Positions 1 to 45,025 of a DNA stretch of 45,025 nucleotides are shown here, piece by piece; position 1 is the first letter of the stretch; each line of letters begins with the position of its first letter. The translations under genes and the position numbers were made by a program. Under the pieces are notes generated by a model. That model searched no databases. It was not told the DNA's origin and saw nothing but the letters and a program-made list of their open reading frames with translations. The stretch lies in the NCBI GenBank assembly GCA_002724585.1, contig PBPE01000040.1, positions 20,857 to 65,881 on the forward strand, in the 5' to 3' direction. The DNA comes from Dehalococcoidia bacterium (GTDB lineage Bacteria > Chloroflexota > Dehalococcoidia > Lucifugimonadales > UBA3495).

Positions 1-543
1 CCCATTGCAGTTTTAGCGGGTGTGGAGCCGGTGGCTGCTGCGGGAGTATTAAGTACTTTAGCATTGGTTAGTGGTTTTACTAGATTTTTGACTCCCGTTA
101 TCGCCGAGAAGTGGGGCGCTAAAGAGACAATGGCCGTCATGTATGTACTCCAGGGTATTCCAATTTTAATGTTATTCTGGAGTCAAGACGTTTGGGCATT
201 TTATGCTTTTGCCGTTTTGTTTGGCATAGGTTATGGCGGAGAAGGGTCTGCATTTCCAATAATTAACAGGAGATATTTCGGAGAAGGTTCATTGGGTCGA
301 TCTTTCGGGTGGCAATTGTGTGGCGCGCAGATCGGTATGGCCACCGGTGGATGGATAGGTGGAATACTATTTACTATCTTTGGAAATTACATTATCACTA
401 TAGGTATCTCGGTTGGAGCAAGCCTACTGGGAGCTGTTGTGATCATGACTATGGATAATACGGACCGAGTGCTCATAGAAGAATGGGAACTTAACTTGCC
501 TCAGCACGCACGGTCAGAAGCGTACCTTTCGGGTGTCTCCTAG
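1..543 (+). CDS. MFS transporter, C-terminal part (truncated by window start)
   Basis: Frame is open from base 1; hydrophobic helices with MFS-like motifs (GFGYGGEGSAFPIINRRYFG-type loop) and stop at 541-543. Confidence 0.75.
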   Translation, partial: PIAVLAGVEPVAAAGVLSTLALVSGFTRFLTPVIAEKWGAKETMAVMYVLQGIPILMLFWSQDVWAFYAFAVLFGIGYGGEGSAFPIINRRYFGEGSLGRSFGWQLCGAQIGMATGGWIGGILFTIFGNYIITIGISVGASLLGAVVIMTMDNTDRVLIEEWELNLPQHARSEAYLSGVS

Positions 544-552
544 GCGTTATAT

Positions 553-1530
553 CTAAACTCCCCAATGTAATGCAACAGGTGAATGTTGCTCTGCTAGACT
601 CAATAGTCCTTTACGTATCTCGGCCGACAATGGAGGAACAGGATGTCTACAGACATCAGTTTTGATCACTCGTCCTTCTTTCATAATTGCTTTAGCAGCT
701 CTGAACCCGCATTGTTTATTTTCGTAATTTATTAAAGGTAGTATTTTATTGTATCTGTTTGCGGCTTCATCGCGATCTCCTGACAAATACGATGACACTA
801 TCGGCTTGATCAGATCGGGAATCATAGATGATGGCATGTTGCCGCTTGCCCCAGCATCAAGGTCTGCGATTAACGTTATTGCTTCTTCTCCGTCAAAAGG
901 TCCTTTTATGAACTTTCCTCCGCGCTCAATCAGTTGCCGTAATTTAGATGCGGCTTGTGGAGATTCTATCTTGAAACAGCTGACTTGATCGAGTTCCGTA
1001 GCCATCTTTAGTAATAAATCCACCGGTAGATCAATCCCAGATATTGGCGCATCTTGTACCATTATTGGTATTCCTACCTTTGACACTTCGGCAAATTGTT
1101 GAAATATTTGGTCAGGAGAGCCCCTTAGAGAGGATCCGTGATAAGGCGGCATCATCATCACCATTTCAGCTCCCAGAGATTGGGCTTCTTTTGCACGCCT
1201 TACTGTTATATCGGTCGAAAAGTGGCTTATGGTAACGATAGTAGGTATGCGCCCGTCAATGTGACGTAGGCATAGTTCAGTAAGAATTTTACGCTCTTCA
1301 TCTGATAACAGAAATTGTTCGGAGTAATTAGCTAGTATGCAAACTCCGTCCACTTTCTGGTCAACGATGCAATCCATAACTCTCTTCATATCGTCGAGAT
1401 CAATCAATCCCGATTCAGTAAATGGGGTTGGAGCTACCGGCCAAACGCCTTCATATTGTGACATATATAACCTATAGTAGTTCTGATATTCTTCATAAAA
1501 CCCTGCAAGGGGAACTATATCATTAAGCAT
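553..1530 (-). CDS. Dihydrodipicolinate synthase/N-acetylneuraminate lyase family (DapA-like TIM barrel)
   Basis: GVWPVAPTPFTESGLIDLDDMKRVMDCIVDQKVDGVCILANYSEQFLLSDEERK pattern. Start may be internal at 1464 (MSQYEGVWPV). Confidence 0.85.
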   Translation of the reverse strand: MLNDIVPLAGFYEEYQNYYRLYMSQYEGVWPVAPTPFTESGLIDLDDMKRVMDCIVDQKVDGVCILANYSEQFLLSDEERKILTELCLRHIDGRIPTIVTISHFSTDITVRRAKEAQSLGAEMVMMMPPYHGSSLRGSPDQIFQQFAEVSKVGIPIMVQDAPISGIDLPVDLLLKMATELDQVSCFKIESPQAASKLRQLIERGGKFIKGPFDGEEAITLIADLDAGASGNMPSSMIPDLIKPIVSSYLSGDRDEAANRYNKILPLINYENKQCGFRAAKAIMKEGRVIKTDVCRHPVPPLSAEIRKGLLSLAEQHSPVALHWGV

Positions 1531-1614
1531 GCGAGTGTGCTATTGCGGTATCATTAAAAATACAAAAAGGCATCCATCCTGATTTTCGGGTACATACTGG
1601 TCTACAAGGAATAT

Positions 1615-1905
1615 ATGAACAATAGTAAAAAAATATCAATATTTATTGCAGTTTTGGTGGTGTGGATAGCGAGCCTTTATATCGCTGCCCAGTTAGGTAT
1701 ATCTCAAGCCCTCGAAAAAGTTGAGAAGGATCAAATAATTGCAGAAACTCGCAAGTCTCTAGCGGTATGTGAAGATGCGTTGAAACGCAGGACGGGTTAC
1801 GAGGCCGGATTTATGAAAGGTGAATTCTTAAGGACCTCAGAAATGGTAGCTTGGGTGGCACAAAGTCTTGAAGAGGCAAAAAAGGATATAGAAAAATATT
1901 GTTGA
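1615..1905 (+). CDS. Small hypothetical protein with N-terminal signal/TM helix
   Basis: 96-aa ORF, hydrophobic N-terminus then charged helical region. Confidence 0.5.
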   Translation: MNNSKKISIFIAVLVVWIASLYIAAQLGISQALEKVEKDQIIAETRKSLAVCEDALKRRTGYEAGFMKGEFLRTSEMVAWVAQSLEEAKKDIEKYC

Positions 1906-1970
1906 ATGTTCCATCATAAGTACTCGGGTACATATTCCGGCGATTGGTATGGGAAGAGAGGTATACAAGC

Positions 1971-3002
1971 ATGAGAGCAATGGTTCTAAAAAATTTCAAT
2001 GAACCACTAGTAGAAGAATCAGTACCGGACCCAATATTCGATGAAGACGAAATAATAATCAAAGTACAAGCTAACGGTCTCTGCGCTACAGACTTGAAAA
2101 TCCAGACAGGAACGGTTCCAACAGTGTCCTTACCGCACGTTCAAGGACACGAAGTCTCGGGCGAAGTAGTATCTGTTGGGTCCAAAGTGCCGCATTTATC
2201 CTTTGGCGATCGAGTGACCGTATACCCAACCAGAAACTGTGGCTTTTGTAACTATTGTCGACTAGGTTTGGAAAATTATTGTTCTGATGCTCCACGGACT
2301 GGTTTTGAGGTGGATGGTGGATTTAGCGAATACATGAAAGTTCTAGGGCGTAACGCAGTCAAGATATCGACTGATGTCCCGGCGGAGTTGGCAGCGATAA
2401 TACCTGATGCTATGGCAACGGCATACCACTCCTTAGTGCAGAAAGCGAAAACACAGGTTGGCGAAACTGTAGCTGTTATAGGATTAGGTGGATTAGGTAT
2501 TCATACTGTACAACTCGCGTCTGTCATGGGAGCTCGGGTTATAGCTATTGATGTAATTCCTGAAAAAATTGCTGCCGCTCAAAATTATGGAGCTGACGAA
2601 GTGATTGATGCTTCTAATGAGGACACTATAACCCGTGTAATGGAATTGACGGGAGGCTTGGGAGCTGATGTAGTTGTAGAAGGTGTGGGCGGCGAAGTAG
2701 TTCCTAGAGTGTTACATGATTGCTTCAAGATACTGAGACTAGGGGGGAGATTGGTGGTAATGGGTTACGCGTATGGTAAAGACCTGACTATCGATACAGC
2801 AGATCTGATATATGGGCAATGGAACGTCATAGGTACTCGAGCATCGACCCTTCAAGATGTAGTTGAGACAGTAAAACTAGTAGAACAAGGTCTCTTGAAT
2901 CCGGTAGTATCCAAAACCTTCAATCTAGCGAATGTAAATGAGGCTTTGCAAATGTTGAAAGATTCTCCCCCTGTGGGGAGAATAGTCCTAACGCCTTTCT
3001 AG
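1971..3002 (+). CDS. Zinc-dependent alcohol dehydrogenase family (medium-chain)
   Basis: GHEVSGEV, CGFCNYCRLGLENYC zinc loop, GLGGLGIHTVQLA Rossmann motif. ATG at 1971 preceded by GAGAGG. Confidence 0.9.
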   Translation: MRAMVLKNFNEPLVEESVPDPIFDEDEIIIKVQANGLCATDLKIQTGTVPTVSLPHVQGHEVSGEVVSVGSKVPHLSFGDRVTVYPTRNCGFCNYCRLGLENYCSDAPRTGFEVDGGFSEYMKVLGRNAVKISTDVPAELAAIIPDAMATAYHSLVQKAKTQVGETVAVIGLGGLGIHTVQLASVMGARVIAIDVIPEKIAAAQNYGADEVIDASNEDTITRVMELTGGLGADVVVEGVGGEVVPRVLHDCFKILRLGGRLVVMGYAYGKDLTIDTADLIYGQWNVIGTRASTLQDVVETVKLVEQGLLNPVVSKTFNLANVNEALQMLKDSPPVGRIVLTPF

Positions 3003-3048
3003 CTTGCCGCTTATAAATTTTATTATCCAGACAGGAGAATGTCTCTAA

Positions 3049-3966
3049 ATGCAAACTTTAACTCTCAGTACTGCGGTTGGTAATTATGGTCATACGCGGC
3101 CTCTTAAAGATGGATCAATAGTTTCATCCAGTTTTAAGTTAGACCATAAAGAAATTACCCCCGTGATTAGTATATTTCGCCGGATGGTTAGGGGACTAGA
3201 ATTTGATGTTTCGGAAATGGCCCTTTCCACGTATTTGTGCGCAAAGGCACATGGCAAACCGTTTACGGGCATACCCGTGTTTCTTACTCGTAGTTTTTAC
3301 CATTCAGGTCTGTTATATAACCGGAAGTCTGGTATTAAATCAGTTTCAGATCTATGTGGCAGACGTATCGGCGTTCGAGGATATACAGTCACTCCTGGAG
3401 TATGGACTAGAGCGATTTTGGAGACTGTATATGGAGTTGATTTGGATTCTGTGATATGGGTTTTGTCAGGAGATGAGCATGTAGCAGAGTATATTCCACC
3501 TCACAATGTGATAAGTTCTTCGAATAGTAATCTTATGGATATGCTAATTTCAGGAGAAATTGATGTGGCTATAGGTGCCGGAAAGTCGGATTCTCCTGAT
3601 ATACAACCTCTGTTTCATGATCCTGAGCAATACGATAGGGGATGGTTTGAGGACACAGGATTGTATCCAATAAGCCATATGTTAGTAATAAGGGATGAAA
3701 TCTTGCAATCCAATCCCGAGATCGCAGGGCAGTTGTTTGATTTATTCTCGAAAGCGAAGGACGACTATCTTTATTTTTTGAATAAGGGAGACGGATTGAG
3801 TTCTCAAGACCATGAAATGCTAAATTTTAAAGATATTGTTGGAGGGGATCCTATTTGTTATGGGATTGAAAGCTCTCGAGATACGTTAGAAGCCTTTATA
3901 GAATTTAACGTTAGACAAGGAGTGATATCTGAACCAGTTTCGGTAGATAGTCTGTTTGCGAAGTAG
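3049..3966 (+). CDS. ABC-type substrate-binding protein / 4,5-dihydroxyphthalate decarboxylase-like (NMT1/PBP2 fold)
   Basis: SDLCGRRIGVRGYTVTPGVWTRAILETVYGVDLDSVIWV and GEIDVAIGAG motifs. Confidence 0.7.
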   Translation: MQTLTLSTAVGNYGHTRPLKDGSIVSSSFKLDHKEITPVISIFRRMVRGLEFDVSEMALSTYLCAKAHGKPFTGIPVFLTRSFYHSGLLYNRKSGIKSVSDLCGRRIGVRGYTVTPGVWTRAILETVYGVDLDSVIWVLSGDEHVAEYIPPHNVISSSNSNLMDMLISGEIDVAIGAGKSDSPDIQPLFHDPEQYDRGWFEDTGLYPISHMLVIRDEILQSNPEIAGQLFDLFSKAKDDYLYFLNKGDGLSSQDHEMLNFKDIVGGDPICYGIESSRDTLEAFIEFNVRQGVISEPVSVDSLFAK

Positions 3967-4022
3967 ACTAAGTGTCGAATGAAATTCAATCAGACTGGCT
4001 CAAATGTAGGGCAGTATAGCTA

Positions 4023-4427
4023 ATGTCTTGTAAGTATTCGATAATGATTGGGACTATTTTGGGAATGACGAGCGTGATAATGGGAGCTTTTGGCGCGCAT
4101 TATCTCGAATCCGTCTTGGATTCTTATGCTATCAATATCTTTGAAACAGGAGCGAGGTTTCAAATGTACCACTCTCTGCTGTTGATACTAATTGGATTGG
4201 TACAGCATAGTTGGCATTCGCGCTTGTTGATTCTTGCTACCATTTTTATCTCGGTAGGCATCCTAATATTTTCTGGCAGCTTGTATATTATTGCATTGTC
4301 TGGAATTAGTATTATCGGGGCAATCACGCCCGTTGGTGGAGTTAGTTTGATAATTGGCTGGGCGCTATTGGTTTTGTCATCCGCTCTCGTCATAAAGCGT
4401 AAGTCAATTGAAATACGAGATTCATAA
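4023..4427 (+). CDS. DUF423 family membrane protein
   Basis: MGAFGAHYLE...FETGARFQMYHSLLLILIGL motif and four hydrophobic helices. Confidence 0.85.
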   Translation: MSCKYSIMIGTILGMTSVIMGAFGAHYLESVLDSYAINIFETGARFQMYHSLLLILIGLVQHSWHSRLLILATIFISVGILIFSGSLYIIALSGISIIGAITPVGGVSLIIGWALLVLSSALVIKRKSIEIRDS

Positions 4428-4442
4428 TAAGAGGGGATATTC

Positions 4443-5261
4443 ATGTTAATAGTAGATTCACAGGTGCACATTTGGTCTCAGGGTCTGCCGGGTAATAAGG
4501 CGCATAGGCAAATCACGTCTTATTCTGTAGATGATTTGTTGTCTGAAATGGATGAAGGAGGAGTTAATGCGGCTGTGATACATCCCCCAGCTTGGGATCC
4601 GAACTCTAACAGTATTGCTATAGATGCTGCGGCACGATTTCCTTCGAGACTTTCTATACTTGGTAATTTTCCTCTTGATCAGGAGAGCAGTAAAGATCTA
4701 GTTGATAGCTGGAATAATCAGACAGGAATGCTTGGGTTGAGATTTTCCTTAAATCAACCTCACCAGAGCACTTGGCCCACAGATGGCACTATGGATTGGC
4801 TTTGGCCGGCAGCTGAGAGAGCTGGACTGCCAGTGGGTTTAGCCGCTGCAAGCTTTATGCCCGTAGTCGCTAGGGTGGCAGAGCAATATCCGAACCTTAA
4901 ATTGATCGTTGATCATATGGGGCGCGGTTCAGGTCTCGTAGACGACGCTGCATGGGAAAGTTTGCCCCAATTGTTAGATTTAGCTAAATTCCCTAATGTA
5001 GCTGTGAAAGCAAGCGGTGCTCCTAGTTATTCCAGTCAGCCATATCCATATGGAAACATACACGACCACCTTCATAGAATATATGATGCGTTTGGGCCTG
5101 ATAGGATGTTTTGGGGTACTGATATAACTCGTATGCCTTGTTCTTGGAAAGAGTGTATAAGCTTGTTTACTGAAGAATTATCGTGGTTAACGGAAAATGA
5201 CAAAGAGTTGATTATGGGTCGGGCTTTGTGTAAATGGATAGGATGGGACTTGGACATGTAG
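4443..5261 (+). CDS. Amidohydrolase family protein (amidohydrolase_2)
   Basis: IVDSQVHIWS N-terminus, KLIVDHMGR and FWGTDITR motifs; GAGGGG SD-like upstream. Confidence 0.85.
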   Translation: MLIVDSQVHIWSQGLPGNKAHRQITSYSVDDLLSEMDEGGVNAAVIHPPAWDPNSNSIAIDAAARFPSRLSILGNFPLDQESSKDLVDSWNNQTGMLGLRFSLNQPHQSTWPTDGTMDWLWPAAERAGLPVGLAAASFMPVVARVAEQYPNLKLIVDHMGRGSGLVDDAAWESLPQLLDLAKFPNVAVKASGAPSYSSQPYPYGNIHDHLHRIYDAFGPDRMFWGTDITRMPCSWKECISLFTEELSWLTENDKELIMGRALCKWIGWDLDM

Positions 5262-5318
5262 TGCCGCATGAGCTATATCAGACCCTGAAAGCAACTAGAT
5301 TATTATTTTATCAGTGAT

Positions 5319-6683
5319 CTAGTCGAGCTTATTTTCATATCTGTTTGAAGGAGTCGGAAGACCGAGATTACCTCTGAGAGTGTCGGATTGGTACGCTTCC
5401 CTAAATAATCCTCTTTTTTTCAGTTCTGGCAGAACTAAGTCGACAAAGTCATCAAATCCATCTGGTAATACCGCAGCATTTAGCATGTATCCGTCGCAAG
5501 CTGCCGTTTCAAACCATTCTTGCATAGTGTCTGCTACTTGGGTGGGTGTTCCAAAGAATGCTGGTTTGGGTGTTGTGGTTCTTAATGCTAGTTCTCTCAG
5601 GGTAAGCTTTTCTTCGCTGGCTAGTTTTTTTAAACGGTCTGTTGCACTTTCCCAACCATTTCTAGCGAAGTCACCTAATTCTGGGAATGGATCATCGAGG
5701 TCGTATGAGCTGAAATCCATATCGTTAAAGTATCTCCCAAGATAATTTACAGCGTCTTCTATATTGACCAAGTTAGTTATCTCTTGATACTTTGACTCGG
5801 CGATTATAGCTGTATTGCCAACCACTGGAGCACAACCAGGCAATATCAGAATGTCGTCCGTTCTTCGGCCATGGGAGAGCGCACGACCTTTGACGTCTTT
5901 GTAAAATTCTCTAGCATCTTCTATTGATGCTTGGCCAGTAAAGATCACATCAGCATGTTTCGAAGCAAATTCCTTGCCGGCTTCAGATGAACCAGCCTGT
6001 ATTAGCAATGGACGTCCCTGTCGTGATCTCGATATATTTAAAGGTCCCTGAACCGAATAATGCGTTCCAACATGGTTTAATCGGTGCATTTTTGATTGGT
6101 CAAAAAATACGCCCTCGTCTTTATTTCTTATAAACGCATCATCTTCCCATGAATCCCATAAACCTTTGGTGACTTCAAGGTATTCATCAGCTATCTCGTA
6201 ACGCAAATCGTGCTTTGGATGTTCAGGCTTGCTGTAATTAAGAGCAGAACCTTCTAATGGGGAAGTCACTATATTCCAGCCAGCTCTGCCATTACTGATA
6301 TGGTCTATGGATGCGAATTGCCTTGCTACTGTGAATGGCTCACTATAAGTGGTTGATAGTGTGGCAGCTAAGCCTATGTGACTGGTTTCTATGGACAGTG
6401 CTGCCAATAAGGTTAGAGGCTCGAATCGATTCAGAAAATTTGGGTGAGATTTTTCACTGATATAAAGTCCATCCCCAAAGAACACGAAATCCAGTAAAGC
6501 TTCTTCGGATTTGCGAGTTAGATTCTTGTAATATTCGAGACTGATAGCCCCGTCCGCAACTGCGTTAGGGTGTCTCCAAGACGCCATGTTGCTACCTGTT
6601 CCAGCTAGAAATGCTCCGATACGCATCATCTTGTTGCGAGTCATTACTTCACCAATATCAGATAGATTTGCTATGCCCAGCAA
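5319..6683 (-). CDS. LLM class flavin-dependent oxidoreductase, NtaA/SnaA/DszA-type monooxygenase
   Basis: SWRHPNA, FVFFGDGLYI, SNGRAGWNIVTSPLEGSALNY, RPLLIQAGSSEAGKEFA motifs. True start may be 6644-6626. Confidence 0.9.
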   Translation of the reverse strand: MLGIANLSDIGEVMTRNKMMRIGAFLAGTGSNMASWRHPNAVADGAISLEYYKNLTRKSEEALLDFVFFGDGLYISEKSHPNFLNRFEPLTLLAALSIETSHIGLAATLSTTYSEPFTVARQFASIDHISNGRAGWNIVTSPLEGSALNYSKPEHPKHDLRYEIADEYLEVTKGLWDSWEDDAFIRNKDEGVFFDQSKMHRLNHVGTHYSVQGPLNISRSRQGRPLLIQAGSSEAGKEFASKHADVIFTGQASIEDAREFYKDVKGRALSHGRRTDDILILPGCAPVVGNTAIIAESKYQEITNLVNIEDAVNYLGRYFNDMDFSSYDLDDPFPELGDFARNGWESATDRLKKLASEEKLTLRELALRTTTPKPAFFGTPTQVADTMQEWFETAACDGYMLNAAVLPDGFDDFVDLVLPELKKRGLFREAYQSDTLRGNLGLPTPSNRYENKLD

Positions 6684-7684
6684 ATTTCGCTGAGCAGCTC
6701 ATAAGACCTAAGACGGTTCTCGAAGTCGTTAATAGCTGTCACAGCGAATATCTCGTTTACGTTGTATAAATATCTAATCTCGTCTATCTTCTGCTTTACT
6801 GTCTTCTTTGAGCCGTGGATAACGCTTCCTGGTTGCAGTTCGTAGGTAAACTTTTCACCAGATTGTTTGCCTAAGTCCTCGGCAGATTCTATTGAGAACA
6901 CAGTGAACGTTCTTCCGCTTTCTAAGGTTACACGGACTATGACTATGTCTGAGGCGTAATCTTTAGCGGTCTTTTCCGAGTCGGCGACAATAATCGGCAG
7001 GGCCAACATCAGGTTCGGTTCCCTGACGGTGTCACGCTTGTAACAATCTGAGTAATTTTCTATCGCAGCTGCCATAATATCCCGATCATTATTTAAGAAC
7101 GCGGCGAACACATAAGGAAGTTCCATTTGTGCGGCCAGAACCGCGCTCGATACCGTGGTTCCTAGAAGAAACAGATCAGCTGGTACGTCAGGGATAGGTT
7201 TAGCTTGTATACCATACAGCGGATTGTCTGGGGGTATATTGTCGATTATAAATTGTTGCAAGGCAGTTAATTTCGCTTCAAAAGAATTTATCCCAGGCTC
7301 TTCTGACGTTTGAAGGGCTTTGGTTGTAATCGGTAGGCCTCCGGGCCCCCTGCCCACACCAAGGTCTACTCGACCTGGTGATATGGAAGATAGTAAGTTA
7401 AAATTTTCGGCTACTTTATAGGGGCTGTAATGTTGCAGCATCACACCACCAGAGCCTATCTTTATATGCTCGGTTTTGGCGAGTAAGTGGGACACCAATA
7501 CTTCTGGAGACGACCCCATATGTCTCGGAGAATTATGGTGCTCTGATACCCAAAATCTATGATAGCCCCAAGACTCGGCTTTTTGGGCTAACTCTATTGT
7601 ATGTGAGATAGCCTGTCTTCCAGATTCAAATTGATTGGCAGGACTTTGATCCAGAATATTTATTCTGAAATTCCCTTCTAACAT
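6671..7684 (-). CDS. LLM class flavin-dependent oxidoreductase (bacterial luciferase-like, MsnO8-type)
   Basis: RFWVSEHHNSPRHMGSSPEVLVSHLLAKTEHIKIGSGGVMLQHYSPYKVAENFNLL motif; overlaps the next gene start by 13 bp. Confidence 0.9.
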   Translation of the reverse strand: MLEGNFRINILDQSPANQFESGRQAISHTIELAQKAESWGYHRFWVSEHHNSPRHMGSSPEVLVSHLLAKTEHIKIGSGGVMLQHYSPYKVAENFNLLSSISPGRVDLGVGRGPGGLPITTKALQTSEEPGINSFEAKLTALQQFIIDNIPPDNPLYGIQAKPIPDVPADLFLLGTTVSSAVLAAQMELPYVFAAFLNNDRDIMAAAIENYSDCYKRDTVREPNLMLALPIIVADSEKTAKDYASDIVIVRVTLESGRTFTVFSIESAEDLGKQSGEKFTYELQPGSVIHGSKKTVKQKIDEIRYLYNVNEIFAVTAINDFENRLRSYELLSEICWA

Positions 7685-7812
7685 GGTGAAATATTAACAT
7701 CCGTACAAATTAAGTGCACTAAGTTACGCAACTATGAAATTAAATATGGAATTCTGCTATGGAAAGATGCTAATATTCGGGAATCCCTCAAAAGATTTGT
7801 GGAGTTAGTACT

Positions 7813-8883
7813 GTGTCGAATAATCTTATTACCGACGATATCAAGGCCCTTATTGGTAAGGACAGCGCACCTGAAACAAACCGCTTTGCTATTAGTGATG
7901 AAATGGCTTTCGATGTTGCTGATGCTATTGAAGACTTTAATCCGTTATATGTTGACCCCGAATATGCACGCAGCAGTAGATTTGGAACGTTGCTATGTCC
8001 TCCTTTGGCGACATGGAAAGATATAGGTCCTCCTATAGGTTACTTCGGTGCGGGCCAGGAATGGCATTTTGAAGTTCCATTGCCGTTTAATAGTTATGGA
8101 CTCAACGGTGGTAGTGATTGGCAATTTTTGCGCCCTTGTCCAGTGGGTACATGGATCACAAGAAGATTTAGAATGCTTGATATTTTTGAAAAACAGGGAC
8201 GTTCCGGTCCGTTAGTTTTCATAGTTCGAGAGGAAACGCAAACTGATCAATCTGGAAATATTATTAATAAAGCGAAGCGGGTAAGTATACATAGAGCTTT
8301 ACCTGAGGGTGATACACCAGACACTGTCGCATTGGCAAATGATACTCTGCAGGATGTCATTGTTGCCCCACCGAATCCTGAGGTTATTCTGCCTAAACCT
8401 GAACATAAATCGGAAAACCAGAAATATTTCGAAGATATATCTGTTGGTGATCAATTGGAAGAAGTTATTAAAGGTCCTATGACTACAACTCATTTGATTC
8501 GTTGGGCAGCGGCTAATGGTAATTATGCTCGCATTCATTGGGACCTCCCGTTCGCTCAATTACATCAGGGGCTCAAGAATGTCGTAGTTAATGGATCCTT
8601 GAAGAATCAATATCTCGGACAATTGTTGATTAAGTTTGCCGGAGAACAAGGATGGTTTAAACGGTTCTATGTTGAGCATAGAGGCATGGATTTTCCGGGA
8701 GACACCATAACCGCAGGCGGGATTGTTACAAAGACGTACGAATCTGGCGGTTACGGGTATGTTGAGTGTCAGGTTTCTCTTACGAATAATAGAGGAGAAA
8801 CCACTGCTTCTGGAAATGGTAAGGTAGTTCTGCCAAAAAGAGGCCAGTCTTTGCCTATTGAATGGGCTGTAGAAAATTGGTAG
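7813..8883 (+). CDS. MaoC/FAS1-like hot-dog dehydratase
   Basis: FNPLYVDPEYARSSRFGTLLCPP hydratase motif, C-terminal second hot-dog VNGSLKNQYLGQLL. Confidence 0.8.
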   Translation: MSNNLITDDIKALIGKDSAPETNRFAISDEMAFDVADAIEDFNPLYVDPEYARSSRFGTLLCPPLATWKDIGPPIGYFGAGQEWHFEVPLPFNSYGLNGGSDWQFLRPCPVGTWITRRFRMLDIFEKQGRSGPLVFIVREETQTDQSGNIINKAKRVSIHRALPEGDTPDTVALANDTLQDVIVAPPNPEVILPKPEHKSENQKYFEDISVGDQLEEVIKGPMTTTHLIRWAAANGNYARIHWDLPFAQLHQGLKNVVVNGSLKNQYLGQLLIKFAGEQGWFKRFYVEHRGMDFPGDTITAGGIVTKTYESGGYGYVECQVSLTNNRGETTASGNGKVVLPKRGQSLPIEWAVENW

Positions 8884-8891
8884 CTTCTCAG

Positions 8892-10076
8892 ATGCTCGAA
8901 GGTGTACGTGTTTTAGAGGTGGGTGGTGGTATATCAGCTCCGTTTTGCGGTAAGTTACTTGCGGATTATGGGGCTGAAGTTATTAAAATTGAAACTCCCT
9001 CTACAGGAGACGTTACCCGGTCAACTGGTCCTTTTGTGAAGGACGATCCCAATTTAGAAACAAGCATACCATTCCTCTATTTAAACACTAACAAAAGTAG
9101 TCTGACTCTAGATATATTTAGTAGTATGGGGAAATCGATACTGTCTAATTTATTGAGATCGAGCGATATTGTGGTGCACAATTTGGCGCCTGCAGATCTG
9201 GATTCGGCAGGACTAGCACCTGAATCCCTGCAAGTGGTTAATCCTGGGCTAATAAGCACGTCAATTACTCCTTTTGGACTGTCAGGATCGTATAAAGATT
9301 ATGAGGCGAGTGACATTATCGTATATGCTCTGAGTGGTCTTATGTATCACTCGGGCGATTCTGATCGTGAACCATTGCGAAATGTGCTTAATCAATCTTT
9401 TTATGTTGGAGGGATAAATGCGTCAGTGGCTACTATGGCCGCCTTATTCCAAAAGTTAACTGATGGGCAAGGCCAGACTGTAGAAGTTTGTTTGACTGAA
9501 TGTCTTGCGTCTCATCTTGTACAGGCAGTTCCATATTACGAGTACATGGGAGCAATAAAAGGGAGGAGACCTATCAGAGGTTCTGGTTTTGACGAATTAA
9601 TGCCGGCTAGAGATGGATATGTGGTTCCGTCTATACAGGGCTCTCAACCTTGGTCAGTTATCGCAGGATTAATTGGCTCACATGAACTCCAAGATGAAAA
9701 ATTTGCAACTGGAGCTGGGCGTATCGAGTATGGGGAACAAATAAAACAGCTGGTGATCCAAGGATTGTCTAAATGGGATCGAAAGCCGCTGTTTGAAGCC
9801 TCAGGAGAAAAGAGATTAGTATTTGGGATGGCTCAAGATGCGGGTGATTTGTATCAATGCCCACAACTGCAGAGCCGCGGTTTTTTTGAAGAAGTGAATC
9901 ATCCGGTAGCCGGCACCGCAAGATATCCTGGTATGGGTCCACGGTTGTCAGATTATAGATTCCTAGGGTACACACCCGCTCCTCTACTTGGTCAACATAA
10001 CAATATGTTTCTGAAAGATGAATTAGGCTATACCGCTGAGGAAATCCTTGATTTGTATGTCTCCAAGATAATCTGA
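8892..10076 (+). CDS. CaiB/BaiF CoA-transferase family protein
   Basis: LEGVRVLEVGGGISAPFCGKLLADYGAEVIKIETPSTGD and SLTLDIFSSMGKSIL motifs; ATG 8892 used instead of 8862. Confidence 0.92.
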   Translation: MLEGVRVLEVGGGISAPFCGKLLADYGAEVIKIETPSTGDVTRSTGPFVKDDPNLETSIPFLYLNTNKSSLTLDIFSSMGKSILSNLLRSSDIVVHNLAPADLDSAGLAPESLQVVNPGLISTSITPFGLSGSYKDYEASDIIVYALSGLMYHSGDSDREPLRNVLNQSFYVGGINASVATMAALFQKLTDGQGQTVEVCLTECLASHLVQAVPYYEYMGAIKGRRPIRGSGFDELMPARDGYVVPSIQGSQPWSVIAGLIGSHELQDEKFATGAGRIEYGEQIKQLVIQGLSKWDRKPLFEASGEKRLVFGMAQDAGDLYQCPQLQSRGFFEEVNHPVAGTARYPGMGPRLSDYRFLGYTPAPLLGQHNNMFLKDELGYTAEEILDLYVSKII

Positions 10077-10110
10077 GGATTGTGCAGTTATATATGAGAG
10101 ATTGTTTAGC

Positions 10111-11472
10111 ATGAATAGACTACCGTTAGAAGGCGTAAGAGTCGTAGACATAAGCAGGGTATTTGCTATGCCTTACTGTGGAGCGTACCTTGCTGATTTG
10201 GGTGCGGAAGTCATCAAAATAGACACGCATTATTCAGCGTTTGTTGATACGACTAGGACCCTGAATGGACCGTATCCAAACAATGAGCCTACTGAGGATT
10301 ATTGGGAGACAGCCGGTACTTTTCAGACATTGAATAGAGGGAAGCGCAGTCTTACGTTAGATTTGAGGTCTGAAAAGGGACTAGAGACATTAAAAGAACT
10401 TGTCGCAATTAGTGATATATTTCTCGAAAATTTCACTCCTCGAGTGATGCGTAGATTCGGACTAGATTATCCTAATCTAAAGCAAGTTAAACCTGATCTT
10501 ATAATGGTTTCTAATACCGGATATGGGCATAGTGGTCCTTGGAGCAACTTTGGGGCAATGGCGACAGCATTGGAACCAACACATGGTACTGGCGCTTTCA
10601 TGGGTTATTTAGAACCAGATGACACGGGTAACCTTTCTGAAGGTTTTATCCCTAATAAAATTGCGAATTCATACACGGATTTCTTGGCAAGTTGGACGGG
10701 ACAACTTGCAGTTTTAACAAGTTTGTACAACAGGCATAATACCGGTCAAGGCATGTGGATAGATTTAGCAATGTATCAAGTAGGCGCATCATTTATGGGT
10801 GAAGGCATTCTAGATTACGCATTCAATGGGCGTAGGACTCGCAGATTAGGTAATAGGCATGAATATTACTCACCTCATGGTTGTTATCAATGTATTGGCC
10901 AGGATAATTGGGTAGTTTTGGCGGTAAGAGACGATTATGAATGGACCACTTTGTGTAAATTGATAGGTGAAAAAGAACTGATAGACAATGAACAGTATCA
11001 TGATCCGATGGTCAGATATAAATTTCAAGATCGGATCGACGAAATTATAAATGCGTGGACATATTCGAGAAGTTCCAACCAAATTATGATACTTCTTCAG
11101 GAAAATGGAATTCCCTGTGGTCAAGTTTTGAATGCTAAGGAGATGCTTGCCGATAATAATTTTATTGACAGAGGTTATTTCGAATCTATAGAGCATCCAA
11201 TTAGTTCGGGAATAGGAAAACGGAGGTATACTAGTCGCGGGTGGAGTTTGTCAAGAAACCAGATAAGTATCAAAACACCCGCTCCTTCATTGGGTGAAGC
11301 TAACGAATATGTTCTGGGAGAACTTTTAGCTCTCCCTCATGAACATGTTGTGGCATTAGAAGAGCAAGGAGCGATAGGAGAAACCTTGGAGGGAGCAAAG
11401 ATCCCGGAAGTTATATCTCTAGAACGCCAATCAGAACTTGGCTGGATTGTAGATTACGATGAGAGCAGATAA
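10111..11472 (+). CDS. CaiB/BaiF CoA-transferase family protein
   Basis: LEGVRVVDISRVFAMPYCGAYLADLGAEVIKI; RGKRSLTLDLRSEKG; PDLIMVSNTGYGHSGPW. Confidence 0.92.
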   Translation: MNRLPLEGVRVVDISRVFAMPYCGAYLADLGAEVIKIDTHYSAFVDTTRTLNGPYPNNEPTEDYWETAGTFQTLNRGKRSLTLDLRSEKGLETLKELVAISDIFLENFTPRVMRRFGLDYPNLKQVKPDLIMVSNTGYGHSGPWSNFGAMATALEPTHGTGAFMGYLEPDDTGNLSEGFIPNKIANSYTDFLASWTGQLAVLTSLYNRHNTGQGMWIDLAMYQVGASFMGEGILDYAFNGRRTRRLGNRHEYYSPHGCYQCIGQDNWVVLAVRDDYEWTTLCKLIGEKELIDNEQYHDPMVRYKFQDRIDEIINAWTYSRSSNQIMILLQENGIPCGQVLNAKEMLADNNFIDRGYFESIEHPISSGIGKRRYTSRGWSLSRNQISIKTPAPSLGEANEYVLGELLALPHEHVVALEEQGAIGETLEGAKIPEVISLERQSELGWIVDYDESR

Positions 11473-11534
11473 AAATTAGCGAGGGAAATCAGATTGTTAT
11501 TGATTCATCAGGTAAATAGTTATACGCCTATTGG

Positions 11535-13082
11535 TTGGAGAGTTTAATTCATTCTATGAGTGTATTCAGCTTAATACTAGATCGTTTAAATATTGTGGGT
11601 GCGTTTAAGCAATTAGGTTCGACACAACAGCGCAAAGACACGCTTTTCGCATTAGCTTTCGGACAACTATTAGTCCAATCAACGTTCATTCCCATTACCC
11701 TTACTATTCCGTCTATTGCTCATTACTTTTCAGTGGATATAGATGATGCATCGTGGTCGGTAATAGCCAGATTGTTAGTACTTGGGAGCACTGTATTTAT
11801 ATCTGCTAGGTTAGGGGATAGATACGGTTATGCTCTGGTGTTCTTCGTTGGAATAATCGTAATGTGTATAGCTAACCTATTAGCTGCGACATCTGGTAGT
11901 TTAATTCAGTTAATAATATGGAGTGGACTAGGTGGTGCCGGAGGAGCACTAGTATCTGCTAATTCCAACGCTATTTTGAGTGTCGTATTCTCGGCCAACG
12001 AAAGAGGTAGGGCTTTTGCGGTACCTGTAACTGCCTCACGAATTGGAACTTTATTAGGTGTGGCCTTATACGGCTTATTTTTGTCATTTGTAAGTTGGCG
12101 GTTGGTATTTGTCAGTACGCTGCTTATGGGTTTATTGGCAATATACTATAGTTACCCAATATTGAAGTACCATTTTCAAGGACTATTGGGAGAACGTAAA
12201 TACATCAAGATCAATTATTTGTCAGCAGCCTTATTGGTTGCGACTTTGAGTGTCTTTATCTTATCAGGATCACACTTGCATGATGGATCAGAATCCTTTA
12301 CCTCCCCAGAAGCGTTGGGTTATCACATACCTATGCACGCTTTGGCTTTGGCCTTAGGGTTGTTATTTTTCGTAATGCAAATTAGAAGCCCCAATCCGTT
12401 TTTAGATTTTCAGTACTTTAGGCGAAAATATTTTTCTATGGCCTTGTTCAGTAATACGACTTTCCATTTATCTATGCTGACTATTTTTACTCTAGTTCCA
12501 ATTGTGGTTGAGGATGGGCTCGGGTATACACCGATAGTGGTGTCGTGTATTCTGCTTGTTCACCAGAGCTTTGGATTATGGCTTCCGGCGATAGCAGGGA
12601 TGATTTACGATAGGTATAACCCAAGATGGCTAGGTCCAGTTTCTCTGATGTTAGTAGCCACTGGTGTAGGATTGCTGGGTATTTTTGCGTCTGTTGTGCC
12701 GGTGTGGGGGATCCCTATACTGCTTGTCCCTGCCTCTGTAGGGACAGGATTGTTCATATCCCCTTATAACGCATTGGTTATGAATACGTTGCCTGAGAAT
12801 AGAGGATTTGCTTCAGGAATGCTGGAGACTACCAGGCAAATGGGACATACGATTGGTACTACAATGGCGGCAATGATATTAGGTATAAGTTTGCCTGCGA
12901 CAATAGCACTTATACCGGATACTGATGCACAGATCTATTATCAACAGGGCTTTAGATTAGCATCTCTGACTGTTGTATGGATAGTTTCTGCAGGTTGTAT
13001 TGTAGCTCTATTCCAGAAAGTACCGGTGGTGACGGCGACTTCTGGTAGTCAGGAAGGTTCCGCGCCTGCAAGAGCGAACTAA
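11535..13082 (+). CDS. MFS transporter, drug-resistance-type
   Basis: About 14 hydrophobic segments; ARLGDRYGYALVFFVGI motif. Confidence 0.85.
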   Translation: MESLIHSMSVFSLILDRLNIVGAFKQLGSTQQRKDTLFALAFGQLLVQSTFIPITLTIPSIAHYFSVDIDDASWSVIARLLVLGSTVFISARLGDRYGYALVFFVGIIVMCIANLLAATSGSLIQLIIWSGLGGAGGALVSANSNAILSVVFSANERGRAFAVPVTASRIGTLLGVALYGLFLSFVSWRLVFVSTLLMGLLAIYYSYPILKYHFQGLLGERKYIKINYLSAALLVATLSVFILSGSHLHDGSESFTSPEALGYHIPMHALALALGLLFFVMQIRSPNPFLDFQYFRRKYFSMALFSNTTFHLSMLTIFTLVPIVVEDGLGYTPIVVSCILLVHQSFGLWLPAIAGMIYDRYNPRWLGPVSLMLVATGVGLLGIFASVVPVWGIPILLVPASVGTGLFISPYNALVMNTLPENRGFASGMLETTRQMGHTIGTTMAAMILGISLPATIALIPDTDAQIYYQQGFRLASLTVVWIVSAGCIVALFQKVPVVTATSGSQEGSAPARAN

Positions 13083-13154
13083 TGAATATCTGTTTCAACG
13101 TTTGAACAGCCAATCGTATCGACATGAAGTTAATTGGATGCTACGAGGGGGCAC

Positions 13155-14180
13155 ATGTCAAAAAATATTGCGGTGATTGGTACTGGTGCTACCGGAAGTG
13201 TAATTGGCGGTTTGCTCACGGCCGGAGGTCAGAATGTAACTATGATTGACCAGTGGGGGCAACATGTAAATGCCATGAAAGAGTCCGGGCTGCATATATC
13301 CATTCAAGAAGAAGAATTTACAGTGCCTGTCCACGCGATACACCTTTATGAGGTATGTCAGCTCGACACGTTATTCGATATTGTTTTTATAGCTTGTAAA
13401 TCTTACGACACTTTATGGCTAACTCATTTGATTGCTCCGTACCTGCAAACCGACGGATTCATGGTCTCTGCTCAAAATAGCTTAAATGATGAGTGGATTG
13501 CTCCGATCGTAGGCCACAATAGAGACATTGGATGTGTTTTGACGATGTCATCAGAGGTGTTCGAGCCAGGACATTTGAAGCGTAACACGCCTATGGACAG
13601 AGTCACGTTTACTGTTGGAGAATTGAGCGGTCGTATAACCCCCAGATTGCAAGAACTCCAACAAATTCTGAGTTCTGCAGGCAAAACAGAACTGACGACC
13701 AACTTGTGGGGGCTCAGGTGGTCAAAACTAGTTTTTAATTCTACTGTTGCGCCTGTGTGTGCTCTATCAGGGTTGGGCCCAGCTCATTTAGCGGATGCTC
13801 CTGAAAGAGTGCGTATATGTCTGGAATTAGGTCGAGAAGCACTTTTGGTGGGTCAGGCTTTGGGGTACTCTATGGAACCAGTTTTTGGTTTGAGTATGGA
13901 AGAAGCAATCGCTTCGCCAGAATCATTAATAGAAAATATAGTAAAGGCTTCACGGTTCGAGGGAAGAGGGGCGAGATCATTTTTCCATCAAGATGTTCTG
14001 AAAGGGAGGCCCACAGAAGTAGATTTTATAAACGGTTTAGTATGCAGGAAGGGTAGAGAATCTGGCGTTGCTACCCCTGCTAATGATGCGGCAGTGGAAT
14101 TTGTTAAACGACTAGAAAGAGGAGAGTTATCTCCTGACCCTGTAAATATCGTTCGTCTAGAGAGTTACATGGCTATCTAA
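13155..14180 (+). CDS. Ketopantoate reductase family (PanE/ApbA-like)
   Basis: IAVIGTGATGSVIGGLLTAGG; WGLRWSKLVFNS; GRPTEVDFINGLVCRKG motif. Confidence 0.88.
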   Translation: MSKNIAVIGTGATGSVIGGLLTAGGQNVTMIDQWGQHVNAMKESGLHISIQEEEFTVPVHAIHLYEVCQLDTLFDIVFIACKSYDTLWLTHLIAPYLQTDGFMVSAQNSLNDEWIAPIVGHNRDIGCVLTMSSEVFEPGHLKRNTPMDRVTFTVGELSGRITPRLQELQQILSSAGKTELTTNLWGLRWSKLVFNSTVAPVCALSGLGPAHLADAPERVRICLELGREALLVGQALGYSMEPVFGLSMEEAIASPESLIENIVKASRFEGRGARSFFHQDVLKGRPTEVDFINGLVCRKGRESGVATPANDAAVEFVKRLERGELSPDPVNIVRLESYMAI

Positions 14181-14201
14181 ATACACATATATTGATTTTA
14201 T

Positions 14202-14888
14202 TTGGGGGCTAGAATGGTAGAAAAAAAAGGTCGAGCTGTCATGATGGTTATGGTGGACATTGATGCAGAGCTGGATGGTGATTTTAATGCGTGGTACGAC
14301 CAAGAGCATGTTCCTGAATTGTTAACGATGCCTGGGTTTTTGAATGCTGGGAGATACCAGGCTATAAAAGGCGGGCCGCGTTATCTTGCATGCTATGAAT
14401 TAGAGTCAATAGATGCGCTACAAACTTCCGAATATCTCAATATGCGGAAGAATCCATCTGATTGGACTAAGAGGATATCGCTGTCTACTAATGGGCGAAG
14501 TTACGTTCGTAATGTATATACGCAAATTTATCCGGATACAAGGGATGAAAATACTTTAGGTAGAGGTATGGCACCCGCTCTGCAAGTAGGTCGGATGGAA
14601 GTCCCCGAGGATATTGAGGCAAAATATAATGAATATTATGATACAGTCAGGACTCCATCTAATTTAACAGTTCCGGGATGCATAGCAGTGAGAAGATACT
14701 CAGCAGTTGAAGGTGGGCCAAAGTATCTCACGATCTATGAATTTGAACATGAAAAAGTCCCAGAAACGTTAGCATGGGAAGAAAGACGTTCTATGGATCG
14801 CATGCATGAATTTATTGGTGGAAACTATGGGCATGCGCATGGTTCACCGGGTGTATATCGACGCATATTACCAGCTAGGTCGTTTTAA
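14202..14888 (+). CDS. Duplicated dimeric alpha/beta-barrel (DABB/EthD-like) protein
   Basis: Two internal repeats: FNAWYDQEHVPELLTMPGFLNAGRYQAIKGGPRYLACYELES and YNEYYDTVRTPSNLTVPGCIAVRRYSAVEGGPKYLTIYEFEH. Confidence 0.7.
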   Translation: MGARMVEKKGRAVMMVMVDIDAELDGDFNAWYDQEHVPELLTMPGFLNAGRYQAIKGGPRYLACYELESIDALQTSEYLNMRKNPSDWTKRISLSTNGRSYVRNVYTQIYPDTRDENTLGRGMAPALQVGRMEVPEDIEAKYNEYYDTVRTPSNLTVPGCIAVRRYSAVEGGPKYLTIYEFEHEKVPETLAWEERRSMDRMHEFIGGNYGHAHGSPGVYRRILPARSF

Positions 14889-14938
14889 CGATAAAGGGAG
14901 TACTGATTTGATTGTTCAGTACTCCCTTTATCGTTAAA
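14884..14938. terminator. Bidirectional terminator hairpin, 23-bp perfect stem
   Basis: TTTAACGATAAAGGGAGTACTGA (14884-14906), 9-nt loop, exact reverse complement TCAGTACTCCCTTTATCGTTAAA (14916-14938), between convergent genes. Confidence 0.85.
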
Positions 14939-14950
14939 CAGCCAGTAAAT

Positions 14951-15565
14951 TTAGTCCTCTGTTGTTTGTTCAAGTTGCTCTGGAGGGGATTGCATATTCA
15001 TTTGGTTAGGTGTCAATACATGTGAAAGAATGAAATGTCCTACATCCCTTCGCATAGGGTCTGATACTTCACATCCGCGCAAAAAATCAAATCCGGGATC
15101 CAGTTCCTCTATTAGTTGAGCGACTTTAGAAGTTCCATGTCTAGCAGCGACAAGATATTCAATGCTTTTTGGATCTCGTCCCAACTCCTCTTCTTCTCGC
15201 CCTGTTTTTTCCAAATCTTCTTCGTAGTCTACTTGGTCGGATATTGCTAAAGACTTTAAAGCTTCTTGACGGTGTTCATTTATTTCTTTGAATAGGCTGT
15301 ATAGTGATTGGACCAACGTAGACACGGCCTCGAGTCTATGTGCTACTTGGCGTTGTTTATCGGTAGCCAATTTGACTTCACTTTTCGCTCTTTCTGTTGC
15401 GTTCTCTCTAGCCAGATTCCGTTCATTACGTTGCTTAGTTTTAGCTAATTCGTCTCGAAGTCTGGGGGCGTCTGACGCGAGGGATTCCAGTTTTTGTACT
15501 TGGTTCTCGGCTTCCTCAGCAAGCCTCAATTGTGCTTCAAGAGAGGTAGTGTCTACATTTACCAT
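14951..15565 (-). CDS. Hypothetical coiled-coil protein
   Basis: 204-aa ORF, long Glu/Lys/Leu-rich helical region. Confidence 0.65.
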   Translation of the reverse strand: MVNVDTTSLEAQLRLAEEAENQVQKLESLASDAPRLRDELAKTKQRNERNLARENATERAKSEVKLATDKQRQVAHRLEAVSTLVQSLYSLFKEINEHRQEALKSLAISDQVDYEEDLEKTGREEEELGRDPKSIEYLVAARHGTSKVAQLIEELDPGFDFLRGCEVSDPMRRDVGHFILSHVLTPNQMNMQSPPEQLEQTTED

Positions 15566-15855
15566 TTTTTAAGCTCCTTCAGTGAAAAATATATTCCCTG
15601 AAACCATGCTAGGCTTTTCTGAAGGGTACAACTGAACGTTGACGATTCTGATGTCTAGCTTCTTTTGTGCTGTGCTGAAAACTATTAAAACGTATTGCCT
15701 ATGAGTGCTTCAATAAAAATCAATGCGGGAAAAGAGCAAAACAGACTTATGTTGGTCAAATATCGGGTTTACGGTGCCTATAATTACAAATCAGACAGGT
15801 GAATATAGGGATGATATGATACGCCTCAAAGAGATTGTATTTATAAGGAGATGTT

Positions 15856-16761
15856 ATGGCGATAGAAAAAATTTCTTCGGAATTAGACCATATAGTGGCG
15901 TCTAATGCGGAAATAATGGAACTTGGTAGTGGGTACGGTGGAGAACATGGGCCAGCGGAAGGCCCGTTATGGTGGTATGAAGATAACTATCTTCTCTTTA
16001 GCGATATACAGAATAACTGCCGTATGAAATGGTCAGAGTCGAAAGGCATGACAGTTGCTATGGCTCCTAGCAATCGGTCAAACGGCTTAACTAGAGATCT
16101 TCAAGGTAGATTATTAGCGTGCGAGCACGACACTAGGAGAGTAACTCGAACCGAATTGGATGGTAGTTTGACAGTTATAGCTAATAGTTTTCAGGGAAGA
16201 CAGTTAAACCGTCCCAATGATGTAGTGGTTAAATCTGACGGTAGTATTTATTTCACCGACCCATGGACTCATAGGCGTCCAAGAGAAGAATGGGATCTAA
16301 CATTTTCTGGCGTTTACAGGTTGTCTGCTGATCTGGGTACACTAACGCTCTTAGTAGGAGATTTTTTGGTGCCCAATGGAATAGCTTTTTCTCCCGATGA
16401 GAGTGTTCTATACATAAACGATACTAGAAGAGGGCATATAAGATCATTTGATTTGCAAGACGATGGGACTCTTGCACTTGCATCAGATAGAATTTTCTGC
16501 GATCTAACGGGACATCTCCCAGGTGTACCTGATGGAATGAAAGTAGATGTGGAAGGGAATGTTTACTGTGGAGGATCTGGGGGATTGTGGATTCTGGATC
16601 CAACAGGCTCGCATCTTGGAACAATAGCGCATGGCCAATCAGCCACTACTAATCTATGTTTTGGAGGTAGAGATTGGAAAACGTTGTTTTTCACGACGAG
16701 GGGAACGTTAGGTAGCGTAAAATGTAACATATCAGGTATTCCTACTCCAGCTAATCGGTAA
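15856..16761 (+). CDS. SMP-30/gluconolactonase/LRE family protein
   Basis: EGPLWWYEDNYLLFSDIQNN, RPNDVVVKSDGSIYFTDPW, VPDGMKVDVEGNVYCGG; AAGGAG SD. Confidence 0.92.
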   Translation: MAIEKISSELDHIVASNAEIMELGSGYGGEHGPAEGPLWWYEDNYLLFSDIQNNCRMKWSESKGMTVAMAPSNRSNGLTRDLQGRLLACEHDTRRVTRTELDGSLTVIANSFQGRQLNRPNDVVVKSDGSIYFTDPWTHRRPREEWDLTFSGVYRLSADLGTLTLLVGDFLVPNGIAFSPDESVLYINDTRRGHIRSFDLQDDGTLALASDRIFCDLTGHLPGVPDGMKVDVEGNVYCGGSGGLWILDPTGSHLGTIAHGQSATTNLCFGGRDWKTLFFTTRGTLGSVKCNISGIPTPANR

Positions 16762-16879
16762 TTGATACATAACTAGTTATTAGTTGCAAAGAGTTTGTGG
16801 CTGTAATATTCTGACCGTGAAACTGGGCTTGGGTAACCGCATTAGATTGGGTGTAATCTGATAGTTGTAGGAGGAGTAA

Positions 16880-17239
16880 ATGAAAAGGTTGAGGTTTTCA
16901 GAAATAGATCACATTCCTTTGGGTCCTGCAAATGCAATAGATGGTTGGACTGGGGGAGAAGTGCATCGTACTAGACAACCACTACTAGCCGATGGAGCAA
17001 GCAAGTTTTTTAACGCAAGTATTGTTCATTTTGAAAAAGGCGCTATCACTGGTTGGCATAAGCATGATACGGATCAGATACTGGTGATTACGTCTGGCAA
17101 TGGAGTGGTAGCCAATGAGACTGACCGGGTAGAAGTAGCGGTGGGAGATGTGGTCCAGGTATTAGCTGGCGAAAATCATTGGCATGGTGCAACATCTGAA
17201 ACTTATATGAGTCATATAACTATTACAGGGACCTCGTAG
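16880..17239 (+). CDS. Cupin domain protein
   Basis: GWHKHDTDQILVITSGNGVV and GDVVQVLAGENHWHGA cupin motifs; GGAGGAG SD. Confidence 0.88.
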   Translation: MKRLRFSEIDHIPLGPANAIDGWTGGEVHRTRQPLLADGASKFFNASIVHFEKGAITGWHKHDTDQILVITSGNGVVANETDRVEVAVGDVVQVLAGENHWHGATSETYMSHITITGTS

Positions 17240-17284
17240 CTTAGCACACAGCGACTGGAATAATGTTTTGAGAGAGGAGTAAGG

Positions 17285-17647
17285 ATGGACCTAATAGAGG
17301 AACAGCTAACTCAAAGTAAAACGATTGCGGTTGTGGGATTGTCTGATAATCCTGAAAGAGCAAGTTATGGAGTTTCCAGATATATGCAACAACAGGGTTA
17401 CCGAATAATTCCTGTTAACCCTATGATAAAGGAAGCTCTAGGCGAGAGAAGTTATCCAGATTTACGATCAATACCTGAACCAGTTGATATGGTTGATATT
17501 TTTCGCAGGTCTGAGCTCGTTGCTCCAGTCGTAGATGAAGCTATTGAGATTGGTGCCAAGTATATTTGGATGCAAGATGGTGTTGTTGATAATGAGTCCG
17601 CAGCTAAGGCTGAAGCAGCCGGTATACGTGTGATAATGGATGATTGA
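17285..17647 (+). CDS. CoA-binding protein (YccU-like)
   Basis: KTIAVVGLSDNPERASYGVSRYMQQQGYRIIPVNP...VDMVDIFRRSE...IWMQDGV. Confidence 0.92.
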   Translation: MDLIEEQLTQSKTIAVVGLSDNPERASYGVSRYMQQQGYRIIPVNPMIKEALGERSYPDLRSIPEPVDMVDIFRRSELVAPVVDEAIEIGAKYIWMQDGVVDNESAAKAEAAGIRVIMDD

Positions 17648-17983
17648 ACATTGCGCCAACATCGTCGTAGGTTCGGCGAAAAATAGATTCACGAGTGACC
17701 AGCGTGGACTCAAATAAGCTTAATTTGTAAGAGGCCCAAGGTGACTTGTTTTCCTTGACAGCGTTTGGCAGTGTAAGTACTATATCTATAATCATTCTAA
17801 GGTAAGAGTGAGTTACGAATAACGCGCTAATTGTTACGTGTAATCGTAAGGATTAGCGGATCATTCAGTGTTATTCGTAGAGTTGGGACAATTGGAACAC
17901 CTCGCGATCTCGCGTCGCCGGGATTTTGGCAAAACGTCAATGTGGAAAGCCACGAAAAATACTTGTATACAGAGGGGGAACGT

Positions 17984-19387
17984 ATGGCAGAACAAGATAT
18001 AGCTTTAATGGCTCATCTAATGCGTAGGGCCGGATTTGGGTCTACTTATGAAGAACTTGAACGTAGAGTTTCGGCAGGGTATGAAGCGACCGTAGACGAA
18101 TTATTAAACCCTGAAGGCCAGCCAGATTTGGATATGGATATTCTGGAGCGTCATTTTATCGATTGGCGTGACATGAATGCTTTGGAAGTTAATCAAGCGT
18201 ATTGGACATATAGGATGATTAACACCCAAAGGCCCTTGCAGGAAAAAGTAGCTTTGTTTTGGCATGGGATACTCTGCACAGGCAACTCGAAATGTGAACA
18301 TGGACGACAGGTCCAGTTACAGCTTGATATGTTCCGCGAATTAGGAATGAAAACATTCCCTGAGATTCTCCGAGGGTTGGCTAGAGATCCAGCTATGGTT
18401 TTTTATCTGGATAACTGCATGAGCCATAAGGGTGCCATAAACGAGAACTGGGGAAGAGAGTTGTTAGAACTGTTTTCGTTGGGTGTGGGTATGGATGATG
18501 AAGCAAACTACTCGGAAGATGACGTTAAGGAAGCAGCCAGAGCATTTACAGGGTGGACCATCACTAATCCAATACCCCGTTACCCGTATGGTAGGTATGA
18601 ATCAAACTTTATATACAATCCGTACGATCATGACGAAGAGGAGAAAACATTCCTCGGAGAAACAGGTAATTTTAACGGCGATGAGATCATAGATATAATC
18701 TGCAAGCAACCTTCCGCAGCACGGTTCGTTGCTAGGCACCTGTATAACTTTTTCGTAGCAGATGAAGCAGAGGTTCCCGCATGGCAGAGAACCGCTCCTA
18801 GAGACCCAGAAGCGATCAAATTGCTGGAAGAGGAGTATTACCGGTCCGGCTATAATATTGGAGCAATGCTGAAAGTCTTATTTAACTCGGACTTCTTTAA
18901 AAACGCTCGGTTTGAAAAAGTTAAAAGTCCTACCGAGGTTGTTATAGGGACTATGAGACTGGTGCGTGATTTCACAGAGCCAAAACTCGGATTACATCCC
19001 CTTGCAAATACGATTCGGTACATGGGCCAAGACTTAATGAATCCTCCTACCGTAGAGGGATGGCATACTGGCAAAGAGTGGATCGATAGCGGCACACTGG
19101 TAGAAAGAATCAACTTTGCAGCAGATCAGCTAGGTAATATAGGGTTACCAGGTGTTAAAGACATAGTCTCTAGGATTGAATCTGAACAGATTACCAATCC
19201 AGAGGGATTAGTTGATAGATGCTTAGAGATGGTTGGAAGTTATCAGTTAGCCGACGAAACTAGAGGTCAATTAGTAGAGCATGCTGGTAAAGGCGGCAGT
19301 GTTACCCCGGGAACTCAAGAATATTCACAGTGCATTTCTGAGGTTTTGCAGTTGATTGTTGCTACACAGGAATATCAGTTCGCGTAA
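17984..19387 (+). CDS. DUF1800 family protein
   Basis: HLMRRAGFG...WFHGILCTGNSK-type, NWGRELLELFSLGVG, YSEDDVKEAARAFTGW; ATG 17984 preceded by AGAGGGGGA. Confidence 0.93.
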   Translation: MAEQDIALMAHLMRRAGFGSTYEELERRVSAGYEATVDELLNPEGQPDLDMDILERHFIDWRDMNALEVNQAYWTYRMINTQRPLQEKVALFWHGILCTGNSKCEHGRQVQLQLDMFRELGMKTFPEILRGLARDPAMVFYLDNCMSHKGAINENWGRELLELFSLGVGMDDEANYSEDDVKEAARAFTGWTITNPIPRYPYGRYESNFIYNPYDHDEEEKTFLGETGNFNGDEIIDIICKQPSAARFVARHLYNFFVADEAEVPAWQRTAPRDPEAIKLLEEEYYRSGYNIGAMLKVLFNSDFFKNARFEKVKSPTEVVIGTMRLVRDFTEPKLGLHPLANTIRYMGQDLMNPPTVEGWHTGKEWIDSGTLVERINFAADQLGNIGLPGVKDIVSRIESEQITNPEGLVDRCLEMVGSYQLADETRGQLVEHAGKGGSVTPGTQEYSQCISEVLQLIVATQEYQFA

Positions 19388-19441
19388 TTAGTATTGAATT
19401 GGCCTGGAATGACTAGAAAAGAAAATAAAGGAGAAGAATAA

Positions 19442-20575
19442 ATGACTTCTACCAAGAAAGATCCAGTATTAGTAGTCCTGCAGCTGTCGGGTGGTAACGA
19501 TGCGCTCAACACTGTCGTGCCTCATGGCGACCCTCGCTATTATGATAATCGACCAAATGTTAGGGTCCCTGAAGATCAAGTGTTAAAAATAGATGATAAT
19601 GTTGGTCTAAACCCTAATATGGGGCCAATGAAGAAGATATACGATGAAGGTAAGATGGCTATCATCCAAGGTGTGGGCTATCCTAACCCAAATCGTTCAC
19701 ATTTCCGATCTATGGATATCTGGCATACTTGTGAACCGGACACACAGGGAACCGAAGGATGGCTGGGGCGGACAATCAAAGAAATAGATCCCAACAAAGA
19801 AAATGTGTTGACCGCCGTAAACTTTGGACGTGGACTTCCTAGAGCTCTCGCGGCGCCGGGCGTTCCTGTTGCGTCAGTTGGCAACCTAGCGACGTACGGC
19901 GTGTTGACCGGTATAGAGGGAGAAGATCAGAGGGCTGATGCACTAGATGTATTTTCCAGGATATATTCTCCGACATTAGGCCGGAGTATGGTTGTAGATT
20001 ACTTATCTCAAACTGGAATGGATGCGTTGAAAGGCGCAGATATACTTAGTACAGCTCCTGAAAGTTACTCCTCTACTGTTGAATATGGAAGCGATGTTGT
20101 TGGTCAGTATATGAAAAATATTGCTCAGGTCCATTTGGCTGGATTTGGGACGAGAATATTATATACAACAGCTCCATACAACAGTTTCGATACACATGCT
20201 GGAGAACTCGCTGCCCATGCGAAGTTATGGACAGATACATCGAACGCAATATCAGACTTTTACGATGACCTGCGTGAACATAATGCTAGTGATAACGTAT
20301 TACTCTTAGTGTTTACCGAGTTTGGTCGTCGGGTTCATGACAACGGTTCGGGCACTGATCACGGCTCCGGTGGTATGGCTTTTCTGATTGGAGATCACGT
20401 GAATGGTGGTTTGTATGGTGAGTATCCGTCATTGGAAGAAAGTAAACTTCTAGAGGGCGACTTGCACTTTAACAACGATTTCCGAGGGATATATACAAGC
20501 ATAATAGAAGATTGGATGAATATGGATGCTAAGCCAATAGTCAACGGCGGATTTGAGAAATTCGCACTAGTCTAA
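19442..20575 (+). CDS. DUF1501 family protein
   Basis: VVLQLSGGNDALNTVVP, YPNPNRSHFRSMDIWHT, FDTHAGE, FTEFGRRVHDNGSGTDHGSGG. Confidence 0.93.
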   Translation: MTSTKKDPVLVVLQLSGGNDALNTVVPHGDPRYYDNRPNVRVPEDQVLKIDDNVGLNPNMGPMKKIYDEGKMAIIQGVGYPNPNRSHFRSMDIWHTCEPDTQGTEGWLGRTIKEIDPNKENVLTAVNFGRGLPRALAAPGVPVASVGNLATYGVLTGIEGEDQRADALDVFSRIYSPTLGRSMVVDYLSQTGMDALKGADILSTAPESYSSTVEYGSDVVGQYMKNIAQVHLAGFGTRILYTTAPYNSFDTHAGELAAHAKLWTDTSNAISDFYDDLREHNASDNVLLLVFTEFGRRVHDNGSGTDHGSGGMAFLIGDHVNGGLYGEYPSLEESKLLEGDLHFNNDFRGIYTSIIEDWMNMDAKPIVNGGFEKFALV

Positions 20576-20645
20576 ATTGTGGTTGCATTCAAGAATCAAT
20601 GACTACGCGCTAGGTCTTTTGGAAATACAAAATAGTGAGGTAATA

Positions 20646-21716
20646 ATGGCTACACAAACAATAAGTGTAACGTTGCAATACGAGAAATCCATAGGAAGGG
20701 CAGAGTTTTCTGGGCCTGGATTCCGTAATCCTGTCGCAATGGCACGCGGCGAAGACGATACTATGTACGTGGTTAGCAGGTCGTATGAATACCGACCGGA
20801 CGGTAAACGAATAACCATATGCACGACTGATGAGGATTATGTAGGGGAATTCGCCAGAGGTGTAACTGATCAAGGAGAAGGGGAGGCCACATCTGCTGAC
20901 GGCGCTCTCATTTGGCCCACTGCTATAGCGATCAATAGCGAAGGAAACGTTTACGTCGCTGATGAAGCCCTAGATAGGGTATCTATTTACAACCAAGATG
21001 GCGAATTTCTTGGCAAATGGGAAAAATCTGGTTCCGGTGATGGTGAGTGGAGCAAGCCTTCCGGATTAGCTTTCGGACAAGGTGACGTCCTATATATGGT
21101 AGATAGTGGTAATAATAGAGTGCAAAAATTCGCCAAAGACGGTCAATTTCTTGGTCAATGGGGTTCGAAAGGGACCGGAGACGGGGAATTTAACATGCCT
21201 TATGGCATAACTGTCGATGCTAACGGAGATGTTTATGTAGCTGATTGGCGAAATGATCGTATTCAGAAATTCAGCTCTGATGGCCAATTCTTAATGAAGT
21301 TCGGATCGCATGGTTCTGATCCAGGCGAATTGGATAGGCCAACTGATGTTGCAGTTGATGGCGATGGTGATATCTATGTAGCCGATTGGAATAACGAAAG
21401 GTTGCAGGTGTTCGACCGGGACGGTAACTATCTGACTCATACTGAAGGTGAGGGTACATTGTCTAAATGGGGTGCAGCCAAACTAGATGGCGGAAACCCA
21501 GAAATGTGGCATGAGAGAGCAGTTGCGCAAGGTCTAGAACGCGAAAAGCTGTTCTGGGGTCCAATTGCAGTAGAAGTTGACGATGACGGCAAAATATTTG
21601 TTGTAGAATCAGCTAGGTCACGTATTCAGGTATTTAGGAAGCAGTACCCACGGTATTATGGACCTGGTGAATCTATGCCGGGGACCGTTGGTGGTGTAGG
21701 CAGTGGAAGGCTCTAA
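20646..21716 (+). CDS. NHL-repeat six-bladed beta-propeller protein
   Basis: Repeated NxxVYVADxxNDRIQKFSxDGQFLxxxGSxGxGxGEF units; start ATG 20646 with GAGG upstream. Confidence 0.9.
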   Translation: MATQTISVTLQYEKSIGRAEFSGPGFRNPVAMARGEDDTMYVVSRSYEYRPDGKRITICTTDEDYVGEFARGVTDQGEGEATSADGALIWPTAIAINSEGNVYVADEALDRVSIYNQDGEFLGKWEKSGSGDGEWSKPSGLAFGQGDVLYMVDSGNNRVQKFAKDGQFLGQWGSKGTGDGEFNMPYGITVDANGDVYVADWRNDRIQKFSSDGQFLMKFGSHGSDPGELDRPTDVAVDGDGDIYVADWNNERLQVFDRDGNYLTHTEGEGTLSKWGAAKLDGGNPEMWHERAVAQGLEREKLFWGPIAVEVDDDGKIFVVESARSRIQVFRKQYPRYYGPGESMPGTVGGVGSGRL

Positions 21717-21823
21717 ATAGGAACCACATAACCCATATTACGTAACTATATTCCCAAACAAAGTCGAATCAAATGAACTTGTGAGGCTCTGTTTGGGATA
21801 ATTTCTGTCTTTGTGGAGGATAA

Positions 21824-22246
21824 TTGACTACCCAGCAAGAAGTTGTGGCTCTCCTAAAGCCGCTAGGGCTTAGGTTGACCCCACAAAGGCTCGCGATCGC
21901 TGAAGTTATCATCAATTCAGCTGACCATCCGACAGTTAAAGAGGTTTTTGATCGTGTTAGGGAATTTTTCCCATATATAACAATTGCTACCGTGTATTCG
22001 ACATTAACAACTCTTTGTGAGGCTGGAGTTGTACATGAGTTGGCTTTTCAGAGGCAATCACGGTACGATGCAAATATATCACCTCATGCTAACTTAGTTT
22101 GTATAAACTGTGGATCAGTTATAGATTCAGAGGTAGGCCAAGATACAGTCAGTGAACTCCGTGGAATAATATCTGATGAGTCATCTTTCACAGTCGCGTC
22201 GCAAAGAGTAGATTTTTACGGCTTATGCGAAGGTTGTTCTCCATAA
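21824..22246 (+). CDS. Fur/PerR family transcriptional regulator
   Basis: LRLTPQRLAIAEVI...HPTVKEVFDRVREFFPYITIATVYSTLTTL; CINCG and CEGC zinc motifs; TTG start with GGAGG upstream. Confidence 0.92.
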   Translation: MTTQQEVVALLKPLGLRLTPQRLAIAEVIINSADHPTVKEVFDRVREFFPYITIATVYSTLTTLCEAGVVHELAFQRQSRYDANISPHANLVCINCGSVIDSEVGQDTVSELRGIISDESSFTVASQRVDFYGLCEGCSP

Positions 22247-22377
22247 CTGACTAGAACTCTCTCGACTTATAGGAGATAGCTGGTCGAAATGCTTTCCGGT
22301 AGTACATGATACTGTGAACTCCCTTAATAGCTTGGTGTACTCTTGCGATTACTATTCATATTGAAGGTGCTCGTGCG

Positions 22378-23556
22378 TTGGCAGTTATATCCCAATTATT
22401 CTTGACTAATTTTAGAAGTTTTCAAGAGCTAAACTTACAGCTTTCACCAGGGATTATTGTTTTTCATGGTGATAATGCGCAAGGGAAAACCACTCTGCTT
22501 GAAGCAATATACCTTCTAGCGATAGCAAGGTCATATAGAGCTGAGAATGAAAGAGAGGTCGTAAACTTTGACGCAGCGAAAAGAGGCGAGCAAGGATTGG
22601 TCGGCGGACTAGTACTTCAGCAAACTGAGCCTCTTAGTGTTTATGTAGGATATCAAACACTAGTTCTACCTGACTCAGAAAAAAATGATGTTGAAGATAA
22701 CAACGTTGTCAGATATTCAGTACGAAAACAGATTCGTGTCAACAAAATTGCACGGACCTCATCCCAGCTCATTGGGCAAGTTAGTGCCGTTCTTTTTAGC
22801 GCCGAAGATATAGATTTAGTGTACGGATCTCCGTCGAGACGTCGGAAATTTCTGAATATATTGATTTCTCAAGCTGACTCAGCTTATGTTTCGTCGTTGC
22901 AGAGATATCAAAGAGTAATACATCAAAGAAATCAACTCCTCAAATCCATTCGAGAGAATAGATCTGAAATCGGGGAACTAGAATACTGGGATGAACAATT
23001 AGTCATTGAAGGGACACATATTATTTCAAAACGGCAAGTATGTATGCTGACTCTCTCGGAATTGTGTTTGGAGCACCATAAATCTTTAGGTGAATCTGAC
23101 ACAGTTTTTCAGATTAAGTACATCCCAAGTATCACGCCTGGTAGAAGTGCTGATGAAACTTCAACCCATTTTGCCGAATCCCTTAGAGAGTTGAGGAAGC
23201 GTGAAATCTTCTCTGCTACTACTTTAATAGGGCCACATCGGGATGATTTTTCAATGATGGATGGTGTACGAAATCTCGGAACATTCTCCTCGCGAGGAGA
23301 AGCCAGAACCTCAGCCTTAATATTACGATTAGCTGAAGCATCTTATTTATCAGCCCGACGCGGAGATCCGCCGATTATATTGTTAGATGATGTGTTATCA
23401 GAAATGGACGTGAATAGAAGATCTAGGGTAATGTCTAAATTAAGGGATTATCCGCAGTCGATCATAACTACTACAGATAGAGGTATTGTTAGCGAGTATT
23501 TTGGAGAAACAGCCTCTTACTTTTTGGTTGCAAAAGGCGCAGTACAACAAACTTAA
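22378..23556 (+). CDS. recF: DNA replication and repair protein RecF
   Basis: ISQLFLTNFRSFQELNL, HGDNAQGKTTLLEAIYLLA Walker A, LFSAEDIDLVYGSPSRRRKFLN, PIILLDDVLSEMD Walker B; TTG start. Confidence 0.93.
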   Translation: MAVISQLFLTNFRSFQELNLQLSPGIIVFHGDNAQGKTTLLEAIYLLAIARSYRAENEREVVNFDAAKRGEQGLVGGLVLQQTEPLSVYVGYQTLVLPDSEKNDVEDNNVVRYSVRKQIRVNKIARTSSQLIGQVSAVLFSAEDIDLVYGSPSRRRKFLNILISQADSAYVSSLQRYQRVIHQRNQLLKSIRENRSEIGELEYWDEQLVIEGTHIISKRQVCMLTLSELCLEHHKSLGESDTVFQIKYIPSITPGRSADETSTHFAESLRELRKREIFSATTLIGPHRDDFSMMDGVRNLGTFSSRGEARTSALILRLAEASYLSARRGDPPIILLDDVLSEMDVNRRSRVMSKLRDYPQSIITTTDRGIVSEYFGETASYFLVAKGAVQQT

Positions 23557-23698
23557 ATCACTAAACGTGATAACTTTATTCGCGGTTCTTAATTTATACC
23601 GATGATATAATCCTATCGTTTCCGGGATTTGCTGATGTTGTTTATAGGAGTGAATTGTCATTAATATTGACGCTGTAATAAGTGCACTTGGACTAAGT

Positions 23699-24790
23699 GT
23701 GCCATCTCTCGTTTCAGTCTTGGTGTCGTTATCTGTCATAGCGGCTACCGTAATACTAGTACTCCTACTGTACAGCGTTATTTTTCCATTGATACGCCGC
23801 GTAGGTAGGTACGATCCAACTAGTCTTGTAGGTACATTCCTAATATCTCTACGTCTCCCAGTAGCATTGTATATAGGGTTATTCGGCCTTTATGTGGCTG
23901 TTACTGTACCGTTTGATATAAACAGCCTAGAGTCAGCGGTGATCAATAAATTCGCTTTCTTATGTGCCATTGCAATAACTGTACTGGCAATAGCTGTAGT
24001 TATTTCTAAGGGATGCTTATGGTATATCCTGAACATCGCGCCCAAAACACCTACCATATTGGATGACCGAATAATGCCTTTGGTTAGGCGTGTGGCGGTG
24101 CTGATAGTTATCGGTATTGGTGGACTACAGATATTAGATCAATTGGGTATAAATATTAGTCCTCTACTAGCTGGTCTGGGACTCGGGGGATTGGCTGTAG
24201 CACTCGCTTTGCAGCCAACTCTTAGTAATATATTTTCTGGCACCTATGTAATGACCGAAGGTGTTGTTGCGCCTGGTGATTATATAGAAATGGAAGGTGG
24301 ATTGTCCGGATATGTTATAGATGTTAGTTGGCGTAGTACTCGCTTGAGGACTTGGGAAAATAACCTAATCGTTGTACCTAATTCTAGATTTGCCGAATCA
24401 ATAATCACGAATTATCGGAGCCCTTCATTACCAATGAATATATTGGTGACTTGTGGAGTTAGTTATGATAGTGATCTCGACAGAGTTGAATTTATAGCAA
24501 AAGAAGTGATGGAAACTGTGCTGTCGTCCGACCCAAATGCAGTAGAATCGTATGGAAGTTGGTTTGGTTTTGATAATTTTGGTGATTCGAACGTGGATTT
24601 CTGGCTATTCCTTCAAGCAAGAGATAGATTGTCGAGTTTTGAATTGAAGAGTAATCTTATCAAGCATTTGCATAAGAGGTTCTCTGAAGAAGCCATAGTG
24701 ATAAATTATCCAGTAAGAACACTGCAATTCCCCGAGAAGTTACTTGTAGAGACAAATAATAACAATGAAAATATCATTCACACGGGGTAA
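23699..24790 (+). CDS. Small-conductance mechanosensitive ion channel family (MscS)
   Basis: LLAGLGLGGLAVALALQPTLSNIFSGTYVMTEG pore helix, GDYIEMEGGLSGYVIDVSWRSTRLRTWENNLIVVPNS; start uncertain. Confidence 0.92.
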   Translation: MPSLVSVLVSLSVIAATVILVLLLYSVIFPLIRRVGRYDPTSLVGTFLISLRLPVALYIGLFGLYVAVTVPFDINSLESAVINKFAFLCAIAITVLAIAVVISKGCLWYILNIAPKTPTILDDRIMPLVRRVAVLIVIGIGGLQILDQLGINISPLLAGLGLGGLAVALALQPTLSNIFSGTYVMTEGVVAPGDYIEMEGGLSGYVIDVSWRSTRLRTWENNLIVVPNSRFAESIITNYRSPSLPMNILVTCGVSYDSDLDRVEFIAKEVMETVLSSDPNAVESYGSWFGFDNFGDSNVDFWLFLQARDRLSSFELKSNLIKHLHKRFSEEAIVINYPVRTLQFPEKLLVETNNNNENIIHTG

Positions 24791-24830
24791 TCTGAATTCT
24801 GAGGCTATTTGAATAAAATAGTCGGTATCC

Positions 24831-24859
24831 TTGCTACCATTCTAGGCGATTGCTATAAT
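24831..24859 (+). promoter_or_regulatory. sigma70-type promoter for tRNA-Ile
   Basis: TTGCTA (24831-24836), 17-bp spacer, TATAAT (24854-24859), about 20 bp before the tRNA 5' end. Confidence 0.75.
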
Positions 24860-24879
24860 TCATGTTCGATACCCGAAAG

Positions 24880-24956
24880 GGGCCTGTAGCTCAGGTGGTT
24901 AGAGCGCAGTCCTGATAAGACTGAGGTCGTTGGTTCGAGTCCATCCAGGCCCACCA
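24880..24956 (+). tRNA. tRNA-Ile(GAU) including encoded CCA
   Basis: GGGCCTG acceptor pairs with CAGGCCC; anticodon stem-loop CAGTC-CTGATAA-GACTG (GAT); GGTTCGAGTCC T-loop; 3' ACCA. Confidence 0.97.
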
Positions 24957-24986
24957 TCAAATTCTAGTTAGATAAGCATATATCGA

Positions 24987-25901
24987 CTAAAGAATAGCGA
25001 TGGGGTTAACAGGAGACCCTGTACCCCCAACTACTCGTAATGGATTAACTGTTAACATAAATTCGTAACGATTCTCTTGTCTGCACGCATCAGCTAACGG
25101 TTCCAATAGTGCATTATCCAATAATCCGATCCCGTATGCGAAGATAGCCGCGTGAACTGACCATGGGATATCATAACCGCTTGGCATGTAATCCATCATG
25201 TCCCAGACTAATAGGCAGCAATCGGATTGTCTGAGAAATTTTAGACACGAAGCGTGTAAACCAGGCCTGCCAGATGGATCGCTTCCCCACATAGGATTCG
25301 TTTCGTTCCATTTTTCTCTTCCGCCGTATACGCAAATTGCGTCTCCCTGTTCAAGAGAAACGCCTTGTGATTTGGCTATGTCTTCTAGTTCCCAGCCATG
25401 TATTGGACTCTGCATTGAAGCGAATGGTTCTCCTCTGTAAGAAGGTACATCTAGGAGAACACCTCTGGTTATTATTCCTTCCTTCCATTGCTCTACTGAG
25501 CCCCAGGTGGAACCTTGGAATGTTATGACATCATCAGGGTTTCTACCATTCCACATTCCATTTTCATCCCAGACATGACATAAGGCATCCAGATGAGTGT
25601 TAGCTTGCCCGTGATAGGAGACGCCGTAGTAGTCTGTAGCGGATCCGCCTCGAGGCGGGCGTTCATTGCGATTCATGAAATGTTGGGCGGGCGTCGGATT
25701 ATTTGCGGCTGGTGTTTTAGGGAATTCTCTACTTAAGGACACCGCACGGCCAGACTTAACTAAACTGGCAGCGTGTAGACGTTTTTTATTGTCTATCATA
25801 TTTACTGCGCCAATCTGGTCATCTTGGCCCCAGCGTCCCCAGTTACGGTCATTCTGGATGTACGATAGAATTTCTTCTTGAGTAGGAATCTTATTATTCA
25901 T
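24987..25901 (-). CDS. Cyclase family protein (kynurenine formamidase-like)
   Basis: SYHGQANTHLDALCHVW metal-binding motif; GVLLDVPSYRG; GDAICVYGG. Confidence 0.88.
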   Translation of the reverse strand: MNNKIPTQEEILSYIQNDRNWGRWGQDDQIGAVNMIDNKKRLHAASLVKSGRAVSLSREFPKTPAANNPTPAQHFMNRNERPPRGGSATDYYGVSYHGQANTHLDALCHVWDENGMWNGRNPDDVITFQGSTWGSVEQWKEGIITRGVLLDVPSYRGEPFASMQSPIHGWELEDIAKSQGVSLEQGDAICVYGGREKWNETNPMWGSDPSGRPGLHASCLKFLRQSDCCLLVWDMMDYMPSGYDIPWSVHAAIFAYGIGLLDNALLEPLADACRQENRYEFMLTVNPLRVVGGTGSPVNPIAIL

Positions 25902-26000
25902 GTTACCGCTCCTTAGTAATAGGATTTACCAGATGTTATTGGCTGAGTCCATTTGCTTTCCGTATTAATCTAAATGGTATAAATAATCGCAATACCACTC

Positions 26001-26297
26001 TTACTTTCTCTGGTTAGATCGTCTGACCCGGAAAATACCAGTGTGTCGTTGGTTCCTGATCCATTTCAAGTATTTTCTTATTTCAGGATTGTTATTCAAT
26101 AAGCTGATATTGAATAATTCGTTGGCTAAGGTAGATTCCGAAAACAGGGCGTGTACTTGTCTGTGACATGTACTGCATAGGTCAGCAGTTGCGCCGAATT
26201 TTCCGCCCTTCGACTTTGGAATCAAATGGTGGACCGTATATCTATCTACTTCTCTCCGGCATAGTTCGCATTTTATTCTTGTGCTCTCTGCATACAT
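26001..26297 (-). CDS. HNH endonuclease-like protein
   Basis: CELCRREVDRYTVHHLIPKSKGGKFGATADLCSTCHRQVHALF. Confidence 0.8.
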   Translation of the reverse strand: MYAESTRIKCELCRREVDRYTVHHLIPKSKGGKFGATADLCSTCHRQVHALFSESTLANELFNISLLNNNPEIRKYLKWIRNQRHTGIFRVRRSNQRK

Positions 26298-26311
26298 AAA
26301 AAGAGATCATT

Positions 26312-26806
26312 TTAATTATGGTGCATATCGTGGTCATTGTTGTAAAGATATCGCCATGTAGGCATATCTACTTGCCATGAATGATCTTCCAATATCATCG
26401 GTATTACCAATCCCGACATCATACGTCTTTCATGGACGCGGCTGTTGTCTTGCGTAACCCCGAAAGGTAGAAAAACAAAGGCATGCACATCGTCAATATA
26501 ATTAGTTGGAGATACTCCCAGATCAGTTAAATCTTCCAATGGCCACATACCTAATACGGTCGTTCGGAAATCTTCCATCATTGAGATTCTCATCGGATGA
26601 CCAGAGTCGTAACCTGCCTGATAAGCATCTTGCATATTGATATTATTTTTGGTTGCCCAAACTCCCATACGCATACCTTTCGTCTCTTTAGATAATAGGG
26701 ACCAAGCCAGGTCCATATTTCCATCTCGCACTGATTCTGCGAATAGGCCTGCTCTATTTCCTACGTCATCGGGTTCAAGGCTTCTTTTTTTTCCTGGTAT
26801 GCGCAT
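26312..26806 (-). CDS. Hypothetical protein
   Basis: 164-aa ORF immediately upstream of the HNH gene on the same strand. Confidence 0.55.
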   Translation of the reverse strand: MRIPGKKRSLEPDDVGNRAGLFAESVRDGNMDLAWSLLSKETKGMRMGVWATKNNINMQDAYQAGYDSGHPMRISMMEDFRTTVLGMWPLEDLTDLGVSPTNYIDDVHAFVFLPFGVTQDNSRVHERRMMSGLVIPMILEDHSWQVDMPTWRYLYNNDHDMHHN

Positions 26807-26899
26807 TGTGCCTACTTCCGTATCTCAAGGTAGAGAATGATTTTGATATTCAGTGATTGGTTGGATGATGGGGCGAATTAAGTAATCAATTAATCAGAG

Positions 26900-28612
26900 T
26901 CAATACCCTATGCTGTAACCATCGTAGCGAGGGTCTGCTGCTCCTTGTAGAACGCCGGTGGAAGAGTCTACTTGAATGATCATTTCTCTCCCAGTAACTC
27001 CATCCCATTGATCCAAAACCCTTACATTGTGCCCCTTGTCTTTAAGAATTTGGATTGTTTCCTCGGCAAATCTGCCTTCCATAAGCAGTTCGTTTTCACA
27101 GATGTGCGGTATGTTAGATTCAGTAGGGCTATGGTTATTTTTCCATCTGGGAGCTTCGACTGCTTCTGATATCGTCATTCCAAAGTCCACCAGATCACTA
27201 ATTATTTGCATATTGGCTTGGACTTGAGTATCCGCTCCAGGCGTTCCTAGAACATATTTCAATCCACCTCTGGGATCTCGATTTACTGAATCCCCGTTGA
27301 AGACCATAACAGGGTTCATTGTGTGCCTAACTCTTTTGCCAGGTACTAGACAATCGATATGATCTTCATCTAGATGCCAATAGGTCATTCGGTTGTTCAA
27401 TAGTATCCCAGTACCTGGGGCTACTATGCTGGAACCCCACGAACTTTGCAGGCTTTGTAATTGGCATACTGCATTACCATTTTTGTCCGCGATCACGAAA
27501 CATGTAGTATCTTCTTCTTCAACTACTGCTCCGGTCCTGATACCCTCACTTGGTTCTCCGGATTGATATGCCCAGGGGTTTCCCTCCATTACAACATCGT
27601 TTGTGCTTGCCATGTTAATGACCTTTGCACGTTCAGATGCATAATCCTTCGACAAAAGGCCTTCTATAGGCACATCGATATAATCTGGATCTGCAACATA
27701 TGCCTCACGGTCACTGAACGCAAGTTTTTTCGCTTCGACCATAACATGTATTGCATCAGCAGTATCGTATCCGAGATGCGAAATATCAAAATTTTCGATA
27801 ATATTTAATTCTTGTAATAGTATATGACCGCTAGAATTAGGAGGGGCTTCGTAAACAGTGTGACCCCTGTAGGTGGTCGAAATAGGATCTTGCCAGCGAG
27901 CAGAGCAGTCGGCCATATCTTTCATGGTCAGCAGTCCGCCTTCGGATTGGACAAAATCTACTATTGATCTAGCAATATCTCCCGTGTAAAACCCTTCCCG
28001 TCCCTCTTTTGCAAGAAGCTTCAAAGTTTCAGCTAGATCTTTCTGATAAATAATATCTCCCGGTTGGAGAGGTTTTCCATTTTTGGTAAATATGGCCGCT
28101 GATGAAGGGAATTCACAAAGAAGATTATCTTGTCCAATGGTATTTGACAGGTAGTGAGTTACAGGGAAACCATTCTCGGCCAGATCTATAGCGCATTGGA
28201 ATAAATCTATAAGTGGAAGGGACCCGAATTTTTCGTGTGTATCTATCCAACTATGCACCAGGCCTGGCACCGACATAGATAGTACGCCTTTGGTAGGAAT
28301 GCCAATGGGGAGGAATCTATCTCTGGTAGCAGCATATGGTGCTGCTCCGGTCCCATTGGATATGCTTATCTTGTTATCTGCTTTCCAATAGACCATGATG
28401 AATCCGTCTCCACCTATGCCGGACATCATGGGCTCCACTACATTGAGGGCAGCTGCGGTGGCTATGGCAGCGTCAACTGCATTGCCTCCTTTTTGCAGTA
28501 TTGATATACCTGCTTGGGAAGCAAGAGGGTGTCCCGAACAAACCATACCATTCTTACCCATTACAACAGGTCTGTGCGATGTGAATTGGATTCCGTGTGG
28601 GGAAGCGGGCAT
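26900..28612 (-). CDS. Gamma-glutamyltransferase
   Basis: GGNAVDAAIATAAALNVVEPMMSGIGGDGF, DTTCFVIADKNGNAV (catalytic Thr region), GTPGADTQVQ. ATG 28612 has AAGGAG; the longer ORF start is a repeat artefact. Confidence 0.93.
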   Translation of the reverse strand: MPASPHGIQFTSHRPVVMGKNGMVCSGHPLASQAGISILQKGGNAVDAAIATAAALNVVEPMMSGIGGDGFIMVYWKADNKISISNGTGAAPYAATRDRFLPIGIPTKGVLSMSVPGLVHSWIDTHEKFGSLPLIDLFQCAIDLAENGFPVTHYLSNTIGQDNLLCEFPSSAAIFTKNGKPLQPGDIIYQKDLAETLKLLAKEGREGFYTGDIARSIVDFVQSEGGLLTMKDMADCSARWQDPISTTYRGHTVYEAPPNSSGHILLQELNIIENFDISHLGYDTADAIHVMVEAKKLAFSDREAYVADPDYIDVPIEGLLSKDYASERAKVINMASTNDVVMEGNPWAYQSGEPSEGIRTGAVVEEEDTTCFVIADKNGNAVCQLQSLQSSWGSSIVAPGTGILLNNRMTYWHLDEDHIDCLVPGKRVRHTMNPVMVFNGDSVNRDPRGGLKYVLGTPGADTQVQANMQIISDLVDFGMTISEAVEAPRWKNNHSPTESNIPHICENELLMEGRFAEETIQILKDKGHNVRVLDQWDGVTGREMIIQVDSSTGVLQGAADPRYDGYSIGY

Positions 28613-28681
28613 AAATGGTCTCCTTAAAATTATTAAGTCGATTATGATATTGAGTGGTTGTATCGTCAATAATGGGGATAA

Positions 28682-28712
28682 AATTAAAGGGCCCCTGGTG
28701 GGCCCTTTAATT
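28682..28712 (-). terminator. Rho-independent terminator after the HesB-like gene
   Basis: AATTAAAGGGCCC / CTGGT / GGGCCCTTTAATT, 13-bp perfect stem, T-rich on the minus-strand 3' side. Confidence 0.85.
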
Positions 28713-28728
28713 GTCTGTAATTGTTGTT

Positions 28729-29106
28729 TTAGTGACCGCCGCAGCCGCCACCACCACAGCCGCAACCTCCACCGCCACAGCCGCAACCTCCGCCGCCGCA
28801 ACCGCAACCTCCGCCGCTAGCGTACATGGGGTTGTTGATTACGAAACCAACTTGACCGCCAAAATTTTCCACGTAATCTATAGTAGCTTCTTCTAGGAAA
28901 GGAGCACTATCAGAATCCATTAAGAAACTGACGCCATCCATACTCAGTACTGTATCATCTGCCTGGCTTTCGGTTTCCATGGTTAACATGTACTGTAATC
29001 CACCATCTTGAGACGGCATAGCGACTACTCTTAAGGAGCTTCCAGCTTCTCCTTCTCCCTCGATTACTTCCTTGAGTTTCTCGATTGCTAGTGTTGTTAC
29101 TTCCAT
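28729..29106 (-). CDS. HesB/IscA-like protein with Gly-Cys repeat tail
   Basis: N-terminal VTTLAIEKLKEVIEGEG and GVSFLMDSDSAPFLEEATIDYVENFGGQVGFVINNP match the IscA/HesB fold; tail GGGCGCGGGGCGCGGGGCGCGGGGCGGH. Confidence 0.8.
   Translation of the reverse strand: MEVTTLAIEKLKEVIEGEGEAGSSLRVVAMPSQDGGLQYMLTMETESQADDTVLSMDGVSFLMDSDSAPFLEEATIDYVENFGGQVGFVINNPMYASGGGCGCGGGGCGCGGGGCGCGGGGCGGH
28737..28815 (-). repeat. 21-bp tandem repeat encoding CGCGGGG
   Basis: Visible repetition of ccgcaacctccRccgccRcagccgcaacctcc units within the HesB-like CDS. Confidence 0.8.
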
Positions 29107-29228
29107 CTTAATTCTCCCCCTATCTAGGATGCTTAGGAAGGTCTTAGTAAATATATATGCCTAAATTGAAGGCTACCATAGCACCGGGTTACAGTCAATT
29201 AGTATTCGTGCTGCGTAAAGTGTATTTG

Positions 29229-30476
29229 TTATATTGAAGCTAGCTTGGCGAGAGCTAAATTGGCTGCAACTTTTCCAGACACTATAGCTCCATTAATAGA
29301 GCCATTTTCTCGATAATCTCCACATACTAAGACTCCGTTTTCAAGATATACAGTCTGATCTTTTATTCTTGAAAATTTTGGTGATTGGTCTGGCAGTACG
29401 TGAGGTATTACGTAAGAGTTCAGATGCTCCCAATCGTCAACTTCATTGCCGAACCAATCTCGTGCTTGTGTTACCACATCTGACATCATGTCCAAATCAT
29501 TGTCATATTTGTTACCTAGGACTGTTATTGATATTAACGATTTGCCGTTTGGCGCGTATGACATTGATACATTACTAGGGACGCATAAACTATTTATGGG
29601 TCCGTAGCCTGTTCCGTTTAGCGCTAGATAATCTTTGATGCCTGGCGACTTGTCGGCACAAAAGTAAATGCACGTTGAGCCTTTATATGAGGGATACGGT
29701 ACTTCTATAAGGGTTTCTGCGGAAGGACCGTCAGTAGCGACGATCACAGTATCGGCGTTAATATGGTCACCGGAAGATGTCTCGATCGCAGTTCCTGTTA
29801 CGCGTTTTACATGGGTGTTCAATAGAGTTGACTTATGAGGTAGTGATTGTCCCATTTGCGAGGGAATAGCCTGAATTCCTTGCTCTGGAAGAGTCGTCTC
29901 ACCCGCTGACATCATTGAGAATATGAACTCAAACATGATACTTGATGTGACCAATTCGCTATCCCCGAATACCCCGCCTAATAGTGGCCTAAAGAAGGTT
30001 TGGATGATCTGTTCGGAAAAGCCTAGGTTTTTCAGATATTGGCGACTCTGGATATCCTCGCCATTGAAAATGTCATTTAGAGATTTGCTTTTGAGTGCTC
30101 TCCGGAGTAATCCAACTTTCAACTTGTCCTGTAATGATCCTATCGGAGCGCGAAGAGTATTCAGTAAATTTATAGGCTTACGCCAAGGGTCAGCCACTTT
30201 ATGGAACTTATTGTTTATGCGCACGAGACTTCCGGGATAGAACTCATGCAAGTTGAGGGATTCGTAATCTAGTTCCTGCTTAGTGTCAGGATAGGCTGTA
30301 AATAAGACTTGAAACCCTCTATCAAGTAAATATCCATTGATGTAGTCTGTTCGTAGCCTACCCCCTACGGAATCAGATTGGTCTACTAACAAAAATGGTG
30401 TATTTGAGCGATGTAATGCTCGTGCACAGGAAAGCCCTGCCAATCCTGCCCCGACTATTATCACATCATATTTCAT
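29229..30476 (-). CDS. NAD(P)/FAD-dependent oxidoreductase (amine oxidase/phytoene desaturase-like)
   Basis: YDVIIVGAGLAGLSCARALHRSNTPFLLVDQSDSVGGRLRTD dinucleotide motif; C-terminal VLVCGDYRENGSINGAIVSGKVAA. Confidence 0.9.
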   Translation of the reverse strand: MKYDVIIVGAGLAGLSCARALHRSNTPFLLVDQSDSVGGRLRTDYINGYLLDRGFQVLFTAYPDTKQELDYESLNLHEFYPGSLVRINNKFHKVADPWRKPINLLNTLRAPIGSLQDKLKVGLLRRALKSKSLNDIFNGEDIQSRQYLKNLGFSEQIIQTFFRPLLGGVFGDSELVTSSIMFEFIFSMMSAGETTLPEQGIQAIPSQMGQSLPHKSTLLNTHVKRVTGTAIETSSGDHINADTVIVATDGPSAETLIEVPYPSYKGSTCIYFCADKSPGIKDYLALNGTGYGPINSLCVPSNVSMSYAPNGKSLISITVLGNKYDNDLDMMSDVVTQARDWFGNEVDDWEHLNSYVIPHVLPDQSPKFSRIKDQTVYLENGVLVCGDYRENGSINGAIVSGKVAANLALAKLASI

Positions 30477-31863
30477 AGTCTTTGGACTTTCCTAGATAGT
30501 GATTTAGTGCTTCCTCAATATGTGAAAATATGTGCGTGTATCCGCTTTGCGATAACTTGGTGGAATCTACCCTGGTGCTCGCCAAGATAGTCTCCTTGCC
30601 CATTTGCCCAAACATAATTTTTATTATGAAAGCTGGTATTGTGGCTACGGTAGGCCTGTTTAGGGTTGCTCCTAGCTGTCTGGTAAATTCTTCGTTGGTT
30701 ACCGTGTTAGGAGAAGCAATGTTTATAGGGCCTTCTACCGTCGAATTCAACATCACGTGATGGATTGCGCAGATAGCGTCATCCAGGCTAATCCAACTCA
30801 TATATTGTTTGCCATGTCCAATTTTGCCACCAAAGCCTAGTTTGAAAGGCATCAGCAGTTTTTTTAGTGCGCCTCCCATCGGGTTTATTACTACCCCAAA
30901 GCGTAAATTTACAACACGCATTCCTTGGTCAGTAGCGGATCGTGTAGATTGTTCCCAATTTTCAACTACTTGAGCAAGGAATCCGGCTCCATTTGGAGAT
31001 TGTTCATTTACTAAATCGTTTCCAGCATCTCCGTAATATCCAGTAGCCGACGCGCACAATAGAGCTTTTGGAGGGCATTTCAAATGTGATAGTGATTCAG
31101 TAAGAAACTTAGTGCCATTGATTCTACTATCGGAGATTCTTCCTTTTTTCTTTTTAGTCCACCTACTTTCCCCTACATTCTCTCCCGCCAAGTGGATAAC
31201 GTAGTCAAAGCCCTCAAGGGATTCAATATCGATGATATGGTTTAAAGGGTCCCAAAAAATGGTCCCTTCATCCTCTAAGTCGGAGGTGCGGACCAACCTA
31301 ACTACCTGATGGCCGCCAGTAGATAGATACGAGCTTAAAGCTTGGCCGATTAAACCTGTAGATCCGGATATTAGTATCTTAGTTATTCCATCTGATTGAT
31401 ATCTGCTATGGGATAGTAAGTCTGAACGGAGAACGTTGTGTCTGTAGGTGAACATCTTTTGTAGCAAGTTCTTCACGATGGGCCCACCTAATATATTTCC
31501 TACTATCCCACCACGCATAGAAAACTCTATTTCATCTTCTAATATGCATGTTTCTTCATCTTGTGGTTCCATTTTATGGATATGTTTCCAATAGGCGAAG
31601 GGGCCTTTGATGAGAATGTCTGCGAATTGGCGATCCTGAATGAAATCGATATGTTTCAAAAACCACTTAGAGGATAATGGCCCAAGTTTAGTCTTGATTG
31701 TGATAGTTCCATTATCTTCAATGCTTCCTAACTTCTCTATAGTTTCGGCCGGTTGCCAAGGCGGGGTTAGTCTCTCAAAGGCTCCTTCTCTACAATGCCA
31801 ATTAAAAACCGTGGTTGCTGAGTGGTTTAATTGTGATCGCTTAACGTAGGTTATAGTCTTCAT
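30466..31863 (-). CDS. TIGR01777-family epimerase with N-terminal SRPBCC-like domain
   Basis: ILISGSTGLIGQALSSYL, HLAGENVGESRWTKKKKGRISDSRINGT, SATGYYGD; ATGA overlap with the upstream SDR at 31860-31863. Confidence 0.9.
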   Translation of the reverse strand: MKTITYVKRSQLNHSATTVFNWHCREGAFERLTPPWQPAETIEKLGSIEDNGTITIKTKLGPLSSKWFLKHIDFIQDRQFADILIKGPFAYWKHIHKMEPQDEETCILEDEIEFSMRGGIVGNILGGPIVKNLLQKMFTYRHNVLRSDLLSHSRYQSDGITKILISGSTGLIGQALSSYLSTGGHQVVRLVRTSDLEDEGTIFWDPLNHIIDIESLEGFDYVIHLAGENVGESRWTKKKKGRISDSRINGTKFLTESLSHLKCPPKALLCASATGYYGDAGNDLVNEQSPNGAGFLAQVVENWEQSTRSATDQGMRVVNLRFGVVINPMGGALKKLLMPFKLGFGGKIGHGKQYMSWISLDDAICAIHHVMLNSTVEGPINIASPNTVTNEEFTRQLGATLNRPTVATIPAFIIKIMFGQMGKETILASTRVDSTKLSQSGYTHIFSHIEEALNHYLGKSKDYEI

Positions 31864-32606
31864 GTAGTGGTCCTTTTCAGTACGGACCCAAGCCCTCCAT
31901 CTACTCCGATTACTTGCCCTGTGACCCATGTATTCTGCCTGTCTAATAGCCAGGTGATTGCTGATACTACCTCAGATGGTTGTCCTATTCTGGAAATAGG
32001 GTGTATAGACTCAGATGAGCGCAATGCGCTTTCATTTCCCGTGATTTGAGAAGTCATGGGCGTATCTATAAGTCCAGGAGCTACACAGTTGACACGTATT
32101 CCTCTGGTTGAGTATGTTGCAGCAGCAGATAATGTCAGCCCTATGACGCCTGCTTTAGTCGCGCTGATCGCGTCGTGGTAGGCCATTCCTATTTTACCGC
32201 AAGCGGCTGCTATTAATACAATTGAACCACCTCTTTTCATCATAACTCTGGATGCGCCTTTCACAGTACCCATAGCACTGGTAAGGTTAGTATCCACGAT
32301 GTCCTGCCACTGCTCAGATGATATTGTGTGGGATGGTTTTAGGAGAGATGATCCTATACAGTTTACAGTCCCATACAGAGAACCTAATACCTCTTCGGCC
32401 TCTGTATACGCTTTACTAATAGATTCAATATCCATGGATCCGATTATGATAATTTTAGAGTCAAGTTCGGCTCCAAGTTCTCTTAGGGTTGTAGAATCTC
32501 GTCCAGCTAACACAAGGTGTTCCTCTTGATCTCTTAAAGTCCTAGCCAGAGTAGATCCGATACCTCCGCTAGCACCCAAAATTAATGTGCCGCTCGTGTT
32601 TTTCAT
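31860..32606 (-). CDS. Short-chain dehydrogenase/reductase
   Basis: LILGASGGIGSTLARTL, YHDAISATKAGVIGLTLSAA, RVNCVAPGLIDTPM; 4-bp overlap with the preceding gene. Confidence 0.9.
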   Translation of the reverse strand: MKNTSGTLILGASGGIGSTLARTLRDQEEHLVLAGRDSTTLRELGAELDSKIIIIGSMDIESISKAYTEAEEVLGSLYGTVNCIGSSLLKPSHTISSEQWQDIVDTNLTSAMGTVKGASRVMMKRGGSIVLIAAACGKIGMAYHDAISATKAGVIGLTLSAAATYSTRGIRVNCVAPGLIDTPMTSQITGNESALRSSESIHPISRIGQPSEVVSAITWLLDRQNTWVTGQVIGVDGGLGSVLKRTTT

Positions 32607-34072
32607 AAGTCCTCTTTATGCAGTTGGATGTACCGGCCGATATTGTTTATCATGCCAGAGAAAACTAAGTTATGAATCGGGTACAGTGCGTACCAATACA
32701 ACAATCCTCCTACTCCTACGGGATCAAAGATTGCGGTTTGGGTTAGTATGGTCTCATTTTCCTTCTGACTTACTTGGAATTCTAACCATGCGCGTCCCGG
32801 GACTTTCATCTCGGCAATCAGCAGAAGTCGTTGGAATGGTTCGTACGCCTCTACCCGCCACCAATCTATAGTGTCCCCCACAGTAATGGTTTCAGGGTGT
32901 TTACGACCTCTACGAATACCAACGCCTCCAAATAATAGGTCTAGGAATCCACGTATCTGCCACAACCAATTTCCGTAGTACCATCCTTGTCGACCGCCAA
33001 TACGTTGTATTGGTATAAATGCCTCTTGCTGTCCTACAGAGACACTTATCCTTCGCATATCGAGTAGTCTTGGCCCAAACCTTACTCCTCCCCAATGTTT
33101 GATCGGACCTGAAGAAGATTGAGCGTCAGACCATCGCGTTTCGGCAAAGTCTCGATCTTCATCTTCTAGTGCTTTACTAATGGCATCAGTAACACCACTT
33201 GGTATAAGGTTGAAATAATGTTGTGCTGTGGTGCTATTTACTACACTGGGATATCTCATGCTATCGATTAGTTTGCGCCCTATGCGAGCATAAACGGGAG
33301 TGACGAGTCCCAGCCACAGACTGGACAGTCTAGGAGTCAGGACAGGTACTGCTAACATGAGGCGTTTTAGTCCTCTCTGTCGGGCGTACTCTTTCATGAT
33401 TTGCCCGTAGGACATTATTTCAGCACCTCCAATTTCTACGATTATATCTTCGTATTTCGGCAATTCGATGCTTTCTATTAGATATTTGAGTACGTCGTCT
33501 ATTGATATTGGTTGCGATGGGGTTGAGACCCATCTGGGAGTTATCATTACTGGCAAACGTTCTACTAGGCTGCGGACTAACTCGAAAGATAAGCTGCCTG
33601 ATCCAACAATGACGGATGCTCTGAATTCAATAACGGGGACCTCTGATTCTCTTAATATCGACCCTACTTCCTGCCTGCTCAGTAGGTGCGGCGATAACTT
33701 CTTAGTTGATTCGCCAAGGCCACCAAGATAGATTATTCGTCTGATCCCGGCAGATTTAGCAGCATAGGCGAAATTCCTAGCACATTCTGTTTCTAGATCC
33801 ATAAAGGATTTAGCTGACCCCATCGAGTGGACTAGATAAAATGCTGTATCAATTCCATTCATAGCATGTTCAATCGATTGGGAACTTAGCATATCTCCCG
33901 ATATAATTTCGGTGTTTTGCGATACTTTTGATGCAAGGGAATCTGAATTTCTTGCAAAACACCGAACGCTATACCCCATTTTTTCCAACATTGGGACTAA
34001 TCTGCCGCCAATGTAGCCCGTTGCTCCTGTTACTAATATCCGGTGATTTCTGGTTAGGCTGGTATTAGACAT
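32603..34072 (-). CDS. NAD(P)-binding SDR with C-terminal DUF2867-like domain
   Basis: ILVTGATGYIGGRLVPML; RRIIYLGGLGE; WYYGNWLWQIRGFLDLLFGGVGIRRGR...VGDTIDWWRVE. Confidence 0.9.
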   Translation of the reverse strand: MSNTSLTRNHRILVTGATGYIGGRLVPMLEKMGYSVRCFARNSDSLASKVSQNTEIISGDMLSSQSIEHAMNGIDTAFYLVHSMGSAKSFMDLETECARNFAYAAKSAGIRRIIYLGGLGESTKKLSPHLLSRQEVGSILRESEVPVIEFRASVIVGSGSLSFELVRSLVERLPVMITPRWVSTPSQPISIDDVLKYLIESIELPKYEDIIVEIGGAEIMSYGQIMKEYARQRGLKRLMLAVPVLTPRLSSLWLGLVTPVYARIGRKLIDSMRYPSVVNSTTAQHYFNLIPSGVTDAISKALEDEDRDFAETRWSDAQSSSGPIKHWGGVRFGPRLLDMRRISVSVGQQEAFIPIQRIGGRQGWYYGNWLWQIRGFLDLLFGGVGIRRGRKHPETITVGDTIDWWRVEAYEPFQRLLLIAEMKVPGRAWLEFQVSQKENETILTQTAIFDPVGVGGLLYWYALYPIHNLVFSGMINNIGRYIQLHKEDL

Positions 34073-34268
34073 TATGAGATTTAAGACAACTCCTTACTTG
34101 AGTAAAAATGCAGTACTTGTTCCTCTTTCATTATTGGAAGAAATGACAATAAATGAATTCGTTAAGCCAGTTAATCTGGACTATAGTGTATACGTTTATT
34201 TTCTCTGATTAGGATGTTCAGTGCATCGATTATGGCAAGAGCTAAGAATTTGAATAAGTGGTGAGATA

Positions 34269-35744
34269 TCAATTGTGTTTTCTCCCCAGATCGTAAAGTA
34301 GTTTAGCTTGCTTATATGCAGCTAAACTACGAATGCGGGATGTTTTGTAATCAACAATAGGCCTTGGATAATCTACACCTAAACTGATCTGCGCTCTTTG
34401 TAATATATCTGGTGGTGCTAACCATGGATGGTGAATCCAGGGCTCAGATAATTGAGATAATTCAGGTATCCATTGATGGATAAATGATCCATCAGGGTCG
34501 GTTTTTTGAGATTGTGTCAGCGGATTAAAGATCCTAAAGTAGGGTGATGAGTCGGTCCCGCACCCGGCTATCCATTTCCATCCTAAATTATTACTTGCCT
34601 CGTTGGCATCTACCAATAAGTAAGAGAACCACTCTGCCCCTTTCTGCCATGGTATAAGTAAATTCTTAATTAAGAAAGATGCCACGACCATGCGAAGCCT
34701 ATTATTCATCCAGCCAGTGCTTTTAAGCTGTCTCATTGCTGCGTCGATTATGGGGTAACCCGTCTCCCCTGATTGCCAAGCAGTTAAGTGGTTTTTATTA
34801 TCGTCCCAAATGAAATGATCGAGAACTGTATTGCTTGGTTCGCTATTAGATGCGGGAAAATGCGTAATGATGTAGTTAGCGAACTCTCTCCAGCCTAGTT
34901 CTGTAATGAATTTGTCTTCATGTAAAGTTGCTGAAGCTGTTGCCTTCAGCCTTTGTTGGTCTAGTTCTTGGAGTATCTGAGCCGGTCCTATTTCTCCGAA
35001 GCTTAAATGGGGCGATAGCATCGACGTTCCAGTAATATCTGAACGCTCTCTATTTTCGGAGTAATATTCGTATGAAGTTAGGAGAAATTCTTTAAGTTTT
35101 CTATTGGAGGATGCCTCTCCGGGGGTCCACATTGGTTTTATACATGATACTTCCCTAAAACTTGAACCTTCGTTCATTTCTGTGGGTTGGACTGTATTAG
35201 GCCACAGCATAGGACTCGAAAATTGTTCGGACCTCAGTGGCAGAGGCAGTGGGTTTGGTTCTTGTAGCGTTAAACAATGTTTCCAAAATGCGCCGAACTT
35301 TTTATAAGGATGATTGTTAGCTTTATATATAGTCCTTGGATCAAATAAATAATTAGAGTTGAATGCTTTCAATACGATATTCTGTGGTCTTAGAGCTTCT
35401 TCGACCAAACTCTGTGTTTGTATTTCAGAGGGTTCGTATCTTTCGTTAAAATAGACATGATCAGCGTGTGTTTCCGAGGCCAGGCCGCGAAGCTCTTTAT
35501 GGGCATATCCTTTCCTGATAATTAGACGAGAACCCATGTGGCTTAATGAATCTGACAAATGTCGCAAGGAAACTCTAAGCCACCGTTCAGAATGAGGGCC
35601 GTTGAAAGTACAATCACTTGACTTGTCGTTCCATATAAATACTGGGATAACAGGTTTTTGAGAGGATAGAGCTGCGCTTAGAGCTAGATTCCCTTCCAAG
35701 CGCAGATCGTTCCTAAACCATACTATTACTGGTTGCGGTTGCAT
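34269..35744 (-). CDS. phrB: Deoxyribodipyrimidine photolyase (cryptochrome/photolyase family)
   Basis: VIVWFRNDLRLEGNLAL; LSPHLSFGEIGP; ELGWREFANYII; GYPIIDAAMRQLKSTGWMNNRLRMVVASFLIKNLLIPW; DANEASNNLGWKWIAGCGTDSSPYFRIFNP. Confidence 0.95.
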   Translation of the reverse strand: MQPQPVIVWFRNDLRLEGNLALSAALSSQKPVIPVFIWNDKSSDCTFNGPHSERWLRVSLRHLSDSLSHMGSRLIIRKGYAHKELRGLASETHADHVYFNERYEPSEIQTQSLVEEALRPQNIVLKAFNSNYLFDPRTIYKANNHPYKKFGAFWKHCLTLQEPNPLPLPLRSEQFSSPMLWPNTVQPTEMNEGSSFREVSCIKPMWTPGEASSNRKLKEFLLTSYEYYSENRERSDITGTSMLSPHLSFGEIGPAQILQELDQQRLKATASATLHEDKFITELGWREFANYIITHFPASNSEPSNTVLDHFIWDDNKNHLTAWQSGETGYPIIDAAMRQLKSTGWMNNRLRMVVASFLIKNLLIPWQKGAEWFSYLLVDANEASNNLGWKWIAGCGTDSSPYFRIFNPLTQSQKTDPDGSFIHQWIPELSQLSEPWIHHPWLAPPDILQRAQISLGVDYPRPIVDYKTSRIRSLAAYKQAKLLYDLGRKHN

Positions 35745-35776
35745 TTAATCTATCTCCCACACTGAATTACAATATT

Positions 35777-36961
35777 TCATGCTAGTGGGCTAACCGCTTT
35801 TGGTGTTGGGTAATCAGATACATTTAGTTGATGATCCATATCAGCATTAGATTTAAACGCTTTGCGTGTTCGCATCCATGACGATGTCGAATCCTTATAC
35901 ACAATGATGGGAATAGTTGTGGCTTCAAGCAACTTTCGAAGAGTATAGCCCTTTATCCGGTCAATTAGTCCGGGGTTGACCAAGCTCTGCGGAATCATAA
36001 TCAAGTCCGCGTTTTCGCTTTCAGCCCATTTCGCTAGATGTTTGAACCCGTGCTCAGTCGCTAATATTACTCCGGCACATAGTTCATTATTATTAAGATG
36101 GTCCAGCTGCTCAACAAGATACTCTCTCCCCATTAAACCTAGATCTTGAGTATGTAACACTTTAGTGGAAGTTTTTTCTACTTCTCCTGACGGATATGGA
36201 TTCACTAAATATGATGCTGCTGAAATGTCATATAACATAACGTAAGCTTCATTTTCTGCTGCGAACGAACTTATCTCTTCACGCATTGAGTCAATTTGTT
36301 CATTTTGATTATCGTCAGTCACCATCATGATGCGACTAATCGGAAAAGGTATTTCTTCGGATAGCTTCATTAGGGGCAGGGAAGCTGTAGGACCATTCTG
36401 TTTCCTAACTCGCTCGAGATAATTTATCGCGGCATCAATTATTCTCTCGTCATTTGAGACAAATCCACGGAATTCTTTTCCTTCTGTAGAGATCCCGCCT
36501 AGCCCGAAAAGCTCAGCACTAGATGTTTCCCAACCTATAAATATTATGGGGTTTGGTGATGCCGATATTAGGTACCACTGGTTTTCAAAAGCTAATAAAT
36601 CAGTTGGTAATGATACCCATTGTTCTGCGGGAACGTTGTTCTGGTCAGGCACGTTACCTTGACCAAAACCAACTACCGGAATTCCCAACGTGCTCATGTA
36701 CGTATATCTCTCAGTCTCGTTTAGGAATTTATCCACTGTTTGAAAACCGACATACAGAGTTGATTGGGAATCAGGCACTTTCGTTATTTCATTTTCTATT
36801 TCACGTGTGATTTGAAGCATCTCTTGACTGGAATAGAGAGACTTGAAGCCCTCAAGCGGTGGACCTCCTGCTCGTAGTTCTTTATCCATCCGATCAATAA
36901 AGGCATCGACCCCAGAAGGATCCAATACTGTTTTGTCGGCGTCTAGAATAGTCCATTTCAT
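35777..36961 (-). CDS. DICT-like sensory domain protein with C-terminal Usp-like region
   Basis: N-term STLYVGFQTVDKFLNETERYTYMSTLGIPVVGFGQ...WVSLPTDLLAFENQWYLI...IIFIGWETS...FRGFVSNDERIIDAAINYL; C-term ADLIMIPQSLV...LEATTIPIIVYK resembles universal-stress proteins. Confidence 0.65.
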   Translation of the reverse strand: MKWTILDADKTVLDPSGVDAFIDRMDKELRAGGPPLEGFKSLYSSQEMLQITREIENEITKVPDSQSTLYVGFQTVDKFLNETERYTYMSTLGIPVVGFGQGNVPDQNNVPAEQWVSLPTDLLAFENQWYLISASPNPIIFIGWETSSAELFGLGGISTEGKEFRGFVSNDERIIDAAINYLERVRKQNGPTASLPLMKLSEEIPFPISRIMMVTDDNQNEQIDSMREEISSFAAENEAYVMLYDISAASYLVNPYPSGEVEKTSTKVLHTQDLGLMGREYLVEQLDHLNNNELCAGVILATEHGFKHLAKWAESENADLIMIPQSLVNPGLIDRIKGYTLRKLLEATTIPIIVYKDSTSSWMRTRKAFKSNADMDHQLNVSDYPTPKAVSPLA

Positions 36962-36984
36962 TTTTATACTCCCGATAATTGTGA

Positions 36985-37407
36985 TTAAAACTGCTTTTGC
37001 TTCTTATGTTTTAGGGCAAATTTGATCAAAGCCAAATCTGGTTTCCATTGAATGTTTCTTGATTTAAATATTTTATTTAACAATCCAGGTTTAGCTTGTT
37101 CTCCTACTATCACTATTGGCTTGTTATTGTTGAGAACCCTGATAGTCAATCCAGTGCGTTTAAGCACTTCACTGGCATCAGAAAGATTTTTTGACTTTTG
37201 GGGTAGTTTCCTACCCCAATGGGTCAAAATTTTGTCTACTAGTGACAGTTCTATGTCTATGACGTTTCCTGTTCCGGTAATGTTGCTGGTCATTTCATCT
37301 ATTTCTACTCGCACGGTTCCAGTCACATTAAAACGTTCATTTTTAACATCTATCACTATGTTTATGACTCCCAAGTGCGGAGTCTTACACTCCCATTCAA
37401 ATTCCAA
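36985..37407 (-). CDS. Hypothetical protein of the photolyase operon
   Basis: Same strand, tight spacing; start uncertain (ORF start overlaps the upstream gene by 46 bp; a later GTG start is possible). Confidence 0.6.
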   Translation of the reverse strand: MEFEWECKTPHLGVINIVIDVKNERFNVTGTVRVEIDEMTSNITGTGNVIDIELSLVDKILTHWGRKLPQKSKNLSDASEVLKRTGLTIRVLNNNKPIVIVGEQAKPGLLNKIFKSRNIQWKPDLALIKFALKHKKQKQF

Positions 37408-37562
37408 CGTGCCTGAGGAGCATCTGCGCCGGTAGATTTAGGTACCATAACTTCCATATCAGCAAAGGTGTATTCGATAGTGGTTCCTCTGCGATTAAGG
37501 AATTCGTAAAGCGACTCAGCTAATTGTGTCCATGTGCCAATTTCCATGTTGTTGTCTGTCAT
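37362..37562 (-). CDS. Small hypothetical protein (MTDNNMEIGTW...)
   Basis: AAGGAGAAAAAAATG start at 37562; 66 aa. Confidence 0.65.
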   Translation of the reverse strand: MTDNNMEIGTWTQLAESLYEFLNRRGTTIEYTFADMEVMVPKSTGADAPQARWNLNGSVRLRTWES

Positions 37563-37615
37563 TTTTTTCTCCTTATTGTTGTTTAATTCATGACTTTGTT
37601 CTTGGTCTAGTAGAT

Positions 37616-37855
37616 TCATGATAGGTTTATCCTTCCCAGAATTTCAGCTTCTGCCAACGTTAAGCTAGGGTCGTTTATTCTTCTGGTGGAGCGTGCAATT
37701 ACACCAGGCAAACTTGGACTCAATACGTTTAACGGGTCTAGAACTCTGTGAGAATCTGCTTTTCGAGAGACCATAAACCTTTCCCATTTATTTATAAGGT
37801 CACTCATTGCAGTACGAGTTTTTATGATTAATGTATTTATCTCTGTTATGTCCAT
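37616..37855 (-). CDS. Small hypothetical protein (MDITEINTLIIKTRTAM...)
   Basis: SD AAAGGAG upstream of ATG 37855; 79 aa; in operon. Confidence 0.65.
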   Translation of the reverse strand: MDITEINTLIIKTRTAMSDLINKWERFMVSRKADSHRVLDPLNVLSPSLPGVIARSTRRINDPSLTLAEAEILGRINLS

Positions 37856-37911
37856 GTAATTACCGCTCCTTTGATTTAGTTGCTATAAAGTCATACTGGG
37901 TATGATTTGGA

Positions 37912-38109
37912 TCAAGCTAAGGTTGTTACTGCTACAACGCCCGATACTGCTACTAGCAGATAGATGATCCTAGATAGAATATTTACTTCTCCAAACGATT
38001 TGCCTCCAGCAATGAGGGCCACCAAGTCAAATTTAAATAAGCCCACCAGACCCCAATTGAGCGCCCCTACGGCTGCGAGAATAATTGCTATGTTTTGCAC
38101 CATTGTCAT
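37912..38109 (-). CDS. DUF378 family two-helix membrane protein
   Basis: NIAIILAAVGALNWGLVGLFKFDLVALIAGG...LSRIIYLLVAVSGVVAV; GAAAGGA SD. Confidence 0.88.
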   Translation of the reverse strand: MTMVQNIAIILAAVGALNWGLVGLFKFDLVALIAGGKSFGEVNILSRIIYLLVAVSGVVAVTTLA

Positions 38110-38225
38110 AATTATGTCCTTTCATTTATGTAGATTAAGTTATACAACCTTGTGTCGTTAATTGTGGAACACCTGGTGTTTATAAATATCTCCTTTCACT
38201 GATTACAGTTCTTTATTAGTTTTTA

Positions 38226-38239
38226 TAGAACTTGTTCTA
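38226..38239. promoter_or_regulatory. Candidate operator TAGAAC-TT-GTTCTA
   Basis: Perfect inverted repeat, overlapping a candidate minus-strand -10 (TATAAA, complement of 38222-38227) of the photolyase operon. Confidence 0.5.
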
Positions 38240-38257
38240 CATTAATTAACTTAAATG

Positions 38258-38286
38258 TTGACAGTGTTCTACGTTATGTGTATTAT
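38258..38286 (+). promoter_or_regulatory. sigma70-type promoter with GTTCTA half-site in spacer
   Basis: TTGACA (38258-38263), 17-bp spacer, TATTAT (38281-38286); GTTCTA at 38266-38271. Confidence 0.6.
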
Positions 38287-38462
38287 TCTAGACATCTAAG
38301 GGCTTGTTTGTCAACTATATCTTACAAATTGCTTGAAACGTAGTATTTGTTAGACATGAAATTAAAAACAGATGATCTGTGTAGGTGTAGAGATAAGGCA
38401 AGTCCGAAATAGATTTAGCGGGTGAATCCAAAATATACAGACCTGCTGAAGAGAGGTGAGAA

Positions 38463-38657
38463 GTGTTCTGGTTTAATTCGTGTCAGAAATGTAAGGGAGA
38501 TCTATATGAGAGCAGGGATAGTTTTGGTCCGTTTGTAACGTGTATTCAATGCGGCCGTTATTTCGCTGGGACAGTATCTGAGCCTCAGGAAATAGATGAG
38601 AACGTATTTATACCTGAGCAGGTTCGTCGCCGTAAGCCTCGTAGGAAAGCTGCGTAA
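38463..38657 (+). CDS. Small zinc-ribbon protein
   Basis: CQKCKGDLYESRDSFGPFVTCIQCGRYF (two CxxC), basic tail; GTG start with GAGGTGAG upstream. Confidence 0.7.
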   Translation: MFWFNSCQKCKGDLYESRDSFGPFVTCIQCGRYFAGTVSEPQEIDENVFIPEQVRRRKPRRKAA

Positions 38658-38662
38658 GGTGA

Positions 38663-38704
38663 TTCGCAGAGAGGACATTCCATAAGAATTATCCTCTCTG
38701 CGAA
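38663..38704. terminator. Bidirectional terminator, 13-bp perfect stem
   Basis: TTCGCAGAGAGGA (38663-38675) / TCCTCTCTGCGAA (38692-38704) between convergent genes. Confidence 0.75.
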
Positions 38705-38722
38705 GTTGCAAAAGGAATGGAG

Positions 38723-39601
38723 TTAGTCTGAAAGGAGCTGTCCGATGGGTACTTCTAAGGCCTCGGCAAGTTTTAAAACTACCCCGATCGTCAGGTTCTG
38801 TTTCCCGTTCTCGACGGCACTTATGTAGGTTCTGTCCAATGAAGAGGCTTGGGCTAATTGTTCTTGATTCCAACTTCTTCTTTTTCTCAAATCCTGTACT
38901 CTGGAGCCCATCACTATTAAGTATTCATTTAGACTTAAAGGATCCTTTGAGAGTCCTCCAAGGCGGCGAGCCTCCTGGATTGCACTGTATGCGTCGATGG
39001 CAAATCCGTCCGGTCCAAGTCCCTCAACTTGATCGCTATCTGTAACGCCGTATCCTCCTAGTAATATTCTGGGTGCATCGGGCAGTCTTCTCAATTGCGT
39101 GATTATTTGCTCTACTGTACTAAGGTCTTCTTTCATAGAAACGGATAAGGCGACAAGTTCGGGGTGGCCCTGGCGTACGAACTCAACTAAATCGTGAGTT
39201 GGTGTGTCTGCTCCTAGGAATTCAACGTCCCATCCGTCTACTAGTAAAAGGTCTGCGATCATTCGGGATCCCACGTAATGGAAATTACCTTCTACGCATG
39301 TTACAACTGCCTTGATTCCCCATTTCGTGGTAGCGTGGTAGCGCTGTCTCATTTGGTCCATAACGTCTAGTGTCATCTGGGTTGCAAGATGCTCCTGCGC
39401 TATGTTTATGTCACCGGTGTGCCACATTTCACCGACTCGAATCTGGGATTTGCCAATAATTGAAACGAGTATGCTGACTGGGCTCAGCCCTTGGCGTATA
39501 GCATCTTCTATAACAGATATCGTGGTGTCGGGATCTCTCCGGATTAGAGCGTCTAGGTAACGATCCCTCAGTTTAGTTGTTACTAAATCGTCTGTACTCA
39601 T
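38723..39601 (-). CDS. Cobalamin-binding (CarH-type) regulator with C-terminal XRE/Cro HTH
   Basis: Residues 60-71 WHTGDINIAQEH (W-x9-EH); EGNFHYVG (H108) lower-ligand motif; SVS and GGYG B12 motifs; C-term RVQDLRKRRSWNQEQLAQASSLDRTYISAVENGKQNLTIGVVLKLAEALEVPIGQLL is a classic XRE HTH. Confidence 0.92.
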   Translation of the reverse strand: MSTDDLVTTKLRDRYLDALIRRDPDTTISVIEDAIRQGLSPVSILVSIIGKSQIRVGEMWHTGDINIAQEHLATQMTLDVMDQMRQRYHATTKWGIKAVVTCVEGNFHYVGSRMIADLLLVDGWDVEFLGADTPTHDLVEFVRQGHPELVALSVSMKEDLSTVEQIITQLRRLPDAPRILLGGYGVTDSDQVEGLGPDGFAIDAYSAIQEARRLGGLSKDPLSLNEYLIVMGSRVQDLRKRRSWNQEQLAQASSLDRTYISAVENGKQNLTIGVVLKLAEALEVPIGQLLSD

Positions 39602-39762
39602 ATACGAGTCCCTCCAGTGCTATAGATAGCCGTATTTGATGTGTTTGTTCATCGTCAATGTTATCTATATTGTACACGAACGTTTTATAAACGCAAGAAG
39701 TGTACGGTTTGTTGTGTGCTTGAAATAGTCATGAATGGCGTGATTGATGACTGAACAATATA

Positions 39763-39776
39763 TAGAATATATTCTA
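39763..39776. promoter_or_regulatory. Candidate operator TAGAATATATTCTA
   Basis: Perfect 14-bp palindrome in the divergent intergenic region between the B12-XRE regulator and acyl-CoA dehydrogenase. Confidence 0.4.
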
Positions 39777-39940
39777 CATACAACAGGTGTGCAAATACTA
39801 AACAACTTAATAGTAGTTGGGGAGTTTGATTTTTTGAATGATCTAGAATAATGGGAGTAGTGATGAAGGATCTGTTGAGAGCGATGATCCGATAAGATAT
39901 ACTACGTCCGCTCTCGTTTAATTCGGAAAATGGAGGATGG

Positions 39941-41074
39941 ATGGATCTAGGTTTAACTGAAATACAGCAAATGCTGAAGAATAGTGCCAGAGAATTCCTG
40001 AGCCAGGAGTGCCCGCTTACCCTAGTCAGGGAATTAGAAGAGAGTAATAAAGGTTATTCTGAGACTTTATGGAAGCAAGTTGTAAGTCTTGGATGGACTG
40101 GTCTGGTATTTCCTGAGGAATTTGGCGGCACAGGAGCTAACTTTGCAGATCTTGCGGTGCTTTTGGAAGAGATGGGTAGAAGCTTGCTGCCTACTCCGTT
40201 CTTTTCTAGTGTTGTGTTGGGAGGCCTTACAGTTCTTGATGCTGGTTCCGATCTGCAGAAGCAAGAAGTTATTCCCGGTGTATGTGATGGGAGTCATATT
40301 CTAACGGTAGCTATGCTGGAGGAAGAAGGTTCTTACCAGCCTTGGGGTGTTCATATGACGGCCTCGAGTCAAGGTGACAGCTATGTCTTAAACGGAACCA
40401 AGTTGTTCGTTCCAGATGCAGATGCGGCTCAGTCTGTTCTAGTAGTTACACGAACAACAGAATCTTGTGATGCGAACTCTGGAATTACCATATTTGTTGT
40501 GCCTATGGATAATGAAGGCATAACTGTCAGTTTATTGAATAGTATCGGTGGGGAGCGACATTGTGAAATGCATTTCAATAATGTCACAGTTCCCAATAGT
40601 AATGTTATTGGAGAGGTGGACTTAGGTTGGCCGATAGTGGAAAAAATGTTGCAGCGTGCCGTCTCCGCTAATTGCATAGAAATGCTTGGTGGTGCCGAAG
40701 CAGTATTAGATATGACTGTCGAATACGCAAAGCAGAGAACCCAATTCGGGAGGCCAATAGGAAGTTTTCAAGCTATACAACATCACTGCGCTAATATGGC
40801 ATCAGATGTGGAAGGTAGCCGTCATATGGCATACCATGCTGCTTGGCGTATATCAGAGAACTTGGAATGTGCTAGGGAAGTATCGATGGCAAAGGTTTGG
40901 ATAACCGGTGCATATGCCAGGGTTTGTTCTACGGCTCATCAGTGTCACGGCGCGATAGGTTTCACAAAGGAGCATAATCTACAGCTTTATACAAGACGAG
41001 CCAAAGTACAGCAGCTGATGTATGGTGATGTTCATGATCACAAAACAACTGTGTTAGAGCATATTGACGACTAG
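39941..41074 (+). CDS. Acyl-CoA dehydrogenase family protein
   Basis: FPEEFGGTGANFADLAVLLEEMGR; EYAKQRTQFGRPIGSFQAIQHHCANMA; HQCHGAIGFTKEHNLQLYTRRA. Confidence 0.93.
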   Translation: MDLGLTEIQQMLKNSAREFLSQECPLTLVRELEESNKGYSETLWKQVVSLGWTGLVFPEEFGGTGANFADLAVLLEEMGRSLLPTPFFSSVVLGGLTVLDAGSDLQKQEVIPGVCDGSHILTVAMLEEEGSYQPWGVHMTASSQGDSYVLNGTKLFVPDADAAQSVLVVTRTTESCDANSGITIFVVPMDNEGITVSLLNSIGGERHCEMHFNNVTVPNSNVIGEVDLGWPIVEKMLQRAVSANCIEMLGGAEAVLDMTVEYAKQRTQFGRPIGSFQAIQHHCANMASDVEGSRHMAYHAAWRISENLECAREVSMAKVWITGAYARVCSTAHQCHGAIGFTKEHNLQLYTRRAKVQQLMYGDVHDHKTTVLEHIDD

Positions 41075-41109
41075 TACGACAAATCTTATATGTTTATGCG
41101 GAGGTAGCT

Positions 41110-41457
41110 ATGGCTACAAATCAATCAGTATTTTCGGATATCGCACGGGATCCTTTGCACCCTGCTCCTATTTATAGAGATGAACAAGTTATAGTTATTC
41201 GCGATATAAACCCGAAGGCACCTGTTCACTTGTTGATTGTTCCAATCATGCCTCTGACCTCGCTTGCGCAAATTGGCCCAAACCAAGAATCTCTTATCGG
41301 TCACATGTTTGTGGTCGCTGAAGAGATGGCTCGACGTGAAGGTGTTACTGGGACAGGATTTAGGTTGGTCCTTAACCAGGGAAGTGATTCTGGCCAAGAA
41401 ATTGATCATATGCATATGCATTTGTTAGGTGGTAGAACCCTGGGCGACATGGGCTAA
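41110..41457 (+). CDS. HIT family nucleotide hydrolase
   Basis: F.DI.....P.....YRDEQVIVIRDINPKAPVHLLIVP...GFRLVLNQGSDSGQEIDHMHMHLLGG histidine triad. Confidence 0.93.
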   Translation: MATNQSVFSDIARDPLHPAPIYRDEQVIVIRDINPKAPVHLLIVPIMPLTSLAQIGPNQESLIGHMFVVAEEMARREGVTGTGFRLVLNQGSDSGQEIDHMHMHLLGGRTLGDMG

Positions 41458-41459
41458 TA

Positions 41460-42032
41460 GTGCTGGGAATTATCGGCGTCATTAGGAATCGGGTATCTAG
41501 ATTGCCCCTTGGGCTTCAGTCACACATAAACAGAGTTGAAGAAATAGCAGCCAGACTGAGTGATAGTAATGGAGTAGACCCTGACCTAGGACGGTTAGGT
41601 GCTCTATGCCATGATGTGGCTCGAGCCATGCCAGACAGTGAATTGCTGAGTAGGGCATCTGATATGAACATGGACATCTGCACAATCGAAAGAGATATAC
41701 CAATGTTGCTCCATGGTCCTGTTGGGTCTGAAATCGTTAGGATAGAAGATGGCGTAGAGGATGAATCTATACTGAACGCGGTATATTGGCATACCACAGG
41801 AAGCGATACTCTAGATGAGATCGGCAAGATAGTTTTCCTAGCTGATAAACTTGATCCTCAAAAGAATAAAAAATACCCATATCAGAAGTATTTATATGAA
41901 TTAGCAGGTTCAAATTTGGACTTGGCTATGTTTGAGTTTCTTAGAAGGGAAGTTGATAGTCTCATACAACGCGGAAATCAGGTTCATCCGCGCATGATGG
42001 AATCTAGAGACTACTTTTCGCAACTAGTTTAA
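41460..42032 (+). CDS. HD-domain protein, YqeK-like (predicted Ap4A hydrolase)
   Basis: SHINRVEEIAARLS...GALCHDVARAMPD...HGPVGSEIV...AVYWHTTGS...KIVFLADKLDP. Confidence 0.85.
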   Translation: MLGIIGVIRNRVSRLPLGLQSHINRVEEIAARLSDSNGVDPDLGRLGALCHDVARAMPDSELLSRASDMNMDICTIERDIPMLLHGPVGSEIVRIEDGVEDESILNAVYWHTTGSDTLDEIGKIVFLADKLDPQKNKKYPYQKYLYELAGSNLDLAMFEFLRREVDSLIQRGNQVHPRMMESRDYFSQLV

Positions 42033-42097
42033 GAATAGATAATGTTTGGGGTGAATAATCTAGCCCTGCGATGTTATCTGCCGTGGAGAGCTGTGGT

Positions 42098-43090
42098 ATG
42101 AAATTTGGATTAAATCTTGGCGGTGGAAACTTACCTCATGAATCTAGAGAAGAATCACTTAATGGTCGATTGGAGAAATCTCGATTGGCTAAAAGGTATG
42201 GGTATAGTTCGATCTGGTCTGGAGCAGGGTATCTGAACAATGATTTTCACCCAATGTTGTTACTGTCAAGAGTAGCGGCTGAAGCTCCGGGGTTGAAACT
42301 AGGCATGGTAGGACTTCTTCCTCTATATCATCCTGTCGAGGTAGCTGAGCAGATAGCAACGTTAGACGTAATATGTGGCGGAAGATTTATTTTGGCACCT
42401 GCTCTTGGTTGGCGTGACTATCAATTTGACGGTTTTGGCATACCCAAGAATCAACGTTTGTCACGATTTAGGGAAGTTCTTAAGGTCATGAAACTTTTGT
42501 GGACCGAGGAACGAGTTACGTTCCAGGGAGATCACTTCAATATTAATGATGTACCGGGTGCTGGAAAGCCTTTACAGGAACCATATCCACTCATATACAT
42601 AGCGGCTAACCAGGATCGAGGAGTAGTTAGGGCTGCCAGGCAGGGAGATGGGTGGTTAGTTAGTTCAAGATCTACTATTACTACCATTTCCTCTCAAGTT
42701 CAATTATATAATGGAACAGCGGAAGAGTATTTTAAAAAGCCGTATATTTCTGCATGGAGAGAAATGTTTATCGCTGAGACTAGGGAAAAAGCGATAGATA
42801 TAGCTAGACCTCATGTGGAATGGCTGTACAAAGATAGAGCGGCCTCTGGGCATAGCAATGAATTGCCTTCAGCAGATCGCATAGATGTTGAATTTGACCA
42901 AGTTTTGAAAGATAGGTTTATCATTGGAAGTCCTGATGACTGCATTAGAGAAATATATAGATATCAGGACCTTGGCATCCAAGAGTTAATATTACGTTGC
43001 CAATGGCCTGGAATGTCTAACGAAGAATCACTAAATGCTGTAAACATGTTTGGTAAAGAAGTCCTTCCAGAATTTGCTACCAAATATTAA
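42098..43090 (+). CDS. LLM class flavin-dependent oxidoreductase
   Basis: KFGLNLGGGN...KRYGYSSIWSGAGY...PALGWRDYQFDGFGIPKNQRLSRFREVLKVMKLLWTEE; IGSPDDCIREI. Confidence 0.9.
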   Translation: MKFGLNLGGGNLPHESREESLNGRLEKSRLAKRYGYSSIWSGAGYLNNDFHPMLLLSRVAAEAPGLKLGMVGLLPLYHPVEVAEQIATLDVICGGRFILAPALGWRDYQFDGFGIPKNQRLSRFREVLKVMKLLWTEERVTFQGDHFNINDVPGAGKPLQEPYPLIYIAANQDRGVVRAARQGDGWLVSSRSTITTISSQVQLYNGTAEEYFKKPYISAWREMFIAETREKAIDIARPHVEWLYKDRAASGHSNELPSADRIDVEFDQVLKDRFIIGSPDDCIREIYRYQDLGIQELILRCQWPGMSNEESLNAVNMFGKEVLPEFATKY

Positions 43091-43109
43091 TATGCGTTTG
43101 TAATGGCGT

Positions 43110-43169
43110 GTCACATGGACCTTGATTCAAGTTTTTCTAATCTGTGTATTAAATCAGTGCCCATGTGAC
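43110..43169. terminator. Possible long-loop hairpin between convergent genes
   Basis: GTCACATGG (43110-43118) and CCATGTGAC (43161-43169) with internal CTTGATTCAAG. Confidence 0.3.
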
Positions 43170-43174
43170 TAGTT

Positions 43175-43972
43175 TTATCGGGCGTGGTATTCAGGTGGCC
43201 TTTTTTCTACAAATGATTTGCTAGCTTCCTGAAAATCTTCTGATAGATGCAGTTTTAGTGGTTGATTGTACATTTGCGCATCTGCGACAGAATGTAGCCA
43301 TGATCTTCTAGTTATTCGCACGCCGGCTCTAGAAGCTAATGGAGGAGTTTTTAGGAGTTTTTCGGCTAATTCTTCAGCTGCTTCTAAGTGTTTTCCTGTT
43401 GGGACTAGGCGGTTAATGAGTCCTAATCTATAGAGTTCACCAGCACTGATAGGTTCACCAGTTATAAGCATCTCTGTGGCGATTTTTGATGGCATGAATG
43501 CTGAAACTTTTGCCCAGACTCCACCTCCAGGCACTCCTCTTTTAGTCTCTGTGATTCCAAATAGAGTCTCTTCAGAAGCTACTATTAAGTCACATTCTGC
43601 TGCCATAGACATGCCAGCTCCCAATGCATACCCGTGAACAGCTGCAATCACAGGTTTCCAGTTTATAGAACGTCCAAGACGATGGTCTGGACTGTTTCCC
43701 CGAGCCCGTCTGGCTCGGGATTGAGGAGTCATATTGACGAATCGTTGTTTTATATCAGCGCCGGCGCAAAAGCATCTTCCGGTCCCGTAGAGGATACAAA
43801 CCCAAGCGTCCTCATCTATATCAAATTCTAACAACGCTTCTTCCATATCATCTTCAAACTGGTCTGTCACAGAATTCAATGCATCAGGTCGATTTATCAT
43901 TATGTATCCAATTTTCCCTTTTCTATCATATGTAAGTGTTTCGTATTCAGTCACGATTATCTCCTTAGGCAT
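43175..43972 (-). CDS. Enoyl-CoA hydratase/isomerase family protein
   Basis: KIGYIMINRPDALNSVT; GRCFCAGADIKQ; PVIAAVHGYALGAGMSMAAECDLIVASEETLFGITE. Confidence 0.93.
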   Translation of the reverse strand: MPKEIIVTEYETLTYDRKGKIGYIMINRPDALNSVTDQFEDDMEEALLEFDIDEDAWVCILYGTGRCFCAGADIKQRFVNMTPQSRARRARGNSPDHRLGRSINWKPVIAAVHGYALGAGMSMAAECDLIVASEETLFGITETKRGVPGGGVWAKVSAFMPSKIATEMLITGEPISAGELYRLGLINRLVPTGKHLEAAEELAEKLLKTPPLASRAGVRITRRSWLHSVADAQMYNQPLKLHLSEDFQEASKSFVEKRPPEYHAR

Positions 43973-44013
43973 AATTTATTAGAACACTAGTGCTAATTTG
44001 GCCTCAAAAACTA

Positions 44014-44043
44014 TTGACAGTAATAGAACGCGCGTTCTAAAAT
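44014..44043 (+). promoter_or_regulatory. sigma70-type promoter with palindromic operator in spacer
   Basis: TTGACA (44014-44019), TAAAAT (44038-44043); perfect palindrome TAGAACGCGCGTTCTA at 44024-44039. Confidence 0.7.
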
Positions 44044-44085
44044 AAGATCATACGTTCTATAGAACAAATATTCGAGGTGTTCTAA

Positions 44086-44415
44086 ATGGTTAGTATGATT
44101 ATATCTAAGCCTGAATTGGATTCAATCCCAGAGTTTTATCATTATGAAGATACGGGTTGTGAGGTTTCGTCATCATGTCTAAAATGCCCACTCCCCCAGT
44201 GTAAATATGATGATCCTACCTGGTATCAGAAGAACCGCAGAATAGCGAAGGATCTAAAAATATTATCCGCAATGAAAAATGAAAGTCTTACTGTAGAGCA
44301 GACAGCAGATAAATTCTCAGTGACTGTAAGGACTATATTTCGTATTATGCGTAGATGTCGTGAAGATTCTGGAGTAAATATTTCTCAGGATGAAATACAG
44401 TTATTTGCTGCCTAA
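44086..44415 (+). CDS. Small four-cysteine/HTH putative regulator
   Basis: CEVSSSCLKCPLPQC (C-x5-C-x2-C-x4-C) followed by HTH-like NESLTVEQTADKFSVTVRTIFRIMRRCRE. Confidence 0.7.
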   Translation: MVSMIISKPELDSIPEFYHYEDTGCEVSSSCLKCPLPQCKYDDPTWYQKNRRIAKDLKILSAMKNESLTVEQTADKFSVTVRTIFRIMRRCREDSGVNISQDEIQLFAA

Positions 44416-45023
44416 CCTCTAGGTAAATCAAGGCCTCGTCCAGCAATTATGTTTCGTTGGACCTCGGATGTTCCACCAGCGAGTTTGTGAGAAAAGCTTA
44501 TCATCCAATGTTCTTGTATTCTTCCACGGAGTGGCGCCCATTTATCATTCCGACCAAGAGTTCCATATGGGCCCAGTATTTTTAAAGCGGATTCAGTTAC
44601 CCTTTGTAACGTTTCACTACCAAAAACTTTACTTATTGAAGCTTCTTTATTCGGTACCAGGTCTTCTCCTTGTAGATATGCCACGTTGTAGGCCAGCAAT
44701 CTAGCGGTTTCACATTCTACATATCTATCGGCTAGTAACTCCTGTACCCAAGGGATGTCTGACATTATCTGTCCATTCTTCTTAGTCTCATTGGCATACT
44801 CGCGTATTTCATCTAGTAATCTACGTGCCATAGCAGAATAATCTATCCCTGAGCGCTCAAAATCCAATAAAGTAACAGCGACATACCACCCTTTATTTTC
44901 TTCGCCGACTATATTACTTCTTGGAACTCTTACGTTATCGAATATAACTTGATTGAACTCGTGCCCTCCTGCCATATTTATGATTGGACGAACTTCTATG
45001 CCCGGGGTTTTCATATCAATCAA
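44412..45023 (-). CDS. Acyl-CoA dehydrogenase, C-terminal part (truncated by window end)
   Basis: FDNVRVPRSNIVGEENKGWYVAVTLLDFERSG; AGGTSEVQRNIIAGRGLDLPRG C-terminus. Confidence 0.92.
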   Translation of the reverse strand: MIDMKTPGIEVRPIINMAGGHEFNQVIFDNVRVPRSNIVGEENKGWYVAVTLLDFERSGIDYSAMARRLLDEIREYANETKKNGQIMSDIPWVQELLADRYVECETARLLAYNVAYLQGEDLVPNKEASISKVFGSETLQRVTESALKILGPYGTLGRNDKWAPLRGRIQEHWMISFSHKLAGGTSEVQRNIIAGRGLDLPRG

Positions 45024-45025
45024 TA

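Follow-up and report, generated by a model that had tools for sequence, protein, structure and literature searches.

The gene at 38723..39601 on the minus strand of the window (the whole 45,025-nucleotide stretch of DNA analysed here) probably encodes a B12-based light-sensing transcriptional repressor, which would be bound to adenosylcobalamin (AdoCbl) in the dark and released by light. This reading was reached from the CarH-type pocket residues of the protein, from the light-responsive proteins that are its nearest solved structures (CtMerR, 8jbs, and the photocobilin SasPcob, 8j2x), from LitR-like neighbouring genes and from a predicted operator lying in the relevant promoters. Somewhat less firmly, we favour the wider view that proteins of this build, CBD-XRE, form an old and separate line of B12 photoreceptor repressors standing in for CarH in a large bacterial group. 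On this view their operator is an 18-bp palindrome, often doubled at a distance of three helical turns, and a photolyase/DICT/DUF378/fasciclin light-protection set is switched on when light destroys AdoCbl.

The open reading frame starts with ATG and encodes 292 amino acids, exactly as in a preliminary description of this DNA. Three Pfam domains were found in it, an arrangement shared by a family of 65 members: a four-helix B12-binding_2 domain (residues 11-82; 39356..39571, minus strand; E 5.8e-13) carrying W60, H61, E70 and H71, a Rossmann B12-binding domain (residues 97-189; 39035..39313, minus strand; E 3.8e-16) with the lower-ligand H108 and G130-xxx-P134, and an XRE/HTH_3 DNA-binding domain (residues 236-288; 38738..38896, minus strand; E 1.7e-13). 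Both B12-binding matches were over the curated cut-offs, and the HTH_3 match scored 50.8 bits against a gathering score of 23, which classes the C-terminal domain as an XRE (HTH_3) transcription-factor domain. The preliminary description had this domain at about residues 221-290; its type and its C-terminal place were right, and its extent proved shorter. The nearest solved structure of the HTH in a search of the PDB was C.AhdI (1y7y, E 7e-9), an XRE controller protein, although proteins of that kind, unlike the window protein, are without a sensor domain. By Pfam, the window protein has no MerR domain, its B12-binding part (CBD) beginning at residue 11 and its sole HTH being that at 236-288, and no bilin-binding globin-like domain beside the CBD. 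An AlphaFold model made from its sequence alone had a mean pLDDT of 44 and was set aside.

Alignment of the window protein and its family with CarH of T. thermophilus HB8 placed W60, H61, E70, H71, H108, G130 and P134 on W131, H132, E141, H142, H177, G199 and P203, and all 13 positions checked were identical between the window protein and the T. thermophilus protein. The CBD fold and the pocket residues W131/H132/E141/H142/H177/P203 are shared with CarH and the class I LitR proteins, and the criterion for that class, Wx9EH with a lower-ligand His, describes the window protein too. The equivalence of the first five of these residues had been proposed beforehand and agrees with the alignment; likewise, W60-H61-x8-E70-H71, H108 within EGNFHYVG, SVS and GGYG were each found as claimed. 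When the PDB was searched with the single sequence, the nearest structures were CtMerR (8jbs, E 2.5e-21) and the photocobilins 8j2x, 8j2w and 8j2y, with T. thermophilus CarH lower; when it was searched with the family profile, photocobilins ranked first. The alignment to CtMerR (PDB 8jbs/8jbt; phmmer) ran ungapped over residues 11-112 and put W60, E70, H71 and H108 on W156, E166, H167 and H204, four residues named in the paper that shows the light response of CtMerR experimentally (PMC11796333). CtMerR differs in being of the MerR type, with an N-terminal DNA-binding domain, and in having Arg where the window protein has H61. The photocobilins (SasPcob 8j2x, AbDPcob 8j2y) resemble the CBD-XRE family in that SasPcob has an N-terminal CBD with W61, E71-H72 and H108 (PMC10979010), but they carry their own bilin-binding globin-like domain and no XRE domain.

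The signature of light-responsive CBDs, as given in the SignatureFinder survey, is GxxW, EH, GxxH and GxxxP (PMC11796333). It is complete in the window protein (G57-W60, E70-H71, G105-H108, G130-P134) and in 49 of the 65 family members. Retention among the 65 aligned homologs was total for E70 and H108, 63/65 for each of W60, H71 and P134, and 46/65 for H61. By comparison, 19 methionine synthases have F/N/V/L at positions 60/61/70/71 and are missing both the W and the EH, and the signature is missing from an MtaC-like pair as well; judged from these sequences, 65 homologs against 19 methionine synthases, the conservation is not chance. The B12 motif of the window protein reads NxHxxG, SVS, GG, against D/E-x-H-x2-G ... 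SxT/V ... GG in CarH and class I LitR, with Asn (N106) in place of Asp/Glu and Ser in place of Thr/Val; position 106 is D or E in 61/65 homologs. Of the CarH positions compared, the dimer salt-bridge Arg176 is F107 and Gly160 is H89 in the window protein, and Gly192 is kept. Since Arg176 and Gly160 are not kept and position 106 is Asn, oligomerisation of the window protein may differ from that of CarH, which is a tetramer in the dark and disassembles in light. Two homologs (L003 in G022 and L004 in G011) have Tyr at position 60 and Leu at position 134, together with an intact XRE domain and operator-like sites ahead of a DICT gene, and are possibly light-insensitive members; as they are the nearest tree relatives of the window protein, the pocket does drift within that subgroup. 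In two others (L161 in G126 and L163 in G081) the His of the EH motif, residue 71, is replaced by Asn.

The architecture recurs as a family: full-length CBD-XRE homologs are present in 69/250 genomes of the order, in some additional members of its class and in genomes from other classes of the phylum. The XRE domain is kept across all 65 members of the aligned family. Other genomes of the phylum have standalone CBDs and CBDs fused to different N- or C-terminal regions, and the phylum also has proteins with a C-terminal CBD, which we read as MerR-type. A search for related loci in a wider set of genome contigs gave an XRE match only. Viral contigs gave HTH-only matches, the longest (L147) being a short XRE protein, and on plasmids CarH and other cobalamin-dependent proteins were matched, two of which were inspected and are not annotated as XRE fusions.

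In a maximum-likelihood tree of the CBD only, the 65 XRE-linked CBDs formed one side of a branch with an SH-aLRT of 88, a value below the 95 mark from a quick search with long branches, and were separate from the standalone and otherwise fused CBDs and from the MerR-CarH and the photocobilin-like proteins of the same phylum. This grouping suggests an old separate lineage of the light-responsive CBD superfamily, and not a recent swap. The preliminary description had spoken of a DNA-binding head exchanged and moved to the other end: an XRE domain at the C-terminus, and not a MerR domain at the N-terminus, is indeed what is found, whereas a recent exchange on CarH does not agree with the tree. 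The NCBIfam CarH model NF052513 matched the CBD part only of the window protein, scoring 70 bits where its cut-off is 400, and in 20 gene-bearing genomes no MerR-type CarH scored over that cut-off, the matches at E 1e-10 being the CBD-XRE proteins themselves. We infer that the CBD-XRE regulator works like CarH and yet fails the tests for CarH, having no MerR domain and falling short of the model cut-off.

Downstream of the regulator, and all on the same strand, lie the genes that are predicted to be its targets; they are read as neighbours, and a single transcript is not implied. The first, at 37912..38109, encodes a DUF378 membrane protein (PF04070, E 3e-19). It is followed by two small open reading frames, at 37616..37855 (no Pfam match) and 37362..37619, by a small protein with no Pfam match (36985..37407), by a DICT-domain protein (35777..36961; PF10069 at 23.9 bits, just at its cut-off of 23.8; cluster in 5 compared regions, the window included) and by a DNA photolyase (34269..35744; PF03441 E 5e-82, PF00875; family in 7 compared regions, the window included). 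After a gap of about 200 bp come an NAD(P)-binding protein with DUF2867 (32603..34072; cluster in 9 compared regions), a short-chain dehydrogenase (31860..32606; 10 regions) and an epimerase with DUF1731 (30466..31929; 6 regions), these three assigned by Pfam and the window again included in each count, and then an FAD-dependent amine-oxidase family protein (29229..30476; PF01593, E 7e-38). The epimerase is presumably TIGR01777-like. The set has a parallel in the LitR-controlled region of Pseudomonas, which also has a photolyase, a short-chain dehydrogenase and an FAD oxidoreductase (PMC9758184).

Elsewhere in the family, a fasciclin-domain protein is linked to the regulator in 15 compared regions, mostly divergently. 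In seven regions (L122, L123, L124, L126, L130, L131 and L135), predicted operator sites are shared between the regulator and the divergent fasciclin gene. Fasciclin is an adhesion-type secreted protein. Photolyase (PF03441) genes turned up in 16/48 regulator-bearing genomes and in 1/37 lacking the regulator (Fisher p 3e-4, the genomes being counted regardless of relatedness). No operator was found in the fetched flanks of photolyases lying elsewhere in regulator-bearing genomes (L169, L170, L172-L174, L177 and L179), so the regulon is not simply all photolyases; these photolyases have a distinct N-terminus. Three further features of the window were recorded. Between the regulator and the DUF378 promoter, and convergent with the regulator, is a small open reading frame with CxxC pairs (38463-38657, plus strand), which we take to be zinc-ribbon-like. 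At 28729-29106 (minus strand) there is a small protein that in our estimation resembles an A-type iron-sulfur carrier; its long tail is a Gly-Cys repeat (GGGCGCGGGGCGCGGGG). At 17831-20575 (plus strand), two adjacent genes, presumably a DUF1800/DUF1501 pair, are followed by an NHL-repeat-like protein.

The pocket and the linked genes bear on two other readings of the regulator. It could report the supply of B12, as AdoCbl, with light of little cellular import, since AdoCbl would fit the pocket whichever role the protein has. An adenosyltransferase of the PduO type, which is required for making AdoCbl, is present in 19/20 gene-bearing genomes checked and speaks for the light-released repressor as well. 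We consider such a sensor of AdoCbl status unlikely, because the linked genes encode photolyase, DICT, dehydrogenases, oxidases and fasciclin-domain proteins, no cobalamin genes were identified among them, and the residues present are those of the light-responsive signature. Decidedly unlikely, in our judgement, is a B12-independent regulator like CarA of Myxococcus, in which the CBD would be retained for structure or for binding a partner, with control coming from some other input. CarA has a B12 motif and the EH without the Trp (PMC9304148), and N106 of the window protein and Y60 of G011 and G022 could be taken as steps in that direction; against this, W60 stands alongside EH and H108 in the window protein and in almost the whole family.

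A candidate operator was found upstream of most homologs: an 18-bp palindrome, TGT..A.TATA.T..ACA. Aligned upstream regions of related members contained a recurring block of the TGTCAACTATATTC type, and several words were enriched upstream, at the top TGTCAACTA and overlapping 9-mers. A first guess at the motif, TAGAANNNNTTCTA, had only two exact sites in the window and almost no orthologs, and was replaced by the 18-bp motif. A palindromic 18-bp model was seeded from the upstream alignments and cross-validated two-fold over 32 clusters below 65% protein identity. The held-out regions exceeded the 95th percentile of dinucleotide shuffles in 25/32 cases and the 99th in 23/32; as the seed was drawn from the same set, the hold-out applies to the matrix and not to the discovery of the motif. 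By this matrix about a quarter of the clusters are without a convincing operator. Near the gene start, sites of at least 14 bits had 126 times the density seen in the remainder of the fetched regions, a comparison in which the training set is part of the near regions. Outside the training regions, predicted sites stand ahead of fasciclin, DICT and DUF2867 genes linked to the regulator.

With an independent matrix, whose training left out the window gene and the relatives nearest to it, the top four sites of the whole 45-kb window were 39761-39778, 38277-38294, 38309-38326 and 39659-39676. The first of these, TATAGAATATATTCTACA at 39761..39778, lies in the promoter region of the regulator itself and is the best site of the window by both matrices; a second, weaker predicted operator in the same region is at 39659..39676. 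The other two lie upstream of the target set: TGTCAACTATATCTTACA at 38309..38326 contains the -35 TTGACA, and TGTGTATTATTCTAGACA at 38277..38294, 32 bp from it, contains the -10 TAGAAT of a minus-strand promoter-like site, TTGACA-18-TAGAAT (38285..38314), which matches 11/12 consensus positions and, by consensus match only, is the best on that strand there. The sites at 39659, 38309 and 38277 were found by the 18-bp matrix, the independent matrix and the genome pattern alike. A weak predicted operator just 5' of the DUF378 gene (38129..38146) scored 13.2 bits, and 11.2 bits with the independent matrix, by which it was sixth in the window. With one mismatch or none, the pattern TGTNNANTATANTNNACA occurs 9 times in the 2.1-Mb genome, 4 of them in the two intergenic regions flanking the regulator gene, and a reversed control pattern has 12 sites in the same genome.

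In the family, the second-best site is most often 30-33 bp from the best, in about 13, by our count, of 24 clusters with a confident best site, against 1.5 expected for an even spread over 12-75 bp. This distance, about three helical turns, fits two dimers on one face of the DNA, and the predicted tandem sites would fit an AdoCbl-dependent assembly that, like that of CarH, stands in the way of RNA polymerase in the dark and comes apart under light. The operators of CarH consist of 11-bp direct repeats in tandem, nnnnTnnACAn (PMC9304148); the predicted CBD-XRE operator contains TnnACA halves as well, but arranged as an 18-bp palindrome, often paired 30-33 bp apart.

The placing of the sites also speaks to the sign of regulation, which is not derivable from sequence alone. 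If the light state, and not the dark state, held the operator, the protein would be a light-dependent activator, and several homologous regions do have sites farther upstream. That arrangement seems highly improbable for the window protein: its CarH relatives are dark repressors (PMC9304148), and in the window the best promoter-like site has its -35 and its -10 hexamer each within a predicted operator, the usual position of a repressor. A corrinoid methyl-transfer protein joined to an HTH by chance deserves next to no credit: matches to the TIGR02370 pyl_corrinoid and MtgC/MtbC models are weak and stay under the cut-offs, whereas W60/E70/H71 are replaced in methyl-transfer proteins, the XRE domain persists throughout the family and no methyltransferase partner of such a kind was identified among the linked genes.

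The light-released repressor would then work as follows. In the dark, the regulator would hold adenosylcobalamin, with W60, E70 and H71 packing the upper adenosyl group and H108 holding the cobalt, and would form dimers and probably pairs of dimers. The XRE domains would bind the 18-bp palindromes (TGTNNANTATANTNNACA) over the -35 and -10 of the DUF378-DICT-photolyase-dehydrogenase promoter, as well as the sites in the promoter region of the regulator itself. In light, the Co-C bond would break and the adenosyl group depart; H61 may then occupy the upper face of the cobalt, as its counterpart in Thermus CarH does. The protein assembly would change, the DNA would be let go and the photoprotection genes would be expressed.

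The order of domains is not itself new. In general terms, the 2024 survey mentions HTH output domains at both the N- and the C-termini of signature-bearing light-responsive CBDs, a signature that the window protein shares (PMC11796333). An XRE type, the operator, the gene set and the distribution are absent from the main text of that survey (PMC11796333). The preliminary description knew of no characterised member with this domain order, and this is borne out as far as the literature searched contained no characterised XRE member, but not for the CBD-HTH order in general. What is new here is the XRE identity, the 18-bp operator, the spacing of its sites, the target set and the distribution. 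If the reading is true, optogenetics would gain a useful part, a small repressor that responds to green light and has a defined palindromic operator. For the organism, a concrete predicted operator and target set are supplied in a lineage that by its gene content appears to resemble the largely uncultured marine SAR202 group; SAR202 isolates are inhibited by light, from a cause still unsettled (PMC10444878). For the family, the finding would mean that B12 light sensing also runs with an unrelated DNA-binding domain and another domain order, giving an XRE-based, operator-defined counterpart of the MerR-based CarH, and the step that transmits the signal from pocket to head would become directly comparable between two solutions.
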